Source: Chryseolinea sp. H1M3-3 (GTDB lineage Bacteria > Bacteroidota > Bacteroidia > Cytophagales > Cyclobacteriaceae). Taken from it: a stretch of DNA of 64,000 nt. Position 1 is the stretch's first letter, and the number at the start of each line of letters is the position of its first letter. Below the pieces are notes generated by a model. It saw only the letters and a program-made list of their open reading frames with translations. It did not search any database and had not been told where the DNA came from. The position numbers and the translations under genes were made by a program. The stretch lies in assembly GCF_029360725.1 (NCBI RefSeq), contig NZ_JARKMY010000002.1, positions 248,001 to 312,000 of the forward strand. Direction: 5' to 3'. Positions 1 to 64,000 of the stretch are shown here, piece by piece.

Positions 1-328
1 TATCAAAGGAAGAAGACGTTTCCATGTGAACATCCTTGTTTTTCAAGGCCTCCTCCATGACAAAGGCGAAATGAGAAGATTTCGTACAATAACAGTACGT
101 ATATTTCCCATTGTACTTAAATCGCTCTATGGCATTGTTAAAAGTAGCCTGTACAAAACGTATATTTTCGCTTATTCTGGGTAGATACGTAAGTTTCAGG
201 GGGGTGCCATATTGTTTAATGATATCCATTAACGGCACATCATTAAACAGCAATTCGTGGTCTCGAACCTTAAATTCTCGCTGTGGAAACTCGAAGGTCT
301 GCTCAATCAGCTCGCGGTAACTCTTCAT
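1..328 (-). CDS. speA: Biosynthetic arginine decarboxylase, N-terminal part (3' end outside the window)
   Basis: The minus-strand frame from an ATG at 328 is open to the window edge, giving about 109 residues that begin MKSYRELIEQTFEFP. Further on come LLFNDVPLMDIIKQYGTPLK and KLTYLPRISENIRF, the N-terminal pattern of PLP-dependent (fold III) arginine decarboxylases of Bacteroidota, which convert arginine to agmatine plus CO2 as the first polyamine step. The catalytic PLP lysine and most of the barrel are not all in view, so this is a partial gene cut by the edge. It diverges from the arginase gene, and a deoxyhypusine-synthase-like gene lies 2 kb away, which supports a polyamine role. A plus-strand frame at 111-320 is its shadow. 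Confidence 0.82.
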   Translation of the reverse strand, partial: MKSYRELIEQTFEFPQREFKVRDHELLFNDVPLMDIIKQYGTPLKLTYLPRISENIRFVQATFNNAIERFKYNGKYTYCYCTKSSHFAFVMEEALKNKDVHMETSSSFD

Positions 329-639
329 TGAATCATTTGGACGTTAATCATTAGTTAACCGTCAATAACTTTTTCTGGTAAATAAGGTTTCTTTTTTTGA
401 TCCTCTTTCTATTCTATTAACAGTCAATAAACAATTAGGCTGCTGGCGAAAGAGGTGCAATATTGTGATAAATTTGCCATCTTTGCAATACACACGTAGA
501 ACGCATGGTTAATCGTTTTTCCACCCTTTCATTTGTCCCGAAATTTATCGGTACGAAGGCATTGCCCGACCTCTAAGGGCTGTGGGAAAAGCTGTGTTTC
601 ATTTTTAACCATTTATTCAAAAAACTAATTTTATTCTTT
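329..639. other. Divergent intergenic region between speA and arginase
   Basis: This 311-base AT-rich gap must hold the promoters for both flanking genes. On the plus strand TAAATTTG at 469-476 matches the Bacteroidota -7 consensus TAnnTTTG and could start arginase transcription, with a leader of roughly 160 bases. A looser TATTCTTTG (632-640) overlaps the arginase start itself. No good minus-strand box for speA was found. No small gene was seen. Confidence 0.35.
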
Positions 640-1602
640 GTGAAAGAGTTGAAGATAATAGAAGTGAAGTCAGAGATTGGAGCTGGTACACGCGGCGCTA
701 GTCTTGGCGTTGAAGCAATAAAAATTGCCAGCCTGGATTTAAATTCCGACTTTTTTAAGCAATACGAGTCGGTAGAAGTCGAAAATGTTAATGAATTGCT
801 CTTTGATGGTGCAAAACATTCTTATGCCAAGTTTATTGACGGTGTCATGATAATGGAAGAGCGCGTTTGCCTCGAAGTTTATGAGACCATTTGGGAAGAA
901 AATTTTCCACTGATCATAGCAGGTGATCATTGTACCGCCTACGGAACTATCGCCGGTATAAAAAAAGCCGACCCTAAAGTGCGATTAGGCGTGATATGGA
1001 TTGACGCGCACGCCGATATCCATACCCCTTTTACTACACCATCCGGCAACATGCATGGCATGGCGCTTTCGATGGCATGCGGCATCGACAATCTGGAGTG
1101 CAAGGTGAATGATCCCCGCGGCGAAACTTTGGAATATTGGGAGCAAATAAAAAATGTCGGTATTCCCGGACCTAAAGTATATCCCGAAGACATCGTATAT
1201 ATAGGGGTACGCGATCTGGAGAAGCCAGAAAATTACCTGATCAATAAATACAACATCAACTTTATTGAAACCGAGGATATCAAAAAACTCGGGGCCGCAA
1301 AAATTGCAGAGAAAGCATTGCAAATGCTGGATCACTGTGACCAGATTTATGTTTCCTTTGATGTGGATACGCTTGACTCACGCATATCAACCGGTACTGG
1401 TACACCCGTTCCCAACGGATTGACCGTAGAGGAAGCAAAAATATTAAATGCTGAGCTGGCCAAGAATACAAAAGTTTGTGCCTGGGAAATCGTAGAGGTC
1501 AATCCTACCTTGGATACCGAAAACAGAATGGCGGAAAGCGCTTTTGAGATTCTTGAGGCGACTGCAAAATCAATTGTGAACAGGCCAGTTTTGGCGGAAT
1601 AG
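640..1602 (+). CDS. Arginase family protein (ureohydrolase)
   Basis: This 320-residue cytoplasmic enzyme should hydrolyse arginine to ornithine and urea at a binuclear manganese centre. All six expected metal ligands are visible: H97 in GDHC, D122/H124/D126 in DAHAD, and D241/D243 in SFDVDTLD. The SGN motif (S135, N137) and H139, which in true arginases bind the amino-acid end of the substrate and act in catalysis, are present, as is EVNPTLD near the C-terminus. One oddity is H128 where arginases normally have Asn (human N130, DINT; here DIHT), a substrate-contact position. The start is GTG at 640. A TATTCTTTG promoter-like box overlaps it, so a start a few codons later is possible. It diverges from speA. 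Agmatinase activity is a weaker alternative. Confidence 0.85.
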   Translation: MKELKIIEVKSEIGAGTRGASLGVEAIKIASLDLNSDFFKQYESVEVENVNELLFDGAKHSYAKFIDGVMIMEERVCLEVYETIWEENFPLIIAGDHCTAYGTIAGIKKADPKVRLGVIWIDAHADIHTPFTTPSGNMHGMALSMACGIDNLECKVNDPRGETLEYWEQIKNVGIPGPKVYPEDIVYIGVRDLEKPENYLINKYNINFIETEDIKKLGAAKIAEKALQMLDHCDQIYVSFDVDTLDSRISTGTGTPVPNGLTVEEAKILNAELAKNTKVCAWEIVEVNPTLDTENRMAESAFEILEATAKSIVNRPVLAE

Positions 1603-1610
1603 TTTTTGGA

Positions 1611-1628
1611 TGCTACCAATATGTAGCA
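1611..1628. terminator. Small hairpin between convergent genes
   Basis: TGCTAC at 1611-1616 pairs with GTAGCA at 1623-1628 around a 6-base loop, between the convergent arginase and START-protein genes. There is no T run, so it is only a weak terminator candidate. Confidence 0.3.
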
Positions 1629-1663
1629 GCATAGGCTAAGAGTTAAAAAGCATTTACGAGGGA

Positions 1664-2314
1664 TTATTTTGCGCTGGCCTCAGGCTGCAGCAGGGAAACG
1701 TATTCTTCAATGGTGGTCATGATATTGCTGCGTATAATGGGATCCGTTAACCATTTCGGTATCCCTATGGGCTTCGACAAAATACGATAAGTGGCTTTTG
1801 TTTTTCCAGGGCTGATTTGTTCCCATTTCCAGCTTCCAGAAAGCTCCATTCGAGTAACACCTTTGCGGACTGGTGCAAGCGTTTTATTTTCCCGCGATTC
1901 AAACGCCAGGAACACAGATTTTCCGGGAATCACTTCTACTATGGTATACTTCAATAGATGATCCTGATCGCTCACAGGCCATGGGATATCATGATACGAG
2001 TACTCTAACCACGTCATGGTATCCGATTGCGGGTAAACTTTAAACTCACTCACGTGTTTCTGCCATAACTGGATTTTGCTTTGATCTTGTATAAGATTAA
2101 GTCCGGCGAACATGGTGTTGTAAAAGTAAAATTCACCTTTCACTTCCCTGGCTTCGATGGGCGGATCTGAATTTGGGAAGGTGATCCAGCGCTCATAGAT
2201 CGCCGTGGTGCCGTCCTTTTTTACCAATATGAAGCCATCATTATCCTGACCATGTGAAAAGATAATTCCCAATAGTTGAAGACCTAATAGCAAGCTTAAT
2301 TTAATTCCGCTCAT
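1664..2314 (-). CDS. Secreted START-domain (lipid-binding fold) protein
   Basis: The 216-residue product has a signal peptide (about residues 1-22, ending SHGQ) and then one START/SRPBCC-type domain over most of its length. Supporting features are YERWITFPNSDPPIEAREVKG-like N-terminal strands, the central segment with SYHDIPWPVSDQD, and the C-terminal helix around WLTDPIIRSNIMTTIEEYV. Such domains enclose a hydrophobic ligand, usually a lipid, and bacterial members are mostly uncharacterised periplasmic or outer-membrane-associated proteins. The gene is convergent with arginase and divergent from the deoxyhypusine-synthase-like gene, so it interrupts the polyamine genes without an obvious role in them. 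Fold assignment is good; the ligand is unknown. Confidence 0.75.
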   Translation of the reverse strand: MSGIKLSLLLGLQLLGIIFSHGQDNDGFILVKKDGTTAIYERWITFPNSDPPIEAREVKGEFYFYNTMFAGLNLIQDQSKIQLWQKHVSEFKVYPQSDTMTWLEYSYHDIPWPVSDQDHLLKYTIVEVIPGKSVFLAFESRENKTLAPVRKGVTRMELSGSWKWEQISPGKTKATYRILSKPIGIPKWLTDPIIRSNIMTTIEEYVSLLQPEASAK

Positions 2315-2377
2315 GCGTTCTTTTTTTCTCTCAATTCCAGTCTATAAAAATACAACATAAACATCCGCCTTTTTAGT

Positions 2378-2385
2378 TAATTTCG
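2378..2385 (+). promoter_or_regulatory. Candidate -7 promoter box upstream of the DHS-like gene
   Basis: TAATTTCG matches the Bacteroidota -7 box TAnnTTTG with one change (C for the last T). It lies 34 bases before the ATG at 2420, which gives a plausible short leader. No clear -33 TTG at the usual spacing. Confidence 0.35.
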
Positions 2386-2419
2386 CCCGAAATACAACAT
2401 TCAACCAATTACGAGGACC

Positions 2420-3397
2420 ATGAGTCAAAACGGACCAATTTCTAGCTTTATTGAAAAGCATTATTTACACTTCAATGCGGCCGCATTGGTAGACGCAGCT
2501 AAATCGTATAAAAAGCACATCGCTGATGGCAAAAAAATGATGGTTACGCTAGCAGGTGCAATGAGTACCGGTGAGCTGGGAATTAGCTTTGCTGAAATGA
2601 TTCGTCAGAACAAAGTACAAATCATTTCATGTACTGGTGCGAACCTCGAAGAAGATATCATGAACCTGGTGGCTCATTCACATTATAAACGCATTCCCAA
2701 TTACAGGGACCTAACACCTGAACAAGAATGGGATTTGCTTAAAAATCATTTGAACCGTGTAACGGATACCTGCATTCCTGAAGAGGAAGCATTTCGAAAA
2801 TTGCAGAAACATCTTTTCAATGTTTGGAAAACTGCTGAGGATAAGGGTGAACGTCTTTTCCCGCATGAATTTATGTTCAGACTTCTCAACAGCGGCGATC
2901 TAAAGCAGTACTATGAAATTGACCCAAAAAACTCGTGGATGATTGCGGCCGCGGAAAAGAATATGCCAATGGTTGTTCCCGGATGGGAAGACTCTACCAT
3001 GGGAAATATCTTTGCTTCTTATGTATTCACCGGTGAATTGAAGGCGTCAACCATGAAGAGCGGTATCGAATACATGACATGGTTAGCAGACTGGTACATA
3101 AAAAATTCAGGCAAGGACGGCATTGGATTCTTTCAGATAGGTGGAGGCATTGCCGGAGATTTTCCTATTTGTGTCGTGCCCATGTTGCACCAGGATTTGG
3201 AAAAAGACAATGTTCCTTTTTGGAGTTACTTCTGTCAAATAAGCGATTCGACTACGAGCTACGGCTCTTATTCGGGAGCAGTGCCTAATGAAAAAATCAC
3301 GTGGGGGAAATTAAGCATCGAAACGCCAAAGTTCATTATTGAAAGTGACGCGACGATCGTTGCACCATTGGTATTTGCTTACGTGCTGGGGTGGTAG
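2420..3397 (+). CDS. Deoxyhypusine-synthase family enzyme (bacterial DHS-like)
   Basis: At 325 residues this matches the DHS family, NAD-dependent enzymes that transfer an aminobutyl group from spermidine through a lysine imine. It has CTGANLEED (71-79), the GGG loop (241-243) and the C-terminal block ending WGK, where K297 corresponds to the catalytic lysine (human K329) and E291 and W295 to human E323 and W327. Compared by memory with human DHS, the pocket differs: Y281 and Y284 replace D313 and D316, and F248 falls where H288 would be. Bacteria lack eIF5A, so a free amine is the likelier acceptor, as in homospermidine synthase or another polyamine transferase. Nearby speA and arginase support that. 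The exact reaction cannot be read from the sequence. Confidence 0.8.
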   Translation: MSQNGPISSFIEKHYLHFNAAALVDAAKSYKKHIADGKKMMVTLAGAMSTGELGISFAEMIRQNKVQIISCTGANLEEDIMNLVAHSHYKRIPNYRDLTPEQEWDLLKNHLNRVTDTCIPEEEAFRKLQKHLFNVWKTAEDKGERLFPHEFMFRLLNSGDLKQYYEIDPKNSWMIAAAEKNMPMVVPGWEDSTMGNIFASYVFTGELKASTMKSGIEYMTWLADWYIKNSGKDGIGFFQIGGGIAGDFPICVVPMLHQDLEKDNVPFWSYFCQISDSTTSYGSYSGAVPNEKITWGKLSIETPKFIIESDATIVAPLVFAYVLGW

Positions 3398-3531
3398 TTA
3401 GTTAGCGTGTTTTTGAGGGCACTTGTGCACTACTTCAATCTTACAACAACATATTTATGGTAGACGAATCGTTGGTGAGACATTTAACAGCGATACGTTC
3501 ATCAACGATTAAAATTGATTTACAAGAATAC

Positions 3532-5319
3532 ATGAATCTTGATTTAGTTCTCCGTGCCAAAGTTGAAGAGGCTGTTTCATCTTTATTTCATCAGCAGACA
3601 GATAATCTTCAACTTCAGCCGACCAACCAGGAGTTCGAAGGTTCTCATACCGTGGTCTGTTTTCCATTGACAAAGCTTTCGAAAAAAAGCCCTGAAGAAA
3701 CAGCAAGGATACTCGGAGAGTATCTCCAGCAACATGCTGGCATTGTAAGTAAATATAATGTGGTAAAAGGTTTTCTTAACCTCGTGGTTGAAGACAAAGC
3801 ATGGGTCGATGTTTTTAAATCCATTTATGGAAACAAAAACTACGGACATCTTCCTGCTAATGGATTGGAGATTATGGTAGAATATTCTTCACCTAATACC
3901 AACAAACCCTTACACTTGGGTCACCTCCGAAATAACTTTCTGGGTTACAGCGTTGCTGAAATTTTCAAGGCAAATGGTTATAAAGTCCATAAAGTTCAAA
4001 TCATCAACGACCGGGGTATTCACATCTGTAAGTCCATGGCAGCATGGAAACTTTTCGGAAACGGAGAAACACCCGAAACCAGTGGAATTAAGGGCGATCA
4101 TCTGGTGGGTAAATACTATGTCGCTTTTGATAGAGCATATAAAGAACAAATCGCTGACTTGACCGACAAGGGCATTAGTCAGGAGGAGGCCGAAAAGCAA
4201 GCGCCGATCATGCAAATGGCTGTTGATATGTTGAGAAAATGGGAGCAGCATGACCCCGAAACCACACAACTTTGGAAGACAATGAATAGTTGGGTGTATA
4301 GTGGGTTTAACGCTACCTATAAGCGCATGGGTGTGGATTTTGAAAAGTTGTACTATGAATCGGATACCTATCTTTTAGGAAAGGAAGAAGTCCTGAGAGG
4401 CGTAGAACGTGGCGTATTTTTTAAGAAACCGGACGGATCAGTATGGGTTGATTTGACTTCCGATGGGCTGGATCAGAAGGTTTTGCTCAGGGCTGACGGC
4501 ACTTCTGTTTATATGACACAGGACATCGGTACGGCTATACTACGATTTAGGGATTTTCCAAAAATCACCGGTCAGATTTACACGGTTGGCAATGAACAAG
4601 AATATCACTTTAAGGTTTTGTTCCTGATCCTTAGCAAACTTGGTTACGACTGGGCAAAAAAATGTTATCATTTGTCGTATGGTATGGTGGACCTTCCCAG
4701 CGGAAAAATGAAATCGCGGGAGGGTACAGTGGTAGATGCCGACGATCTTATGAACGAGATGGTTGAAGAGGCAGAGAAACAAACACGGGAGTTGGGAAAG
4801 CTGGAAGGCGTTTCGGAAACTGATGCTGTAAAATTGTTTGACATGATTGGCCTGGGCGCCTTAAAATTTTTTTTGCTTAAAGTAGACCCTAAAAAGCGTA
4901 TGTTGTTCGATCCAAACGAATCGATCCAGCTACAAGGATTCACCGGACCGTTTATTCAATATACGCATGCCAGAATCAGGGCCATCATAAGGAAGGCGGA
5001 AAGCATTGATATTTCAGTGAATGTTGCGGATCTGCAATTACTTACTTCCCTTGAATCGGCAGAACGGGATGTATTGAAGGTATTGAGCCTGTTTGAGAAC
5101 AAAATTCGTGACGCCGCAAAGGAGTATTCTCCGTCTGTTATTGCGAACTATGCTTTTGATTTGGCAAAGCAGTACAACCAATTTTACCAGAGCATTCCTA
5201 TTTTCAATGAAGAGGATACATCAAAACTAAAATTCCGGATCGCTTTATCCGAAGCCGTTGCAGGCACTTTAAAGCGGGCAATGTTGTTGCTGGGTATAAC
5301 GGTTCCGGAGAAGATGTAG
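3532..5319 (+). CDS. argS: Arginyl-tRNA synthetase
   Basis: Class I synthetase charging tRNA-Arg in the cytoplasm. Visible are the arginyl N-terminal additional domain (first ~110 residues), the HIGH-type signature in KPLHLGHLRN, the KMSKS-like loop KMKSREGTVVDADDL, and the C-terminal DALR anticodon-binding domain ending near LLGITVPEKM. I chose the ATG at 3532 (about 595 residues, MNLDLVLRAKVEEAV) because it begins where bacterial ArgRS usually does. The frame is also open from ATG 3457, which would add 25 residues with no family counterpart. It follows the DHS-like gene by about 135 bases. The family assignment is secure; only the start is uncertain. Confidence 0.95.
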   Translation: MNLDLVLRAKVEEAVSSLFHQQTDNLQLQPTNQEFEGSHTVVCFPLTKLSKKSPEETARILGEYLQQHAGIVSKYNVVKGFLNLVVEDKAWVDVFKSIYGNKNYGHLPANGLEIMVEYSSPNTNKPLHLGHLRNNFLGYSVAEIFKANGYKVHKVQIINDRGIHICKSMAAWKLFGNGETPETSGIKGDHLVGKYYVAFDRAYKEQIADLTDKGISQEEAEKQAPIMQMAVDMLRKWEQHDPETTQLWKTMNSWVYSGFNATYKRMGVDFEKLYYESDTYLLGKEEVLRGVERGVFFKKPDGSVWVDLTSDGLDQKVLLRADGTSVYMTQDIGTAILRFRDFPKITGQIYTVGNEQEYHFKVLFLILSKLGYDWAKKCYHLSYGMVDLPSGKMKSREGTVVDADDLMNEMVEEAEKQTRELGKLEGVSETDAVKLFDMIGLGALKFFLLKVDPKKRMLFDPNESIQLQGFTGPFIQYTHARIRAIIRKAESIDISVNVADLQLLTSLESAERDVLKVLSLFENKIRDAAKEYSPSVIANYAFDLAKQYNQFYQSIPIFNEEDTSKLKFRIALSEAVAGTLKRAMLLLGITVPEKM

Positions 5320-5413
5320 CATTTGGAATTGTAGTTGACAAACGATTCATTACAGTAAGCGATAAGCAAAACGCATCTTGCATCATATGTAAACATTAAA
5401 CAATAAGAATAAA

Positions 5414-5911
5414 ATGAAATTTCTACTAGCCCTACTAATCTTCATCTCACCCATGACAACCATTTATGATTTTAAAATGAATTCGCTTGAAGGTGAATTG
5501 ATTGATTTTGCGAACTACAAAGGAAAGACTTTACTGATTGTCAACGTGGCGTCTAAGTGCGGTTTTACACCCCAGTATGCTGACCTGCAACAAATGCAGG
5601 ATCAATACGGTGGCAAGGTTGTTATCCTCGGATTTCCGGCTAACAATTTCGGAGGGCAGGAACCGGGATCAAGCCTTCAGATTGCCGAGTTTTGTCAAAA
5701 GAACTACGGTGTTACTTTTCAGATGTTTGAAAAAATTTCTGTTAAGGGAAGTGATCAGCATCCGTTATATCAATTCCTGAAAGAAAAAACCGGCCAGGAG
5801 CCCAGCTGGAATTTCTGTAAGTATCTCGTTAAACCCGACGGTACGATCAAATTTTATCCATCCAAAGTAAAACCCATGGATAAAGAAATTCTTGATGAAA
5901 TTGGTGTTTAA
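5414..5911 (+). CDS. Glutathione peroxidase family protein, exported (copy 1)
   Basis: A 165-residue thioredoxin-fold peroxidase with a hydrophobic N-terminus (residues 1-17) that could be a short signal or anchor. The peroxidatic cysteine is C49 in ASKCGFTPQY, a resolving cysteine is C94 in EFCQKNYGVTF, and W132/N133 come from SWNF, so it should be a thioredoxin-dependent CysGPx reducing peroxides. The usual tetrad glutamine (FPCNQFG) is replaced by N78 in FPANNFGGQEP. The next gene, 19 bases on, is a close paralogue, so the two probably arose by tandem duplication and are co-transcribed. Confidence 0.9.
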   Translation: MKFLLALLIFISPMTTIYDFKMNSLEGELIDFANYKGKTLLIVNVASKCGFTPQYADLQQMQDQYGGKVVILGFPANNFGGQEPGSSLQIAEFCQKNYGVTFQMFEKISVKGSDQHPLYQFLKEKTGQEPSWNFCKYLVKPDGTIKFYPSKVKPMDKEILDEIGV

Positions 5912-5930
5912 GTATTGACGCAATCACCGC

Positions 5931-6452
5931 ATGGGTCTGGTCGCATTTTTATACAACAAATTATCACGATCGGGCAAAACGCAGGCCCCGGTGGGAAACC
6001 TTTATGATTTGCAGATGAAAGATATCGAAGGCAACACGGTTGACTTTAATATCTTCAAGGGAAAAAAACTTTTAGTTGTCAATACAGCGTCTAAATGTGG
6101 TTACACGCCCCAATATTCCGAATTAGAGAAACTTCATGAGGAATATGGCAATAGGATAACGGTCCTCGGGTTTCCTGCTAATAATTTTTTATGGCAGGAA
6201 CCCGGGTCGGATCAGGAGATCGCGGCTTTTTGTCAGAAAAATTATGGTGTAACATTTAAGATGTTCTGTAAGGTTTCCGTTAAAGGAAAAGACCAGCATC
6301 CGCTATATCAGTGGCTTCAAGGAAAAACCGGCAAAACCCCGAGTTGGAATTTTTGCAAATATCTGGTGAACGAAGATGGAAACGAAGTCAAATTTTATTC
6401 TTCCGATATGCACCCCCTTGACCCGCAAATTCTGAGTGAAATTTCAAAATAG
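5931..6452 (+). CDS. Glutathione peroxidase family protein (copy 2)
   Basis: The 173-residue paralogue of the preceding gene has the same architecture: peroxidatic C56 in ASKCGYTPQY, resolving C101 in FCQKNYGVTF, W139/N140 in SWNF. N85 again stands in the position of the tetrad glutamine, and the motif reads FPANNFLWQEP, with LW replacing the usual glycines. The N-terminus (MGLVAFLYNKLSRSGK) is a weak hydrophobic stretch followed by basic residues, not a clear signal peptide, so the two copies may act in different compartments. An additional cysteine (C113, in MFCKVS) is unique to this copy. It lies 19 bases after copy 1 and 12 before the next gene, suggesting an operon. Confidence 0.9.
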   Translation: MGLVAFLYNKLSRSGKTQAPVGNLYDLQMKDIEGNTVDFNIFKGKKLLVVNTASKCGYTPQYSELEKLHEEYGNRITVLGFPANNFLWQEPGSDQEIAAFCQKNYGVTFKMFCKVSVKGKDQHPLYQWLQGKTGKTPSWNFCKYLVNEDGNEVKFYSSDMHPLDPQILSEISK

Positions 6453-6464
6453 ATCATCAGAAAA

Positions 6465-6923
6465 TTGGATTTAAGTTCTTTAAAACAAAACCTGTTCAAT
6501 TACTGCGTGCAATATGTTGAGTCGCGGATTTCTACAGCTAAACAAGCTATGGATGATGCACAACATGCGGCAAACGAAGAAGGTAAAAGCAGTGCTGGTG
6601 ATAAGTACGAAACAGGCCGCGCTATGGCGCAAATTGAACGGGATAAAGCTGCGCAACAATTAAATGAAGCAACTAAACTGAAAGGCATATTGGATCACCT
6701 TTCGTTGGATGCGCAACACGAAAAAATTGGATTAGGTAGTTTAGTAATTACGAATAAAAATAAGATTTTTCTTTGCATCGGAATTGGCAAAGTAATGTTG
6801 AATGAAAACGAGTTTCTGGTAGTGGCGCCTGGTGCTCCTTTAGGCCAAGCATTAATGGGACTAAAATTAAACGACAAGCTCGTCTTTAATAAGGAAAAGA
6901 TCACCATCGTCAAAATTTTATAA
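6465..6923 (+). CDS. GreA/GreB-like coiled-coil plus FKBP-like domain protein
   Basis: This 152-residue protein opens with a charged helical hairpin (about residues 5-75, rich in Ala/Glu/Gln: STAKQAMDDAQHAANEEGK then AMAQIERDKAAQQLNEATK), followed by a compact beta-rich domain (85-152) containing LVITNKNKIFLCIGIGK and VAPGAPLGQALMG. That order resembles transcript-cleavage factors, which reach into the RNA polymerase channel, but it is shorter and divergent. Similar Bacteroidota proteins are often mislabelled as 3-oxoacyl-ACP synthases, which this clearly is not. The start is TTG at 6465, 12 bases after the peroxidase stop. Function in transcription is an inference from shape. Confidence 0.6.
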   Translation: MDLSSLKQNLFNYCVQYVESRISTAKQAMDDAQHAANEEGKSSAGDKYETGRAMAQIERDKAAQQLNEATKLKGILDHLSLDAQHEKIGLGSLVITNKNKIFLCIGIGKVMLNENEFLVVAPGAPLGQALMGLKLNDKLVFNKEKITIVKIL

Positions 6924-7029
6924 TTATTCGAATGTTTATATTCGTGTTTTAGGGTCTTCTCAAATCATAAGCTGAGCATTCCAGTATGAAACTTCCACAC
7001 TCCGAACCCCGCACTTCAACACTTCTAGT

Positions 7030-7935
7030 ATGAATGTAAAAGTCTGGCTTCAAGCATTTCGTCTTCGTACTTTACCACTAGCCCTCTCGTGCATTGCGAT
7101 GGGTGGTTTTCTCGCAGCTTCAGCTAATGCCTTTCGGTGGGATATTTTTTTACTTTGTATTTCAACCACAATCCTCTTACAAATTCTTTCAAACTTGGCA
7201 AACGACTACGGCGATTCCGTGCATGGCGCCGATAGCCATGATCGAAAAGGTCCGAAGCGCGCTGTACAAAGCGGCGCTATTTCAGCACAGCAAATGAAGG
7301 CAGCAGTAATTGTTTTTGTTCTGCTTTGTCTTGCCAGTGGTGTCACATTGCTTATTGTTTCATTCGGACTGGATTGGAAAGCAATTCTGTTTTTTCTTGG
7401 TCTCGGGCTGCTGAGTATCATCGCTGCGATCGCCTACACCGTTGGGAAAAAACCTTATGGATATGCGGGACTTGGAGATTTCTCTGTGCTTATTTTTTTT
7501 GGACTTGTGGGTGTAATGGGATCTTATTATCTCTTCACGAAGGAAATTTCAGGATACCAATTGTTACCTGCTTTAAGCTGTGGATTTTTTTCAATCGGGG
7601 TATTAAACGTAAACAACATTCGTGATATTGAATCGGATCGCAATGCCGGAAAATTTTCTATCCCAGTCAGGATTGGACGCACAAACGCAATTAGGTACCA
7701 TTGGTTTTTAATTTGTGCAGGAATATTATCAGCTATTGTCTTCACGTTTTTGACCTCGCAAGCCATCTGGCAGTGGTTATTTCTTTTAAGCACGCCGCTA
7801 TTTATTATCAATGGTGTTGCAGTCAGTACAAAACCATCGGCACAACTTGATCCGTATCTTAAGCAAATGGCTCTAGCTACGTTAATATTTGTGCTTCTTT
7901 TTGGAGCCGGCTTAATTTTATCGGAAAAGCTTTAA
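7030..7935 (+). CDS. menA: 1,4-dihydroxy-2-naphthoate polyprenyltransferase
   Basis: This UbiA-superfamily membrane enzyme (301 residues, about eight or nine transmembrane helices) attaches the polyprenyl tail to 1,4-dihydroxy-2-naphthoate to make demethylmenaquinone in the inner membrane. The two Asp-rich Mg-diphosphate motifs are clear: NLANDYGDSVHGAD with the following RKGPKRAVQSG (about residues 55-85), and NNIRDIESDRNAGK (about 197-210). The N-terminal WLQAFRLRTLPLALS is typical of MenA. It fits an organism using menaquinone, consistent with the nuo genes later in the window. No other men genes are adjacent. The stretch before the ATG has CACTTCAACACTTCT, resembling the repeat before the GH172 gene. 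Confidence 0.92.
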   Translation: MNVKVWLQAFRLRTLPLALSCIAMGGFLAASANAFRWDIFLLCISTTILLQILSNLANDYGDSVHGADSHDRKGPKRAVQSGAISAQQMKAAVIVFVLLCLASGVTLLIVSFGLDWKAILFFLGLGLLSIIAAIAYTVGKKPYGYAGLGDFSVLIFFGLVGVMGSYYLFTKEISGYQLLPALSCGFFSIGVLNVNNIRDIESDRNAGKFSIPVRIGRTNAIRYHWFLICAGILSAIVFTFLTSQAIWQWLFLLSTPLFIINGVAVSTKPSAQLDPYLKQMALATLIFVLLFGAGLILSEKL

Positions 7936-8025
7936 ACCTAAATGCGCTTTCCTGTGTCTTATGAATGGGAAATTGTTTGACAATTTTCTGGAAAGTCAAT
8001 TCGTTTATCCTGTATAGCTAAAATT

Positions 8026-8652
8026 ATGAAGAGATTATTTTTTGTGTTGGTAATTGTGGTGACCCTGGTCGGCTGCCAAAGTGAACCTGATAGTCTGAAA
8101 TTGTTTGATGAGTTGGTAGTATCCACCAATTATGATACAAAAGCAGTCTTCGGTGCCTATACTACCTATGCGATTCCGACAGATACAATCGGTTTCGTTT
8201 CGAATACAAATCCAAATGATACCATATTGGTCTCGCGTGCTGATAATGATTATTATCCTCGCCGAGTTTTGGAACGTGTAATGTCAAACATGAACGACCG
8301 CGAATACACCCGCGTTGGACGAAATGAAAATCCTGACTTGGGTGTGAATGTTTATGTGGTGAAGGATTTTAACCTTTTCCAGCAAGTGGTTTATCCTAAT
8401 TACTATTACCCATATTATTATGGATATGGATCCTATTATTCGTACCCATATGTGAATACCTACGCCTACAACACGGGAGCCTTGGTTGTGGAAATCGTGG
8501 ATTTGAAAAATGTTACCCCCGACAATAAAGTAAAGGTGATCTGGAATGCTTATATGGGCGATGTATACAGTACGATAGATTTAATTGATCAGTCTACGAA
8601 GGCAATTGATCAGGCATTTATTCAATCTAACTACCTCGTTCATGAAAACTAA
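8026..8652 (+). CDS. DUF4136-family lipoprotein
   Basis: The 208-residue product starts with a lipoprotein signal (MKRLFFVLVIVVTLVGC, lipobox cysteine at 17), so it should be lipid-anchored after cleavage. The mature part matches the DUF4136 pattern: an FDELVVSTNYD opening, YTTYAIPTDTIGF, conserved RVLERVMSNMNDREYTRV, and a C-terminal VIWNAYMGDV segment. Between residues about 125 and 150 is a strikingly tyrosine-rich stretch (PNYYYPYYYGYGSYYSYPYV), common in this family. The stop overlaps the next gene's start by 11 bases, so the two are probably translated together. Function unknown. Confidence 0.85.
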   Translation: MKRLFFVLVIVVTLVGCQSEPDSLKLFDELVVSTNYDTKAVFGAYTTYAIPTDTIGFVSNTNPNDTILVSRADNDYYPRRVLERVMSNMNDREYTRVGRNENPDLGVNVYVVKDFNLFQQVVYPNYYYPYYYGYGSYYSYPYVNTYAYNTGALVVEIVDLKNVTPDNKVKVIWNAYMGDVYSTIDLIDQSTKAIDQAFIQSNYLVHEN

Positions 8653-9259
8653 ATATATCCTTAGTATAGCTTTCATGCTTTTGATTGTAAGAGCAGAGGC
8701 GCAAGAAAATTTTTTTTATATAAACTGGAACGGAAACATTCCATTATCCAGTAAAGAATACATTGATAATGCCAGTGGGCGTGGTGCCAAGATCGGCTAT
8801 CGCTTCTTTTTTGGTCGCGATAGAAGATTTTCAGCCGGCGTGGACTTTAACTGGGCTCAGTATGATCAATACAAGCCAAAGGAAACGTTTGAAACCGAAA
8901 GTGGTGCCATTACTACCGATTACTTCAACTATATCTATCAATATGGTTTGACCGCCAGCAGCCAGTATTATTTTCCGCTAGGTGAAAAGGACCGGTTTTT
9001 CCCGTACGTGGGATTAGGTCTTGGCGTGAACCGTAACGAATACAATGTATATTATAATATTTACACCGATAGCGACAAGGCATTTGGGTTTCTTGCACGC
9101 CCGGAAGCGGGAATTTTGGTGAGAATTGGAGAGCGCAGAAGAATGGGTGTTATGGCCGCTGTGCATTATGATTACTCAACCAACAAAAGTGATGAACTCG
9201 ACTACAAAAATTTTTCCACAGTAGGCTTCCAACTGGGTATTATGATGCTGCAATGGTAG
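8642..9259 (+). CDS. Outer-membrane beta-barrel protein
   Basis: The 205-residue protein has a signal peptide (MKTKYILSIAFMLLIVRAEAQ, cleavage after AQ) and alternating amphipathic strands ending in an aromatic C-terminus (GIMMLQW), the pattern of a small 8-10 strand outer-membrane barrel such as the OmpW/OmpA-barrel-like families. I chose ATG 8642 rather than the upstream in-frame start at 8585 because the former begins a proper signal peptide. It overlaps the DUF4136 lipoprotein by 11 bases, which suggests the two form a lipoprotein/porin-like pair in the outer membrane. The exact family and function are not recognised. Confidence 0.72.
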   Translation: MKTKYILSIAFMLLIVRAEAQENFFYINWNGNIPLSSKEYIDNASGRGAKIGYRFFFGRDRRFSAGVDFNWAQYDQYKPKETFETESGAITTDYFNYIYQYGLTASSQYYFPLGEKDRFFPYVGLGLGVNRNEYNVYYNIYTDSDKAFGFLARPEAGILVRIGERRRMGVMAAVHYDYSTNKSDELDYKNFSTVGFQLGIMMLQW

Positions 9260-9327
9260 CCTAACTTCCTCATTGTTAGGTAACAGAATTTTTTATTGGA
9301 CAGGTGTTCATGCCTGCCCGCTTCTGT

Positions 9328-9335
9328 TATCTTTG
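9328..9335 (+). promoter_or_regulatory. -7 promoter box placing guaA on a near-leaderless transcript
   Basis: TATCTTTG is an exact TAnnTTTG box and ends only 4 bases before the guaA ATG at 9340. Transcription would then start at or within a base or two of the start codon. This also argues against the upstream GTG at 9304. No good -33 TTG at about 19 bases was seen. Confidence 0.5.
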
Positions 9336-9339
9336 CGGG

Positions 9340-10866
9340 ATGTTACAACAGATACTCATCTTAGATTTTGGTTCTCAGTATACTCAATTGATCGCCCGTC
9401 GGGTTCGGGAGTTGAATGTTTATTGTGAAATTCATCCGTTTAACAAAGTGCCTGCTATTACACCCAATATTAAGGGGGTAATTTTATCTGGAAGTCCTTG
9501 TTCGGTTCGTGATAACGGAGCTCCCACAGTTGACCTTAAACCTTTTGAGAAGGTGCCGGTTCTGGGTGTTTGTTACGGAGCCCAGCTTATTGCCCAGCAA
9601 CATGGTGGAGATGTGTTACCATCCCATTCCCGTGAATATGGCAGAGCGAGACTTACCACGGTCGATCATCATAACGAACTGTTAAAAGAGATTTCGTTGG
9701 ATACACAGGTGTGGATGTCGCATGCAGATACCATTGCGAAAGTCCCAGACGAGTTTGAGATAATTGCCAGCACCCCGTCAGTTGCGATTGCGGCTTTCAA
9801 AGTAAAGCATAAACCTATTTATGGAATTCAATTTCATCCTGAAGTAACGCATACAACAGAAGGGAAAAACCTGCTGCGGAATTTTGTACTGCACATTTGT
9901 GAATGTTCACAGGATTGGACGCCTGATCAATTTATAGAAAGTACCATAGCGGGTTTGAAAAGAACACTTGGAAACGATCAGGTGGTGATGGCGCTATCCG
10001 GCGGAGTCGATTCAACAGTGGCAGCAACATTGATACACCGCGCCATCGGGAAGAATTTGCATTGCATCTTTGTAGATAATGGGTTGTTACGGAAAAATGA
10101 GTTTCAGCAGGTGCTTGATTCATATCAACACATGGGGCTAAATATCAAGGGAGTAGAATCAAAAGAGAAATTTTATAGCGCACTAAAAGATTTAACTGAT
10201 CCCGAGGCAAAACGCAAGGCAATAGGCAAAACTTTTATTGATGTTTTTGATGAAGAAGCCCACAGGATCCAGGATGTAAAATGGCTGGGTCAAGGAACCA
10301 TTTATCCCGACGTTATTGAATCTGTTTCTGTTAAGGGTCCCTCTCAAACAATAAAATCTCACCATAATGTCGGTGGACTTCCGGCTAAAATGAAGATGAA
10401 AGTCGTGGAGCCCCTCAACACACTTTTCAAAGATGAAGTCCGTGTTATTGGAAAATCGTTAGGGATCGATCCATTGATTCTCGGTAGGCATCCGTTTCCC
10501 GGGCCGGGTTTGGGTATCCGAATCCTGGGCGATATAACGCCTGATAAAGTGCGCATCCTGCAGGAGGTTGATAACATTTTTATATCGGGATTGAAAGAAC
10601 ATGGGTTATACGACAAAGTCTGGCAGGCTGGAGCCATGTTGTTGCCAGTTCAATCTGTCGGAGTAATGGGAGATGAGAGAACGTACGAGCGTGTCGTCAA
10701 TCTCAGGGCAGTTACTAGCACGGATGGAATGACAGCCGACTGGGCCCATCTACCGTATGATTTTCTGGCCACCGTTTCCAGCGACATCATTAATAAAGTG
10801 AAAGGTGTTAACCGGGTAGTATATGATATCAGCAGCAAACCACCCGCGACCATAGAATGGGAATAA
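9340..10866 (+). CDS. guaA: GMP synthase (glutamine-hydrolysing)
   Basis: Converts XMP to GMP using glutamine nitrogen and ATP. At 508 residues it is normal length and complete: the N-terminal class I amidotransferase with nucleophile in [12 protein letters not shown] and the His/Glu pair in [11 protein letters not shown], the ATP pyrophosphatase P-loop [14 protein letters not shown], and the C-terminal dimerisation domain with [16 protein letters not shown] and the ending [12 protein letters not shown] 9340 ([16 protein letters not shown]) is chosen because family members begin there and a -7 box sits between it and the alternative GTG at 9304. The next gene follows after about 60 bases. Confidence 0.97.
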
Positions 10867-10928
10867 CTTTTGCGTGTAGTAGCATGTTTTGTAATCACAA
10901 CTTATAAATCCCTAACTTGACTTCAAGT

Positions 10929-12647
10929 ATGGTTAGAAAAATAGTTTTCGTTTGCAGTCTGTTGGCGTTCACAATGCAATCAACGTTCGGACAGATTGAT
11001 TATAACAAACAATATTTCAACGGCAAGACGTTATTCCGTGAAGGCAAGTACAATCTTGCCATGGAGACATTTAAGCCTTTGATGCCATACGACGCAAAGA
11101 ACAATTTTTCGGCGTATGCCTCTTTTTACTATGCCTTGGCTGCTTACAATCAGGGATTCAAGGCTGTTGCAAAGAATGCCCTGAACCAGCTTAAGATCAC
11201 ACATCCAACCTGGAATAAAATGGATGAAGCAAACTTTTGGATTGGAAAAATTCACTTTGACGACCGCGACTATTTCCAAGGACTAAAAGTATTTTCAACG
11301 ATCAAAGATCCGAAAATGCAGCCTGATCTTGAAGCAATCAAGAAAACTGCCCTCAGCTCCATCGCAGACGTTGAAACTTTGAAAATGATGCATGAAGAAT
11401 ATCCAAAGGATGTAGTGATAGCCCGGGCGTTGGCCACTTTGTTAGCAAAAGATCAATCCAATCCTGATGACAAGACTTTTCTTCAGGGACTCATTGCAAA
11501 ATTTAATTTGAAGAAAAGCGATTTTATTGCCGAAGCGCCTGCGTCATATTTTAAAGATGTATACGCCGTTTCCGTAATGCTTCCTTTCATGGTAAATACG
11601 TTGGATCCCTCACCGGCACCCAAGCGGAATCAAAGTGTCTTGGATCTGTATGAAGGCATGAAGCTCGCCGTAGATACATTGGACAAACAAGGAATAAAGT
11701 TAAGTCTAAGAGCTTACGACACAGAATGGAAGGCCGAGAAAATAAAAACTATACTAAACACCGAAGAAATAAGAAATACAGATTTGATTATTGGCCCATT
11801 TTTCCAGGATGAAGCCAAACCTATTTATGAATTTTCGTTGGCCAATGGAATAAATACATTTAACCCCGTCCACAATAACAGTGAACTTTTGGGAGCCAAT
11901 CCTTTTGCTTTCTTGTATCAGCCCACTATTGAAACTCTTGGAAAAAAATCCGGAGAGTTCTTAGCGGCGTATGCAAAGAAAAAGAATTGCATGGTCTTTT
12001 ATGGTACTTCTAAAAGGGATTCTCTGCTCGCGGCGAATTTTATTCAAACGGCGCATCAGAATGGATTAAAAATTATGGCAGCTCATAAAGTTCCGAAGGA
12101 TGGGTCGAAGATGATATTTGACATTTTAACCACGCCAACGGAGTTCGATGAATTCAGATACCCTAAGCAATTTACTTTGAACAAGGATAGTCTTGGAAGC
12201 ATATTCGTTGCTTCCGACGATGCTTTGATTTATGCAAAGGTGGTCAGTAGCATAGAAACACGCCGGGACCAAATTGTTGTTTTGGGATCTGAAAGGTGGG
12301 TTGATCAATCCGCCATTGACCTTGAAAAATTTCAAACACTTCCTATTGTTTTAACTGCTCCTAATTTTATTATTCCTCGAAGGCCAGCCACTGTTGCCTT
12401 TAATAAAAAGTTTATGAGAACGCATGGTCGCGTTCCTTCCGACTATGCTGCTATGGGGTATGAATTGGTATTGATCTTGGGGAATCAGCTGAAAAAGAAT
12501 GGCGTTTATTTTCAGGAGGCTTTATTGAAAGCGCCTGTTCCCGGCTTTCTTTCTGAAGGTGTCAACTATCAGCAAGGCCGAAGTAATGCGCTCGTACCCT
12601 TTGTCAAATTCTCAGAAGGGAAAATGGCCGTTATTGAAAAACGGTAA
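10929..12647 (+). CDS. LpoA-like secreted protein: TPR repeats plus type I periplasmic-binding fold
   Basis: After a signal peptide (MVRKIVFVCSLLAFTMQSTFG) residues about 30-190 form TPR-like helices (NGKTLFREGKYNLAMETF, FYYALAAYNQGFKAVAKNAL, ANFWIGKIHFDDRDYFQGL). Residues about 210-570 look like a type I periplasmic-binding/leucine-binding fold: YAVSVMLPFMVNTLD, DLYEGMKLAVDTLD, DLIIGPFFQDEAKPI, and IFVASDDALIYAKVVSS. This order is the one of E. coli LpoA, the outer-membrane activator of PBP1A, but there is no lipobox here. It sits between guaA and hemL, which gives no functional clue. The ATG at 10929 begins the signal peptide; a TTG at 10917 is less likely. A peptidoglycan role is inference only. 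Confidence 0.7.
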   Translation: MVRKIVFVCSLLAFTMQSTFGQIDYNKQYFNGKTLFREGKYNLAMETFKPLMPYDAKNNFSAYASFYYALAAYNQGFKAVAKNALNQLKITHPTWNKMDEANFWIGKIHFDDRDYFQGLKVFSTIKDPKMQPDLEAIKKTALSSIADVETLKMMHEEYPKDVVIARALATLLAKDQSNPDDKTFLQGLIAKFNLKKSDFIAEAPASYFKDVYAVSVMLPFMVNTLDPSPAPKRNQSVLDLYEGMKLAVDTLDKQGIKLSLRAYDTEWKAEKIKTILNTEEIRNTDLIIGPFFQDEAKPIYEFSLANGINTFNPVHNNSELLGANPFAFLYQPTIETLGKKSGEFLAAYAKKKNCMVFYGTSKRDSLLAANFIQTAHQNGLKIMAAHKVPKDGSKMIFDILTTPTEFDEFRYPKQFTLNKDSLGSIFVASDDALIYAKVVSSIETRRDQIVVLGSERWVDQSAIDLEKFQTLPIVLTAPNFIIPRRPATVAFNKKFMRTHGRVPSDYAAMGYELVLILGNQLKKNGVYFQEALLKAPVPGFLSEGVNYQQGRSNALVPFVKFSEGKMAVIEKR

Positions 12648-12683
12648 ATATTTTTTTATCGTCAATACGAAAATTCAACATTC

Positions 12684-13982
12684 ATGGATCTTTCAAAAAG
12701 TAAATCCTTATTTGATAGGGCAAAACAATTTATTCCTGGCGGTGTGAACTCTCCTGTTCGCGCGTTTCGCGCGGTAGGGGGTAACCCTGTGTTTATACGC
12801 AGAGCGAAAGGTGCTTATCTCTATGATGAGGACGGAAATGAATATGTTGATCTAATTAACTCATGGGGCCCCATGATTTTGGGCCATGCACACCCTATCA
12901 TTGAAGAAGCGATAAAAGAAGCCCTTGTTAATTCTCCGTCATTTGGAGCACCTACATTTCGTGAAGTGGAAATGGCAGAATTGATTTGTTCGATTCTTCC
13001 TTCAGTTGAGAAGGTGCGTATGGTAAATTCCGGAACGGAAGCAACAATGTCTGCCATCAGGGTGGCACGGGGATTTACAGGTAAAGATAAATTTATCAAG
13101 ATTGAAGGATGTTATCACGGGCATGGAGATTCTTTTTTGATTGCGGCAGGCAGCGGTGCGCTCACATTTGGTTCACCGGATAGCCCAGGCGTTACGAGTG
13201 GCACAGCTAAGGATACACTCATTGCTCCTTTCAATAATTTGCAGGCTATCGAAGAAATTATTGCACGTAATGAAAATGAAATTGCAGCGATCATCCTTGA
13301 ACCGGTGGTTGGCAATATGGGTACTGTAATACCGCAGTCTGGCTATCTGCATGGACTCCGCAAGCTTTGTGATCGACACAGCATCATACTGATCTTTGAT
13401 GAAGTAATGACAGGCTTTCGGTTGTCGCTGGGCGGAGCACAGGAATTGTATGGAGTGAAACCGGATATGACCACGCTGGGAAAAATTATTGGTGGGGGAT
13501 TGCCTGTCGGTGCATATGGTGGACGAAAAGAAATCATGGAGTCAATCTCACCTGTGGGTCCTATCTATCAGGCTGGAACACTCTCGGGCAACCCTTTGGC
13601 TATGGCGGCCGGGCTTGCTATGCTGACATATTTGAAACAAAATCCCGACGTATACCAACAGTTGAATTCGCAGACAACGAAACTAGTGACCGGAATTAAG
13701 CAGCAGTATGAAGAGCAAGGATTTAACTACACGATCAACCAGGTCGGGTCAATGTTTACTTTGTTTTTTACCGATCAGCCGGTCTTTGACTTTGAGTCAG
13801 CTAAAACTGCCGACACAACACGTTTTGCTAGCTATTTTCAAGGAATGCTTCATGAAGGTATTTACCTGGCGCCCTCGCAATTTGAGGCAATGTTTATCTC
13901 AACCGCCATTAATGATTCTATAATAGACCGGATTTTACAGGCAAGTAAGAAGGTTTTGAAAAATGTCATAGTATCTGTTTAA
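12684..13982 (+). CDS. hemL: Glutamate-1-semialdehyde 2,1-aminomutase
   Basis: A PLP-dependent class III aminotransferase-fold enzyme that converts glutamate-1-semialdehyde to 5-aminolevulinate, the C5 entry to heme. The 432-residue length is standard. The PLP lysine is K267 in TTLGKIIGGGLPVGAYGG, and the diagnostic YQAGTLSGNPLAMAAG and RMVNSGTEATMSAIRVARG motifs are present, as is FDEVMTGFR. It begins MDLSKSKSLFDRAKQFIPGG, matching the family. The gene follows the LpoA-like gene after 36 bases with no other heme gene nearby. Downstream is a 207-base gap with a weak AAGAGG/CCTCTT inverted repeat near 14015-14040. Confidence 0.96.
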   Translation: MDLSKSKSLFDRAKQFIPGGVNSPVRAFRAVGGNPVFIRRAKGAYLYDEDGNEYVDLINSWGPMILGHAHPIIEEAIKEALVNSPSFGAPTFREVEMAELICSILPSVEKVRMVNSGTEATMSAIRVARGFTGKDKFIKIEGCYHGHGDSFLIAAGSGALTFGSPDSPGVTSGTAKDTLIAPFNNLQAIEEIIARNENEIAAIILEPVVGNMGTVIPQSGYLHGLRKLCDRHSIILIFDEVMTGFRLSLGGAQELYGVKPDMTTLGKIIGGGLPVGAYGGRKEIMESISPVGPIYQAGTLSGNPLAMAAGLAMLTYLKQNPDVYQQLNSQTTKLVTGIKQQYEEQGFNYTINQVGSMFTLFFTDQPVFDFESAKTADTTRFASYFQGMLHEGIYLAPSQFEAMFISTAINDSIIDRILQASKKVLKNVIVSV

Positions 13983-14189
13983 GACTGCATTTGGGCCTAT
14001 TTTTTAAATTTGAAGAGGGGAGCTAGATGCCAAACCTCTTTGCATACCACGAAAAATTTTAAATCGCCGGATTTTATTACGTCCATCTTATGTCCGCTCA
14101 TTGACCTGCAGGACTCAAACTTTTATTATTCAGGCGAATCTTTATAATTTTCGCAATTAGCATATTTTTTAAACTTCCATCATCAGATC

Positions 14190-16670
14190 ATGAGGAACCG
14201 TGCGTTGAAATTCACGCTTGCATTTGCCATCGTTAGTCTTGTCATTATTACCCTGATTATTTTTGTTCAACGTGGAGCAATTAATTCTTATGACCATAGT
14301 CTTCCTTATGTAAAGTTAAATGACCACCTGCGAAGCCAAATTGCGCAAGCGAATCTTTGGGCAGAGCAAGTGAAAAAGGGTGATCCCAACTTAAATTTTG
14401 AAAGGGACGTGCAAACGCCCTTAGCGGCTGGAAAGTTGTTGATGGAGGCGATGTATGAGGGAAAAGTAAGTGAATTTGGAGAGTTTGAAGAAGTTGAAGA
14501 AGAAGAGGGTAGGGCCATTTTAAAAGAAAGCATTTATAATATTCAAAGTCTGTTAGATGCAAGTCAGGCGAGGTGGGGAGCAAAACCTACAGTCATTACG
14601 CCTGCGACCGACAGCACAGCTGAAATCGTTGATACAAAATCGTTTGATATTCTGAACCTTCAACTGGACGCATCTTTAAAAGACTTTCAGCGTGTATCCG
14701 AACGGTTAGTGGATTATATCGACGCCGAAATCCTGGCAAACGCGACACAACTAAGTGCGTTGTCTTGGATTTCAATCTTTTTTCTTATGATATCTTTGGC
14801 GGGCTTCGGAATCGTTCAGTACAGATTATTTCAAAAGACTGAAAATCTGGAGGAGGAAAAAAATGTCACGACTCAACGGCAGGAGCAAGCTGCTAATTCG
14901 TTGTCCAATTTCATGGAGGCAATTTCTGCAGGCAATTACAGCGCCGATTTAAGCCAGGAAGTAAATCACGGCGCGATGGGTACTACGCTTATCACCATGA
15001 GAGATAAGCTTAAGGCAAACGCCGAAGAGGATCGAAAACGCAACTGGTCTACTTCAGGGTTGGCACAGATTGGGGAACTGCTGAGAACATCATATAGTAC
15101 AACGCAGGATCTATTCGATCACATCATCAAGTTCGTTGTTAAATACACTAAAAGCACGCAAGGCGGACTTTTTCTTTTAAATGAAGAAGAGACGAGTCGT
15201 AAGTTTTTGGAGTTGGTAGGGTGTTATGCTTACGAACGAAAAAAATTCCTTGCCAAGCATATTGAAATTGGCGAAGGTTTGGTTGGCCAGAGCTTCCTTG
15301 AAGCCGAAACGATTTATCTGGTTGAAGTTCCGGAGGATTATATTTCCATAAGTTCATCACTTGGCGGTGCTTCTCCGAATGCGTTGATGTTAGTTCCGTT
15401 GAAGGTAAATGGTAAAGTCTTTGGTATTCTCGAGTTGGCCACTTTTGGTAAATATGATCCACACGAAATTGAGTTGGTCGAAAAACTTGCCGAAAGCATT
15501 GCTTCAACAATTTCTACGGTGCGTATCAACGAGAGTACCAGAATTCTGCTGGAGAAAACTCAGCAACAGACTGAGGAAATGAGGGCACAGGAGGAAGAGA
15601 TGCGGCAAAATATGGAGGAGCTTGAGGCTACGCAGGAAGAAATGCGCCGTAAAGAAAAGCATATCCAAACGATGCTGGACAACGAAAAGAGACGTAATGA
15701 GATCGCCAATAAAAACAGGCAGGCGAGCATGGAGTTGTCAAAGAAATCCGATATTCAAGAAGGTAATTGGGATGGGGCACTAGAAAAAATGACAATCACC
15801 ATCACAAAACAATTAACGATATCGCGATGTGGTGTTTGGTCATTTAATCGTACGGAACAAAGGCTTGCCTGTGAGAAACTCTTTGATAACTCGAGTAGAA
15901 AATTTGAGGTTGAACCGGACTGGTTTGGAAAAGATTATCCGGGATATTTTGAAGCCATCACCGGCGAAGAAATAATTAAAGCTATCGATGCGCATACCCA
16001 TCCGGCTACACGCGAACTTTCCGAAAAGTACCTTATCAAGCACGGTATCCAATCTGTTCTTGTAGTTCCTTTCTTTAATGAAGGTAAGATAACCGGTATC
16101 ATTTGTTGTGAGAATTTTGAACAGAAAGAATGGACGGAAGAAGACGTAGAGTTCCTAAAATCATGTGCAGACCTCGTTACATTAACTTTTAATAATCGAA
16201 GAATTAAAACGATGGTTGAGAAGCTGAGTGATGATCAGGAAACCATGCAGACGATTATAGACAACATTCCACGGGCGGTATTCTGGAAAGGCAAAGACTT
16301 GAGATTTCAGGGATGTAACAAAATTTTCGCACAAGTGGCGGGATTAAAATCTTACCATGACCTGGTTGGTCGCACAGATTACGATATGCCCTGGAAAGAG
16401 CATGGCGACGCCTATCGGGCTGATGATCTTGCTGTAATGAACAGCAGAAAAGCACGTGTGGATATGGAAGAAAAGAATGTCAATAATGACGGGAAGGTAT
16501 CGTGGGTACTGACTACAAAAGTGCCCATTATGAATAAACATGGGGAAATTGTGGCTGTATTGGGCATGTTTGAAGACATCACCGAAAGGAAACTGAGGGA
16601 GGCTGACATATCGTCCAAACTGCAGGAGTTGGAAGACCTTAAAAGGCGCATTGAAAAGCAGAATAATTGA
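14190..16670 (+). CDS. Membrane sensor: GAF-GAF-PAS protein without an output domain
   Basis: The 826-residue protein has two transmembrane helices (about 7-27 and 190-212) around an extracytoplasmic region with an acidic helix (EFGEFEEVEEEEGR). In the cytoplasm come a linker helix, a GAF domain (about 290-440, with GGLFLLNEE and IGEGLVGQSFLE), a long Glu/Gln-rich coiled coil (445-530), a second GAF (535-680, ending in GIICCENFEQKEW), and a PAS domain (690-800: IIDNIPRAVFWKGKDL and VLGMFEDITERKLRE). A short coil finishes the protein. No histidine-kinase, GGDEF, EAL or methyl-accepting domain follows, so it may signal through a partner. Bacteroidota have many such sensors; the stimulus is unknown. 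Confidence 0.8.
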   Translation: MRNRALKFTLAFAIVSLVIITLIIFVQRGAINSYDHSLPYVKLNDHLRSQIAQANLWAEQVKKGDPNLNFERDVQTPLAAGKLLMEAMYEGKVSEFGEFEEVEEEEGRAILKESIYNIQSLLDASQARWGAKPTVITPATDSTAEIVDTKSFDILNLQLDASLKDFQRVSERLVDYIDAEILANATQLSALSWISIFFLMISLAGFGIVQYRLFQKTENLEEEKNVTTQRQEQAANSLSNFMEAISAGNYSADLSQEVNHGAMGTTLITMRDKLKANAEEDRKRNWSTSGLAQIGELLRTSYSTTQDLFDHIIKFVVKYTKSTQGGLFLLNEEETSRKFLELVGCYAYERKKFLAKHIEIGEGLVGQSFLEAETIYLVEVPEDYISISSSLGGASPNALMLVPLKVNGKVFGILELATFGKYDPHEIELVEKLAESIASTISTVRINESTRILLEKTQQQTEEMRAQEEEMRQNMEELEATQEEMRRKEKHIQTMLDNEKRRNEIANKNRQASMELSKKSDIQEGNWDGALEKMTITITKQLTISRCGVWSFNRTEQRLACEKLFDNSSRKFEVEPDWFGKDYPGYFEAITGEEIIKAIDAHTHPATRELSEKYLIKHGIQSVLVVPFFNEGKITGIICCENFEQKEWTEEDVEFLKSCADLVTLTFNNRRIKTMVEKLSDDQETMQTIIDNIPRAVFWKGKDLRFQGCNKIFAQVAGLKSYHDLVGRTDYDMPWKEHGDAYRADDLAVMNSRKARVDMEEKNVNNDGKVSWVLTTKVPIMNKHGEIVAVLGMFEDITERKLREADISSKLQELEDLKRRIEKQNN

Positions 16671-16783
16671 GGAATTTTTTGATAAGTTATTACATCCCAT
16701 TGGCTACGCGTATTCGGGTGTAAATCATTTTAATCTTTGGAATTGCTTATTTTTATCCATATACCCCAACTTTAAACCTGGTT

Positions 16784-17851
16784 ATGAACCATCGTTTTTT
16801 AATCTTTATAGCTGCGTTCATGGCGTTATCACCTGTTCTTTTTGCGCAGGGCGATCGCAAAGATAAAACGGCAGTTACATACGAAGAGTTATACGATGAG
16901 CCTTCATCAGTTAACAAGCTCTTTGTTGGTATTCAACCGCTTTATGGTGAATTATTTTCATCGAACGTGAACGCAGGATTCGGTGCTGAAGTTGTGTATT
17001 ATCACAAAGATAAAATGGATTTCAGAGCGCACTTTAGAAAAACTTATAGCCAGCAATTTTTCGATCTCGCGCGCGATCTTGCGATTAAGAAAAGCGATGT
17101 TGAAAACAGGGCAGAAGTTTTTAACTATTTTGAAATAGGCGGAACGTATCACGTCCGTGATTTTGAAGAGAGCTCTAAAACTAAAATGTTCCTTTATAAA
17201 AATAGCTATAAGGGACATCGATGGGCGGCACGTGTTCCATTGAGTGCAGAAGTGCCATGTAAAGTCAGAAAAATTTACGGCGCCCGGTTAGGTGGCATTC
17301 TTTGGGACAGCTCAACTGACCTGGGTCGGGCTTTAGAAAAGCAAGGCCTCACCAATGCTGATTTGAAAACTACTGAAGGCGTCTCACTTCCCACAACAAT
17401 TTTTGTTGGTGGTAGAAATGAATCGCTCGATGTATTCAGTAATATTTCTTCTAAAAGTATATATGCCGGTGGATCCATGACTTGGATCAAAAATGTCGCG
17501 GTAAATTTTGATAAGTTTGAAGAAGGTATTGATGATTTGATTTTTACTGCATACGTTGACCTGATAGTGTCTCCCTGGGTTGACGTTGATAACGTCGTTT
17601 ATACAGATACTAATCCATCGAGCCCGAATGCGGGAACCCAGACCTATGATGTAAGTCCCCTAAAAACTAAAATGCTGGGCTTCCGAGTAGGTATGGATGG
17701 CCGGTTCAACAGAATGTTCAGTTGGGCCTATGGCGCAGAGATTGGATACCGGCCGAGTCTGGAAGGAAGATCTTTTTATGCCATGTTTAAAATTAGTTTT
17801 CCCGTCTTCGGAACCAACCTGGATTATAAGGTGGAATCTTTCGGCAAATAA
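16784..17851 (+). CDS. Outer-membrane-type hypothetical protein
   Basis: The 355-residue protein has a signal peptide (MNHRFLIFIAAFMALSPVLFAQG) and a beta-rich body. It has repeated strand patterns of the type YGARLGGILWDSSTD and FGAEVVYYHKDKMDFRAHFRK, and strands near the end (AYGAEIGYRPSLEGRSFYAMFKISFPVFG). These suggest an outer-membrane barrel, although the final residues (KVESFGK) are not the classic aromatic end. No family name is recognised. It stands alone between the GAF/PAS sensor and apt, closed by a strong terminator. The frame at 16651-16866 that overlaps its start is not a credible gene. Confidence 0.6.
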   Translation: MNHRFLIFIAAFMALSPVLFAQGDRKDKTAVTYEELYDEPSSVNKLFVGIQPLYGELFSSNVNAGFGAEVVYYHKDKMDFRAHFRKTYSQQFFDLARDLAIKKSDVENRAEVFNYFEIGGTYHVRDFEESSKTKMFLYKNSYKGHRWAARVPLSAEVPCKVRKIYGARLGGILWDSSTDLGRALEKQGLTNADLKTTEGVSLPTTIFVGGRNESLDVFSNISSKSIYAGGSMTWIKNVAVNFDKFEEGIDDLIFTAYVDLIVSPWVDVDNVVYTDTNPSSPNAGTQTYDVSPLKTKMLGFRVGMDGRFNRMFSWAYGAEIGYRPSLEGRSFYAMFKISFPVFGTNLDYKVESFGK

Positions 17852-17868
17852 TTACTTAACAACTTCTT

Positions 17869-17909
17869 AAAGCCCTTCCAGAAGCTATAAACTTATGGAA
17901 GGGCTTTTT
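17869..17909 (+). terminator. Rho-independent terminator
   Basis: AAAGCCCTTCCA at 17869-17880 pairs with TGGAAGGGCTTT, starting at 17896, and the right arm runs into a T tract up to 17909. This is a strong intrinsic terminator directly after the outer-membrane-type gene. Confidence 0.88.
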
Positions 17910-18015
17910 CTGTTAAGCGATCGTATTCTCTGCGGCACAAAAATTTTGCAACCCATTTTACATATCGGTACTGTAAAGCAAAACTTATGATTCTTTACAC
18001 GCGGACTAAAACGCA

Positions 18016-18023
18016 TATATTTG
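18016..18023 (+). promoter_or_regulatory. -7 promoter box for apt
   Basis: TATATTTG is an exact TAnnTTTG box, 42 bases before ATG 18066. It lies across an in-frame ATG at 18021, which argues for the downstream start. No clear -33 TTG. Confidence 0.5.
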
Positions 18024-18065
18024 ATGCAATATGTAGTGTTTATTCTAAACCAATCTCAATCAACT

Positions 18066-18599
18066 ATGCAGCTCTCCGAAAAAATCAAACGATCAATACG
18101 CGATGTGAAAGACTATCCTAAGCCGGGAATTGTATTTAAAGACATCACACCGATTTTAGCAAACCCGGCTTTGCGAAAGGAGATTGTTTCATCTTTGATA
18201 ACGGAATTTAAACCTCAACAAATTGACGCGATCGCCTCTACCGAGGCACGAGGCTTTATTTTTGGTTCTATTTTGGCCTATGAGCTAGGGTGTCCATTTA
18301 TCTTAATTAGAAAGGCAGGGAAACTACCTTACGAAACGAGATCTCAGGAGTATGATCTTGAATACGGAACGGCAAAAGTCGAAATGCACATTGATGCGGT
18401 ACAACCTGGCTGGCGCGTGCTCGTCCATGATGATTTATTAGCAACAGGAGGCACGGCGGGTGCTGCGGCTGAATTGATCAAACATTCCAACGGAATTGTT
18501 GCCGGATTTTCATTTATTATCAATCTAAGTTTTTTGCCAGGCGCTGAAACCTTAGAAAAGCGTTTTGGCGTGAAATCACATTTTCTTGTAAGCTATTAA
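18066..18599 (+). CDS. apt: Adenine phosphoribosyltransferase
   Basis: A 177-residue cytoplasmic type I phosphoribosyltransferase that salvages adenine to AMP with PRPP. It carries the family opening IRDVKDYPKPGIVFKDITPIL, the ATEARGFIFG-like segment STEARGFIFGSILAYELG, the flexible loop RKAGKLPYET, and the PRPP-binding motif VLVHDDLLATGGTA. I chose ATG 18066 (MQLSEKIKRSIRD). The frame extends 15 codons upstream to ATG 18021, but that would place the start inside the apparent promoter. It is followed 31 bases later by the LON-domain gene. Confidence 0.95.
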   Translation: MQLSEKIKRSIRDVKDYPKPGIVFKDITPILANPALRKEIVSSLITEFKPQQIDAIASTEARGFIFGSILAYELGCPFILIRKAGKLPYETRSQEYDLEYGTAKVEMHIDAVQPGWRVLVHDDLLATGGTAGAAAELIKHSNGIVAGFSFIINLSFLPGAETLEKRFGVKSHFLVSY

Positions 18600-18630
18600 C
18601 TTTATCAGGCAAACAGTGTTTATTCACAAT

Positions 18631-19218
18631 ATGTCTGATGTTCTACACATACCCATGTTTCCCTTATCGATTTTGCCATTGCCGGGGGAACTTGTACCAC
18701 TGCATATTTTTGAGCCCCGTTATAGGCAATTGCTGCAAGATGCTGAAATTAATGACATCCCTTTCGGTGTTTATTTTAGTCATGAGGTGAACGAAAGGAA
18801 GATCGGCTCATTGATGAAATTGGAAAGTATAATAAAACGATATCCTGGCGGGGAGACAGATATTATTGTAAAGTGCGACGACATATTTAATATGGATTTG
18901 CTTTTACGAACATACAAGTCCAAACTATATCCCGGTGGGAATGTTCGTTTGTGGAAAGTAATGATGGACGCCTTTCCTGGTCCGGCGTTATATGATCTCT
19001 TTATCCAATATTTGAAACTTCGAAATATTGCTCACAACCTGACGCCATTTAATTTATATCAAATTGCAAATGAATTGAACTTGGATGCTGTTGACCGTTA
19101 TAAGTTTTTAACAATTAATGAGGACAGGCGCGAAGTATTCTTGCTTGGTCGCCTTCGTTTCCAAATTCATCTTGCGGAACAGGAGGAAAAAACTAAAGAC
19201 AGCTTTCATTTAAATTAA
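18631..19218 (+). CDS. Stand-alone LON substrate-binding domain protein
   Basis: The 195-residue product contains only the N-terminal LON domain of Lon protease: IPMFPLSILPLPGELVPLHIFEPRYRQLL at the start (the fold's signature strand and loop), then the helical second half (DLFIQYLKLRNIAHNL through FLTINEDRREVFLLGRLRFQIHL). No ATPase or protease domain follows. Stand-alone LON proteins are common in Bacteroidota and of unknown function, possibly as adaptors or ligand binders. Start MSDVLHIPMF at 18631 is preferred over ATG 18616 because the family begins at MSD. It lies 31 bases after apt and may be co-transcribed with it. Confidence 0.85.
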   Translation: MSDVLHIPMFPLSILPLPGELVPLHIFEPRYRQLLQDAEINDIPFGVYFSHEVNERKIGSLMKLESIIKRYPGGETDIIVKCDDIFNMDLLLRTYKSKLYPGGNVRLWKVMMDAFPGPALYDLFIQYLKLRNIAHNLTPFNLYQIANELNLDAVDRYKFLTINEDRREVFLLGRLRFQIHLAEQEEKTKDSFHLN

Positions 19219-19427
19219 AAAAAAATACGGGTAACCTTTGCAGGTTTTAATCGTTGGCCAAACATCTTAAGCATTTCACTAACCACCAGGGCTTTCTTAC
19301 CGTTTAAGGCATTTTTCATTTATCATATAACTATATGGCTATTGTTATTTTTTTAACAATTCATTAGGAATTTCCTCGAAACCTCCGGACGACATCCGTC
19401 GTGTTTAGTCCTATAAAAAAAAATATT
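19219..19427 (+). promoter_or_regulatory. Upstream region of the first two-repeat secreted protein
   Basis: This AT-rich 209-base stretch holds a TAACCTTTG near-match to the -7 box close to 19233, a small AACCT/AGGTT hairpin in the same place, and a leader hairpin ACGAC/GTCGT at 19389-19402 just before the ATG at 19428. None is decisive and no small gene was seen. Confidence 0.3.
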
Positions 19428-20018
19428 ATGAAAAAGTCATTTTTTATTTGGACACTGTTGTTAGTCGCGGGTGCTGCAACACTCGCAACTGCTTCTGATA
19501 ACCCCAGCGCAAGCGTGGCGGTATTGAAGAATGGATCAACGATTAAACTTTTCTACAAAGGTATTGAACAAACCAATGTTAAAGTTTTAATCTTGAATGA
19601 TGTTAATGAAATTGTTTTTACGGAGAAGATTAAAAACACCGACGGTTTCGTTCGACCTTACAACTTTTCTCAGCTTCCAGAGGGTAATTACCGTTTTCAA
19701 TTAACCGATGACAATGGCCAGAAAGTCGAGTATGTTAGTTATAGAAAAGAACAGGCGGTTAAAGGAGAAAGATTATTGCACGTAATGCATCTAAAAGGTT
19801 CGACCGACAGATTTATGTTATCAATTCCAAATAAGGGAAACGATGAAATTTTGATTTCGATTTACAATGATCAAAATATCGTTTTGCATAGCAGTCAAGA
19901 AAAGATTGACGGGGATTTTGCCAAAATCTATAATCTGAAAGACTATTATGGCAAAGTTACTTTTATGGTAAAAGATAGTAGTGGAAGTACCAGTTTTGTT
20001 ACGAAGGACAGCTGGTAG
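19428..20018 (+). CDS. Secreted two-repeat beta-sandwich protein (paralogue 1)
   Basis: The 196-residue product has a signal peptide (ends TASD, near residue 23) and two similar ~75-residue units: residues about 36-105 and 117-190. Unit 1 contains VLILNDVNEIVFTEKIKN, TDGFVRPYNFSQL and GNYRFQLTDDNGQKVEY; unit 2 contains ILISIYNDQNIVLHSSQ, DGDFAKIYNLKDY and GKVTFMVKDSSGS. The units resemble the beta-sandwich of type IX sorting tails and DUF3244-like domains, but the family is not firmly recognised. A paralogue with the same order follows 418 bases later. ATG 19428 begins the signal peptide. Function unknown; probably periplasmic or surface exposed. Confidence 0.7.
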   Translation: MKKSFFIWTLLLVAGAATLATASDNPSASVAVLKNGSTIKLFYKGIEQTNVKVLILNDVNEIVFTEKIKNTDGFVRPYNFSQLPEGNYRFQLTDDNGQKVEYVSYRKEQAVKGERLLHVMHLKGSTDRFMLSIPNKGNDEILISIYNDQNIVLHSSQEKIDGDFAKIYNLKDYYGKVTFMVKDSSGSTSFVTKDSW

Positions 20019-20032
20019 TATGATCACAGGTG

Positions 20033-20061
20033 AAGGCAGCATGGCTATGCATGCTGCCTTT
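20033..20061 (+). terminator. Hairpin terminator
   Basis: AAGGCAGCAT at 20033-20042 pairs perfectly with ATGCTGCCTT at 20051-20060 around an 8-base loop, 15 bases after the preceding stop codon, followed by a short run of T. Confidence 0.75.
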
Positions 20062-20245
20062 AGTTTTGGTCAAAATAGTCAAAGTGAACTGGTAAAAGGT
20101 AACCACCTTTTAGGATTATTATTTTCTCAAAAAATGGGAATCGTCCAAGAGTTTTAACCTAACCACTAAAACGGTTATTCAACGGAATGTGCTGTCATTT
20201 GGCAGACTGTGCGCTTGGATATCACCTTTCTCTTCATGAGTATAG

Positions 20246-20347
20246 TGCAAACGTTGTATTAGAATTTCTTTGAGAGATATCGATTTCTAATGGCTGAAAA
20301 CCATCTTATTTGATAAAATTTTTTTTTACTTTTTATGCAAACGTTGT
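20246..20347 (+). repeat. Two copies of TGCAAACGTTGT, 90 bases apart, possible operators
   Basis: Copies at 20246-20257 and 20336-20347 are identical over 12 bases and contain the palindrome AACGTT. The core resembles LacI/PurR-family operator half-sites (TGCAAACGTT). The spacing of exactly 90 bases from start to start is about 8.5 helical turns. They lie upstream of the -7 box for the 20437 gene. A regulator gene is not in the window. Confidence 0.4.
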
Positions 20348-20403
20348 TTCACTTTTAAAATACACTTTCCTTACAAGTTTCGACTCTGCGCGTAACCACG
20401 CCG

Positions 20404-20411
20404 TATATTTG
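20404..20411 (+). promoter_or_regulatory. -7 promoter box for paralogue 2
   Basis: TATATTTG is an exact TAnnTTTG box 25 bases before the ATG at 20437, giving a leader of about 20 bases. A TTTCG about 30 bases upstream could be a weak -33 element. Confidence 0.55.
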
Positions 20412-20436
20412 ATCATAATTAAAATTATAAATGATT

Positions 20437-21012
20437 ATGAAAACAAAATCAATTTACCTCGTAGCAGTATTATTATTGAGCGCGGTTGCAACGTTTGGAA
20501 ATGACGAGCCTAAAAAGGCTGGTGTAGCGGTGTTACATGGAAAAGGTACGGAAGTATTTAAAGTGATCTACCAGAATGAAACTACTGGCAAAGTAAAAAT
20601 TAACGTATATAATGTAAAGTCTGAACTGGTGTATTCAGAATCGATAAATAACACTGATGGGTTTATTCTTCCATTAAATTTTAGCCAGATGAGCTTTGGC
20701 GAATATACGGTGGAACTCACCGATGCAAATGGTAAACAAGTAGAAAAAATTGTATATCAACCTGCTGCACCCGTTGAGAATATCCGTATCGCTAAGCTTT
20801 CAAGCGAAGGAAAGTTCATCGTCTCTGTGGTGAAAACCAGCGGCGAAAAAGTGACTGTAAGGATATTTGATAATGCTAATAATCTATTGCATAATGAGGT
20901 TAAGAGTGTAAGCGGTGACTTTGCACAAGTATACACTGTAAAGAATTTAAGTGGGGCTTGTACCTTTGAAGTTACTGATAATGAAGGTCGTGTTAAAACC
21001 GTTAAGTTTTAA
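20437..21012 (+). CDS. Secreted two-repeat beta-sandwich protein (paralogue 2)
   Basis: The 191-residue protein has the signal peptide MKTKSIYLVAVLLLSAVATFG and two units, about 37-107 and 115-191. Unit 1 contains VKINVYNVKSELVYSESINN, TDGFILPLNFSQM, GEYTVELTDANGKQVEK; unit 2 contains VTVRIFDNANNLLHNEVKS, SGDFAQVYTVKNL, GACTFEVTDNEGRVKTV. Shared NTDGF..P.NFSQ..GNY/GEY motifs show it to be a paralogue of the 19428 gene. The start MKTKS at 20437 is chosen over ATG 20431. The gene ends before a bidirectional terminator shared with the convergent acyltransferase gene. Function unknown. Confidence 0.7.
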   Translation: MKTKSIYLVAVLLLSAVATFGNDEPKKAGVAVLHGKGTEVFKVIYQNETTGKVKINVYNVKSELVYSESINNTDGFILPLNFSQMSFGEYTVELTDANGKQVEKIVYQPAAPVENIRIAKLSSEGKFIVSVVKTSGEKVTVRIFDNANNLLHNEVKSVSGDFAQVYTVKNLSGACTFEVTDNEGRVKTVKF

Positions 21013-21038
21013 TAAGCTGTTATCTTCCGGTCATTATT

Positions 21039-21067
21039 AAAAGCCTTCGATGCGAGGGCTTTTTTTA
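21039..21067. terminator. Bidirectional terminator
   Basis: AAGCCTTCG at 21041-21049 pairs (one G-T) with CGAGGGCTT ending at 21061 around a short loop, followed by a T run to 21067, with A residues before the stem. It lies between convergent genes and can serve both. Confidence 0.8.
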
Positions 21068-21077
21068 TTACTTACAA

Positions 21078-21686
21078 CTAACACTGTTCAATCAATTCCA
21101 GGCGTTTAACAATGCTTTGAGGTTTTAAAATTGTTCCGGGAGATAAAACAGCATTGGCGCCGATTTTTGTGTGATCTCCGACAAGGGCACCAAACTTTGT
21201 AGCGCTGGTTTCGATTTTCTTTTTGTCAAGCATAACAAAAATAGTTTTATCCAGCCGCTCGTTGTAATGATTGGCGATGATGCTTCCCGCTTCCATATTA
21301 ACATAGGACCCCACCAGCGAATCACCGACGAAGTTAAAATGAGCAAGAGCACTACCCGACATGATTAAACTTGATTTGACTTCACAGCCTGGGCCAATCA
21401 CGGATTTGTCTCCCAGGTATACACCACCTCGGAGGTATGCATGTGCGCCGATAAAACAACCATTTGATATTATGATTGGTCCTTTCAAGGTAACGTGTTC
21501 TTCTATCTGGGCGCCTTTATGAATAGCCACATCGTTATTGATTTTATAATCGGCTGGCAGCGATTTCATTTTTTGATGTATGGTGTTTGGAAGGGCGGCC
21601 ACAATATTCCAGGGTAGTTCACTTTCTAACTCTGGGAAGTTTATCAGAAAGTGTTTTAGGTACGACGCGTATTTAATCATGGTCAT
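21078..21686 (-). CDS. Left-handed beta-helix (hexapeptide repeat) acyl/nucleotidyltransferase-like protein
   Basis: The 202-residue protein has a short helical N-terminus and then hexapeptide repeats from about residue 45 (IHKGAQIEEHVTLKGPIIIS, CFIGAHAYLRGGVYLGDKSVIGPG, then VGDHTKIGANAVLSPGTIL). This left-handed parallel beta-helix is shared by GlmU, LpxA and related acyltransferases, and the pattern fits the GlmU C-terminal-like group lacking the nucleotidyltransferase domain. It should act on a sugar nucleotide or sugar in the cytoplasm. Its ATG overlaps the stop of the VOC-domain gene by 4 bases (21683-21686), so the two are translationally coupled. The exact substrate is unknown. Confidence 0.72.
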   Translation of the reverse strand: MTMIKYASYLKHFLINFPELESELPWNIVAALPNTIHQKMKSLPADYKINNDVAIHKGAQIEEHVTLKGPIIISNGCFIGAHAYLRGGVYLGDKSVIGPGCEVKSSLIMSGSALAHFNFVGDSLVGSYVNMEAGSIIANHYNERLDKTIFVMLDKKKIETSATKFGALVGDHTKIGANAVLSPGTILKPQSIVKRLELIEQC

Positions 21687-22072
21687 TGTTCGTAAAGTTC
21701 TAACGGTAAATCATCAGGGTCCGCAAAAAAAGTGAATCTTTTTCCGGTGTACTCATCTGTGCGGATAGGTTCTGTAACTACTTTATTTTCATTTAGCCAA
21801 CGGACCGCCAGGTCAAGATTTGTTACTTCAAAAGCAAGGTGTCTTAGTCCACACGCTTCCGGCCGGGAGGTACGCGCTGGCGGATTTGGGAAGGAAAACA
21901 ATTCAATGCAATATCGATCGCCTAATTTTAAATCAAGTTTATACGAGTCTCTCTTTTCACGATAATATTCAGCCTGAACGTTGAACCCTAATACCTCGGT
22001 GTAAAACTTTTTAGACACCGCATAGTTAGAACAAATGATAGCAATGTGGTGGATAGCATTTAATTTAATCAT
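21683..22072 (-). CDS. VOC-family (glyoxalase/YaeR-like) protein
   Basis: The 129-residue vicinal-oxygen-chelate protein has the two beta-alpha-beta-beta-beta modules expected: HHIAIICSNYAVSKKFYTEVLGF at the start, metal-binding candidates H9/H10, H in GLRHLAFEV (about residue 77), and E in LELYEQ at the end. The pattern EYYREKRDSYKLDLKL and FPNPPARTSRPEACGLRHLAF is that of YaeR-type glyoxalase-like proteins. It could be a lactoylglutathione-lyase relative or a different dioxygenase or isomerase. Substrate unknown. It starts the minus-strand pair whose second gene overlaps its stop. Confidence 0.8.
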   Translation of the reverse strand: MIKLNAIHHIAIICSNYAVSKKFYTEVLGFNVQAEYYREKRDSYKLDLKLGDRYCIELFSFPNPPARTSRPEACGLRHLAFEVTNLDLAVRWLNENKVVTEPIRTDEYTGKRFTFFADPDDLPLELYEQ

Positions 22073-22109
22073 CTCCCAAATTATGTAATTTCGTTGACAT
22101 CCTTATTGT

Positions 22110-22583
22110 ATGGATACATTCTGGTTAGTGCTTGGGATAATTATTATGATCGTTGGAGTTATGGGTTGCATACTTCCTTTGCTACCTGGGCCTCCTTTGT
22201 GTTACGTCGCATTACTCTTACAACAGCTAAGATCGGATCCGCCTTTCACTGCAAAATTTCTCTGGATATGGGCCGGCATTACGGTGGCGGTAACCGTGCT
22301 GGATTATGTAATTCCGTTGTATGGCACCCGAAGGTATGGAGGAAGCAAATATGGTATTTGGGGGTGTACGTTAGGTTTAATCGCAGGTTTTTGGTTAGGG
22401 CCCTTGGGGATCATCATTGGTCCATTTGTTGGAGCCTTTATCGGAGAGATGCTTGCTAACAATAATTCTGAACGCGCCTTAAAAGCTGCATGGGGATCGT
22501 TTGTAGGTTTTCTGTTTGGTACACTGCTGAAATTGATAGCATGCGTGGTGATGGTGTGGTATCTGATAAAAATTACCTTTTGA
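22110..22583 (+). CDS. DUF456 membrane protein
   Basis: The 157-residue protein has about four transmembrane helices with glycine-rich loops, including IMIVGVMGCILPLLPGPPLCY near the N-terminus, LDYVIPLYGTRRYGGSKYGIWG, and the glycine-rich FWLGPLGIIIGPFVGAFIGE. These match the DUF456 family, inner-membrane proteins of unknown role. It is divergent from the VOC gene (38 bases apart) and convergent with the SDR gene, 36 bases away. The overlapping plus-strand frame at 22094-22459 is a shadow in another phase. Confidence 0.85.
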   Translation: MDTFWLVLGIIIMIVGVMGCILPLLPGPPLCYVALLLQQLRSDPPFTAKFLWIWAGITVAVTVLDYVIPLYGTRRYGGSKYGIWGCTLGLIAGFWLGPLGIIIGPFVGAFIGEMLANNNSERALKAAWGSFVGFLFGTLLKLIACVVMVWYLIKITF

Positions 22584-22619
22584 TTTGCTTTAGGTCTCCT
22601 TCTTGATCTTGAGTAATCT

Positions 22620-23309
22620 TCAACTCCGGTTATAAACTTTAAGCACTGTATCCCGCAATGGTTCTCCTTCAGGAGAGCAAAGGAATGCCATGGCATCAGC
22701 AATTTGTTCTGGCTTTACCCATGTTGTGAAGTCTTTATCGGGCATTGCTTTCCTGTTCTCATCCGTATCAATAATACTCGGAACCACAACACATGTTGTT
22801 ACATTTCTAGACGATCCCTCGGCATTCAGGATGTCGGCCAATTTGAAAATCAAAGATTTTGATAACGCATACCCCAGTGAATTCTTTCCATCTTTTGCAA
22901 CAAGGGCCGGACGTGAACCGACAAGAATTATTTTACCGCCTTTGGGTTGGGTAAGCATATGTTGGAATACTGGTCTGGCTACATAATAGGCTGTTTCAAA
23001 ATTCAGTTCAATCATTTTTTTTATTTGCGCGCCGTCCGTATTTTGAATATTTCCAAAAGCATATCCACCAACCAACAACAATGCTGCGTCAAGGGTGGAA
23101 TGGTCTGCAATAATTTGCTTGACAATACCCTCTACTGATTTTTCATCTGTGAGATCTGCCTCATACCATTGAAGTCCTTCAGGTTTATATTTTAAAGGTC
23201 GCCCGGGTGTTACTGTTGCTATAACGTTATAACCATCTTTTAAAAATCGGTCAGTTGTAGCTTTGCCTAAATTTCCGGAGGCGCCTGTGATAAGTATGTT
23301 TTTTTTCAT
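22620..23309 (-). CDS. Short-chain dehydrogenase/reductase
   Basis: The 229-residue Rossmann protein begins MKKNILITGASGNLGKAT (NAD(P)-binding GxxGxxG-type loop) and carries the catalytic YxxxK as Y-A-L-S-K in NSLGYALSKSLIFKLAD, preceded by a Ser-containing VGSRPALV. It should reduce or oxidise a small carbonyl or hydroxyl substrate in the cytoplasm. The C-terminal part (VVPSIIDTDENRKAMPD, TTWVKPEQIADAMAFLCSPEG) is normal for the family. The substrate cannot be told. It reads toward DUF456 and lies 88 bases upstream of the next minus-strand gene. Confidence 0.85.
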   Translation of the reverse strand: MKKNILITGASGNLGKATTDRFLKDGYNVIATVTPGRPLKYKPEGLQWYEADLTDEKSVEGIVKQIIADHSTLDAALLLVGGYAFGNIQNTDGAQIKKMIELNFETAYYVARPVFQHMLTQPKGGKIILVGSRPALVAKDGKNSLGYALSKSLIFKLADILNAEGSSRNVTTCVVVPSIIDTDENRKAMPDKDFTTWVKPEQIADAMAFLCSPEGEPLRDTVLKVYNRS

Positions 23310-23396
23310 TGGATTTGTTCGTCGGTGAGTTGTTTAACGCCATTCAACAATGTTGCTAGAACTGGCACGCGAACGACGCGCAAAAGGTGGAAGGAA

Positions 23397-23744
23397 CTAT
23401 TGTATTACAATCGTTACCTTGTTGATTCGTTTCTCCTCCAGCTTACCGGTACGCTCTCCTCCACCCGAATTATCCTTATCATCCTTGCGAACAATAACAA
23501 AGTAAGACATCGCCTTAAGATCTTTCAACTTCAGGATTCCCTTCGCATCCGTCACACCTTCTACAGCAACATTTTTTTCAGCATTGTAATCTTCCTCGGT
23601 TTCGAATAGCTGTACGGTTGCACCCTCTACTGTGTTTCCAACTTCGTCTCTTACGGTTAAGTGGAGTGTGGTTTTGATTATCTGGAAGCTTTGCAGCGAC
23701 ACCAATAGGACTAGTGTAATGAATATTTGGGTGGCTGATTTCAT
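23397..23744 (-). CDS. Small secreted carboxypeptidase-regulatory-like (prealbumin fold) protein
   Basis: The 115-residue protein has a signal peptide (MKSATQIFITLVLLVSLQSFQ) and a single beta-sandwich domain: LHLTVRDEVGNTVEGATVQLFETEED followed by VEGVTDAKGILKLKDL and the C-terminal strands around YFVIVRKDDKD. This is the pattern of CarboxypepD_reg/SpaA-like domains that are often N-terminal parts of SusC proteins, here stand-alone. The polar insert GGGERTGKLEEKR is a probable loop. Function unknown. Placed about 150 bases after the giant secreted protein gene in the same direction, so it may share its transcription. Confidence 0.62.
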   Translation of the reverse strand: MKSATQIFITLVLLVSLQSFQIIKTTLHLTVRDEVGNTVEGATVQLFETEEDYNAEKNVAVEGVTDAKGILKLKDLKAMSYFVIVRKDDKDNSGGGERTGKLEEKRINKVTIVIQ

Positions 23745-23897
23745 GTGTTTATATTATGGTGTAAGCGTCTTGAATTGAAATTGTAGTATTAAAGATTGGA
23801 AAAATTATCGATGAAAGATCAAAACAGTTGAATGAAATAATCTACCATCTTCCGAATTTTTCCAATCCTCTAATTCGCCAATCCATTAAACATATTA

Positions 23898-26800
23898 TTA
23901 CCTCAAGAGCACGACCCCTCCCCGTTTTTCTTGAATACCTTCTTCTGGTCGATATGAGCTTTTATATCGTACAACATATGAGTACGTACCCGGTGGCAAC
24001 AATTGACCTAAGTTGTTATTATAACCTCCGTTCCATTTGAAATCCCGTTCGGGCGACTGGTAAATCATTTCACCCCAACGATTAAAAATGAACACCTGGA
24101 AGTCCTCATCGTCGATAAAGAAAGTGAAAAGCCTGAAGGACTGATTGACCTTGTCACCTCCCATACCTGTTACGTTACTCGTAGGTCGGAAAGCGTTGGG
24201 ACCAACGATGACCGGATCACATTCTTCAAATACTTCAGTTTTGTCATTGCTCGCGCATCCGAATGCGTTAATGAGGTTCACCGAAAATATTCCCGGCTCT
24301 GCGGCTGTATACGTCGGATCTGTCCAGCTAAGGGACACGCCGTTTCTATACCAATCATAACTGGTGAAATCGCCTGGATCTAATACGATCTGCCGGGTTT
24401 CAGGATTTGGATTTGCTGGGTCAGGACAGATGAATGCTTCTTCTCGCAGTAAGCCGGGCGTTACAGGGGCGAGGATAATATCCAGATCGGCAGTGGCGGT
24501 ACAACTCGCACTGGTTGCAGTAACGGTGTAGGTACCTGCACGATTTTCATTTAATGTCGGACCGATCTCACCGGAAATTAATGCGCCGTCAATAGACCAT
24601 TGGAAGGACGCAGATCGATTCGGAGTTGCAGTTAGTGTAAATGGCGATCCTTCGCACGGTGTTGTGGTTACAAGGGAGACAGTAAGTTCACCATCTACCT
24701 GGACGGGAACAGGTGGTGTTGTTTTGGCACATCCATTAAGCGAACTGACCACCTGTACGTAATAAGGAACATTGTCATCTAAAGGATTATAGGCTACGAT
24801 TTGCCTTCCACCGCCGCCGTTAACCAACACACCATTTCGATACCATCTGTAAGTGTATGGACCTGATGCCGGCGTCGCTGTCAGTGTTACCTGATCCTGG
24901 CATGCATCTGTTTGGCTAAATGTAGGGATAAAGTTATCTATTGTTACCGTTGTTGAATCTGTACCTGGACAGCTACCGGGAGGCGCATCGGTTGTTACCC
25001 TCAACGTGTACGTACCTTCATTTACGGTTACCATGGCTGACGAGCCAGGATTAGTTAAGCTTCCTGCATCTGAAGCCGACCAATTAAAAGTTGTTGCTCC
25101 TGCAGCAATAGCCGTTATCGTTCCATTACAAATGTCTGTATCATCAAATGTTACGACCAGCGGAGGATTTTGGGTCAGGGTCGCAGGTGCAGAGAATCTA
25201 CAGCCATTGTTTGCAGTTATTTCAACAACATAATTACCACTTGGTAACCCCTGCGTATTAAAATTGGGTCCCGCGGGAACCGACCCGTTGCCAACTTGCA
25301 GTGCTGTTGCCGCATTAATCACGCGGTATGTAACAGGATAAACTACGCCACCCGCAGGCGTTACTTGAATTGCAAGCGGATCGCAAGTTCCAACTTGGTT
25401 AGTAGTTGCTGTAAAGGTTCCGTCATTAATGGTTGCTGTATTTATCAACGCACATCCGGTGACCTGATCCGCAACGGTAATCCCATACGTACCAGCATCC
25501 AAACCGCCCGCAGCCACATTTGTCCCGGTAGGCTGATCAATATCTGATGCTGTTGAAGGACCAGTAATGGAGTACGTGAAAAGGCTACTCGGTGGTCCGG
25601 TAATTGTAAAACTAATGCTACCATCACTGAGTGCACAATCAGATGTATGTCCAACAACTGGAGGAGTGATAACAGGTGATGGATTGATCGTATATACCAC
25701 CGAGTCCTTTACAAAACAAGATGTAATAGGATCAGTAATAGTCACCTTATACTCTGAAGTAGGAGGACTTACTAACGAAGTGTTTACACTTTGTGTCCGG
25801 CTGGTATTTCCATTTGGAACATCATTATACTCCCACGCATAAGTTGCACCAGGATTCTGTGCATTCAATGGAGCTATCGGTGTATTTTGACATATCGTAA
25901 TATCATTACCAAGATTTACAATGGGTCGATTATCCACTGCTCTGATGTCGCCATTGGTAACACAGCCCGCTGCATTAGTAACAGTGACTCTATAAATGGC
26001 TTGCCTGTTCACAGTGATCGTCTCCGTTGAATCACCAGTAGACCACACGTAGGTCAAGCCCGGCAAATTTCCTGGGTTAGCATCTAATGTCTGAGAGCCT
26101 GTACAAAGGACTACTGATGCAGTGGGATTCGGAGGAACATCATTTATAATAAAATTCTGGGTCATTGTGGTGTCTAAACCGCAACGATTGGTTAATCGTA
26201 AGGATACGCTGTAATTCCCTGGTGTATTGAAAACATAAGCGAATGTCTCCTGATCCGATGTCGTAAGGACCGAACCTGCCTGACTTAATTGCCAGAAAAA
26301 TTCGTCAATCGGATCGGTTGCTGCGCCAGCGAATGTCACCGAATCGCGGATACAGGCACCTGAAACAGAAATGCCAGGACCTTGAATCGGATCAGCAATG
26401 GTTTGAATAAAATTAGGAAGGCCTAAGTTACTGTTGGTCCCTCCGAGTAAATCAAAATTCGTGGGCTGGAAAACGGAAACCTGTGTTGTGTCTTCCACCA
26501 CTTGAATCACTTTTAAATATTGCTGCCCATCTGATGCAACGTAAAGTTGTCCGTCCGGCCCCACCTGTATGGCGCCCAGCTTTTCCGTTACTGGTGCAAC
26601 GGGTGGTTTCTTGAGATACGGGATACCAAGACTATCAAAAGCGAATTCTACTAATCGAGAAGTGCCACCATTTTGAAGAGTAGCGAAAAGTTTATTTCCA
26701 CCAGGCGATACTTCAACACCGTACACCTGCCCATTCGGCTCATTCAAATTGGCCGTTCTGAAATTTGAAACCACACCGGTTGAGTCGGTGAAATCGAAAA

Positions 26801-29156
26801 CTTCAACAACATTCGAAACACCTGGTGTAGATAACGCTACGGCTAAGCGATTTTGTGATCCGAGCTTCATGTAACCTTGCCCGTTCTCGGCATAGGCATA
26901 AGCATGGTCCGAACCAATACTTGAAATCACGGGATTACTTATTCCTTGTTGTGTGATACGATACGCCCTAAAGGAATTATTACCATATTCATGTGCGATC
27001 AGCCAGTTCGCATTGCCGGTGAGGCGTTCCGTACTTCTGGCAAACAACAATACATTCTGTTCGACCAAGCCACCGGTTCCGTTGTTTAATTTTAAATCAA
27101 AAAGTGAATAACGCACTTCGTAAGTGCCCGTTCCGTAGACTTCCTTCGTTGTAAAGATGTAAAAGAGTGTTTCGTCGCCGGGTACAGGAATAATCAAAGC
27201 TGATTGAGATGCCCCTGGTTCGCCACCTATCCCGGTAGCGATTTCTGTGTTCGATCGGTCCCATACTTTATCACCATCCGTGAAGAAAATAACCTGCCCG
27301 TTGCGATCACTGATTGTAGCCGTGCCCTCCGGTGCATTCATGACGGGATTTGAAATCGCTTTGGCGGGATCATCGGGCAGAGGATTAAAATCAATGCCTG
27401 CATTATTTCCAAAGTACCATATGTTGGCGCGCTGATCTTGTATCGTATATTCTTTGATGTTTACGCCCGCATATGTAGAACAGCCACCCACTGTTGCAAC
27501 GAGATAATAATATCCAGCTGAATCGGGCGAAAGGGTATTGGTAGTTTGGCCGGCTAAGAGTCCGGAAGGTCCATACCACTGCAACTGGGGAGTGCCGCTC
27601 CCATTCACCTGAGCCTGAACGGTGAACCTTGTACACGGATTTGGAGGAGGAGATGGCGGATTTGTCTTTTTGGAGAAGGGCAATTCGCAGCTACAAGCCG
27701 TTGTGTCCTGCACCAGGTTAATCTGTGTATCGAAGTCAGTAATATTCAGAATGTTAGTCGCTGTCTCGGTTTGGCCATTCAAAAAAGCTGTTACAGATAC
27801 ATTAAAGGCTCCACCGGCCTGATAGGTATAAACGGGGCTCCAGTCGCTAGAAAATGACCCATCACCAAAATCCCATCTCAGGCTGTCCGCAGTTGGCGAA
27901 ACCGTTGGAAAAAATGAGGTTGGTGCATTTGCGCATAGCCCTTCAGAGGTAAAAGAAACGGCCATATCAACGGTATCCCGTGGCGCAAAGGAAGGAAATT
28001 GTGTGCCGTTGAAATTAGGTGGAGGTGTTCCGAATGGTTGAGGATCATATTGCACCAGGTTTGAAACAGAATCAGTATCGCTTATTTGTCCGACCAGAAA
28101 CGTGCCTGGAGCTGTTTGGTAAATATGATAAATGGTACTGTCGGGTCCCATTTGCAATCCATAGCTATTGGTAATAGCTGGGGATGCCGGAAGAATAGAC
28201 GCCAATGTATTGGAAGGATTATTCAGATCATACTGCAGCACATCGGCAGGAATACCAGCTTCGCCTGTTCTGGAGATGTAAAGATATTGGCCGTTAGCAC
28301 TCCATTCGGTGTCGTACACCGCAGGGTTCGTGGTGCTGGCTACTCCGGAATTGAGCACGGTCTGTTGAAATGTTAACCCACCCGTTGCCGGATCAAAATT
28401 TATTATCTCCACATCGCGGGTACCCTCGTGAGGCGAAACAGCAATGCGTCCGGTTCCTGGGTGGTAAGAAAAGTTTTCAACCGTTTCAATCAGCCCAAGA
28501 CCTGTAAAGGTTGTTGTAGTTGTTGGACCTGACGGCGTGAATTGTGTTACGGTATAGTCGGGTGTTCCGTTGGCGTGTGTGATCAACCAGAAATCGTCTC
28601 CATTAGCATGTGGTATTACCATCATTGCTTCCGATGTGGAAGCATGTCCGGGCACCGCTGTATTTCCTGCTGTTGTTGCTTCTCCAGCGGGCGGAAGGGG
28701 GAATGCTGCATTTCCACCCAACGATATGTCTACGATTCTGTATGAAATGGAGCCGGCTGTAGTCCCATTTGCCGAGTTTGTGAAAACATAGTATTGATTG
28801 TCTTGGCCGGGTACCTTGGCAATAGCGACAGGCTGGTTACCCGCCGTGTTCGCTCCCAGGCCAGTCCCATTTGGCATTACGGTATGGCTACGATCGTAAA
28901 TATTGTTGCCATCTGTATAAAATAAGAGGTCGCCATTGGCTGCATCACTGGCTACGGCACTTCCGCCATTTCCAAAAGCGGGAGCTTGATTGGTGACAAG
29001 TGTTGCCGATCCATCAGAGCGACTGAAACGGATGCCAAACTGACTTCCTCCAAAATACCAGTTATAACCGGAGTAGCTTTGTGCAAGTGAAAGGGAAGGA
29101 AGTAAGATTAGAAAAGATAAAAGGGACCGTAATAATGTAGGGCTCAGCATTTTCAT
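23898..29156 (-). CDS. Giant secreted protein with propeller, PKD and Ig-like domains and T9SS type B C-terminal domain
   Basis: About 1752 residues. A signal peptide (MKMLSPTLLRSLLSFLILLPSLSLAQ) is followed by two homologous beta-propeller-like halves: residues about 30-410 begin NWYFGGSQFGIRF and 585-935 begin NIWYFGNNAGIDF. PKD domains follow each (FDFGDGSFSSDW-type WDFGDGS near 440; FAYVFNTPGNYSVSL near 1000). Next come many Ig-like repeats with paired cysteines, then the gliding-type C-terminal domain (VFIFNRWGEMIYQS, GGYNNNLGQLLPPGTYSYVVRY, ending GVVLLR) that marks export by T9SS and surface attachment through a PorP/SprF partner, which is encoded divergently next door. ATG 29156 fits the signal peptide better than ATG 29177. 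Probably an adhesin or matrix protein; ligand unknown. Confidence 0.88.
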   Translation of the reverse strand: MKMLSPTLLRSLLSFLILLPSLSLAQSYSGYNWYFGGSQFGIRFSRSDGSATLVTNQAPAFGNGGSAVASDAANGDLLFYTDGNNIYDRSHTVMPNGTGLGANTAGNQPVAIAKVPGQDNQYYVFTNSANGTTAGSISYRIVDISLGGNAAFPLPPAGEATTAGNTAVPGHASTSEAMMVIPHANGDDFWLITHANGTPDYTVTQFTPSGPTTTTTFTGLGLIETVENFSYHPGTGRIAVSPHEGTRDVEIINFDPATGGLTFQQTVLNSGVASTTNPAVYDTEWSANGQYLYISRTGEAGIPADVLQYDLNNPSNTLASILPASPAITNSYGLQMGPDSTIYHIYQTAPGTFLVGQISDTDSVSNLVQYDPQPFGTPPPNFNGTQFPSFAPRDTVDMAVSFTSEGLCANAPTSFFPTVSPTADSLRWDFGDGSFSSDWSPVYTYQAGGAFNVSVTAFLNGQTETATNILNITDFDTQINLVQDTTACSCELPFSKKTNPPSPPPNPCTRFTVQAQVNGSGTPQLQWYGPSGLLAGQTTNTLSPDSAGYYYLVATVGGCSTYAGVNIKEYTIQDQRANIWYFGNNAGIDFNPLPDDPAKAISNPVMNAPEGTATISDRNGQVIFFTDGDKVWDRSNTEIATGIGGEPGASQSALIIPVPGDETLFYIFTTKEVYGTGTYEVRYSLFDLKLNNGTGGLVEQNVLLFARSTERLTGNANWLIAHEYGNNSFRAYRITQQGISNPVISSIGSDHAYAYAENGQGYMKLGSQNRLAVALSTPGVSNVVEVFDFTDSTGVVSNFRTANLNEPNGQVYGVEVSPGGNKLFATLQNGGTSRLVEFAFDSLGIPYLKKPPVAPVTEKLGAIQVGPDGQLYVASDGQQYLKVIQVVEDTTQVSVFQPTNFDLLGGTNSNLGLPNFIQTIADPIQGPGISVSGACIRDSVTFAGAATDPIDEFFWQLSQAGSVLTTSDQETFAYVFNTPGNYSVSLRLTNRCGLDTTMTQNFIINDVPPNPTASVVLCTGSQTLDANPGNLPGLTYVWSTGDSTETITVNRQAIYRVTVTNAAGCVTNGDIRAVDNRPIVNLGNDITICQNTPIAPLNAQNPGATYAWEYNDVPNGNTSRTQSVNTSLVSPPTSEYKVTITDPITSCFVKDSVVYTINPSPVITPPVVGHTSDCALSDGSISFTITGPPSSLFTYSITGPSTASDIDQPTGTNVAAGGLDAGTYGITVADQVTGCALINTATINDGTFTATTNQVGTCDPLAIQVTPAGGVVYPVTYRVINAATALQVGNGSVPAGPNFNTQGLPSGNYVVEITANNGCRFSAPATLTQNPPLVVTFDDTDICNGTITAIAAGATTFNWSASDAGSLTNPGSSAMVTVNEGTYTLRVTTDAPPGSCPGTDSTTVTIDNFIPTFSQTDACQDQVTLTATPASGPYTYRWYRNGVLVNGGGGRQIVAYNPLDDNVPYYVQVVSSLNGCAKTTPPVPVQVDGELTVSLVTTTPCEGSPFTLTATPNRSASFQWSIDGALISGEIGPTLNENRAGTYTVTATSASCTATADLDIILAPVTPGLLREEAFICPDPANPNPETRQIVLDPGDFTSYDWYRNGVSLSWTDPTYTAAEPGIFSVNLINAFGCASNDKTEVFEECDPVIVGPNAFRPTSNVTGMGGDKVNQSFRLFTFFIDDEDFQVFIFNRWGEMIYQSPERDFKWNGGYNNNLGQLLPPGTYSYVVRYKSSYRPEEGIQEKRGGVVLLR

Positions 29157-29199
29157 ACTCGAAACACGGATCAGCATACTCTCAAGAATTATTCTGGGA

Positions 29200-29207
29200 C
29201 AAATCTA
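29200..29207 (-). promoter_or_regulatory. -7 promoter box for the giant cargo gene
   Basis: On the minus strand the bases read TAGATTTG, an exact TAnnTTTG box. It ends about 23 bases before the ATG at 29177 and 44 before the ATG at 29156. Confidence 0.45.
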
Positions 29208-29450
29208 AAACGCTCAAGTTTATGTAAAGTATACAATTTGGGTAAATTTTCCGTTATGTATTCCGTTGTCTGTTGTTCGTAGTTGGTTAAAAGGGAATAG
29301 TTGATAGTAATAAACAATTGGATGGTGATGCTATTGAAATTTACATGTTCAGCTTTGGGACACAATCCAACTTCGACGACTTACTATTGACTTTTGACCA
29401 ATAACTAATAACTATTAACGGATAAGCTATAACGGATTTCCGACAAAGGC

Positions 29451-29458
29451 TATATTTG
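29451..29458 (+). promoter_or_regulatory. -7 promoter box for porP/sprF
   Basis: TATATTTG is an exact TAnnTTTG box 28 bases before ATG 29487. A good -33 TTG was not found. Confidence 0.5.
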
Positions 29459-29486
29459 CTTTATTTGCGTAATTTAAATTACCCGG

Positions 29487-30536
29487 ATGTTAATGTACAG
29501 GATACTCCTGCTCTTTTGTGTGTTGATGCTGGCGCTGGATAGTTCGGTAACTGCACAAGATCCTCAATTTTCTCAGTTTTATGCTGCACCCTTGTATTTG
29601 AATCCTGCGATGGCCGGCGCGACAGGCCAGGCGCGTGCTGGAATTAATTACCGAAATCAATGGCCAGCCATAGATGCAAATTTTACTACGCTGTCGGCTT
29701 ATTTTGATTATTTTATTGAAGATTATAACAGTTCCGTTGGTCTCATTATAACAAGGGACACAGAGGGACTTGCCGGTTTGCGCTCATTAAGTGTTGGTTT
29801 GCAGTACGCCTATGAAATTCAAATCAACGAAAACCTGGGCTTCAGACCGGGTGTACAAGTCGCACTTTATAACCGTGACATCAATTTTGGTAAACTGACT
29901 TTCGGAGATCAGTTCGATCCCACTACCGGAAACTTTCTCGACCAACCCACTGCAGAAACTTTCAGAACAAATTTCAGCAAAACCTTCGTGGATATTTCTT
30001 TCGGCGGTGTATTCTTTACGCGCACGGCATGGCTGGGTGTCTCGGGATGGCATTTAACGCAACCAAACCAAAGCATTATTGATGAAGACAGCCCACTTCC
30101 AGTAAAACTTTCGGTGCATGGTGGATTCAAGTTTTATTTGAGACCCAACACAGTAGGTAGTGGTGTTTACGCAAGAAAAGGTGAACGAAGTATAGCCCCG
30201 GCGTTTCAGTACAGACACCAGGGAAAATTTGACCAGATGGATATTGGCCTTTATTTCACCGCTGAACCCATCGTGCTCGGTACATGGTACAGAGGGGTGC
30301 CGTTTAAAAATGTAGGAGATTTTGTGAATAACGAATCTATAGTCCTCCTGCTTGGCTTTGTAAAACTCGGCGCTAAAGACGCGATTAACATTGGATATAG
30401 TTTCGACTATACTATCTCAAAATTAGGAACAGGTAGCGGCGGTGCGCATGAATTCAGCCTGGTCTACACCTGGCCCATGCGCAATCCGAGAAAACCCCCG
30501 AAAGATAAGTTGATGATTCCTTGCCCTGATTTTTAA
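29487..30536 (+). CDS. PorP/SprF family T9SS outer-membrane protein
   Basis: The 349-residue protein has a signal peptide (ends SSVTAQ) and then the family hallmark DPQFSQFYAAPLYLNPAMAGATG, followed by GINYRNQWPAIDANFTT-like strands. The rest is a series of beta-barrel strands (VGLQYAYEIQINENLGFRPGVQVALY, GGVFFTRTAWLGVSGWHL). PorP/SprF proteins are integral outer-membrane partners of cargo with type B sorting domains, giving surface attachment or secretion of that cargo. The divergent neighbour is such a cargo, so these two probably form a dedicated pair. Length is normal. ATG 29487 is used; ATG 29493 is also possible. Confidence 0.9.
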   Translation: MLMYRILLLFCVLMLALDSSVTAQDPQFSQFYAAPLYLNPAMAGATGQARAGINYRNQWPAIDANFTTLSAYFDYFIEDYNSSVGLIITRDTEGLAGLRSLSVGLQYAYEIQINENLGFRPGVQVALYNRDINFGKLTFGDQFDPTTGNFLDQPTAETFRTNFSKTFVDISFGGVFFTRTAWLGVSGWHLTQPNQSIIDEDSPLPVKLSVHGGFKFYLRPNTVGSGVYARKGERSIAPAFQYRHQGKFDQMDIGLYFTAEPIVLGTWYRGVPFKNVGDFVNNESIVLLLGFVKLGAKDAINIGYSFDYTISKLGTGSGGAHEFSLVYTWPMRNPRKPPKDKLMIPCPDF

Positions 30537-30546
30537 AACGGTAAAT

Positions 30547-30588
30547 GCATAAAGCAAAAAATATAAACGAATACTTTTTGCTTTGTGC
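30547..30588. terminator. Bidirectional terminator between porP/sprF and the SlyD-like gene
   Basis: AAAGCAAAAA at 30551-30560 pairs perfectly with TTTTTGCTTT at 30575-30584, extended by GCA/TGC outside. A and T runs inside the stem give a terminator for both convergent genes. Confidence 0.7.
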
Positions 30589-30597
30589 ACTTATTGA

Positions 30598-31068
30598 TTA
30601 ATGGTGGTGACCACCTGGACCATGAACGTGTCCGTGTGTTATTTCTTCCTCCGTGGCATTTCTAACTTCCATTACTTCTACCGCGAAATTTAATTCAACG
30701 CCTGCAAGCGGATGATTGGCATCGACAGTTATCGAATCAAGACCGACTTCAGTTACCGTAACAACTGCTCCGCGGTCTGTAGAAAACTTCATCCCTTTCT
30801 TTACCTCTTGATCTCCGAATGCTGAACGGGGAACTTTCTGTGTCATGGAAGGATCTTTTTCACCATAGCCCCTGTCTGGAGAAATCTTCAATTGAAATTT
30901 GTCTCCTTTTGATTTTCCTTCAAGACCTTCCTCCATGCCGATAATTAAATTTCCGGCTCCGTGTAAATAATAGAGCGGTTCCCGTCCATCGCTTGTGTCA
31001 ATTACAGTACCTGTATTGTCTCGTAAAGTGTAATGGATCCCGGCTACCTTATGTTTCGTAATCTGCAT
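30598..31068 (-). CDS. SlyD-like FKBP-type peptidyl-prolyl isomerase
   Basis: A 156-residue cytoplasmic isomerase/chaperone of the SlyD type. It opens MQITKHKVAGIHYTLRDNTG, followed by the active-site segments YYLHGAGNLIIGMEEGLEGK, DKFQLKISPDRGYGEKD, and the inserted-flap domain (YGEKDPSMTQKVPRSAFG to VDANHPLAGVELNFAVEV). The C-terminal tail is histidine-rich (HGHVHGPGGHHH), the likely nickel/zinc-binding site of this family. The histidine count is lower than in E. coli SlyD. It is convergent with porP/sprF. Confidence 0.93.
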   Translation of the reverse strand: MQITKHKVAGIHYTLRDNTGTVIDTSDGREPLYYLHGAGNLIIGMEEGLEGKSKGDKFQLKISPDRGYGEKDPSMTQKVPRSAFGDQEVKKGMKFSTDRGAVVTVTEVGLDSITVDANHPLAGVELNFAVEVMEVRNATEEEITHGHVHGPGGHHH

Positions 31069-31150
31069 AGTTGTGTTGTTAATTGTTATTGATCAGGCGG
31101 GTATTGAGCTTGATTTATCCCAAACAACAAAACTCACGTGAATGTTGGTT

Positions 31151-31158
31151 CAAAGGTA
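31151..31158 (-). promoter_or_regulatory. -7 promoter box for the SlyD-like gene
   Basis: On the minus strand the bases read TACCTTTG, an exact TAnnTTTG box, about 80 bases upstream of the ATG at 31068. Confidence 0.45.
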
Positions 31159-31349
31159 GTAAAGATTGCGAAATCCTTTCCGTTTCTACTAGAGGATTCT
31201 AATCCTGGAACCTGAAAAAAAATTCTATGAGAATGGTTGTAAAAAGAGGATTTTCAATGTAAAAAGCAGAATAAAGCACGGCTGAATATTGGCAATGTCT
31301 GGCTTAGACCATTCATCATTTGGAAGGTAATTTTAATGGTGATCCAAAT

Positions 31350-31715
31350 TCATAAACTATTAAATCTCGCGTAAGCGATAAATGAAGTTATGATCACCAT
31401 AGCCACAATGATTACAACTTTTGCAGTTTCTTTTGTTTGCACGTGAATGCGTATTGCTAATATCATAATAGTACACAATCCCATGGCCGCGATCGGTGTA
31501 AGTATAGGCATGATTCCGGTAGCAAACGGTACGATTATTCCTATAGCGCCAAGAATCTCCGCAAGTCCGATGAGTCTTATTTGAATTGATGAGTAATCCT
31601 GAACAAAGGGCTGTTTCGCGATCATCTTTTCTTTCGGCACAAAAATTTTTAGCAATCCGCCTGAAGTAAACATAGCGGCAAGAAGTGATTGGGCGATCCA
31701 AAGTATTGTATTCAT
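31350..31715 (-). CDS. DoxX-family membrane protein
   Basis: The 121-residue inner-membrane protein has four predicted helices: WIAQSLLAAMFTSGGLLKIF at the start, then IRLIGLAEILGAIGIIVPFA, TPIAAMGLCTIMILAIRIHV, and the C-terminal VVIIVAMVIITSFIAYAR. This is the DoxX/DoxD-like fold seen in small redox-associated membrane proteins. It is divergent from an HxlR regulator with a palindromic operator in between (31768-31791), a familiar arrangement where HxlR senses an electrophile or oxidant and represses the neighbour. The frame at 31360-31701 in another phase is a shadow. Confidence 0.85.
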   Translation of the reverse strand: MNTILWIAQSLLAAMFTSGGLLKIFVPKEKMIAKQPFVQDYSSIQIRLIGLAEILGAIGIIVPFATGIMPILTPIAAMGLCTIMILAIRIHVQTKETAKVVIIVAMVIITSFIAYARFNSL

Positions 31716-31767
31716 ATCTTTAATTGTTTAACACTGCAAGCTTACATAGATTTGATATCCAAAATAT

Positions 31768-31791
31768 ACCAGTATCCCAATGGATACCGGT
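31768..31791. promoter_or_regulatory. Palindromic operator between doxX and hxlR
   Basis: ACCAGTATCC at 31768-31777 and GGATACCGGT at 31782-31791 form a 10-base inverted repeat with one mismatch and a 4-base spacer (CAAT). It lies 20 bases before the hxlR start and 52 before doxX. A dimeric winged-helix HxlR protein is expected to bind such a site. A half-site-like GATATCC precedes it at about 31754. Confidence 0.65.
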
Positions 31792-31811
31792 TTACTTAAT
31801 GAAACCGCCTT

Positions 31812-32153
31812 ATGGAACACAGTAAATGCGAGAAAGCTCTTCTACCGGTTCGCGATGCATTAGATGTATTAAATGGTAAATGGAAACTTCAAATAATACT
31901 CGCTTTAACATTTGGAGATTTGCGCTTTAAGGAAATGCAGCGACGTATTGCCGGAATCACCGCTAAGATGTTGTCGAAAGAATTGAAGGAATTGGAAGTT
32001 AACCAATTGGTAAAACGAACGGTATACGATACCATCCCTGTTACGGTGGAATATTCGCTAACACCCTATGGAAAAACACTCAAAAAGGTAATTGTTGAGT
32101 TAGAATCATGGGGTAGAAAGCATCGGGAAAAGATCATGGGTAAAAAAAAATAA
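31812..32153 (+). CDS. HxlR-family transcriptional regulator
   Basis: The 113-residue winged-helix protein has the HxlR core: ALDVLNGKWKLQIILALTFGDLRFKEMQRRIAGITAKMLSKELKELE and the wing region VEYSLTPYGKTL, with DTIPVTVEYSL typical of the family. C6 near the N-terminus (HSKCEKALL) is where redox-sensing HxlR proteins (YodB, HypR) keep a cysteine. It is divergent from doxX with the palindrome in front of it, so it probably represses doxX and perhaps itself. ATG 31812 gives MEHSKCEK, which fits. Confidence 0.9.
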   Translation: MEHSKCEKALLPVRDALDVLNGKWKLQIILALTFGDLRFKEMQRRIAGITAKMLSKELKELEVNQLVKRTVYDTIPVTVEYSLTPYGKTLKKVIVELESWGRKHREKIMGKKK

Positions 32154-32278
32154 TGGCATCATAAGTCATAATTTGTTAGTTTTAATAACTAAAAATTTTT
32201 CCCTTATAACATTGTTGACTGTGGCATGTTAATTTTTTAGGGATCGAACCATACCATTTTTTGAACTCTGGAATAGGC

Positions 32279-33283
32279 ATGAAGATAGCCTTACATTTAA
32301 CAATCATTATCGTAAGCTTGATAAGTAATATTGCAAGTGCGCAGCATGACTCGACCTATTATGTTTCATACGCCGATCAAGTCACCAGCCGGTTTTATTT
32401 TTCGAAGAAGTACACCGAATTAACGATCGCAGATGAAAAGTATAGTCTTACTTTCCGACCCAACACCACGCTGAACATGGGGGTGGGTGCTACCTACAAA
32501 TGGGCAACCTTAAACCTGGCTTACGGCTTTGGTTTCTTGAACCCGGACCGGGGACGGGGAAAAACCAAATATCTCGATCTGCAATTTCATTCCTACGGGC
32601 GAAAATTTATTACCGATGTATTTGGGCAATTTTACAGAGGGTTCTTCTTATCATCTAACAGTACAAACATCAAGGCTAAAGAATATTATTTCAGACCTGA
32701 TCTTCGCGTCAGGTACATAGGTACATCTGTACAATATATTCTAAATCACAAAAAGTTCTCTTATAGAGCAGCGTTTCTTCAGAATGAGTGGCAGAAGAAA
32801 TCTGCTGGAACATTCATTTTTGGATTGGAAGCATATAGCGGAAAGGTAGACGCCGACAGCACGATCATTCCCACAATCGTTAATGGTGAAGAAGCTGACC
32901 GTAATATTAAATTGCTTCGCTTTTTTGAATTTGGACCCAATGCTGGGTATGCATATACCCTGGTCGTTAAAAAGCATTTTTTCCTGACGGGCTCGGCTTC
33001 AATCAGTCTGGATTATGGTGAGAATACGATTTCGGATCGGGATGGGCAAAAAAAGACTACAGGTGTTAGTCCCAATACTTTTTTTAGATTGTTTGGGGGG
33101 TACAATTCCAAGACATGGGCCATTAGTTTGATCTATGTTACGAACGGCGTACGCTTGGCGACCGAAAGCATTGAACGACAAATTATTCTCAATACAGGTA
33201 ATTTCAGGTTTAATTATGTTTATCGCTTTCCCCTCAGTAAAAAGGCGAAACGTTATTTAAACGTAATCGATCAAACAGGTTAG
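32279..33283 (+). CDS. DUF4421-family outer-membrane protein
   Basis: The 334-residue product begins with a signal peptide (MKIALHLTIIIVSLISNIASAQ; six residues of the upstream frame are omitted). The mature part contains SYADQVTSRFYFSKKYTELTI, LTFRPNTTLNMGVGATYKWATLNLAYGFGFLNP, and YLDLQFHSYGRKFITDVFGQFYRGFFL, which I recognise as the DUF4421 pattern. Repeated alternating strands suggest a beta-barrel or sandwich at the outer membrane. It stands between hxlR and the CDF exporter (which reads toward it). The function is unknown. ATG 32279 starts the signal peptide cleanly; ATG 32261 is the alternative. Confidence 0.8.
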   Translation: MKIALHLTIIIVSLISNIASAQHDSTYYVSYADQVTSRFYFSKKYTELTIADEKYSLTFRPNTTLNMGVGATYKWATLNLAYGFGFLNPDRGRGKTKYLDLQFHSYGRKFITDVFGQFYRGFFLSSNSTNIKAKEYYFRPDLRVRYIGTSVQYILNHKKFSYRAAFLQNEWQKKSAGTFIFGLEAYSGKVDADSTIIPTIVNGEEADRNIKLLRFFEFGPNAGYAYTLVVKKHFFLTGSASISLDYGENTISDRDGQKKTTGVSPNTFFRLFGGYNSKTWAISLIYVTNGVRLATESIERQIILNTGNFRFNYVYRFPLSKKAKRYLNVIDQTG

Positions 33284-33336
33284 TGCGGGTAGATCGTCCG
33301 TCATAAGCCGTTGTTCGTATTCAAACTTCTGATCGT

Positions 33337-34275
33337 TTACCGCTTACAATTTTTATCATCATGTTTTTCGTCGTCATAGCCCACAACTTCCGTCTCAAGG
33401 GTGGCGTGCTGAATTCCCAAGTGTGCCAAGGTATGCTTGAATTTATTTTTTAATGCCAATGCCTCTTCGTGGGTTACAGAATCGGAGAAAACCAAGTGGG
33501 CAGTCATTGCATTTTCTGCCGTACTCATTGCCCAAACATGAATATGATGAATGTCGTTTATACCAGAAAGTTTCATGGCAGCTTCGCGAATACGCTCGAT
33601 CTTAATATTGGCCGGTACAGCATCCAGAGACAATGATAAACTATCACGTAAAAGATTCCAGGTACTAGTTAGGATAACGACCATGATAATGACACTGATC
33701 AAAGGATCGAGCCACAGCCATTGGGTGACGTTCATCAAAATCCCTCCGGCAACGACGCCTATCGAAACCAAAGCATCCACCAGCAGGTGAAGATAGGCGC
33801 CTTTAAGGTTCAAATCTTTTTTTCGATCTCTAAAAAAAAGCAAAGCGGAGATTCCATTGATGACAATTCCAATGGCAGCCACGTAAATCACAATATTTGC
33901 GACGACTGGTTGAGGATTAAAAAAGCGTTGAAGGGATTCGAATCCGATACTGCCAATGGCAATTAATAAAATAACCGCGTTCAACAAGGAAATGAGAATA
34001 GAGGCTTTGCGATAGCCATAAGTAAACTTCTCCGTAGGTTTGATTTTCAAAAGTTTAAATGCTAACAACGCAAGGGCCAGGCTCGCTACGTCACTTAAAT
34101 TATGACCGGCATCTGAAATTAATGCCAGAGAATTTGAGAAAAATCCCGCCGCAAATTCAGCGACGACGAAAAGTATATTTAGAATGATACCTACAATTAA
34201 AGATCTATTTACCTGCGAAAGATCCAACGCATGCGTGTGATGATGAGGATGATAATCGTGGCTATGGTTGTGCAT
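33337..34275 (-). CDS. Cation diffusion facilitator (zinc/cobalt/cadmium exporter)
   Basis: About 312 residues with six transmembrane helices and a His-rich N-terminus (MHNHSHDYHPHHHTHALD) for metal binding. The family motif is SLALISDAGHNLSDVASLAL in the first half, with a matching HxxxD in helix V (LHLLVDALVSIGV). The C-terminal cytoplasmic domain (DAVPANIKIERIREAAM, HHIHVWAMSTAENAMTAHL) is the metal-sensing ferredoxin-like fold. It exports divalent metals from the cytoplasm in exchange for protons. ATG 34275 begins the His stretch; the frame extends 12 codons upstream to ATG 34311. It reads toward DUF4421 with 53 bases between stops. Confidence 0.93.
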   Translation of the reverse strand: MHNHSHDYHPHHHTHALDLSQVNRSLIVGIILNILFVVAEFAAGFFSNSLALISDAGHNLSDVASLALALLAFKLLKIKPTEKFTYGYRKASILISLLNAVILLIAIGSIGFESLQRFFNPQPVVANIVIYVAAIGIVINGISALLFFRDRKKDLNLKGAYLHLLVDALVSIGVVAGGILMNVTQWLWLDPLISVIIMVVILTSTWNLLRDSLSLSLDAVPANIKIERIREAAMKLSGINDIHHIHVWAMSTAENAMTAHLVFSDSVTHEEALALKNKFKHTLAHLGIQHATLETEVVGYDDEKHDDKNCKR

Positions 34276-34403
34276 CGTGGTCGCTTTAGCAGCAGCAAAG
34301 TTAAGCGACAAGCACGTGCAACAGGTTTACATTTAAGAGGAAAGTGTTTATGTGTTTACGTGTTGGGGTGTTTATGTTCCGTCAGGGCTGCTTTGTAGCT
34401 TTT

Positions 34404-35225
34404 CTAACCCAGGTTTCCACCAATGCGGCTATATATCTTGCTGCCATGCCATTCAAGTTTTTCTCCTAAAACCATTCGCGATGCTTTTCTAACCTCTTTA
34501 AAACCATGATTGGTTAATAAGTCGACACCATGAAGATTGTCAGCGGGAATACAAATTTTTTTGGCTTCAGCAGTTCTATACTTCATCAATTCAAATCCGG
34601 CGGTATGGGTATCGGCAACCACTAGTCCTTCTCCTAATGTCGGCATATAAAAACCTTTTAATGCACGGTCCTCAAGAAACACAAGGCAACTTTCATAATG
34701 TTGTTCTAATAGTTTTTTCCTATTCTCGCCTGAAACGCGTCTGTCTAGTTGTAACAGATCTTTTTCTTTTTGTTTTTCAAACGGTTTGATTTCTTGAACG
34801 TCGAGGCCTGGTTTAGGCAAAGCTCCTTCGTCGAAAAATACATATTGTGTTTGCACTTCGAAGCCCAACTTTTTATAAACCGGTTCTCCGAGCGCAGTAG
34901 CTATAAGTAGAATTGTTTTGCACGGGGTATGTTGTACAAGTTCCACCAAAGCTTTAGTGAGTGCGGTACCAATACCGGCGTTTCTATATTGGGGGCTTAC
35001 AATAATGTGTGCTAACCATGCCGTATTCCCCAGAATAATGGCTGTCCCCATTCCTGCAGTTGTTCCATTCACGGTCGCTTTTAATGGGAAGCAAAAATCA
35101 GCAGCACAATAGTATTGGATAGAAGGAAAAATATCCGGCCAACCTTCGGGCTGTAAGCCGGGCACAGCTTCAAGGTCTGCGGATAGGAATTTTTCGATCT
35201 TAGGGGCTATTGATATCATGACCAT
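34404..35225 (-). CDS. GNAT-family acetyltransferase, two-domain
   Basis: The 273-residue protein has an N-terminal GNAT fold (about 30-145) with acetyl-CoA loop VSPQYRNAGIGTALTKALVELV and LLIATALGEPVYKKLGFE, then a second module (about 150-265) that resembles a degenerate GNAT or C-terminal domain (KDLLQLDRRVSGENRKKLLEQHYES, GLVVADTHTAGFELMKYRTAEA). Two-domain members act on unknown small molecules. Start choice: ATG 35225 (MVMISIAPKIEK) is the longest; ATG 35219 also fits. It has no obvious functional neighbour. Confidence 0.8.
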   Translation of the reverse strand: MVMISIAPKIEKFLSADLEAVPGLQPEGWPDIFPSIQYYCAADFCFPLKATVNGTTAGMGTAIILGNTAWLAHIIVSPQYRNAGIGTALTKALVELVQHTPCKTILLIATALGEPVYKKLGFEVQTQYVFFDEGALPKPGLDVQEIKPFEKQKEKDLLQLDRRVSGENRKKLLEQHYESCLVFLEDRALKGFYMPTLGEGLVVADTHTAGFELMKYRTAEAKKICIPADNLHGVDLLTNHGFKEVRKASRMVLGEKLEWHGSKIYSRIGGNLG

Positions 35226-35368
35226 GTCAGTTCTCAGGCAATTATGAGTTTTTTTGGAATTGGAAAATCAACCTTGCAAATGCTTTTCAAATACGATAAC
35301 GTCAGGTTGGGCTGCTTCTGTGTTTTCTCATGTTTCAAAATGACATTTGACTGTTTGATTGTTGGGGA

Positions 35369-35401
35369 TTTGTTTTAATTTTATTCGAGATGATTACTTT
35401 G
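35369..35401 (+). promoter_or_regulatory. Candidate promoter for the first universal stress protein gene
   Basis: TTTG at 35369-35372 and TTACTTTG at 35394-35401 (one mismatch to TAnnTTTG) are separated by 21 bases, within the range of Bacteroidota promoters. Transcription would start near 35407, giving a leader of about 19 bases before ATG 35426. Confidence 0.45.
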
Positions 35402-35425
35402 ATACGTTAAAAATAATTACCAACC

Positions 35426-36283
35426 ATGAAAAAAATCTTAGTTCCTACTGATTTTTCTAAACCTGCGATGATTGCTGCTGAGGTAGCTGCAGACATTGCG
35501 AGGAAAGCAAATGCTGAATTGATCTTCCTTCATGTGGCTGAAGAGGCTGTTGGAAATTCGATGAATGTTGAAGGTCAGGTTACAGCCGGTAGCGGTTGGG
35601 AAGAAAAACTCTATACGATGAAGCTCATTGAAAAAGCCAAAAAACAAATGGCTAAGCTTGTGGAAGATACAAAATTCGAGGGGGTAAAAGTAAAACAGGA
35701 GCTTCGTCTTGGTTCGCCATATCATGGAATGAACACGATCATTACCGAAAAGAAAGTTGATTTGGTGGTAATGGGCACAGCGGGACGTTCAGACTTGGAG
35801 CAAATGATCATCGGTTCAAATACAGAGAAGGTAGTTCGGATGTCTCACTGCCCTGTGTTGACCATGCACTCCAAACCAGCCAGCAAAGATTTTAAAGACA
35901 TTGTTTACGCAACCTCAATGGATAAAGACGAGGAAGTCTTTTCTCGCATTGTCCGAACCACGCAAAAGCTATACGATTCAACAATACACCTTGTGCGGAT
36001 TAACACGCCCGGTAACTTTCAGCGCGATGTGGTGGTAAAAAAATATATGCAGGATTTTGCCAGGAAGCTGCAACTAAAGAATTTTACCATTAATGTATTC
36101 AATGATGTAAGCGAGGAGGAAGGTATAATTTATTTTGCAGATAGCATTAATGCCGATCTTATAGCCATGGCAACCCATGGTCGTACAGGGTTTGCCCATG
36201 TGCTGGCTGGCAGTATTGCAGAAGATGTAGTAAGCCACTCGAAACGGCCGGTGCTTACCTTTGTAACGCAGCACAAAAAATAA
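35426..36283 (+). CDS. Universal stress protein, two Usp domains
   Basis: The 285-residue cytoplasmic protein has two Usp (adenine-nucleotide-binding Rossmann-like) domains. Domain 1 starts MKKILVPTDFSKPAMIAAE and has the ATP-binding loop VMGTAGRSDLEQMIIGSNTEKV. Domain 2 (from about 155) is less regular at its start (FKDIVYATSMDKDEEV) but ends with a full loop, MATHGRTGFAHVLAGSIAEDV. Such proteins bind ATP and are induced in stress. A second tandem-Usp gene lies at 46335. It is followed by a strong terminator. Confidence 0.93.
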   Translation: MKKILVPTDFSKPAMIAAEVAADIARKANAELIFLHVAEEAVGNSMNVEGQVTAGSGWEEKLYTMKLIEKAKKQMAKLVEDTKFEGVKVKQELRLGSPYHGMNTIITEKKVDLVVMGTAGRSDLEQMIIGSNTEKVVRMSHCPVLTMHSKPASKDFKDIVYATSMDKDEEVFSRIVRTTQKLYDSTIHLVRINTPGNFQRDVVVKKYMQDFARKLQLKNFTINVFNDVSEEEGIIYFADSINADLIAMATHGRTGFAHVLAGSIAEDVVSHSKRPVLTFVTQHKK

Positions 36284-36315
36284 TCGCGATTTATAAACCA
36301 ATATTTTAAAGACAG

Positions 36316-36340
36316 AGCCCAGTACAAGCTGGGCTTTTTA
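36316..36340 (+). terminator. Rho-independent terminator after the Usp gene
   Basis: AGCCCAG at 36316-36322 pairs perfectly with CTGGGCT at 36329-36335 around a 6-base loop, followed by a T tract (TTTT, then A and T-rich). Confidence 0.85.
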
Positions 36341-36356
36341 TTTTTATTTTTCGGTA

Positions 36357-37148
36357 ATGGATTATTATCAAATTTTAGGTGTAACGTATGCTGCCAGTCA
36401 ACAGGAAATAAAGCGCGCATACAGGAAGCTAGCAGTAATATACCACCCTGATAAAAATCCCGATCCAGCGGCGGAAAACATCTTTAAAAATATAAATGAA
36501 GCTTACGATGTATTGAGCGATCCAGCGAAGAAGAGCAGGTACGATCAACGTTTTCAGTCCTCATTTTCCGAGCCCACCTATGAAGAACCGCCGCCGCGAC
36601 CCCGCGACCCCGCTTATCGGGCAACCCGTCCAAAAGTTTATCACAAGAGCGACCGGGAACGGTTGAAAGACTTGATGAAGATGTATATGCCGTGGGCAAA
36701 GCGGATTACTCAAATTTCTTTTGGTTTTTCGCTATTGATTTTGGTCGACTTTGTCTTACCGCTAAAAATTGCACATCATAAAATTATTGAGACAAACGTG
36801 CGCAGAACATACTCTCGAAATTATGCTACAACGTGGTGGATAATGAAAACGGATGGGGGACACACAATTGATCTTCCGTACGAATTTTCAGATCACTTTG
36901 CTACTGGCCGGGAAGTGGATATATCCACCACCCGACTATTTGATGTTCCGCGAAAGGTAGAATCCGAGACATTGGCCGTCCGACTTAAAAAATCTATTTA
37001 TGGCAATTTTCTTTTTGCGCCAATTGCATTGCTTTTTTTTTCAACCATTGGACTGTTCTTTCGAAAAAATATTGAAGTCGGATTCAATCTTAGTGTAGTG
37101 AGTTGCTTAATTTTGATTTTTACAGGTATATTAATTCTAATGCTGTAG
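36357..37148 (+). CDS. Membrane-anchored J-domain protein
   Basis: Residues 1-65 form a canonical J domain: [19 protein letters not shown], then the HPD motif in [12 protein letters not shown], ending [14 protein letters not shown] proline-rich linker ([14 protein letters not shown]) leads to a domain with one transmembrane helix at about 125-142 ([16 protein letters not shown]) and two more at the C-terminus (about 215-263, [15 protein letters not shown] and [17 protein letters not shown]). It should stimulate a DnaK ATPase at the membrane. The 263-residue length and the lack of a zinc-finger or CTD domain set it apart from DnaJ. The eIF1-like gene follows 2 bases later. Confidence 0.85.
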
Positions 37149-37150
37149 TT

Positions 37151-37498
37151 ATGGCGAAATCTAACGACTGGAAAAAAAGAGAAGGAGTAGTTTACTCTAC
37201 AAGTTCAGAATTTCAATTTAATTATGGGCAACCTGATCACTCCTCTACGCTACCGCCACAGCAGCAGAATTTTAAAGTGTTGCTCGATAAGAGCATGCGG
37301 GCAGGTAAGCAAGTAACGCTCGTGACTGGTTTTATTGGAACACCTGACGACCTGGAGAAACTAGGAAAAATGTTGAAATCAAAATGTGGTGTTGGGGGCT
37401 CTGTCAAAGATGGAGAAGTTCTTATTCAAGGTGATCATCGGGATAAAATCGTTCAGATCTTACAGAAAGAGGGCTACAAAGTGAAGCGGGTAGGGTAG
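37151..37498 (+). CDS. SUI1/eIF1-like translation initiation factor family protein
   Basis: The 115-residue protein has the SUI1 fold in its C-terminal two-thirds: VLLDKSMRAGKQVTLVTGF, GTPDDLEKLGKMLKSKCGVGGSVKDGEVLIQGDH, KIVQILQKEGYKVKRVG. These correspond to YciH-type bacterial SUI1 proteins, whose role in start-codon selection is not settled. ATG 37151 (MAKSNDWKKREGVVYST) is chosen; the upstream in-frame ATG at 37103 is inside the J-protein gene. It starts 2 bases after that gene ends, so they are likely translationally coupled. Confidence 0.9.
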   Translation: MAKSNDWKKREGVVYSTSSEFQFNYGQPDHSSTLPPQQQNFKVLLDKSMRAGKQVTLVTGFIGTPDDLEKLGKMLKSKCGVGGSVKDGEVLIQGDHRDKIVQILQKEGYKVKRVG

Positions 37499-37526
37499 CG
37501 GTATTAACTTAATTACATAACTTTTT

Positions 37527-38264
37527 TTACCTGCCGATCCACAATCTAAACTCGGGTGCTGTTTCTTTGCTAACGTGAATTTCTTCTTTCATTTCGGGTT
37601 TTAAAAATATCCGTATTTTACCATTGTCTGATTTAAAACGATCGATGGCTTTCAACTGTGCAATGAACTTGCGATTGATACGGAAAAATTTTGCTTTATC
37701 TAATATCCCTTCCATCTCGGTTAATGTCTTATCGAGAATCAGTTGCCGGCCGGAGAAATCGCGAACGAAAACAATCTTGTGTTCTGTGAAAAAGTAGGCG
37801 GCTTCGTCAGTGTCAAAAGCAATAAATTCAGTTCCCTTTTTTCCAATGATACGCTGCTTGTGTTGTTCTGGGTGAATCACATTCAAATCGTTACCATGTA
37901 AAAAATGATTTTGCAAATTTTTTATTTTTTCTAAAGATCGTTTTAGCTTCTCTTCGGTGACGGGTTTTAACAGGTAATCGATAGAATTAAATTCAAAACT
38001 CTCCAGCAAATACTTGTCGTATGCAGTGGTAAAGATCACGGGAAATTTCACTGGAAGTATCCTGAAAATCTCAAATGAATAGTCGTCAGAGAGCTGAATA
38101 TCTACAAACGCCACATCGGGATGTTTATGGCTATTGAACCATTGAATACTATCTTTTACACTTCCAAGTCTTGCAACGATCGACGCATCAGGTTGTAACT
38201 TTTTGATCATGTCCTCAAGCTTAGCGCGGGCGGGTAGTTCGTCTTCAATGATAAGTACGCGCAT
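37527..38264 (-). CDS. LytTR-family response regulator
   Basis: The 245-residue protein has a receiver domain (residues about 1-125: VLIIEDELPARAKLEDMI, phosphorylation site D56 in VAFVDIQLSDDY, and the switch TTAYDKYLL) and a C-terminal LytTR DNA-binding domain (about 145-245: FIAFDTDEAAYFFTEHKIVFVRDFSGRQ, with ETAPEFRLWIGR at the end). It pairs with the LytS-like kinase encoded upstream, 2 bases away. ATG 38264 follows the kinase stop at 38267; a GTG at 38270 is an alternative start. Targets unknown. Confidence 0.93.
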   Translation of the reverse strand: MRVLIIEDELPARAKLEDMIKKLQPDASIVARLGSVKDSIQWFNSHKHPDVAFVDIQLSDDYSFEIFRILPVKFPVIFTTAYDKYLLESFEFNSIDYLLKPVTEEKLKRSLEKIKNLQNHFLHGNDLNVIHPEQHKQRIIGKKGTEFIAFDTDEAAYFFTEHKIVFVRDFSGRQLILDKTLTEMEGILDKAKFFRINRKFIAQLKAIDRFKSDNGKIRIFLKPEMKEEIHVSKETAPEFRLWIGR

Positions 38265-38266
38265 AG

Positions 38267-39325
38267 TCACGAGTGAATAGGGATTAACGGAATCGAAATT
38301 ATAAATTTATTTTCCTGGACGCCGGCGCTGATACACTTGCCTGTTAGAATCTTAAATCGCTCTTCGAGGTTTTTAAGACCAATTTTGGAGGATCGCTGAA
38401 GCGTTCGTCTTTGCTGGATCGTGTTGGCAATAAACAAATTTCCATCGCGAACATCCATATCTATTTCGAGCGGTGATTGTTCGCTCAGCTCATTATGTTT
38501 TACGGCATTTTCAAACGCTACGAAAACTGAGGTCGGAGGAATTAAATATTCTTTTTCAATGCTGCCGTTGAAATGTTTTCTGATATGCAGGGCCTCACCA
38601 AAACGAAGGTGTAGCAGGTCTGTATATTTATGCGTAAACGAGAGTTCGTCCTCCAGTAAGACTAAACTCTGTTCCTTTTGTGCGAGTATATACCTGTAAA
38701 CTTCCGCCAAATTTTCCGTAAAGGAAGACGCTTTCGAGCTATCATTTGTAATGAGATAGGTAAGCGTATTGAGAGAGTTAAACATAAAGTGAGGATCGAT
38801 TTGGTTTTTTAACGCAGAAAGTTCAGCTTCTGCTTTTGCTCTTAAGAGTTGGGCATTTTTTAGTTGCTCACTTTGCTGTTCCTTCATCATGAACACAGTC
38901 TCGTAAACATGGGTGACAAACAAAACACAAATCACGTTCACCAGCGTGACGATTAAAATGGTATCCCATTTTATACTATCAAAGTTGGCCCATTGATACC
39001 ACACGCAAAGCCATGCTACCGTCAGCGGCGAAGTGTAAAATACATTGTTCAGACAGAGCAAGATCAACTTTTCGATTGGCTTGTCGAACCATGTAAAACG
39101 CCGCCGTGTTCTGAATAACAAGTATCGGTTGCCTTGCCATATCAGGGTAGCTAATGCGATAAAGTAGAGATAGCCTCCCCAGTACAAGCCATCTGTAAAT
39201 CTCAGGTTTCCGAAGAGCCCGGTGAGGTTAGGAATCACCATACCGAACAACGGAATGCCAATTAATCTCATGAGATTATCGTTCAATTTGACATCATGAG
39301 AATATTGGTTTGTTACATCGGACAT
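38267..39325 (-). CDS. LytS/YehU-type membrane histidine kinase
   Basis: The 352-residue sensor has four transmembrane helices (about 20-35, 40-58, 85-110, 115-140) and then a cytoplasmic His_kinase domain: the phospho-accepting H in LKNQIDPHFMFNSLNTLTYL, with a coil before it (QSEQLKNAQLLRAKAEAELSAL), and the ATPase region (VFVAFENAVKHN, IGLKNLEERFKILTG). This is the LytS-type class which partners with LytTR regulators. The next gene is that partner. It is convergent with the SUI1 gene's strand order and divergent from DUF1761. Stimulus unknown. Confidence 0.93.
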   Translation of the reverse strand: MSDVTNQYSHDVKLNDNLMRLIGIPLFGMVIPNLTGLFGNLRFTDGLYWGGYLYFIALATLIWQGNRYLLFRTRRRFTWFDKPIEKLILLCLNNVFYTSPLTVAWLCVWYQWANFDSIKWDTILIVTLVNVICVLFVTHVYETVFMMKEQQSEQLKNAQLLRAKAEAELSALKNQIDPHFMFNSLNTLTYLITNDSSKASSFTENLAEVYRYILAQKEQSLVLLEDELSFTHKYTDLLHLRFGEALHIRKHFNGSIEKEYLIPPTSVFVAFENAVKHNELSEQSPLEIDMDVRDGNLFIANTIQQRRTLQRSSKIGLKNLEERFKILTGKCISAGVQENKFIISIPLIPIHS

Positions 39326-39484
39326 GATGGTGGTTCAGGATGAAATTTTTCCGCTTCGGTAAAGCTGCCAGGTTTCGTATCAACAAAGTTCGCAATTTGA
39401 TGGACGTGAAAGAGATCCCGTGTAATAAAAAAATGGATGGGATGCTTCTCATAAGTATAAAATAGCAACAACAAACGAGTCACT

Positions 39485-39886
39485 ATGGACGTTCAGCTAA
39501 ACTTTCTTGCCATCTTCGTCGCGGCGCTTTCAACTTTTCTTATTGGCGGAGTCTGGTATTCTCCTGCAGTCTTCGGCAAGGCCTGGATGCGTGAAAATGG
39601 ATTTACAGAAGAAAGCATGAAAGGAGGCAACATGGCTAAAATTTTCGGGCTGACATTCTTCTTGGGATTAATCGCTGCCGTGAACCTGGCCATGTTTATG
39701 GGGCCCGAGAATAAGCCATTCATGGGTGCACTCTGGGGATTTCTTGCAGGCTTTGGCTGGGTTGCAACATTCGTTGGAACGCATTATTTGTTCGAACGAA
39801 AATCATTTAAATTATTCTTAATCAATGCGGGATATAGCATCGTCGCATTGACCGTGATGGGAGCGATTATTGCCGCGTGGAAGTAA
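39485..39886 (+). CDS. DUF1761 membrane protein
   Basis: The 133-residue protein has four helices: LNFLAIFVAALSTFLIGGVWYS, FGLTFFLGLIAAVNLAMFM, PFMGALWGFLAGFGWVATFVG, and LFLINAGYSIVALTVMGAIIA. The conserved GGVWYSPAVFGKAWMRENG block is characteristic of DUF1761, a family of unknown function. Its last bases overlap an alternative GTG start of the next gene. It is preceded by a 159-base divergent gap with no recognised promoter. Confidence 0.88.
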   Translation: MDVQLNFLAIFVAALSTFLIGGVWYSPAVFGKAWMRENGFTEESMKGGNMAKIFGLTFFLGLIAAVNLAMFMGPENKPFMGALWGFLAGFGWVATFVGTHYLFERKSFKLFLINAGYSIVALTVMGAIIAAWK

Positions 39887-39900
39887 AACACCCCTCGATA

Positions 39901-40389
39901 ATGTTAAATTTTGCTTCAGTACTCAAACCTCGACCGGTAAATCAAAAAATGCGTTTTGTCGAATCTTCGATTGTCATCAATAAGTCACCGGGTATGGTGC
40001 TCAGTGCTTTTACGAATCAGTACCATCTTAAAAACTGGTGGGGTGTTGAACGGTCTTTGATCGACTTAAAGAAAGGTGGCCTTTATGCGTTGGTTTGGCA
40101 ATCCAACAATGCCATGGATTTTGTTTCTACAGGAATCGTTGCTGAATATTTACCCGAGTGCCAATTGAAACTTGAGAACGTAGCTTACTTTAACCCCTAT
40201 CGGCCCGTTTTCGGGCCCATGGAATTAATGGTTCTGACCACGCCAGAAGATATAGGCACTACGTTAACGGTCGTTCAAAACGGCTACCAGTACGGACCCC
40301 ATTGGGATTGGTACTACAATGTGGTCAAAGACGCTTGGCCACAGACCCTTGTTAAAATCAAAGATTATCTGGAAAAGCTTAGTGACTGA
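39901..40389 (+). CDS. SRPBCC/AHSA1-type domain protein
   Basis: The 162-residue product is one SRPBCC (Bet v1-like) domain of the AHSA1 (activator of Hsp90 ATPase) type: FVESSIVINKSPGMVLSAFTNQYHLKNWWGVERS at the N-terminus, LKKGGLYALVWQSNNAMD, LENVAYFNPYRPVFGPMELMVLTT, and the C-terminal helix GPHWDWYYNVVKDAWPQTLVKIKDYLEKL. Such domains bind hydrophobic ligands or help protein folding. Start is uncertain: ATG 39901 is used, with GTG 39877 (overlapping DUF1761) and ATG 39949 as alternatives. It is followed by nuoA after about 67 bases. Confidence 0.85.
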   Translation: MLNFASVLKPRPVNQKMRFVESSIVINKSPGMVLSAFTNQYHLKNWWGVERSLIDLKKGGLYALVWQSNNAMDFVSTGIVAEYLPECQLKLENVAYFNPYRPVFGPMELMVLTTPEDIGTTLTVVQNGYQYGPHWDWYYNVVKDAWPQTLVKIKDYLEKLSD

Positions 40390-40442
40390 TCCGCCAGTTT
40401 GAGAAACCTTTAATGCAAACGGCAAACCCTGGAACTTTTATT

Positions 40443-40450
40443 TATCTTCG
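40443..40450 (+). promoter_or_regulatory. Candidate -7 promoter box for nuoA
   Basis: TATCTTCG matches TAnnTTTG with one change. It ends 6 bases before the nuoA ATG at 40457, so the transcript would have almost no leader, as for guaA. A TTTG at 40398 is too far (about 41 bases) to act as a normal -33 element. Confidence 0.4.
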
Positions 40451-40456
40451 CCCCCT

Positions 40457-40945
40457 ATGGATCAGCAACAATATTTGTCTGCTTTCGGCGAAGTACTTTT
40501 GTTTATTCTGGCAGGAGTAATTTTCATTCTGGTTACATTATTTGTTTCAAAGCTTATTCGTCCCAGTCGTCCGAATCCTGAAAAACTTTCTACTTACGAA
40601 AGCGGGGAGGAGGCGGTAAGTTCAGCTTGGTCACAATTCAACATTCGTTTTTATATTATTGCGCTGATCTTCCTTTTATTCGAAGTGGAAATCGTTTTTC
40701 TCTTTCCGTGGTCTACTGTTTTCGCAAACGAGACGTTGATTAAGGAAACCAAGGGATTGTGGGGATGGTTTTCATTTGTGGAAATGGTAATCTTCATTCT
40801 GGTTTTGGCTTTAGGTCTGGCCTATGCCTGGGTAAAGGGTCACCTGGATTGGATTAAACCAGACCCTAAACCGACGCGGTTTTCATCTCCTGTTCCTAAA
40901 GAGCATTATCATGCAATCAATGAAAAATATAAATCCTCCAAATAA
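40457..40945 (+). CDS. nuoA: NADH-quinone oxidoreductase subunit A
   Basis: The 162-residue membrane subunit of complex I has three helices: [56 protein letters not shown], and [28 protein letters not shown]. The conserved [20 protein letters not shown] loop and [12 protein letters not shown] are diagnostic. It opens the run nuoA-nuoB-nuoC-nuoD, which is normal at the 5' end of nuo operons. Its length is a little more than E. coli NuoA because of a longer C-terminal tail. Confidence 0.95.
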
Positions 40946-40956
40946 CTTTTGTCAAC

Positions 40957-41490
40957 ATGGGACTACTGGATCAGCGATTTGAGCACGGTGGCGTCATTGT
41001 TACGCGGTTGGATGACCTGTTGAATTGGGCCCGATTGTCCTCCATGTTCCCTATGACGTTCGGACTGGCATGCTGCGCAATAGAGTTTATGAGCACCGGC
41101 ACAACAGTATATGATATGGACCGGTTCGGTATGGCACCCCGGGCAAGTCCACGGCAAGCAGATGTGATGATCGTTGCTGGGACCGTCACATTTAAAATGG
41201 CTGACAGGATCAAGCGGCTGTATGAACAAATGGCCGAGCCGCGTTACGTAATTTCAATGGGTTCATGCTCAAACTGTGGTGGCCCTTATTGGCAGCATGG
41301 ATACCATGTTGTAAAAGGTGTCGACCGAATTATTCCAGTCGATGTCTATGTGCCTGGATGTCCCCCCAGACCTGAGGCGCTCATTGGCGGTTTTCTGAAA
41401 CTTCAGGAAAAAATACGGAGTGAAAGTTTGATGGCTCCGAAGGCGATAGAAAATTTGCTGCAAAATAAAAATCAACAAATAAATGCTTGA
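40957..41490 (+). CDS. nuoB: NADH-quinone oxidoreductase subunit B
   Basis: The 177-residue peripheral-arm subunit carries the terminal [4Fe-4S] cluster N2, which passes electrons to quinone. The ligand cysteines are visible in [12 protein letters not shown] (tandem CC), [10 protein letters not shown], and [16 protein letters not shown]. It begins [26 protein letters not shown]. It lies 11 bases after nuoA, and its C-terminus (NKNQQINA) overlaps nuoC by 8 bases, so translation is probably coupled. Confidence 0.97.
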
Positions 41491-41959
41491 TCAATTCTTG
41501 TCGCTCTTAAGCCCAGTTTGCCAGAGCGAACCATTGGCTGACGATGCTTCGTCTCCCCAGGCTATTAAAATTGCTACGCAGGATTTGGTAAAGGTGATGG
41601 ATACATTGTATCATAATGAGCAAACTTATTTTGACATGCTCTCATGTATTACCGGTATCGATAATGGGCCGCAAGCGGGGACGATGGAGGTTGTTTATAA
41701 TCTTTACTCAATTCCATTTAATTATCACCTGATGATAAAAGTGATGTTGCCAAGGGAGAGACCTGCGATAGATTCAGTTAGTCACCTGTGGAAGACGGGT
41801 AACTGGCAGGAACGTGAAATTTTTGATATGTACGGAATTCATTTTAATAATCATCCTGATCTCCGCCGAATTCTAATGCCGGCCGACTGGCAGGGGTATC
41901 CGTTGCGAAAAGATTATAAGCACCAGGACTATTATCGCGACATTAAAATTGAATATTAA
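41483..41959 (+). CDS. nuoC: NADH-quinone oxidoreductase subunit C
   Basis: The 158-residue subunit (30 kDa type) contains the conserved segments [61 protein letters not shown] and the C-terminal [17 protein letters not shown]. It is a separate NuoC rather than a NuoCD fusion. It overlaps nuoB by 8 bases and is followed by nuoD after 18 bases. Confidence 0.95.
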
Positions 41960-41977
41960 CGCTCTGACGCCCGACGA

Positions 41978-43198
41978 ATGCCAACGGATCAAATTCAATA
42001 TAAATCACATCCAGATAATTTAATTTTATCCGAGCCCAATAAATTTAAACCTGGCACACTGCGGTCGGAAGAGATGATTATCAATCTCGGCCCACAACAT
42101 CCATCTACGCACGGTGTTTTACGACTCGAAGTATTGATGGATGGAGAAATCGTGAAAGAGGTGGTTCCTCATATTGGGTACCTCCACCGTTGCTTCGAAA
42201 AGCATGCAGAGAATCTTCCGTACAATCAAATAATTCCTTTTGTCGACAGGTTAGACTATGTAGCGTCTATGAACAGTGAGCATGCGTATGCCCTGGGCGT
42301 TGAACGCATGCTTGGCATTGAACATCAAATTCCAAAACGAGTGGAGTATATCCGTGTGTTAGTTGCAGAATTGAATCGCATTGCCTCGCATTTTATTGCA
42401 ATCGGAACCTATGGAATGGACATAGGAGCTTTCTCTCCTTTTTTCTGGCTAATGCGCGACCGAGAGCATATCCTGAGATTACTGGAATGGGCTTCAGGCG
42501 CACGGTTGTTATACAATTATATGTGGATTGGCGGATTGTTCTATGATGTGCCGGTGGGGTTTGAGGAGCGTTGTCTTGAATTCGTCAATTATATCAAACC
42601 AAAATTAAAAGAGTTGAATACGGTTTTGATCGAGAATAAAATATTTGTGGAACGAACGGCAAATGTAGGTGTCTTGCCGCTCGACCTGGCCATTAACTGC
42701 GGGGTTACCGGGCCGATGCTTCGGGCATCTGGGCTGCGTTTCGATTTGCGTAAAGTTGATGGTTATTCGGTGTACCCGGATTTGGATTTCAATATTCCTA
42801 TAGGTGAAGGTAAAATGGGTAAAACCGGAGACTGCTGGGATCGGACGCAGGTTCGTGTTGAAGAAATGTATGAATCGCTAAAAATCATCGAGCAGTGTTT
42901 GGATAAACTGACGAAAGAGCATAAGCGCACCCGGGATTTTGATCCGCAAGCGTTAGTTCCAAAAAAGATAAGGCCAAAGGCGCAGGATATGTATGTACGC
43001 GCAGAGATACCGAAAGGAGAACTGGGTTTTTTCTTTAGGGCTGACGGCAAAAGTGATATCCCGTTCCGTTGTAAATGCAGGTCATGCAGCTTTGTAAACC
43101 TTTCAGTTCTTCCCGAAATTGCCAAAGGAATACTAATCGCTGACTTAATTGCCATATTGGGTACGATTGATGTAGTGATGGGAGAAGTCGACCGATGA
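41978..43198 (+). CDS. nuoD: NADH-quinone oxidoreductase subunit D
   Basis: The 406-residue 49-kDa-type subunit, which lines the quinone site with NuoB, has the family marks [73 protein letters not shown] and the C-terminus ending [12 protein letters not shown]. Complete. It is the last nuo gene in the window; nuoE and the rest are absent and an unrelated gene (nnr) follows after 48 bases. Confidence 0.97.
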
Positions 43199-43246
43199 TT
43201 TGAAAGAATGCCGTATCCTGTTAACTTTTGATTATTAACGTCGTCC

Positions 43247-44743
43247 ATGCTAAAAATACTTTCCACCAGTCAGATCAGGGAGTTAGATGCTTATACCATT
43301 GAGCACCGTCCGATTGCATCTATTGATCTAATGGAAAGTGCATGTCATGCAATATGCACTTGGTTTATCGAACATTACAATCCAACGGTACAGGTAGGTA
43401 TTGTATGCGGTACAGGAAACAACGGTGGAGATGGGCTGGGAGTTGCCAGACTTTTGAACGAAGCTGGGTATGGCGTAAAAGTTTGGATTGTTAGAGGAAA
43501 CGCTCCTGAGTCTTCAGATTTCAAAATAAATCTGGGACGATTGACTGACAAGGTTGAGGTTACTGATATCACAGATACTATTCAGCCGACAGTTTTTGAT
43601 GGTGTTGATGTTTTATTGGACGCAATTTTCGGTTCCGGACTTTCGCGGCCTGTTGAAGGGATCTATGCAAGCGTCATCCATTGTATCAATGAGCTTTCAA
43701 TTGAAAAGATAGCGATTGATATTCCGTCAGGTTTAATGGCTGATAAGCCTTCCACGGGATCTATTATAAAGGCTGATCGTACCCTTTCGTTTCAGGTGCC
43801 TAAGCTTGCGTTCCTTTTGCCTCAACACTATGTTTATGTAGGAAGCTGGATATTGCTGGATATCGGGCTGCACAAAGATTTTCTTAAAAAAGTTGAGACC
43901 CCATACCATTACTTTGTCAGGAAGGATGTTAGAAAAATTCTACGGGCAAGATCGAAGTTTGATCACAAAGGAAAACATGGTCATGCATTGATCGTTGCCG
44001 GTGGCTATGGAAAAATGGGTGCAGCTGTTTTGGCCTCCAGGGCAGCGTTGCGTACAGGGCCAGGGTTGCTTACTGTGCATGTTCCTGGTTGTGGTTATGA
44101 TATCATTCAGACTACCGCCCCGGAAGCGATGGCCAACATCGATGAACATCAAGAAGTTTTCACTGGCGGCCCACTGCTTACTGGTTACAACGTCATTGGT
44201 ATCGGCCCAGGACTGGGTCAATCAAAAGAAACCGTTAGGGGATTCGGGAATATATTGGAGCAATGTAAAGTTCCCATGGTAATTGATGCCGACGCTTTGA
44301 ATATACTGGCTTCAAATCGTGAATTTCTGCAGCTTGTTCCTCAGCAAAGTATTCTTACGCCGCATCCAAAAGAATTTGAACGTCTTGTCGGTCCGTGGAA
44401 AAACGACTTCGAAAGATTGGAAAAGCAGCAACGCCTGGCGCACGATCTTAAATCGATTATTGTGTTAAAAGGTGCAAACACTTCTATTGCTGCACCTGAC
44501 GGAAAGGTCGTTTTTAACTCGTCTGGAAACCCGGGCATGGCGAAGGGAGGAACTGGGGATGTCCTGACAGGCATTCTTACAGGATTACTTGCCCAGCAGT
44601 ACGCTTCCTTTGAAGCGGCTCAATTGGGAGTGTTTCTACACGGCTTTTCGGGCGATTTGGCCGCTTATGATAAAGGGATGAACAGTCTGATTGCCTCCGA
44701 TGTTATTGAATTTCTGCCAGAAGCCTTCAAAAGGGCGTGTTAA
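43247..44743 (+). CDS. nnr: Bifunctional NAD(P)H-hydrate epimerase / ADP-dependent dehydratase
   Basis: The 498-residue repair enzyme restores NADH and NADPH from their hydrated forms. The N-terminal epimerase (about 1-215) has CGTGNNGGDGLGVARLL and DAIFGSGLSRPVEGIYA; the C-terminal ribokinase-fold dehydratase (about 225-498) has HGHALIVAGGYGKMGAAVLAS, LTPHPKEFERLVG, GANTSIAAPDG and the ADP-site FNSSGNPGMAKGGTGDVLTG. It follows nuoD, which may only be chance, though repair of NADH and complex I are linked in metabolism. Complete and normal length. Confidence 0.96.
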   Translation: MLKILSTSQIRELDAYTIEHRPIASIDLMESACHAICTWFIEHYNPTVQVGIVCGTGNNGGDGLGVARLLNEAGYGVKVWIVRGNAPESSDFKINLGRLTDKVEVTDITDTIQPTVFDGVDVLLDAIFGSGLSRPVEGIYASVIHCINELSIEKIAIDIPSGLMADKPSTGSIIKADRTLSFQVPKLAFLLPQHYVYVGSWILLDIGLHKDFLKKVETPYHYFVRKDVRKILRARSKFDHKGKHGHALIVAGGYGKMGAAVLASRAALRTGPGLLTVHVPGCGYDIIQTTAPEAMANIDEHQEVFTGGPLLTGYNVIGIGPGLGQSKETVRGFGNILEQCKVPMVIDADALNILASNREFLQLVPQQSILTPHPKEFERLVGPWKNDFERLEKQQRLAHDLKSIIVLKGANTSIAAPDGKVVFNSSGNPGMAKGGTGDVLTGILTGLLAQQYASFEAAQLGVFLHGFSGDLAAYDKGMNSLIASDVIEFLPEAFKRAC

Positions 44744-44765
44744 TTTTATTTCGCTAAAATTTTGC

Positions 44766-44783
44766 AGGTTTTTTAAACCTTTT
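44766..44783 (+). terminator. Weak hairpin after nnr
   Basis: AGGTTT at 44766-44771 pairs with AAACCT at 44775-44780, then a T run. It is short, so it is a weak terminator candidate. Confidence 0.4.
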
Positions 44784-44863
44784 GCCGAATTCTGACATCT
44801 AAGTATTAAAAGTTAGAAATTCTTTCGGGAGTCGAAAACTTTGGTTCGAAAGTTGTCGTATGT

Positions 44864-44869
44864 AGGAGG
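44864..44869 (+). promoter_or_regulatory. Strong Shine-Dalgarno site, unusual for the phylum
   Basis: AGGAGG at 44864-44869 lies 9 bases before ATG 44879. Genes in Bacteroidota mostly lack Shine-Dalgarno sites, and most others in this window do too, so this one stands out and supports the start of the tail-only protein. Confidence 0.7.
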
Positions 44870-44878
44870 AAGAATAAT

Positions 44879-45238
44879 ATGAAAGCTCTGTACTTTACCT
44901 TAATTTTAGCGTTCACCATTGGATCTGTCTCCGCGCAGAATCCAGCAAACTACGATTTTGGGCAACCGGAGCGACTGGATATCGGGAAATCAGTTCAAAT
45001 CTACCCTAATCCGGCGCCTGATGATTTTATTCACGTGCGCGTAGAGCATGTTAATCTTTCGGAGGCAAAAGTTTCCCTTCATAACATTATTGGGAATGAA
45101 ATGCGGGTAGAAAAAGACCTGTTAGACGAAAATACCCTCCGGATTAAAGTGAAAGATCTTGCTACGGGTTATTACTTAATTAGCCTCAATGATGATAAGC
45201 AAAAGCTTAAGGGTATTTATAAATTCCTGAAGTTGTAA
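44879..45238 (+). CDS. Minimal secreted protein consisting of a T9SS type A sorting domain
   Basis: The 119-residue protein has a signal peptide (MKALYFTLILAFTIGSVSAQ) and about 20 residues later a complete type A sorting domain: IYPNPAPDDFIHVRV, the central VSLHNIIGNEMRVEKD, and ATGYYLISLNDDKQKLKGIYKFLKL at the end. No passenger domain lies between. Such tails target proteins to T9SS and are normally removed by PorU, so a tail-only protein is unusual; it could be a truncated remnant, a modulator or a small surface protein. It stands between nnr and threonine aldolase and has a strong Shine-Dalgarno site, which suggests a live gene. Confidence 0.75.
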   Translation: MKALYFTLILAFTIGSVSAQNPANYDFGQPERLDIGKSVQIYPNPAPDDFIHVRVEHVNLSEAKVSLHNIIGNEMRVEKDLLDENTLRIKVKDLATGYYLISLNDDKQKLKGIYKFLKL

Positions 45239-45241
45239 TTC

Positions 45242-46267
45242 TTAGGCGATCAGTTCCTTAATTCTTTTTACAAAACTTTTAATTTCCTCTTCCCTCGTAT
45301 CAAAGGAACACATTAGCCTCACCTCAGACGTTTTCTCTGTCCATACATAAAAGAACTGTTCTTCCTGCAGCGCAGGAATGATGGACGAAGGAAAAATTGC
45401 AAACACGCCATTAGCATCTACCGACTGAGTGATTTTTATTTGTGGTATTTTTCTTAACTCTTCGGCTAGCAAGGTCGCCATAGTATTGGCTTGGACGGCA
45501 TTTTTTTTCCAGCGCTCGTTACTTAGTAAGGCATCGAACTGGCAACTTATAAATCGCATTTTTGAATGCAGTTGCATGCCTTGTTTTCGAATATATTTAA
45601 AATTATGGGCCACCTCCGGTGTAAGAAAGATAACCGCCTCACCGAACATCATTCCGTTTTTTGTCCCTCCAAAAGAAAGCACATCCACACCCACATCACT
45701 TGTAAACTCTTTAAAAGTTCTGTTAAGGCTTACGGCCGCATTTGAAATGCGCGACCCGTCCATGTGAAAATAAAAGCCGTGCTTTTTTGCTACCGCACTA
45801 ATGGCAGCTATTTCGTTCACCGAGTAAACAGTTCCATATTCCGTAGATTGGGAGATGGAGATTACCTTAGCCTGTGGGTGGTGTTGATCATCAATTCGCT
45901 GGATTCTGTCTTCAATGGCGTCCGGATAAATTTTACCATCACGCGTCGGAATGGTCATCAACCTGCAGCCAGTAAATTTTTCCGGCGCGGTCGATTCATC
46001 AACATGAATATGTGATAGGTCGGAACAAATAATAGCGTGATAAGATTGCGTCAGACTACTCAAGCCAAGAACGTTCGCCCCTGTGCCGTTGTACACAAAA
46101 AAAATTTCGACATGTTCACCAAAGAATTGTTTGAACTTCTCTGCTGCTTTAGTCGTATATTCATCCGCGCCATACGATCCTGCATGACCATGATTAACTT
46201 TATTCAATGCATCCATGATGTCTGGATGAACTCCAGAATAGTTATCGCTGGCAAATGTGTGCTTCAT
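45242..46267 (-). CDS. Threonine aldolase family PLP enzyme
   Basis: The 341-residue cytoplasmic enzyme of fold type I should cleave L-threonine (low specificity, possibly also allo-threonine) to glycine and acetaldehyde. Signatures are MKHTFASDNYSGVHPDIMDAL, the central HMDGSRISNAAVSL and the PLP lysine in VLSFGGTKNGMMFGEAVIF. It is convergent with the tail-only gene, with 3 bases between stops, and divergent from the second Usp gene. Substrate stereochemistry cannot be told. Length is normal. Confidence 0.9.
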   Translation of the reverse strand: MKHTFASDNYSGVHPDIMDALNKVNHGHAGSYGADEYTTKAAEKFKQFFGEHVEIFFVYNGTGANVLGLSSLTQSYHAIICSDLSHIHVDESTAPEKFTGCRLMTIPTRDGKIYPDAIEDRIQRIDDQHHPQAKVISISQSTEYGTVYSVNEIAAISAVAKKHGFYFHMDGSRISNAAVSLNRTFKEFTSDVGVDVLSFGGTKNGMMFGEAVIFLTPEVAHNFKYIRKQGMQLHSKMRFISCQFDALLSNERWKKNAVQANTMATLLAEELRKIPQIKITQSVDANGVFAIFPSSIIPALQEEQFFYVWTEKTSEVRLMCSFDTREEEIKSFVKRIKELIA

Positions 46268-46282
46268 TTCTTAGAAAAATCG

Positions 46283-46312
46283 TTGATCTCCCATCAAAGA
46301 ACCTTATTTTCG
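46283..46312 (+). promoter_or_regulatory. Promoter for the second Usp gene (-33 TTG and -7 box)
   Basis: TTG at 46283-46285 and TATTTTCG at 46305-46312 (one change from TAnnTTTG) are 19 bases apart, the ideal spacing. Transcription would start near 46318, about 17 bases before the ATG at 46335. Confidence 0.55.
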
Positions 46313-46334
46313 TTCAACAATTCAAAATCCTTAT

Positions 46335-47162
46335 ATGGTTAATATTCTTATTCCTACTGATCTCTCTGATCTTTCTAAAATTGCCGTTCAATACGCTTTT
46401 AAAATTGCTAACAAACTTGAAGGAACGGTTACACTGCTTCATGTTGTAAGCATTATTCAGCCTACCCGCGCAAGCATGCGCCTTCAACTAAAATCTCTTG
46501 AAGATGACTTGGTGGCTACCGCCAAGGAAGATCTTGAAATTTTTGTTAAAGATGTTTCTAAACAACTCAAAACAAGTGAACCGCTCAAAGTTAAAGTCGT
46601 AAAGGGTACGACGTTTAACGATACCGTTTTACGGGAAGCCAAGAAACTCCGCACAGGCCTGATTGTAATGGGAACCCGTGGTGCAAGCGGCTTAAAAAAA
46701 TATGTACTCGGAAGTAATACGGCCTCTGTGATTGAAGTCAGTCATGTGCCGGTTTTGGCGGTGCCAGAACTAGGTGAGTTTAAAAGCTTTAAGAATATTC
46801 TTTATGCAACGGATTTAAGACATACGCATAGAGAACTCAAAACACTTATTCCATATCTGGAAAAGTTCGGTGCCACAGTACATTTATTGCACGTAACACC
46901 TTCGTTGAAAGAAGTGGCAGCATTGGAGAAAAAAATTGATGCAATTGTGACGAAAGCCGGTATAACCAATGTAACCTGCAAAGTGATTGTGAACAAAAAT
47001 ATCGAAGAAGCAATTGACTATTATGTAGCCGAATCAAAAGTGGATTTACTCACCATGTTCACACATGATGTAAACTTCTATGAAAAATTATTTAACCGCT
47101 CAGTGACAAGGAAAATGGCGTTTCATAGCAAGATCCCTTTGTTAGCGTTCAGACAAAAATGA
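46335..47162 (+). CDS. Universal stress protein, two Usp domains, second degenerate
   Basis: The 275-residue protein opens MVNILIPTDLSDLSKIAVQYAF and has a first Usp domain with an intact nucleotide loop (VMGTRGASGLKKYVLGSNTASV). The second domain (from about 150: FKNILYATDLRHTHRELKTL) keeps the fold but the equivalent loop region reads LTMFTHDVNFYEKLFNRSVTRK and lacks the glycines, so it likely does not bind ATP. It is a relative of the Usp at 35426, where both domains have loops. Divergent from threonine aldolase; convergent with GH57 and with a compact hairpin between them. Confidence 0.9.
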   Translation: MVNILIPTDLSDLSKIAVQYAFKIANKLEGTVTLLHVVSIIQPTRASMRLQLKSLEDDLVATAKEDLEIFVKDVSKQLKTSEPLKVKVVKGTTFNDTVLREAKKLRTGLIVMGTRGASGLKKYVLGSNTASVIEVSHVPVLAVPELGEFKSFKNILYATDLRHTHRELKTLIPYLEKFGATVHLLHVTPSLKEVAALEKKIDAIVTKAGITNVTCKVIVNKNIEEAIDYYVAESKVDLLTMFTHDVNFYEKLFNRSVTRKMAFHSKIPLLAFRQK

Positions 47163-47164
47163 GG

Positions 47165-47188
47165 GTAGGCAGTGAAGTCACTGTCTAC
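47165..47188. terminator. Compact hairpin between convergent Usp and GH57 genes
   Basis: GTAGGCAGTGA at 47165-47175 pairs with TCACTGTCTAC at 47178-47188 (one G-T) around only two unpaired bases. Its right edge touches the GH57 stop codon. No T run, so terminator function is a guess. Confidence 0.5.
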
Positions 47189-48393
47189 TATTCCCCGGTG
47201 ACAGCTTCACAATGCGCTTCAAGCACGTATTCCAGATCCGTCACTATGTTCATGTAGTTAATGTATGCATCATAAGGGGTATTGTATTGACTGAAGTACT
47301 TATGGACATCGCCGTCCTTCCAATGTTTTGTACACATATAATGAAAATGATCGGAGGATAGGAGTCTTGCCCAGTTGTCAATTAATTCTTCATTGCCTGT
47401 CTCTTTTACCAGCTTTTCTAAACTATAAACTCGCTCGATCGCGTCCTGTTGTAATGTGTTACCTAGCCATGCCGATAGATCATGCTCATCATCAGCCCAG
47501 GAATTAAGGTAGTGCGCGTCGTATTGCTCCTGTGCATCATTACATGCAACAACTTCTGAAGGTGTCTTAAAGTCAAAATCGGAATGTTCGAAAATTTCAC
47601 CTGGCAATTGGGCCATGAAATTTAGAATTCCCGCTGTAGGCCAACGATGTTCGGAAAAAATTTCATAGTTCATAAAAAGGTTAATGGTTTCGCCTGGTAG
47701 GCGCGTTTGCTGAATCGATCGAGTGAAATTCATTGGCGTAAGTCGGTATTCAGCCCATTCATTGGTGGCAAAGCCAAGAACGATATTCTGAGATAATTTA
47801 CGATTTCTTAGTAATGTCTTAATATTGGCATTCTTCGGTGGATGACATGGGAAATTTGGACTCTTAGTACCCAGTATGCGTTCGAGTCCTTCACAGAGTA
47901 TTCCGCTGTATCCCAGTTCAGTCACGAGGTTTGCAATTTCGTTATTATAAATAAGCTCTGTATTTCGAAAGATCGTTGGTGACTGCTGAAAGACTTGTTC
48001 GATTTTTTCTTTATGCCTTCCAATTTGCCGGATGAATTCTTCCTTTGAATATAAAAAGCTCAGCGAATGATGATATGTCTCGGATAAAAATTCTACACAA
48101 CCCGTTTTTGCCAATGCTTGAAAGGATTGTAGTACATCGGGTCTATAATTTTCCATTTGCTCTAATGCAGTTCCACTGATGGAGTAGGCAATTTTGAACT
48201 TCCCCTGATGTTGTTCTATTAACTTTAGCATGACATTATTCGCAGGTATATAACACCTAGTAGAAACCCGGTCAAAAATTTCACGGTTTTTAAGATCATC
48301 TTGATAGTTGTGTTCATAGCCAATTTTGAAACAGTCATAAGATCTCAACCGAAAGGGTTGATGCACTTGAAAGTAAAAACAAATCGATGGCAT
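47188..48393 (-). CDS. Glycoside hydrolase family 57 protein (alpha-amylase-like)
   Basis: The 401-residue protein has a (beta/alpha)7-barrel of the GH57 type: MPSICFYFQVHQPFRLRSYD (the HQP motif 1), GKFKIAYSISGTALEQME, FLSETYHHSLSFLYSKEEF (motif with the acidic residue), and IFRNTELIYNNEIANLVTELGYSG, near the catalytic Glu of this branch. It lacks a signal peptide, so it acts in the cytoplasm, presumably on glycogen or maltodextrins. It stands alone, with no glycogen genes alongside. Exact specificity unknown. Confidence 0.88.
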   Translation of the reverse strand: MPSICFYFQVHQPFRLRSYDCFKIGYEHNYQDDLKNREIFDRVSTRCYIPANNVMLKLIEQHQGKFKIAYSISGTALEQMENYRPDVLQSFQALAKTGCVEFLSETYHHSLSFLYSKEEFIRQIGRHKEKIEQVFQQSPTIFRNTELIYNNEIANLVTELGYSGILCEGLERILGTKSPNFPCHPPKNANIKTLLRNRKLSQNIVLGFATNEWAEYRLTPMNFTRSIQQTRLPGETINLFMNYEIFSEHRWPTAGILNFMAQLPGEIFEHSDFDFKTPSEVVACNDAQEQYDAHYLNSWADDEHDLSAWLGNTLQQDAIERVYSLEKLVKETGNEELIDNWARLLSSDHFHYMCTKHWKDGDVHKYFSQYNTPYDAYINYMNIVTDLEYVLEAHCEAVTGE

Positions 48394-48653
48394 AGAGAGG
48401 AATTTTAATTTTAAGTGTTAAGGATTGCGGACAAACGTTTGATCTTTCTGTGCCATGAGTCACGCCAAGAGTAAAGCCTCATGCACAGCTGCGGAAACTG
48501 GCAATGCAATGAATTATGTTGAAGATACAGTTAGCAACACGGAAACTATTTTAATGAGATACTTAAGTTAAGACAACAATAATACTGACACCCTCTGAGG
48601 AGAGAGACTAAGGCCAAAGTCTAAATCGCTTGAAGGATCTGAATTTCGTAAAA
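48394..48653. other. Intergenic gap between GH57 and PhnZ-like genes
   Basis: The 260 bases contain a CATGAG/CTCATG inverted repeat (about 48454-48483) and a 38-codon plus-strand frame at 48455 with no supporting features. Nothing else was seen. Confidence 0.3.
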
Positions 48654-49220
48654 CTAACGGGATAAAACTATTAGCGCTTTAGATTTTATTTCCCCTAAAT
48701 TTAACAAGGGCACATTCGTTTCTTTCGCCAGCTCGTCCCACCGACGCAAACTGATGCTGGTTTCAAACAAAACGTCATTTTCAAAACCTTCCGCTTCTTC
48801 GGCCGTCATTACACCCCCCTGGAATTCCAGGGTATGTTTACTAGCCTCGCTCAATGAATTGTAATACGCGGGATCTTTAAAAGTAAGGTAACGTTTTGCC
48901 TGTACATGGTTTTCCACCAGTTTAGCGATGCGTTCGGGAAAGCCTTTTTGCCTTAAAAAGTCGGCACCAATTTTCTCATGACTTTTAACTCCATAGCCAT
49001 TCATTGAATTATTTTCATTTTGCATGACGCAGATATGACCAATATCGTGAAAGAAAGCAGCGAGTATCACTTCATCGTCCGCGCCCTCCTCGATGGCTAA
49101 CTGTGCCGCCTGCGACATATGTTCGAGTTGGGAAACAGGTTCGCCGATATAATCTGCATTTCCGAATTTTTCATAAAGGCTAAAAACCTGGTCCAACGTT
49201 GTATGGATATTCGACTGCAT
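48654..49220 (-). CDS. PhnZ-type HD-domain mixed-valent diiron oxygenase
   Basis: The 188-residue HD-superfamily protein matches PhnZ, which oxidatively cleaves the C-P bond of 2-amino-1-hydroxyethylphosphonate. Diiron ligands fall at H34, H58/D59 (FFHDIGH), H81, H105 and D162, nearly the same numbering as I recall for PhnZ (H34, H58, D59, H80, H104, D161). Y24 and E27 in YIGEPVSQLEH match the gating Tyr and Glu of the PhnZ group, and K109 the substrate-contact Lys in HVQAKRYL. There is no PhnY hydroxylase or phosphonate transporter nearby. A relative acting on another phosphonate or polyol (TmpB, myo-inositol oxygenase branch) is possible. Standing alone on the minus strand. Confidence 0.82.
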   Translation of the reverse strand: MQSNIHTTLDQVFSLYEKFGNADYIGEPVSQLEHMSQAAQLAIEEGADDEVILAAFFHDIGHICVMQNENNSMNGYGVKSHEKIGADFLRQKGFPERIAKLVENHVQAKRYLTFKDPAYYNSLSEASKHTLEFQGGVMTAEEAEGFENDVLFETSISLRRWDELAKETNVPLLNLGEIKSKALIVLSR

Positions 49221-49355
49221 ACGGTTTGTGTTTTTTAGAAAGTTAACGGTTGGAATATTATCAGAGCATTATTTTCAGCCTTTAAAGTTAAAAGAAGATT
49301 CACCTGGTATTTAATTCCGGCCCGTGTCCAATCACTATTTTGCCTGAAAAAACAT

Positions 49356-49637
49356 ATGATGACTTCAGGATTGTCGGAGGCAGATACAAAAGATGATTAT
49401 CAGGAAGCTCATGCATTGCGGAGCGCTCTTGCTAAATTCGGCGTCTTAATTTCAATTGCACAGGCAAGAGACGTCACAAGATTTTCTAAACCCTACGCGA
49501 TACGAACATTGCTGGATAATTATGACGCCGGACATCGACCTATAACCGAAGATCTCATCCGTCAAATCCACCAAGTGTTTTTAGAAGAAATTATAGCGGT
49601 ATCCGAGAACTCCAACCGAATCAAAAGCCTGCTTTAG
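49356..49637 (+). CDS. Hypothetical protein
   Basis: The 93-residue protein is hydrophilic and helical (ALRSALAKFGVLISIAQARDV and ITEDLIRQIHQVFLEEIIAV), with no signal peptide or transmembrane helix and no recognised motif. It reads divergent from the PhnZ-like gene (135 bases) and is followed by a 146-base gap before the next hypothetical. No family recognised; coding potential by composition only. Confidence 0.45.
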   Translation: MMTSGLSEADTKDDYQEAHALRSALAKFGVLISIAQARDVTRFSKPYAIRTLLDNYDAGHRPITEDLIRQIHQVFLEEIIAVSENSNRIKSLL

Positions 49638-49751
49638 TGGAAGATAGAAATTGAAACTAAACGGCAACTAATCAACACGCTGCTTGCAAAAAGGTACATC
49701 AACGATAAAATATCCTTTTCTTTACGGAACGTTCATTAACTAAATGTTAAC

Positions 49752-49777
49752 TTCATGTTATCTGAATGTAACATGAA
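49752..49777. promoter_or_regulatory. Perfect 9-base inverted repeat before the 49784 gene
   Basis: TTCATGTTA at 49752-49760 and TAACATGAA at 49769-49777 form a perfect inverted repeat with an 8-base spacer, ending 6 bases before ATG 49784. A further ACATGAAAG overlaps the start codon. It may be a repressor operator or a hairpin that hides the start. Confidence 0.5.
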
Positions 49778-49783
49778 AGTGAC

Positions 49784-50359
49784 ATGAAAGGAATATTTTT
49801 TTGTATAGTGCTGTTTGCGTTCCAGCAACTACAATCCCAGCCCCAGTGGTATGAAGGTTCATTGGTACTTTCCGACTGTAAAGTGTTAGTAGGCAAGATC
49901 TCGCTCGAGCAAAAACATGATCTTGTTCTTTATGCTAATGGAGATACCCGAATTGTTTATCCGGCGCATAAAATCAAATCAATCTATTATTATGACAATG
50001 TAAAGAACATTAACCGACGTTATATATCCATAAAAAAAGATGACGGCATCCGGTCAAGTTATCATCTCTTTGAGTTAGTTGTTGCGGGTGACCTAAGCGT
50101 TATTCGCCGGAAGAAAGAACCGTCGCTTTCTATCCAAAACGAGCCAATGGATTTTAATTACTTCGTTTATTTAAATGATGAAATAATCGCGTTAAAAAAA
50201 TTCAGAAGAAAGGTTTTTCCGCGACTGCAATACGACCATCGACTTAATGAATATATTTCTTTCAATAATCTTAGCGGTGATCGTGCCGTTGACGCTATTC
50301 GAATAATTGAATATTATAATCAACTTTTAAAAGCAAACGAACCCCTGGCAAAAAATTGA
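49784..50359 (+). CDS. Secreted hypothetical protein
   Basis: The 191-residue product begins with a signal peptide (MKGIFFCIVLFAFQQLQSQ) and is beta-rich: WYEGSLVLSDCKVLVGKISLE, YANGDTRIVYPAHKIKSIYYYD, DDGIRSSYHLFELVVAGDLSVIRR, then a helical C-terminus (DAIRIIEYYNQLLKA). It resembles secreted Bacteroidota proteins of unknown function with a split beta domain; no family is recognised. An inverted repeat stands just before the start. Convergent with the DUF5690 gene. Confidence 0.65.
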   Translation: MKGIFFCIVLFAFQQLQSQPQWYEGSLVLSDCKVLVGKISLEQKHDLVLYANGDTRIVYPAHKIKSIYYYDNVKNINRRYISIKKDDGIRSSYHLFELVVAGDLSVIRRKKEPSLSIQNEPMDFNYFVYLNDEIIALKKFRRKVFPRLQYDHRLNEYISFNNLSGDRAVDAIRIIEYYNQLLKANEPLAKN

Positions 50360-50406
50360 TTCGTAGTCCAGCTTTTTTAAGATGAGATATTTTCTTGCAC
50401 GATGAC

Positions 50407-51699
50407 TTACACTTTCTGCCAATCCTTGTGCTTCCAATGGAAATAAGTTATCGATCCCAAAATCAGAACGCTTCCGATAATTGAAATGGTGTAGCCTCCT
50501 GAAATAAAAAAATCCAACCAGCTAACATCGGCATATCCGAATTCTTTAAAAAATAAAACCCCTATGCTGCCCAGGTATCCAAACGCATCGGCTACATAAA
50601 TCAGGAAACCTACCGTACCTATATACTTAAAGGTGGCAAGCAAACGATCAAAAAGAATGCTATTGAAAGGAACGTAACCGAGATATAGTCCTAATCCGAT
50701 CAGGATCATCCATACAGGTGGACTGACAATCTTTTGCTCAAACAGAAATGTGCTTAAACCGATTAGTATCATACCAAATAAAATAATGATATGGTTAACC
50801 ATCAAGGCTATTTTATTATTCTTAATCACCATGATCGAGCCCATGACGATCAAAACTGCAATGGCTATAGGAATTTCGGTAGCTGTAAAAATTTCCGGTG
50901 AATCAATGTACCCTAAAGTTTTCCAAACATCCGACGTGAAGTTATCGCGGAAATCCCGGAATGCAGTAAGGAGCATATATGCCAGCGTGAATAAAACGAT
51001 TCCTGGCCAGAAATTTGAAACGAAAGTCTTGCGATCAAATTTATCCATGGGCTGACGCTTTGTTCGAAGTTCTTCGTCAAGCATTGAAGGCGGTGGAAGT
51101 TTATCCAAGAGCCACAAAAATATTAACAGCGGGATAAAGAAGACGCTTGCTGTTACAAAGGGCATCCACATTTCAGAGACACCCCAGTCACGCATGATAA
51201 AACCGCCGACAGATTTGGCAAGTCCGGCGGAAAAAATAAAGCTTACTGAAAGTCCTGCCCCAAGGACTTCTGTATATCGGCGCCCCTCGAGGTAGCCAAA
51301 AATCATTCCCCATACGAGCCCCAATGGAAATCCATTGATCAGTAAAAATATGATGTTGTAAGGTGGTGGCACTATTGCGAAAAATAACCACGCGACGCCA
51401 GCTACACTGGCCATCCATAGAATTCCAATCGCACGCGAAGTCGGTTTTAATTCGGAGATAATTTTTATACCGGCGAATTTTGAAAGTGCGTAGCCAATAA
51501 CCTGAAATGTGACCAGCCAGACTTTGTAACTTATTCCCCAATAGCTCATGCCATCGAATGTGGCGACAGGAAAAGCCTTTCGAAAAGCATAAATACACGT
51601 GTAAAGACTAAAACCTATTATCGTTGCATACAAGGCAAACCAAAAGCCATGCGTACGTTGTAACCAGCGGGTTATCGGAGAACTAGCGTATGATACCAT
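50407..51699 (-). CDS. DUF5690-family MFS-like membrane transporter
   Basis: The 430-residue protein has about twelve transmembrane helices with MFS spacing and the DUF5690 start (RWLQRTHGFWFALYATIIGFSLYTCIYAFRKAFPV). Conserved segments include GMSYWGISYKVWLVTFQVIGYALSKFAGIK and LVWGMIFGYLEGRRYTEVLGAG. Substrate unknown. Its start overlaps the stop of the PHP gene by 17 bases, so the two are probably co-transcribed and co-translated. The antisense and +1 frames over it are shadows. Confidence 0.88.
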   Translation of the reverse strand: MVSYASSPITRWLQRTHGFWFALYATIIGFSLYTCIYAFRKAFPVATFDGMSYWGISYKVWLVTFQVIGYALSKFAGIKIISELKPTSRAIGILWMASVAGVAWLFFAIVPPPYNIIFLLINGFPLGLVWGMIFGYLEGRRYTEVLGAGLSVSFIFSAGLAKSVGGFIMRDWGVSEMWMPFVTASVFFIPLLIFLWLLDKLPPPSMLDEELRTKRQPMDKFDRKTFVSNFWPGIVLFTLAYMLLTAFRDFRDNFTSDVWKTLGYIDSPEIFTATEIPIAIAVLIVMGSIMVIKNNKIALMVNHIIILFGMILIGLSTFLFEQKIVSPPVWMILIGLGLYLGYVPFNSILFDRLLATFKYIGTVGFLIYVADAFGYLGSIGVLFFKEFGYADVSWLDFFISGGYTISIIGSVLILGSITYFHWKHKDWQKV

Positions 51700-52531
51700 G
51701 CTGATTGAAGGGGAAGGCCTGCCATTTTCCGTCGTGTAAAATGGTCAATGATTTAAATCCAATTTTTTTAAGAACTGCAGCGGTCTCTGGAAATTGGTTG
51801 ATAATATCATCGCGATGATGTGCATCACTGCTGATTGTCACGGGAATATTTTTTTGGAAAAGAATTTCTAAAATCCATGAACTCGGATAGGTTGTCTCTG
51901 ATTTTTTTTGGTAAATACCACGCGTGTTGACTTCAACTATCGCACCACTTGAATGGATTGCATCAATTGTTTTTTTTATTTCATCCTGATACCAGGTGTC
52001 CGCTTCATTGAAAAATTTGCCCCCAACATTTTGCATCTTGATTTTGTCCATGTGCCCTATAATTGACGGACATGCTGTCGTTATCATATTTCGCGTCAAT
52101 TCTAGATATCGTGAAATGGTATCCTTAATATTATTATTAAAGATCTTTTCTAATCCTTCCAGGAAGAGCGCGTGTGATCCGTCTATTTCCCACCCGGTTC
52201 CGTCCGGTAATTTTTCTACAAAATGAACAGAACCAATGGTGTAGTCCAATACATCTTTAAACAGATTAGGAGAAGTTATTCCAGGAATAAAATCAACTTC
52301 CAACCCTTTATAAATTTCTATTTCCCTTGTCGACGCTTTTATTTTTTCTATGCTATTAATATAGTCTTGGAGTCTGTCAGCCTTCATTGTCCAGTGGGTA
52401 GTAAAAGGAACCGGAGCGTGCGAAGAAAAACCAAGGCTCATGATATTTAGGTCTTTTGCTCGCTGAACATAATCCATCAACTCACCTTTTCCGTCGCAGT
52501 AGTTACTGTGTGTATGAAAGTTTGCCCACAT
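51683..52531 (-). CDS. PHP-domain phosphatase (histidinol-phosphatase HisK-like)
   Basis: The 282-residue PHP-family hydrolase has NFHTHSNYCDGKGELMDYVQRA (motif with three metal-binding His/Asp), the GLEVDFIPG motif, GSVHFVEKLPDG, HMDKIK and the C-terminal DAHHRDDIINQFPETAAVLKKIGF. This is the pattern of trinuclear-metal phosphatases such as HisK, which removes phosphate from histidinol phosphate; members may have other substrates. No other his genes are nearby. It overlaps the following DUF5690 gene by 17 bases. ATG 52531 (MWANFHTHSN) is the natural start. Confidence 0.88.
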   Translation of the reverse strand: MWANFHTHSNYCDGKGELMDYVQRAKDLNIMSLGFSSHAPVPFTTHWTMKADRLQDYINSIEKIKASTREIEIYKGLEVDFIPGITSPNLFKDVLDYTIGSVHFVEKLPDGTGWEIDGSHALFLEGLEKIFNNNIKDTISRYLELTRNMITTACPSIIGHMDKIKMQNVGGKFFNEADTWYQDEIKKTIDAIHSSGAIVEVNTRGIYQKKSETTYPSSWILEILFQKNIPVTISSDAHHRDDIINQFPETAAVLKKIGFKSLTILHDGKWQAFPFNQHGIIR

Positions 52532-52612
52532 GGTAATATCAATTTAGACTGTTCGGTAATTAGCAAATTCGAGGTTCAAGTTAGGTGAAGCGCGAAACTT
52601 CTGCTAAAAAAT

Positions 52613-52777
52613 TCAATCATAAATTCCGGACGTGGTCATCGTCTCGTTAAAGGTGAACTCTGTCAATACGAAAAAGTTCATCCACGTTAAAAGAATGTTA
52701 ACAAGAAAAGTCGCTTTTTTATAACGTTCGTCAGATTTTGCTTTGTTGGATTCAGCAACTGTTAATTCTGTTTTCAT
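52613..52777 (-). CDS. Possible 54-residue single-helix membrane peptide
   Basis: Below the usual length cut-off, this minus-strand frame runs from ATG 52777 to TGA at 52613. It encodes a charged N-terminus (MKTELTVAESNKAKSDERYK), one hydrophobic helix (ATFLVNILLTWMNFFVL) and a short polar tail. On the minus strand upstream a TTG, 16 bases and TAATCTTTG (near a -7 box) stand at the right place. It lies 81 bases upstream of the PHP gene in the same direction and may share its transcription. No family recognised; it could be a chance frame or the remnant of a larger gene. Confidence 0.4.
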   Translation of the reverse strand: MKTELTVAESNKAKSDERYKKATFLVNILLTWMNFFVLTEFTFNETMTTSGIYD

Positions 52778-52944
52778 TTATACTTCAAAGATTAATAGAG
52801 GGGTAATGGTCAACTAAACGAAACTTCAAGTCTATTCTTAACCTTTGACCTGCAGTTAAACCACAATAATGGAAAATGACTACGGCCGTGTTGTTTTCTT
52901 TATGGTGAGTTGACCGCGATACACAACCCCAAATCAATTTACTT

Positions 52945-55900
52945 ATGAATCAACCTCTACTAAAGAAAATAATTTCTTTAGGTTCCCAACCACAGCGTGC
53001 GCTCCTTTTTGCAAGTGCATGGCTTCTGTTAATTTGTTCTGCCTATGCGCAGACAAATGTTTCCGGGCGAGTTACATCTGGTGAAGATGAAGCGCCACTG
53101 CCTGGAGTAAACATTCTCGTAAAAGGAACTTCTAATGGTACTATATCCGATGCAGATGGAAAATTTAGCATCGCAGTTCCGTCTGAAGAATCAATTCTTA
53201 TATTTTCTTTTGTAGGCTATCAAGCGCAAGAGCTTTCTGTAGCCGGACGCACTTCTGTTGATGTAGCGTTGGCATCTGATGCAAAACAGCTTTCAGAAGT
53301 TGTGGTTACCGCATTGGGCATCGAGCGCGAAACACGTGATCTTGGTTATGCTGTTCAGGAAATTAATGGTGATGATTTAACGAAAGCACGCGAAACGAAT
53401 ATCGGAAATGCGCTTGCTGGTAAAGTAGCAGGCGTTACGGTTGTTGGCAACCCTAGCGGTATTGGTGGATCATCCCGTATTACTATTCGGGGTGAACGTT
53501 CATTGAATATTAACAAAAATCAACCGCTTTATATCGTAGATGGTGTTCCTATAACGAATGAAATTTTCGGTTCGTCAGGCAGAAATAATCAGGATGTTGA
53601 TTATGGCAATGGTGCAGGGCTTGTAAATTCCGATGATGTGGAATCGCTCACTGTACTAAAGGGCGCAAGTGCAACGGCATTGTATGGATCACGAGGACAA
53701 AACGGAGTTATCATTATTAAAACAAAATCCGGCAAAGGTTCTAAAGGCGCAGGAATTAGTGTAAACACTACCGTCTCGTTTGAAAGCCCGCTACGACTGC
53801 CAGATTATCAGAATGTATATGGACAGGGCCTTAACGGAGAGTTTGGTTTTAAAGATGGTAACGGTGGGGGTGTGCGCGACGGTGTTGATGAAAACTGGGG
53901 CCCTAAAATGGAAGGCCAGTTGCTGCCGCAATTTGATTCACCAACTTCTAACGGCTTACGCGGTGGGGATGTAGGAAATTTGAACACACAAATTGGTCCA
54001 GTAGACTTAGCTGCTCAGCTTGCCGCACGCGGCGAAATTACACCAACACCATTCACTGCGCATCCTGATAACATAAAGGACTTTTTTGAGACAGGTGTGA
54101 CCTATACTCAGAATGTTGCTGTTACGGGCAGCAACGAATTCGGTGATATTCGCGCCTCCTACACATTGCTCGATCAAAAAGGCATGGTGCCTAACACGGA
54201 CTTGAAGAGACACTCTTTTTCACTTTCATCAGGATACAAACTAACCCAGAAACTTCGCATTCAAACCAACGCCAATTATGTGAAGAACCTTAGCGACAAC
54301 CGACCAAACTTGAGTTATGGTACTGAAAATATAATGTATCTGATTAACTGTTGGCTCGGGCGTCAGATTGATCTAAACTCGTTGCGTAACTATTGGCAAG
54401 CAGGCAGAGTTGGTCTTAACCAATTCAACTTCAACTATAACTATCACGATAATCCGTATTTCAATTTATACGAAAATACCAATGGACAGGAAGTTGACCG
54501 GTTGTATGGGAACATTGCAGCGACCTACCATTTTACCGACTGGCTGAGTTTGATGGCTCGCGTAGGAACAGACTATAGCGATGAATTCAGAAACAGAAAA
54601 CGGGCATTCAGCACGCAACGCTATCCATTAGGAAGTTATCGTGAAGAACAAGTTTTTTTACAAGAGACTAACGCAGATTTCTTGCTGAGTTTTAACAAGG
54701 AATTAAATACGGACATAAGTCTTGCAGTAAGCGTAGGAGGTAACGCCATGCGACGCCGCTATAATTTATCTGACATCAGTGCACCTCAATTGACGGCTCC
54801 GGGCATTTACAGCCTGAATAATGCCCGTGTACCGCTTGAGTACTATTCTTTCAGTTCCGAGAAAAGGATTAATAGTTTATATGCTTTTGCACAAGTTGGA
54901 TTCAAGGACTATTTATTTCTAGAGCTAACAGCGCGCAACGACTGGTCTAGTACACTACCTTCAAATAACTGGTCGTATTTTTATCCTTCAGCTTCTTTAA
55001 GCGCAGTAGTATCAGAGATGCTTAATATTACTAGCGGACCATTAAGCTTTGCAAAGGTTAGAGTAGGAGTTGCTGGTGTGGGAAATGATACCGATCCTTA
55101 TCAATTAATTTCAACCTATTCGGCATTAGCACCTGCGCATGGTTTGCCAACGTATTCAGAGTCAGCAGTCATTCAGAACGCTAATTTGAAACCTGAGCAA
55201 AGCCGTTCAATCGAAGTTGGAACGGAGTTGAAATTTTTAGGAGATAGGATTGGTCTTGACTTTACATATTATCAGACACGGAGTGAAAACCAAATCTTAA
55301 ACGTTCCGCTCTCCATAACAAGTGCTTATAGTTCAAGAATCATCAATGCTGGCTTAATTGAGAATAAAGGTATTGAAGCGATGTTGAATCTGATTCCAGT
55401 TCAGTCAGAGAGTGGATTCCAATGGTCCGTTAATTTTAACTTCTCAAGGAATAGAAGCCGGGTGTTGGAGTTATACAAAGATCCGGAGTCAGGACAGGAA
55501 ATTAAGAATTATGTATTGGCAGACCGTTATGTAACGGTGGAAGCCCGCGTAGGGGAACGCATGGGAGATATGTATGGTATCGGCTATCAACGCGTGAGCA
55601 ACGATCCTTCAAGCCCTTATTATGATCCAACCGGAGAACATGTTGGTGAAGTAGTTTACAACAGCCAAGGGAAACCACTTCCTACACCTTCTAAAATGAA
55701 ATTGGGAAATTACAATCCGGATTGGATGGCAGGTATTTATAATACGGTAAGCTTTAAAGGACTTAGCCTTGGCTTCTTGTTTGATATTCGCTACGGCGGA
55801 AAAGTTTACTCGCATACCCAAACCGTTGGTAGAGAAGGTGGCATTATCGAAGAGACACTGGAAGGAAGAGCTAATGGCTATGATCTTACACTCGAAGGGA

Positions 55901-56295
55901 ATGGCGTTATAGGCGATGGCGTTGTTCCTGTAAGAAACGGTGAAGGTACTATAACAGGCTACACGGCAAATGCCACAAAACTCTCTGCTCGCGAGTGGCA
56001 CTCCACCATTACGTTGGGGAGAAGTTTGATTGAAGGCATGATGTATGATGCCTCTTTTGTGAAACTTCGCGAAGTCAAAATTGGATACACCTTGCCAAAT
56101 AAACTGACGCAGCACCTTCCTGTTCGGGATATTAATATTTCATTTGTAGGACGAAATTTATTCTTGTGGACCGATGTTCCACACATCGACCCTGAAACAG
56201 CATCATCCAGCGGTGGTACCATTATTCCAGGAGTAGAATCAGTTGCGATTCCATCTGCTCGCAGCTATGGCTTTAACCTGAGTTTTAAACTTTAA
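52945..56295 (+). CDS. SusC/RagA-type TonB-dependent outer-membrane transporter
   Basis: The 1116-residue protein has a signal peptide (about 1-36, ending YAQ), a CarboxypepD_reg-like domain (38-112: VSGRVTSGEDEAPLPGVNILVKG-type start, then GTISDADGKFSIAV), the TonB-box region near SEVVVTALGIERETRDLGYAV, the plug (about 120-240, with SRITIRGERSLN and PLYIVDGVPITNE) and a 22-strand barrel ending in SFKL. It imports a nutrient across the outer membrane with TonB energy, the SusD partner acting as lid. No anti-sigma (FecR) or ECF sigma gene lies beside it. The ligand is unknown; a phosphodiesterase follows. Confidence 0.95.
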   Translation: MNQPLLKKIISLGSQPQRALLFASAWLLLICSAYAQTNVSGRVTSGEDEAPLPGVNILVKGTSNGTISDADGKFSIAVPSEESILIFSFVGYQAQELSVAGRTSVDVALASDAKQLSEVVVTALGIERETRDLGYAVQEINGDDLTKARETNIGNALAGKVAGVTVVGNPSGIGGSSRITIRGERSLNINKNQPLYIVDGVPITNEIFGSSGRNNQDVDYGNGAGLVNSDDVESLTVLKGASATALYGSRGQNGVIIIKTKSGKGSKGAGISVNTTVSFESPLRLPDYQNVYGQGLNGEFGFKDGNGGGVRDGVDENWGPKMEGQLLPQFDSPTSNGLRGGDVGNLNTQIGPVDLAAQLAARGEITPTPFTAHPDNIKDFFETGVTYTQNVAVTGSNEFGDIRASYTLLDQKGMVPNTDLKRHSFSLSSGYKLTQKLRIQTNANYVKNLSDNRPNLSYGTENIMYLINCWLGRQIDLNSLRNYWQAGRVGLNQFNFNYNYHDNPYFNLYENTNGQEVDRLYGNIAATYHFTDWLSLMARVGTDYSDEFRNRKRAFSTQRYPLGSYREEQVFLQETNADFLLSFNKELNTDISLAVSVGGNAMRRRYNLSDISAPQLTAPGIYSLNNARVPLEYYSFSSEKRINSLYAFAQVGFKDYLFLELTARNDWSSTLPSNNWSYFYPSASLSAVVSEMLNITSGPLSFAKVRVGVAGVGNDTDPYQLISTYSALAPAHGLPTYSESAVIQNANLKPEQSRSIEVGTELKFLGDRIGLDFTYYQTRSENQILNVPLSITSAYSSRIINAGLIENKGIEAMLNLIPVQSESGFQWSVNFNFSRNRSRVLELYKDPESGQEIKNYVLADRYVTVEARVGERMGDMYGIGYQRVSNDPSSPYYDPTGEHVGEVVYNSQGKPLPTPSKMKLGNYNPDWMAGIYNTVSFKGLSLGFLFDIRYGGKVYSHTQTVGREGGIIEETLEGRANGYDLTLEGNGVIGDGVVPVRNGEGTITGYTANATKLSAREWHSTITLGRSLIEGMMYDASFVKLREVKIGYTLPNKLTQHLPVRDINISFVGRNLFLWTDVPHIDPETASSSGGTIIPGVESVAIPSARSYGFNLSFKL

Positions 56296-56350
56296 AATAC
56301 AAAGGTATCTGAGTCAGAAGTAAAAAATTTCTAATGCAAAAACTTTAGTG

Positions 56351-57832
56351 ATGAAAATAATAAATCAATATAAAGCAGGATTACTTGCACTATGTCTTGC
56401 AGGCTGTACAGGTGAATTCGAAGAAGTTAATACAAATCCAAATAGTCCCCTTTCTACAACGCCCAACTTACTATTAACAGGGGTTGAAAGGGATATGATG
56501 AACTCCTTGTTAAATGAAACCTGGGGAATTGGAAATATTGTAATCCAACAAACTGCCAAAAACCAATTTGTGAATGAGGATCGTTATCTATGGGGTGAGT
56601 TGAATTCAATTTGGAATGCTGTCTACGACAACATGCGCGATGTGAATAACATTTTGATTCAGGCCGATGAGACAAATCAACCTAATTACAAGGGTGTCGG
56701 ATTGATCTTGAAGTCATGGATGTTCTCGTTAGCGACAGACTGTTATGGTGATGTGCCGTATACAGATGCAGCCCAAGGAAAAACGGGTATATTGTTTCCC
56801 AGGTATGACACGCAGGAGGAAATATACAATGGCATACTTAGCGATCTTAACGAAGCGAATACACTGTTGAATGGGGCCATCAATGTGAGTGGTGATTTGA
56901 TTTATGGAGGCGATGTCAAAAAATGGAGACGGTTGGCAAATTCCCTTCGGATCCGTTATCTCATGAGAATTTCTGATCGTAGGGATGTGTCAGCAGAACT
57001 CAAAACAATTTTAAACGACCCATCGACATATCCCATCTTTGAAAGCAACGCAGATCATGCCGTTTATTCTTATGTTTCTAGTGCACCGAATCAATTTCCA
57101 TTGTTCTCCACTCGCATTGGATCATTTAATGAGTTTCGCGCCAGCAAGACAATGGTTGATTACTTAGAAAGTGTAAGTGATCCAAGATTGTTTGTGTTTT
57201 TTCGCCCAACACCGGCAACTGAATTAACGGCTTCGACGGACGATGATAAATATGACGGTATTCCTAACGGCCTGGATGATGTTGTTGCCCAGACATACAA
57301 TGGTGGTCAACAATATCAGGCGCGCATCGGACCACTTTTTTATGAGCAGTCAAATTCCCCTAAAGGAATTCAGGTAGCGAAAGGAGTGATCATGACTTAC
57401 GCGGAATTGCAATTCATTTTGGCCGAAGCGAGAGAAAAAAATCTGATAGACATTGGTGACGCGGAAACGTTTTATCTCAACGGCATAAAAGCATCATTCA
57501 ATTATTATGGCATAACACCCGACGCATCCTACTTCGCGCAAGAGAAAGTCACTTATTCAGGAACTACTGAAAATAAATTTGAAAAGATCGGGAATCAAAA
57601 ATGGGTAGCATCATTTTTTCAAGGATTCGAGGCGTGGTTTGACTGGCGCAGAACAGGATATCCTGTTTTACAGCCAGCTGTTGACAATCAAAATGAGGAT
57701 CGAATACCGGTGCGGTTTATTTTCCCCAGGATCGAGCAATCCTTAAATTCAAATAACAGAGAGGCAGCCGTTTCACGGCAGGGTGCTGACGATATTAACA
57801 CAAGAGTTTGGTGGGACGTTAATCCGAATTGA
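56351..57832 (+). CDS. SusD/RagB-family outer-membrane lipoprotein (SusD-like type 2)
   Basis: The 493-residue lipoprotein begins MKIINQYKAGLLALCLAGC (lipobox cysteine at 19) and FEEVNTNPNSP, the signature of SusD-like_2 proteins. The body has the TPR-rich helical pattern (ILKSWMFSLATDCYGDVPYTDAAQG, YAELQFILAEAREKNLI) and a C-terminal part ending VWWDVNPN. It forms the surface lid of SusC and binds the ligand. It follows SusC by 55 bases; a hairpin comes right after it. ATG 56351 starts the lipoprotein signal; the GTG at 56348 is an alternative. Confidence 0.93.
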   Translation: MKIINQYKAGLLALCLAGCTGEFEEVNTNPNSPLSTTPNLLLTGVERDMMNSLLNETWGIGNIVIQQTAKNQFVNEDRYLWGELNSIWNAVYDNMRDVNNILIQADETNQPNYKGVGLILKSWMFSLATDCYGDVPYTDAAQGKTGILFPRYDTQEEIYNGILSDLNEANTLLNGAINVSGDLIYGGDVKKWRRLANSLRIRYLMRISDRRDVSAELKTILNDPSTYPIFESNADHAVYSYVSSAPNQFPLFSTRIGSFNEFRASKTMVDYLESVSDPRLFVFFRPTPATELTASTDDDKYDGIPNGLDDVVAQTYNGGQQYQARIGPLFYEQSNSPKGIQVAKGVIMTYAELQFILAEAREKNLIDIGDAETFYLNGIKASFNYYGITPDASYFAQEKVTYSGTTENKFEKIGNQKWVASFFQGFEAWFDWRRTGYPVLQPAVDNQNEDRIPVRFIFPRIEQSLNSNNREAAVSRQGADDINTRVWWDVNPN

Positions 57833-57840
57833 ACCAAGCA

Positions 57841-57866
57841 GTCAGGAGAATTTTATTTCTCCTGAC
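57841..57866 (+). terminator. Hairpin between susD and the phosphodiesterase gene
   Basis: GTCAGGAGAA at 57841-57850 pairs perfectly with TTCTCCTGAC at 57857-57866 around a 6-base loop, 8 bases after the SusD stop. It is followed by TTATTTG rather than a T tract, so it may attenuate rather than stop transcription. Confidence 0.65.
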
Positions 57867-57947
57867 TTATTTGCTGTCCATTATAAGGTTCTTAATGACA
57901 TTACGTTTAGCAATACATTTTCCTCTTCAAGCCTTTCAATAATTCTC

Positions 57948-59030
57948 ATGAAAAAAATTCTATTTGCTTTAATAATTAGCTGGTCGTCTGTCTCATTCGG
58001 TCAATCATTAAAAACGGAAAATGTCATTTTGATCACGCTCGATGGTATGCGGTGGCAGGAGATTTTTAATGGCGGTGATTCTTCTCTCATGCGCCAGCAG
58101 GTTTACCTTAAAGACGAAAAACTCAGGGAAAAATTTTGGCGCGATGATGCAACGGAAAGACGAAAAGCATTGCTTCCCTTTTTCTGGAACACACTTGCAG
58201 TAAAAGGTCAACTCTATGGAAACAGAGCGTTAGGTTGTAAAGTAAATGTTACCAACAACCAATGGTTTTCTTATCCCGGTTATAGCGAGATACTCACTGG
58301 CCATGCCGACGATGATCGCATCAACAGCAATGACAAACTGTATAATCCCAATGGAACAGTCTTGGAATTTATAAATCAGCAAGCGGCATTCAAGGGTAAG
58401 GTTGCTGCATTTTCTTCGTGGGATGTTTTTCCATATATCATTAATGACAAGCGTAGTGGCGTAGTGGTAAATGGTGGTTTGGTAGAAGCGAAGGGGGATA
58501 AGCTCACGGAAAAAGAGAAAACACTAAACCAGATAATGACAAATATCCCGAACCCTATAACTGGCGTACGGTTGGATGCATTCACATTTTATTATGGGCT
58601 CGAGTACATGAAAAAGAATAAACCACGAGTAATGTATTTTGCGTTTGATGAAACAGATGATTTCGCCCATCAAGGCGAATATGCCGCGTATCTGAATGCC
58701 GCGAATTACACGGATCGTTTTATTGGCGAGTTGTGGAATTATTTGCAGACAGACCCGGTGTACAAAAATAAAACAACAATGATTCTTACCTGCGATCATG
58801 GTCGTGGCGTCAATGCCCAGGAATGGAGACACCATGGTAAAAAAATTGCTGAGGCTGACCAGATCTGGATGGCGGTAATTGGTCCGGACACGCCAGCTAA
58901 GGGAGAAGTAAAAGGTGAATGTCAATATTACCAAAATCAGGTTGCGAAAACCATGGCGTCTTTTTTAGGGCTGAACTATCAAGCCGACAAAAAAGTTGGC
59001 GACGAAGTTTTGTCGATGATGGGAAAATAA
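57948..59030 (+). CDS. Exported alkaline-phosphatase-superfamily phosphodiesterase/pyrophosphatase
   Basis: The 360-residue protein has a signal peptide (MKKILFALIISWSSVSFGQ) and the metal-dependent fold shared by nucleotide pyrophosphatases and phosphodiesterases. The first Asp ligand is in ILITLDGMRWQEIF, the nucleophile (Ser or Thr) lies in WFSYPGYSEILTGHADDDR, and other ligands are in FDETDDFAHQGEY and ILTCDHGRGVNAQEWRHHGKK. It should cleave a phosphate ester or diester in the periplasm or outer membrane. ATG 57948 starts the signal peptide; the in-frame ATG 57783 lies inside susD. It belongs with the SusC/SusD pair. Confidence 0.88.
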   Translation: MKKILFALIISWSSVSFGQSLKTENVILITLDGMRWQEIFNGGDSSLMRQQVYLKDEKLREKFWRDDATERRKALLPFFWNTLAVKGQLYGNRALGCKVNVTNNQWFSYPGYSEILTGHADDDRINSNDKLYNPNGTVLEFINQQAAFKGKVAAFSSWDVFPYIINDKRSGVVVNGGLVEAKGDKLTEKEKTLNQIMTNIPNPITGVRLDAFTFYYGLEYMKKNKPRVMYFAFDETDDFAHQGEYAAYLNAANYTDRFIGELWNYLQTDPVYKNKTTMILTCDHGRGVNAQEWRHHGKKIAEADQIWMAVIGPDTPAKGEVKGECQYYQNQVAKTMASFLGLNYQADKKVGDEVLSMMGK

Positions 59031-59033
59031 TTC

Positions 59034-59121
59034 AAGGCCACAGTTTAAGGTAAAGATCTGCATGTCGCCGATATATACAACTGCTTATCTAGGCGCCAAT
59101 TAAACCTTAAACTGTGACCTT
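59034..59121. repeat. 18-base inverted repeat with 52-base spacer between convergent genes
   Basis: AAGGCCACAGTTTAAGGT at 59034-59051 and ACCTTAAACTGTGACCTT at 59104-59121 match with one mismatch. The spacer itself has CGCC/GGCG segments that could extend the hairpin. It fills the gap between the phosphodiesterase and TonB genes. No T run. Possible bidirectional terminator, mobile-element scar or binding site. Confidence 0.65.
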
Positions 59122-59127
59122 AAAAAT

Positions 59128-59829
59128 CTACCGCACTTCTCCCAGGGAAAAAACAATGGGCTGAACCAACCTGACATTCACTGGCTTACCACGTTGTTTG
59201 CCAGGAGTCCATTTTGTTAAAGCCAGAATGCGTTTCGCTTCTTCATCGCAGCCATGGCCAATTCCCTTTAGTATTTTAAAGTGACTAAGTTGCCCTTTAT
59301 CATTAATCGTAAATTCAACAAACACCTTTCCTTTCACACCCATTCTGGATGCTGGTTTCGGATACTTGATATTCTTGGATAACGTTTCATAAAAAGCGGT
59401 CCATCCTCCAATTGGCTCGGGCATCTTTTCAACTATCCGGAAGGTATCAGGTTCAATAGGTTCAGTAGGAATATCCAGCCTTCCAAGTCCGAAGTCAGGT
59501 GGCTCGGCTCCCTGATCTGGTGGGGCCAGCGTCTCATCGGTTTCCCTACCTGCATTTTCTACTGCTGTAAAATTATTCAGAACGGGTATAACAGGTTTTA
59601 CTGGAAGTGGTTTGGGAGCCTCTATTTTCTTAAACGTTGTTACTCGCGGGTCATCATAAGTGAATATTTCGGCATTCGTTGTTTCTAATGAAATATAATC
59701 ATTAGGTCTAACAGAAACTTTCCATTTGAAAGCAGAGATAACAAGAATTAAACTCACGATGAGACCCACGTTTAGCAGCACACCACGTTTCTGGTGTACA
59801 TCATACTTCGGATTTTTCTTAGGTTCCAT
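59128..59829 (-). CDS. TonB-family energy transducer
   Basis: The 233-residue protein has a short cytoplasmic start, one transmembrane helix (about 16-33, GVLLNVGLIVSLILVISAFKW), a linker with proline-rich repeats (PKPLPVKPVIPVLN; IPTEPIEPDTFRIVEKMPEP) and a C-terminal TonB domain (about 150-230: VKGKVFVEFTINDKGQLSHF, GCDEEAKRILALTKWTPGKQ). It carries energy from ExbBD to outer-membrane receptors such as the nearby SusC. No exbB/exbD lie alongside. Family is secure. Confidence 0.92.
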   Translation of the reverse strand: MEPKKNPKYDVHQKRGVLLNVGLIVSLILVISAFKWKVSVRPNDYISLETTNAEIFTYDDPRVTTFKKIEAPKPLPVKPVIPVLNNFTAVENAGRETDETLAPPDQGAEPPDFGLGRLDIPTEPIEPDTFRIVEKMPEPIGGWTAFYETLSKNIKYPKPASRMGVKGKVFVEFTINDKGQLSHFKILKGIGHGCDEEAKRILALTKWTPGKQRGKPVNVRLVQPIVFSLGEVR

Positions 59830-60058
59830 AATTTTAAGGTTTAGGTAAAATATTTGGAACCGCGCGGTCAGGCGTTATAGCGCCATAAACATGTTTGAGA
59901 TTAGAATGCCAGCTACTTCATTTCGTCACATCTCATTCAGTAAATTCCTTTTTCAAGTCTCGAACACTGAATAATAAAAAACTTTACGCTCTCCCGGCAG
60001 ATCGTTAATTTCGTAACAGAGCAGGATAAGTTTACGCACACAAACCAGGATCTTTGCT
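59830..60058. other. Divergent gap between TonB and the GH172 gene
   Basis: The 229 bases hold a TAATTTCG box (60006-60013, TAnnTTTG with one change) toward the GH172 gene and no small gene. The TonB promoter was not recognised. Confidence 0.35.
60006..60013 (+). promoter_or_regulatory. Candidate -7 promoter box for the GH172 gene
   Basis: TAATTTCG differs from TAnnTTTG by one base and lies about 88 bases before ATG 60101. The CACTTCAA repeat run falls in the leader that would result. Confidence 0.35.
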
Positions 60059-60094
60059 CACTTCAACACTTCGAACTTCAACACTTCAACACTT
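60059..60094 (+). repeat. Short tandem CACTTCAA-type repeats before the GH172 gene
   Basis: About four and a half copies of an 8-base unit (CACTTCAA, CACTTCGAA, CTTCAA, CACTTCAA, CACTTT) lie 7 bases before ATG 60101. A shorter relative, CACTTCAACACTTCT, occurs before menA at 7012-7026. Unknown role; slippage could change the leader length. Confidence 0.5.
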
Positions 60095-60100
60095 TCTAAC

Positions 60101-61243
60101 ATGAACATCTATCGTATTATTTTTCTATCCTGTCTCGCCTTGAATGCATTCGCTCAGACAGGAAATTTCAATGGTCTTGATATGAGCATGGGAAACCTCT
60201 ACAAATTATCCAATGCCAAGACGCGCTCAATCAGCCCTGAAAATTTTACCGGCGAACCTGGCAAGGGTGGAATGGCGACGCTCGAACAGGGAAGTGCAAA
60301 AGATGCTGCAAGAGATCTTGGACAAGGATGGAAAGTTAATCCTTTTGTAGTTATTGAAGCAGGTCAGACATTTACTTTAGCGGAAATGACAGGGCCAGGG
60401 TCAGTGCAGCACATATGGATGACACCCACCGGCAATTGGCGATATTCCATTATTCGATTTTATTGGGATGATGAAAAGGAGCCTTCAGTAGAAGTTCCGG
60501 TCGGTGATTTTTTTGGTATGGGATGGGGTGAATATGCACATCTTAATTCTTTAGCCGTTACAGTCAATCCTGGAAGTGCATTTAATTGTTATTGGCCGAT
60601 GCCTTTTCGGAAAAAATGTAAAATCACGATGGAAAACATAGGTGAGGAAAAAATGAGGTTGTACTACCAGGTTGATTACACATTGACAGAAGTCCCCAGC
60701 GACGCAGCATACTTTCATGCACAATTCAGACGAAGTAATCCTACCAAAGGGTCCTTGTTCACATTGGTGGATGGCATCAGAGGAAAAGGTCATTACGTAG
60801 GAACGTATATGGCCTGGGGTGTCAATAACAATGGATGGTGGGGCGAAGGTGAAATCAAATTTTTTATGGATGGTGATGGGAAATATCCAACGATCAGCGG
60901 TACAGGAACGGAAGATTATTTTTGCGGATCATACAATTTTGAAAATAGAAAAACCAAACAGTACCAGGAATTTTCAACGGCCTATGCAGGATTACATCAG
61001 GTTATCAGACCCAACGGGATGTATACTTCGCAGCAGCGTTTTGGTTTATACCGATGGCATGTTATGGATCCCGTCAGATTTGAAAAAGATTTAAAGATCA
61101 CTATTCAGGATTTGGGTTGGAGGAGTGGTGGCAGATACCTTCCACAACAGTCTGATATTAGTGCCGTTGTTTTCTGGTATCAAACAGAACCACATCAATC
61201 ATTTCCGAAATTGCCCTCTCGAAATGATTTAGAGGTGAACTAG
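60101..61243 (+). CDS. DUF2961 protein (GH172-like glycoside hydrolase), secreted
   Basis: The 380-residue protein has a signal peptide (MNIYRIIFLSCLALNAFAQ) and then the DUF2961 pattern: TRSISPENFTGEPGKGGMATLEQG, WKVNPFVVIEAGQTFTLAEM, IWMTPTGNWRYSIIRFYWDDEKEPSVEVPVGDFFGMGWGE and TISGTGTEDYFCGSYNFENRKTKQY. Members of this family, now GH172, include enzymes acting on fructose or arabinofuranose. Length and double jelly-roll pattern are complete. Neighbours are TonB and, past a terminator, galactose genes. Actual sugar unknown. Start ATG 60101 begins the signal peptide. Confidence 0.88.
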   Translation: MNIYRIIFLSCLALNAFAQTGNFNGLDMSMGNLYKLSNAKTRSISPENFTGEPGKGGMATLEQGSAKDAARDLGQGWKVNPFVVIEAGQTFTLAEMTGPGSVQHIWMTPTGNWRYSIIRFYWDDEKEPSVEVPVGDFFGMGWGEYAHLNSLAVTVNPGSAFNCYWPMPFRKKCKITMENIGEEKMRLYYQVDYTLTEVPSDAAYFHAQFRRSNPTKGSLFTLVDGIRGKGHYVGTYMAWGVNNNGWWGEGEIKFFMDGDGKYPTISGTGTEDYFCGSYNFENRKTKQYQEFSTAYAGLHQVIRPNGMYTSQQRFGLYRWHVMDPVRFEKDLKITIQDLGWRSGGRYLPQQSDISAVVFWYQTEPHQSFPKLPSRNDLEVN

Positions 61244-61290
61244 CAAAGGTTTGGTGTTTGTTCAAACTGAATAAACTTTTCGGCATAAAA

Positions 61291-61326
61291 AAACGCAGCG
61301 TGAATAATCGCGCTGCGTTTTTTTTT
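61291..61326. terminator. Bidirectional terminator between GH172 and galM
   Basis: AACGCAGCG at 61292-61300 pairs with CGCTGCGTT at 61311-61319 around a 10-base loop, with an A run before and a T run after (to 61326). It serves both convergent genes. Confidence 0.88.
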
Positions 61327-61336
61327 CTTCATTCTG

Positions 61337-62509
61337 TTATTTCACTGAAAATTTATAGACCGTTTGCGATTTATAAACTTCGCCCGGATTGAGAACAGTT
61401 GTAGGAAAAGATGGTTGATTCGGTGAATTAGGAAAATGTTGTGTCTCCAGGCATAGCCCGTAACGTTTGGCATATACGGTGCCATACTTTCCAGTAAGTG
61501 TTCCATTAAGGAAATTTCCAGTATAAAATTGTACGCCTGGTTCAGTGGTGTACATTTCCATAAATCTACCACTGACGGTGTCATGGACCGTAGCCACCGC
61601 CTGGGAATTATTATTGCCATCGAATACCCAGCAATGATCATAACCCCCTGCATGTTTTAGCTGTTCATCGTTAGCGTCAATACGTTCGCCGATGACATGC
61701 GGTGTTGTAAAATCAAACGGTGTTCCTTTTACATCTTTGAATTCTCCGGTAGGGATTAAACCCTTATCAACCGGTAAAAATTTTGAAGCAGCCAAAGTCA
61801 ATGTATGTCCAAGGATGTCGGTCTTTGTATTCCCTGACAAATTAAAGTAAGTATGATTGGTCAGGTTGACAACCGTCTTTTTATCGGTCGTTGCCTGGTA
61901 ATCTATTTTTAATTCATTGTCATTGGTTAAGGTATATACCACCTCTGTTTTTAAATTACCGGGATATCCTTCTTCCAGATCTTTGCTGGTATAAGTAAGC
62001 TTTAACACAGCACCTTCAGGAGTAACATAATTGTCAGCGGCCCATACGGCTTTATCAAAACCTTTAAGTCCTCCGTGTAAATGATTTTCACCATTGTTAA
62101 CGGCGAGGTTATAGGTTTGATCATCCAGTTTGAATTTTCCTTTTGCAATGCGGTTGCCATAACGCCCTACGATGCATCCAAAAAACGGATTAGATTTTAC
62201 ATAGCTTGACAAAGAGTCAAACCCCAATACCACATCTTCAAATGTGCCGTTTTTATCTTCGGTTTTTAGGGATACGATGATTCCTCCGTAGTTCGTTACG
62301 GTCATCGTAGTGCCCACGGTATTGGTGAGCGTATAAAGGGAGATTTCGGTTCCATCCTCCAGTCGGCCATAAACTGACCTGCTAGTGGTTGCTTCAGGAA
62401 CTGAAACCGAGTCGTCGGAGCTTTCCGTGGGTTCAGATTTTGGTTTGCACCCTGTAAAAATTACAATTAGTGCAGTTACTACCAAGAAAGGAAGAACAAA
62501 TTTTTTCAT
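61337..62509 (-). CDS. galM: Aldose 1-epimerase (mutarotase), lipoprotein form
   Basis: The 390-residue protein has a lipoprotein signal (MKKFVLPFLVVTALIVIFTGC, lipobox cysteine at 21) and an acidic linker (PTESSDDSVSVPE), then a galactose-mutarotase domain: TVTNYGGIIVSLKTEDKNGT, FFGCIVGRYGNRIAKGKF, NNGENHLHGGLKGFDKAVW, TNHTYFNLSG, and GVQFYTGNFLNGTLTGKYG. It interconverts alpha and beta anomers. The lipid anchor places it outside the cytoplasm, an uncommon place for GalM. It follows galK by 139 bases. Confidence 0.93.
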   Translation of the reverse strand: MKKFVLPFLVVTALIVIFTGCKPKSEPTESSDDSVSVPEATTSRSVYGRLEDGTEISLYTLTNTVGTTMTVTNYGGIIVSLKTEDKNGTFEDVVLGFDSLSSYVKSNPFFGCIVGRYGNRIAKGKFKLDDQTYNLAVNNGENHLHGGLKGFDKAVWAADNYVTPEGAVLKLTYTSKDLEEGYPGNLKTEVVYTLTNDNELKIDYQATTDKKTVVNLTNHTYFNLSGNTKTDILGHTLTLAASKFLPVDKGLIPTGEFKDVKGTPFDFTTPHVIGERIDANDEQLKHAGGYDHCWVFDGNNNSQAVATVHDTVSGRFMEMYTTEPGVQFYTGNFLNGTLTGKYGTVYAKRYGLCLETQHFPNSPNQPSFPTTVLNPGEVYKSQTVYKFSVK

Positions 62510-62648
62510 TAGGGTTTAGCGGTTGGGTGTTTAATGTTTATAGCCTAAAAGTAATATGGGGTGTGTATTAATCCTAGGACGCCGTTGGATGATCTATAGT
62601 CACACTAATAAACTTAAGTTACTGCACTACAATATATTCCACATCCTA

Positions 62649-63821
62649 TTAGATTTTTATGATTCCTGTCCCATCTTTAATTGAAACGATGTAGGTGTTC
62701 ATTTTCACATTGAATTGCTTCTCATACGCTCCACTCATGGAATTAATGAAGTTCTTCACCTGATCCTTAATCACAAAATTAATAGTACATCCACCAAAGC
62801 CACCACCCATCATTCGGGCGCCAAGAACCCCATCTATTCTTTTTGCTTCGTCAACCAAGAAATCAAGCTCTTCACAACTCACTTCATAAAGCCTGGATAA
62901 TCCTTCGTGCGTAGCATACATTTTTTTTCCAAAAGCGGCGAGATCACCTTTTTCTAAATCTTTGGAAGCGTCCAATACGCGTTGATTTTCCTGGACAACG
63001 TATGTGCATCGATCGTAAACCTTACCGGGAAGTGCCGCCTTTTGAGATTCAACCATCTGAAGAGTAGCATCACGCAAGCTGTGGACCTCGGGATAATGAT
63101 CGCGAAGGATCTTAACACCTTGCTCACATTCCATACGCCTAGTATTGTAGGCGGAGCTGGCCAACGAATGCTTTACCATGCTATCGCAAAGCACGATGGC
63201 ACTATTGTTCAGATTCACAGGGAAATAACGAAATTCCAACGATCGGCAATCAAGGACAAAGGCCTTTCCTTCCAGTCCCATCATGCTGGAAAATTGATCC
63301 ATAATTCCACATTTGACGCCGGCGTAATTATGTTCCGCCCACTGTGCTATAAAGATTAATTGCTGTCGTGGTATATTAAATTGATGAAGCTGATCCAAAG
63401 CAAATGCAAAACTACATTCCAGCGCCGCCGAAGAAGAAAGTCCAGCACCAGTGGGGACATCACCATCAACGACACAGTTAAAGGATTTCACAGCATGCCC
63501 CTGATCGATAATTTTTCTGACAACACCCAATAAATAATTCGCCCACAGGGGAGATTTGACCCGGGCGGGATCGCTTGTATGGAATGAAAAAAATTCATTG
63601 TTCTTTACTGAAAAGAGCGTCGAATGATCATCCATTGAAAAGTCAATAGCCACCACGATATCCCGATTAATCGCAGCAGGCATCACAAATCCTTCATTGT
63701 AATCGGTATGTTCGCCAATAAGATTAATCCTTCCGGGCGAGCGTGCCAGGATGGGTTGTGTATCAAATAATTCTAAGAATTTTCTATAAACACTTTTGGG
63801 ACTAAATTGCTCCTTTTCCAA
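62649..63821 (-). CDS. galK: Galactokinase
   Basis: The 390-residue GHMP kinase phosphorylates galactose to galactose-1-phosphate. All three motifs are visible: SPGRINLIGEHTDYNEGFVMP near the N-terminus, the ATP-binding PTGAGLSSSAALECSFA, and C-terminal MMGGGFGGCTINFV. The start is TTG at 63821 (MEKEQFSPKSVYRKFLELF), the only start that fits the family. galM follows, so the order galK-galM suggests one galactose operon. GalT and GalE are not in the window. Confidence 0.96.
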   Translation of the reverse strand: MEKEQFSPKSVYRKFLELFDTQPILARSPGRINLIGEHTDYNEGFVMPAAINRDIVVAIDFSMDDHSTLFSVKNNEFFSFHTSDPARVKSPLWANYLLGVVRKIIDQGHAVKSFNCVVDGDVPTGAGLSSSAALECSFAFALDQLHQFNIPRQQLIFIAQWAEHNYAGVKCGIMDQFSSMMGLEGKAFVLDCRSLEFRYFPVNLNNSAIVLCDSMVKHSLASSAYNTRRMECEQGVKILRDHYPEVHSLRDATLQMVESQKAALPGKVYDRCTYVVQENQRVLDASKDLEKGDLAAFGKKMYATHEGLSRLYEVSCEELDFLVDEAKRIDGVLGARMMGGGFGGCTINFVIKDQVKNFINSMSGAYEKQFNVKMNTYIVSIKDGTGIIKI

Positions 63822-63842
63822 TATCTTTCACGTTTATGAGTG

Positions 63843-63850
63843 CGAAGTTA
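63843..63850 (-). promoter_or_regulatory. Candidate -7 promoter box for galK
   Basis: On the minus strand the bases read TAACTTCG, one base from TAnnTTTG, 21 bases before the TTG start at 63821. Confidence 0.4.
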
Positions 63851-64000
63851 ACTATTGACAGCATTAATTTAAGAAAAGAAGGCACGCAAAACTTAAGGGA
63901 ACTTTGTCGGTTGTGTGATGTTAGTTACGGAGATGCTGAGTAGTTTGACTGGGTTGGTTCATAAACTAAATTGTACCAGATTTCCAACAACCGAAAAGTA

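Follow-up and report, generated by a model that had tools for sequence, protein, structure and literature searches.

A Strongly Diverged Deoxyhypusine Synthase-like Clade of Bacteroidota with a Rebuilt Amine Pocket, Predicted to Form Homospermidine, and Its Relatives on Viral Contigs

Introduction

Homospermidine is a long-standing chemotaxonomic marker in Flavobacteriaceae. Several described systems offer a comparison for its synthesis. Bacterial homologues of deoxyhypusine synthase (DHS) of the SpeY type are described as making homospermidine from putrescine, and their genes as clustering with those for arginine decarboxylases and either speB or aguA/aguB (PMC10407285, PMC9992855). The caldomycin synthase CdmS of Thermus, also DHS-like, is reported to couple agmatine, carries Phe and Leu at the positions of human D243 and D316 (PMC10981699), and works with a ureohydrolase. 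Proteobacterial homospermidine synthase (HSS) is described as a different enzyme without the catalytic lysine (PMC4725965) and as kin of carboxyspermidine dehydrogenase (PMC9992855).

The pocket of human DHS is the reference for all DHS-like enzymes discussed below. According to the cited description, D316 holds N1 of spermidine, D243 and N292 hold N10 and H288 nears C5, while putrescine, bound by D243/N292 and E136/E137, sits at too great a distance from K329 (PMC7226451).

Identification and Predicted Structure

The window, a stretch of 64,000 nucleotides from Chryseolinea sp. H1M3-3 (contig NZ_JARKMY010000002.1), carries at positions 2420–3397 of the forward strand a gene for a DHS-like enzyme of 325 aa, predicted to be a homospermidine synthase. 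The reading frame was confirmed at exactly these positions (325 codons, ATG start). The product matches profile PF01916 over residues 17–321 (E = 1.4e-39, 136.6 bits, gathering cut-off 27) and is the sole PF01916 match of its genome, so the first-pass annotation had both the place and the family right. Among solved structures, archaeal and eukaryotic DHSs are nearest in sequence (best 8put, E = 4e-12). A structure predicted from a 31-row alignment has a mean pLDDT of 79.6 and a pTM of 0.82, and all 50 of the Foldseek matches listed for it are DHS entries, with TM-scores by query length of 0.63–0.71. Likeness to human and archaeal DHS extends to the fold (TM up to 0.71), the GGG motif and the equivalents of W327, K329 and E323.

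The window protein exceeds the cut-off of no NCBIfam model. It reaches 102.6 bits (cut-off 450) with NF001980/PRK00770, taken here as the model of SpeY, and 82.1 bits (cut-off 500) with NF002699, taken as the model of CdmS. A genuine deoxyhypusine synthase, with a protein lysine as acceptor, would share the fold and the catalytic lysine, but the best score of the DHS models, 100.7 bits, is far under the cut-off of 364, and PF01287 found no match in the genome, in line with the earlier statement that the organism has no eIF5A. We therefore regard this activity as highly improbable.

Active-Site Comparison

The residue alignment comprised the window protein, 25 more rows of its clade, named class W here (one row being the window's own copy), one Y284F variant, 20 proteins belonging to two other bacterial types, and fragments of three reference enzymes (human DHS, 8put and 7cmc). 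The block of K297, W295 and E291 aligns without gaps with human K329, W327 and E323; the catalytic lysine (codon at 3308–3310, forward strand, as are all codons below) and E291 (3290–3292), an amine anchor proposed from the literature on human DHS and CdmS, are thus kept, as first noted for the WGK motif. E77 and E78 correspond to human E136 and E137 and are likewise kept. In contrast, human H288, D243, N292, D313 and D316 are every one replaced. N196 (3005–3007) stands opposite D243, the anchor for the aminopropyl end of spermidine, and C251 opposite N292, the N10 anchor, so that class W has lost the N10 anchors of spermidine while keeping the equivalents of E136/E137 and E323. D247 and F248 (3158–3163) face H288 and H289, and Y281 and Y284 (3260–3271) face D313 and D316.

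The tyrosines agree with the first-pass annotation, and an alignment that might have restored the acids and the histidine leaves the substitutions standing. That annotation had placed F248 opposite H288, one residue off: the alignment is gap-free after the GGG motif and puts D247 there. The extra stretch between GGG and the lysine is real, at 9 residues rather than about 8 (54 positions in the window protein vs 45 in human DHS), and a loop longer than the human one also follows GGG in the class-2 and class-3 rows displayed. The tyrosines lie in the active-site loop 277–296, which has a pLDDT below 50 in the model, so their placement opposite the human residues is a sequence-based assignment.

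Two other residue patterns occur among the bacterial proteins. At human D243/H288/D313/D316, class-2 (CdmS-type) proteins have Phe/Asn/Asp/Leu (n = 15) and class-3 (SpeY-type) proteins Met/Asn/Thr/Leu (n = 4); class-2 proteins, not CdmS itself, were aligned, and the residues of CdmS are those given in the cited text (PMC10981699). Class W, with N196/D247/Y281/Y284, differs from both sets. It shares with SpeY the sequence family, the catalytic lysine and the loss of D243, H288 and D316, and with CdmS the sequence family, the lysine and the loss of D243 and D316, but has Asn196 and Tyr284 in place of the CdmS Phe and Leu. Leu at D316 is already present in both archaeal enzymes aligned. The aligned SpeY-type and CdmS-type proteins have lost the same acids and histidine; consequently, the losses are ruled out as proof of a new reaction, and the changed residues alone are a weak argument. 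Class W suggests that the DHS fold tolerates a rebuilt amine pocket, probably with its chemistry unchanged.

Phylogeny and Distribution

A PF01916-type match is present in 233 of 296 genomes sampled from the phylum (one match in 229, two in 4). Class W was found in 107 genomes, with 64–100% identity to the window protein, and is separated by a wide E-value gap from the matches in the remaining 126 genomes (24–31% identity among the matches listed). The typing of these 126 is based on 20 fetched loci, 15 with the class-2 residue pattern, one near variant and four with the class-3 pattern; seven of the 20 were scanned with NCBIfam, and five passed the cut-off of NF002699 and two that of NF001980. 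None of three class-W members scanned in the same way exceeded any cut-off. In a tree of 32 rows, class W sits on a fully supported branch of 5.2 changes per column, apart from the SpeY-type proteins; long branches make the root and the joins unsure.

Among 137 distinct class-W proteins, N196, D247, F248, E291, W295 and K297 are present in all, Y284 in 136 (Phe in one) and Y281 in 129 (Phe in eight), and 126 positions are invariant when gaps are ignored. A pattern conserved through so many distinct proteins is not due to chance or sequencing error. Within the DHS family, class W forms a strongly diverged branch that has no name.

The best 80 of 592 matches include carriers in Chryseotalea, Parapedobacter, Mucilaginibacter, Pedobacter, Chitinophaga, Sediminibacterium, Hydrotalea, Confluentibacter, Ancylomarina and Flavobacterium, the last with at least five records, one of them a MAG. 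Judged by these best matches, the window genome probably falls within or close to Cyclobacteriaceae. One genome has two class-W copies, one with Y284F (G154, L122 and L123). A Flavobacterium-like SpeA-DHS pair also occurs in CALPIE020000075.1, a record titled as a Bifidobacterium breve MAG and probably a mislabelled bin.

Genomic Context

Upstream of the DHS-like gene, at 640–1602 of the forward strand, lies an arginase-family ureohydrolase gene (TIGR01229, 228.8 bits, cut-off 227.6), and the window opens with the first part (1–328, reverse strand) of a gene for a SpeA-like arginine decarboxylase of 465 aa, which starts at 328 and leaves the window. We take this decarboxylase to have the alanine-racemase fold; its best NCBIfam model is speA, at 151.8 bits vs a cut-off of 624.1. 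The speA and arginase genes of the first-pass annotation are therefore confirmed for the arginase family, the decarboxylase being SpeA-like and under the speA cut-off. Between the ureohydrolase and DHS-like genes, at 1664–2314 of the reverse strand, is a 216-aa ORF with no NCBIfam or Pfam match; it is missing at that place in two other genomes (G049 and G186), where the two genes directly adjoin. The arginyl-tRNA synthetase gene downstream (3457–5319, forward strand; TIGR00456, 409.7 bits) is probably unrelated to the function of the DHS-like enzyme. Further on, two adjacent similar ORFs at 5414–5911 and 5931–6452 have, by eye, the look of the glutathione peroxidase family.

The ureohydrolase belongs to a Bacteroidota clade of the arginase family with the motif DAHADxH[TS]P...PSGN, that is, with His where other arginases carry the Asn of DAHxDxN. 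This Asn is presumably equivalent to rat N130, which binds the alpha-carboxylate. The clade occurs both with and without DHS-like genes. A tie between the His change and the DHS-like pathway was rejected, as the same change is found in three genomes (G013, G034, G131) with nspC and no DHS-like match.

Context was counted over a few kb per side in 119 class-W loci, several per genome in places and the window's own excluded. An arginine decarboxylase gene is present in 34 of them, arranged as SpeA-DHS (14 loci), SpeA-agmatinase-DHS (9), SpeA-agmatinase-CN hydrolase fusion-DHS (1), DHS-SpeA-NCPAH-AIH (7), DHS-SpeA ending at a contig end (1) and SpeA on the reverse strand followed by arginase-like and DHS genes on the forward strand (2). 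Two unrelated putrescine routes thus alternate beside the class-W enzyme, and the kinds of operon partner are those of SpeY: clustering with a decarboxylase plus speB or aguA/aguB has its counterpart in 10 loci with agmatinase and 7 with NCPAH and AIH. Three agmatinases tested exceed the TIGR01230 cut-off; two NCPAH and two AIH proteins tested are below the curated cut-offs and are named by similarity. One long-type SpeA tested passes at 656.5 bits (cut-off 624.1), and two proteins of the 465-aa type fail. The CN hydrolase fusion (L076, 4440–5954) joins a GNAT and a carbon-nitrogen hydrolase part and sits between the agmatinase and DHS-like genes.

Polyamine Genes in the Phylum and in the Window Genome

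Eleven of the 296 genomes, belonging to five families (f3, f8, f11, f18 and f28), have nspC (TIGR01047) above its cut-off. These 11 share no genome with the 107 of class W (Fisher 0.0087, kinship ignored) and one, G125, with the full set of 233 DHS-like genomes (Fisher 9.6e-7, kinship ignored). Within the window's order, class W is found in 10 genomes of two families, and another family (2 genomes) carries nspC without a DHS-like match. Since 53 of the 63 genomes without any DHS-like match are also without nspC over the cut-off, the exclusion rests on the 11 genomes of the five families.

Among the class-W genomes, 59 have matches to both PF00491 and PF04371 (the AIH family), 42 to PF00491 only, 5 to PF04371 only and 1 to neither; the corresponding numbers for the 126 other DHS-like genomes are 30, 18, 77 and 1. 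By these counts, the class-W enzyme coexists with either putrescine route. Proteins that pass the NCBIfam cut-off for bis(guanidino)-azanonane synthase (e.g., at L109) occur in genomes with the AIH family and no PF00491 match, a combination of 77 non-W genomes, few of them typed; this NCBIfam name may be wrong in many non-W genomes, or AIH may handle such products.

The same counts bear on a caldomycin-type reaction, in which class W would follow the CdmS chemistry with agmatine. This chemistry is described for Thermus CdmS (PMC10981699), the enzyme has a ureohydrolase gene close by in the window and immediately beside it in G049 and G186, and some PF00491 protein is present in 101 of the 107 class-W genomes. 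However, six class-W genomes have no PF00491 match, five of these having AIH, and NCPAH and AIH are paired with the enzyme in seven loci. The low score with the CdmS model also argues against it. The AIH/PF00491 argument is not proof, because 77 of the 126 genomes of the other types show the same combination; taking the evidence together, we consider the caldomycin-type reaction unlikely.

In the window genome itself, there is no PF01564 spermidine synthase match, and nspC is not over its cut-off (best 67.6 bits vs 409). The AIH-family protein reaches 395.6 bits with PF04371 and 268.4 with the NCBIfam agmatine deiminase model (cut-off 381.8), and the NCPAH-like protein 314.3 bits (cut-off 410.25). 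PF00491 has four matches and PF03435 ten, five of them over the cut-off. We take PF03435 to be the family that would hold CASDH or HSS kin, and with these ten matches, the genome may encode a homospermidine synthase of another fold.

Proposed Function

Class W is probably an NAD-dependent homospermidine synthase of the DHS fold that starts from putrescine; the family, the predicted fold, the kept lysine, the gene context, the nspC exclusion in the sample and the conservation within the clade were all observed. The product would be the same as that of proteobacterial HSS, made by a different enzyme. By analogy with DHS, bound NAD would oxidise putrescine, K297 would capture the imine and ammonia would be released, another putrescine would attack and NADH would reduce the product to homospermidine. 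Putrescine would come from arginine through SpeA, followed by a ureohydrolase or by AIH and NCPAH. With the changes D243 to N196 and N292 to C251, the aminopropyl anchors are gone, which would abolish the unproductive putrescine pose of human DHS; the free amine end would be held by E291, and E77/E78 may bind the acceptor. Substrate, product and the roles of single residues are inferred.

Among the points against homospermidine synthesis, the ureohydrolase of the window is of the arginase type, not the agmatinase type, and 85 of the 119 class-W loci have none of the partner genes listed above within the few kb per side. Algoriphagus presumably belongs to the family of the window organism. In the paper on that genus, putrescine, spermidine and spermine are derived from the genome, and homospermidine is absent from the text available (PMC11532033). 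Two Flavobacterium species had homospermidine as their major polyamine, with 20.5–27.3 umol/g of sym-homospermidine vs 0.2–0.3 of spermidine (PMC8570120), values from species other than the class-W records and applicable to the genus or family rather than to the window organism. Homospermidine is stated to be major in all Flavobacteriaceae in a text on Weeksella (PMC3072086).

A different polyamine transfer, with mixed donor and acceptor (e.g., agmatine and putrescine) or with a product that is longer or branched, would suit a clade that branches deeply and apart and has a distinctive, almost invariant pocket, and none of the literature matches listed assays a class-W protein. The recognised neighbour genes, however, are those of plain putrescine supply, and the major polyamine reported for Flavobacteriaceae in the text on Weeksella is homospermidine (PMC3072086); this transfer is quite improbable. 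The operon partners, the nspC exclusion and the Flavobacteriaceae homospermidine point to a known reaction, homospermidine synthesis, in place of the unknown polyamine step suggested by the first-pass annotation. Its expectation of a free amine acceptor is supported. A donor other than spermidine, one of the options it had suggested from the changed pocket, is likely on broader grounds, because the D243/N292 anchors have been lost, PF01564 has no match in the genome and nspC stays below its cut-off there; the changed pocket does not suffice as the sole ground. Among the literature matches listed (title or start of abstract), none assigns a class-W gene in Bacteroidota; priority is not claimed.

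Relatives on Viral Contigs

A BLASTP survey of 2023 reports no SpeY or DHS homologue in phages (PMC9992855). The scan of IMG/VR gave 54 loci (L218–L271) with class-W relatives of 44–76% identity, some near-identical to each other, and no class-W match was found in the cultured-phage and plasmid collections at E 1e-5. In the loci covering the respective sites, K297 is kept in 51/51, D247 in 52/52, N196 in 50/52, Y284 in 50/51 and Y281 in 45/51. The viral contigs include at least eight sets whose members have the same gene order.

PHROGs matches of 56 representative neighbours include, among the 25 of 83 families listed, the terminase large subunit, portal, major head, head closure, head-tail adaptor and tail proteins, with one member each. 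Ten neighbours were also scanned one by one. Six had no match, and four matched at 1e-10: L287 encodes a major head protein, 1.7 kb downstream from the class-W gene, L282 a virion structural protein, L275 a Dda-like helicase and L300 a peptidase. The 28 neighbours taken from more diverged sets include matches to families of DNA polymerase, primase and tail proteins, but 15 of 20 neighbours from the two most diverged sets, scanned singly, have no PHROGs match. Some contigs of the viral collection may be host DNA, e.g., L230 and L253, in which the class-W gene adjoins one for a ureohydrolase.

In a tree of 71 rows, the viral rows need 5–6 label changes, at least two of them forced by well-supported branches, with the bootstrap not settled. 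More than one transfer is therefore likely.

Conclusions

The broadest proposal has three parts: class W would form a catalytic type of its own within the DHS fold, with Asp for His and a Tyr pair for the Asps; it would be the homospermidine synthase so far missing in much of Bacteroidota; and it would be carried by several uncultured tailed-phage lineages that use it to remodel host polyamines. We give this proposal as a whole an even chance. Class W, present in 107 of 296 genomes of the phylum and nameless in NCBIfam by the three members scanned, provides a candidate gene for homospermidine synthesis. A phage version of the enzyme becomes testable, in contrast with the absence of phage homologues in the published survey. 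If the proposal is true, phages carrying class W would remodel the polyamines of their hosts.
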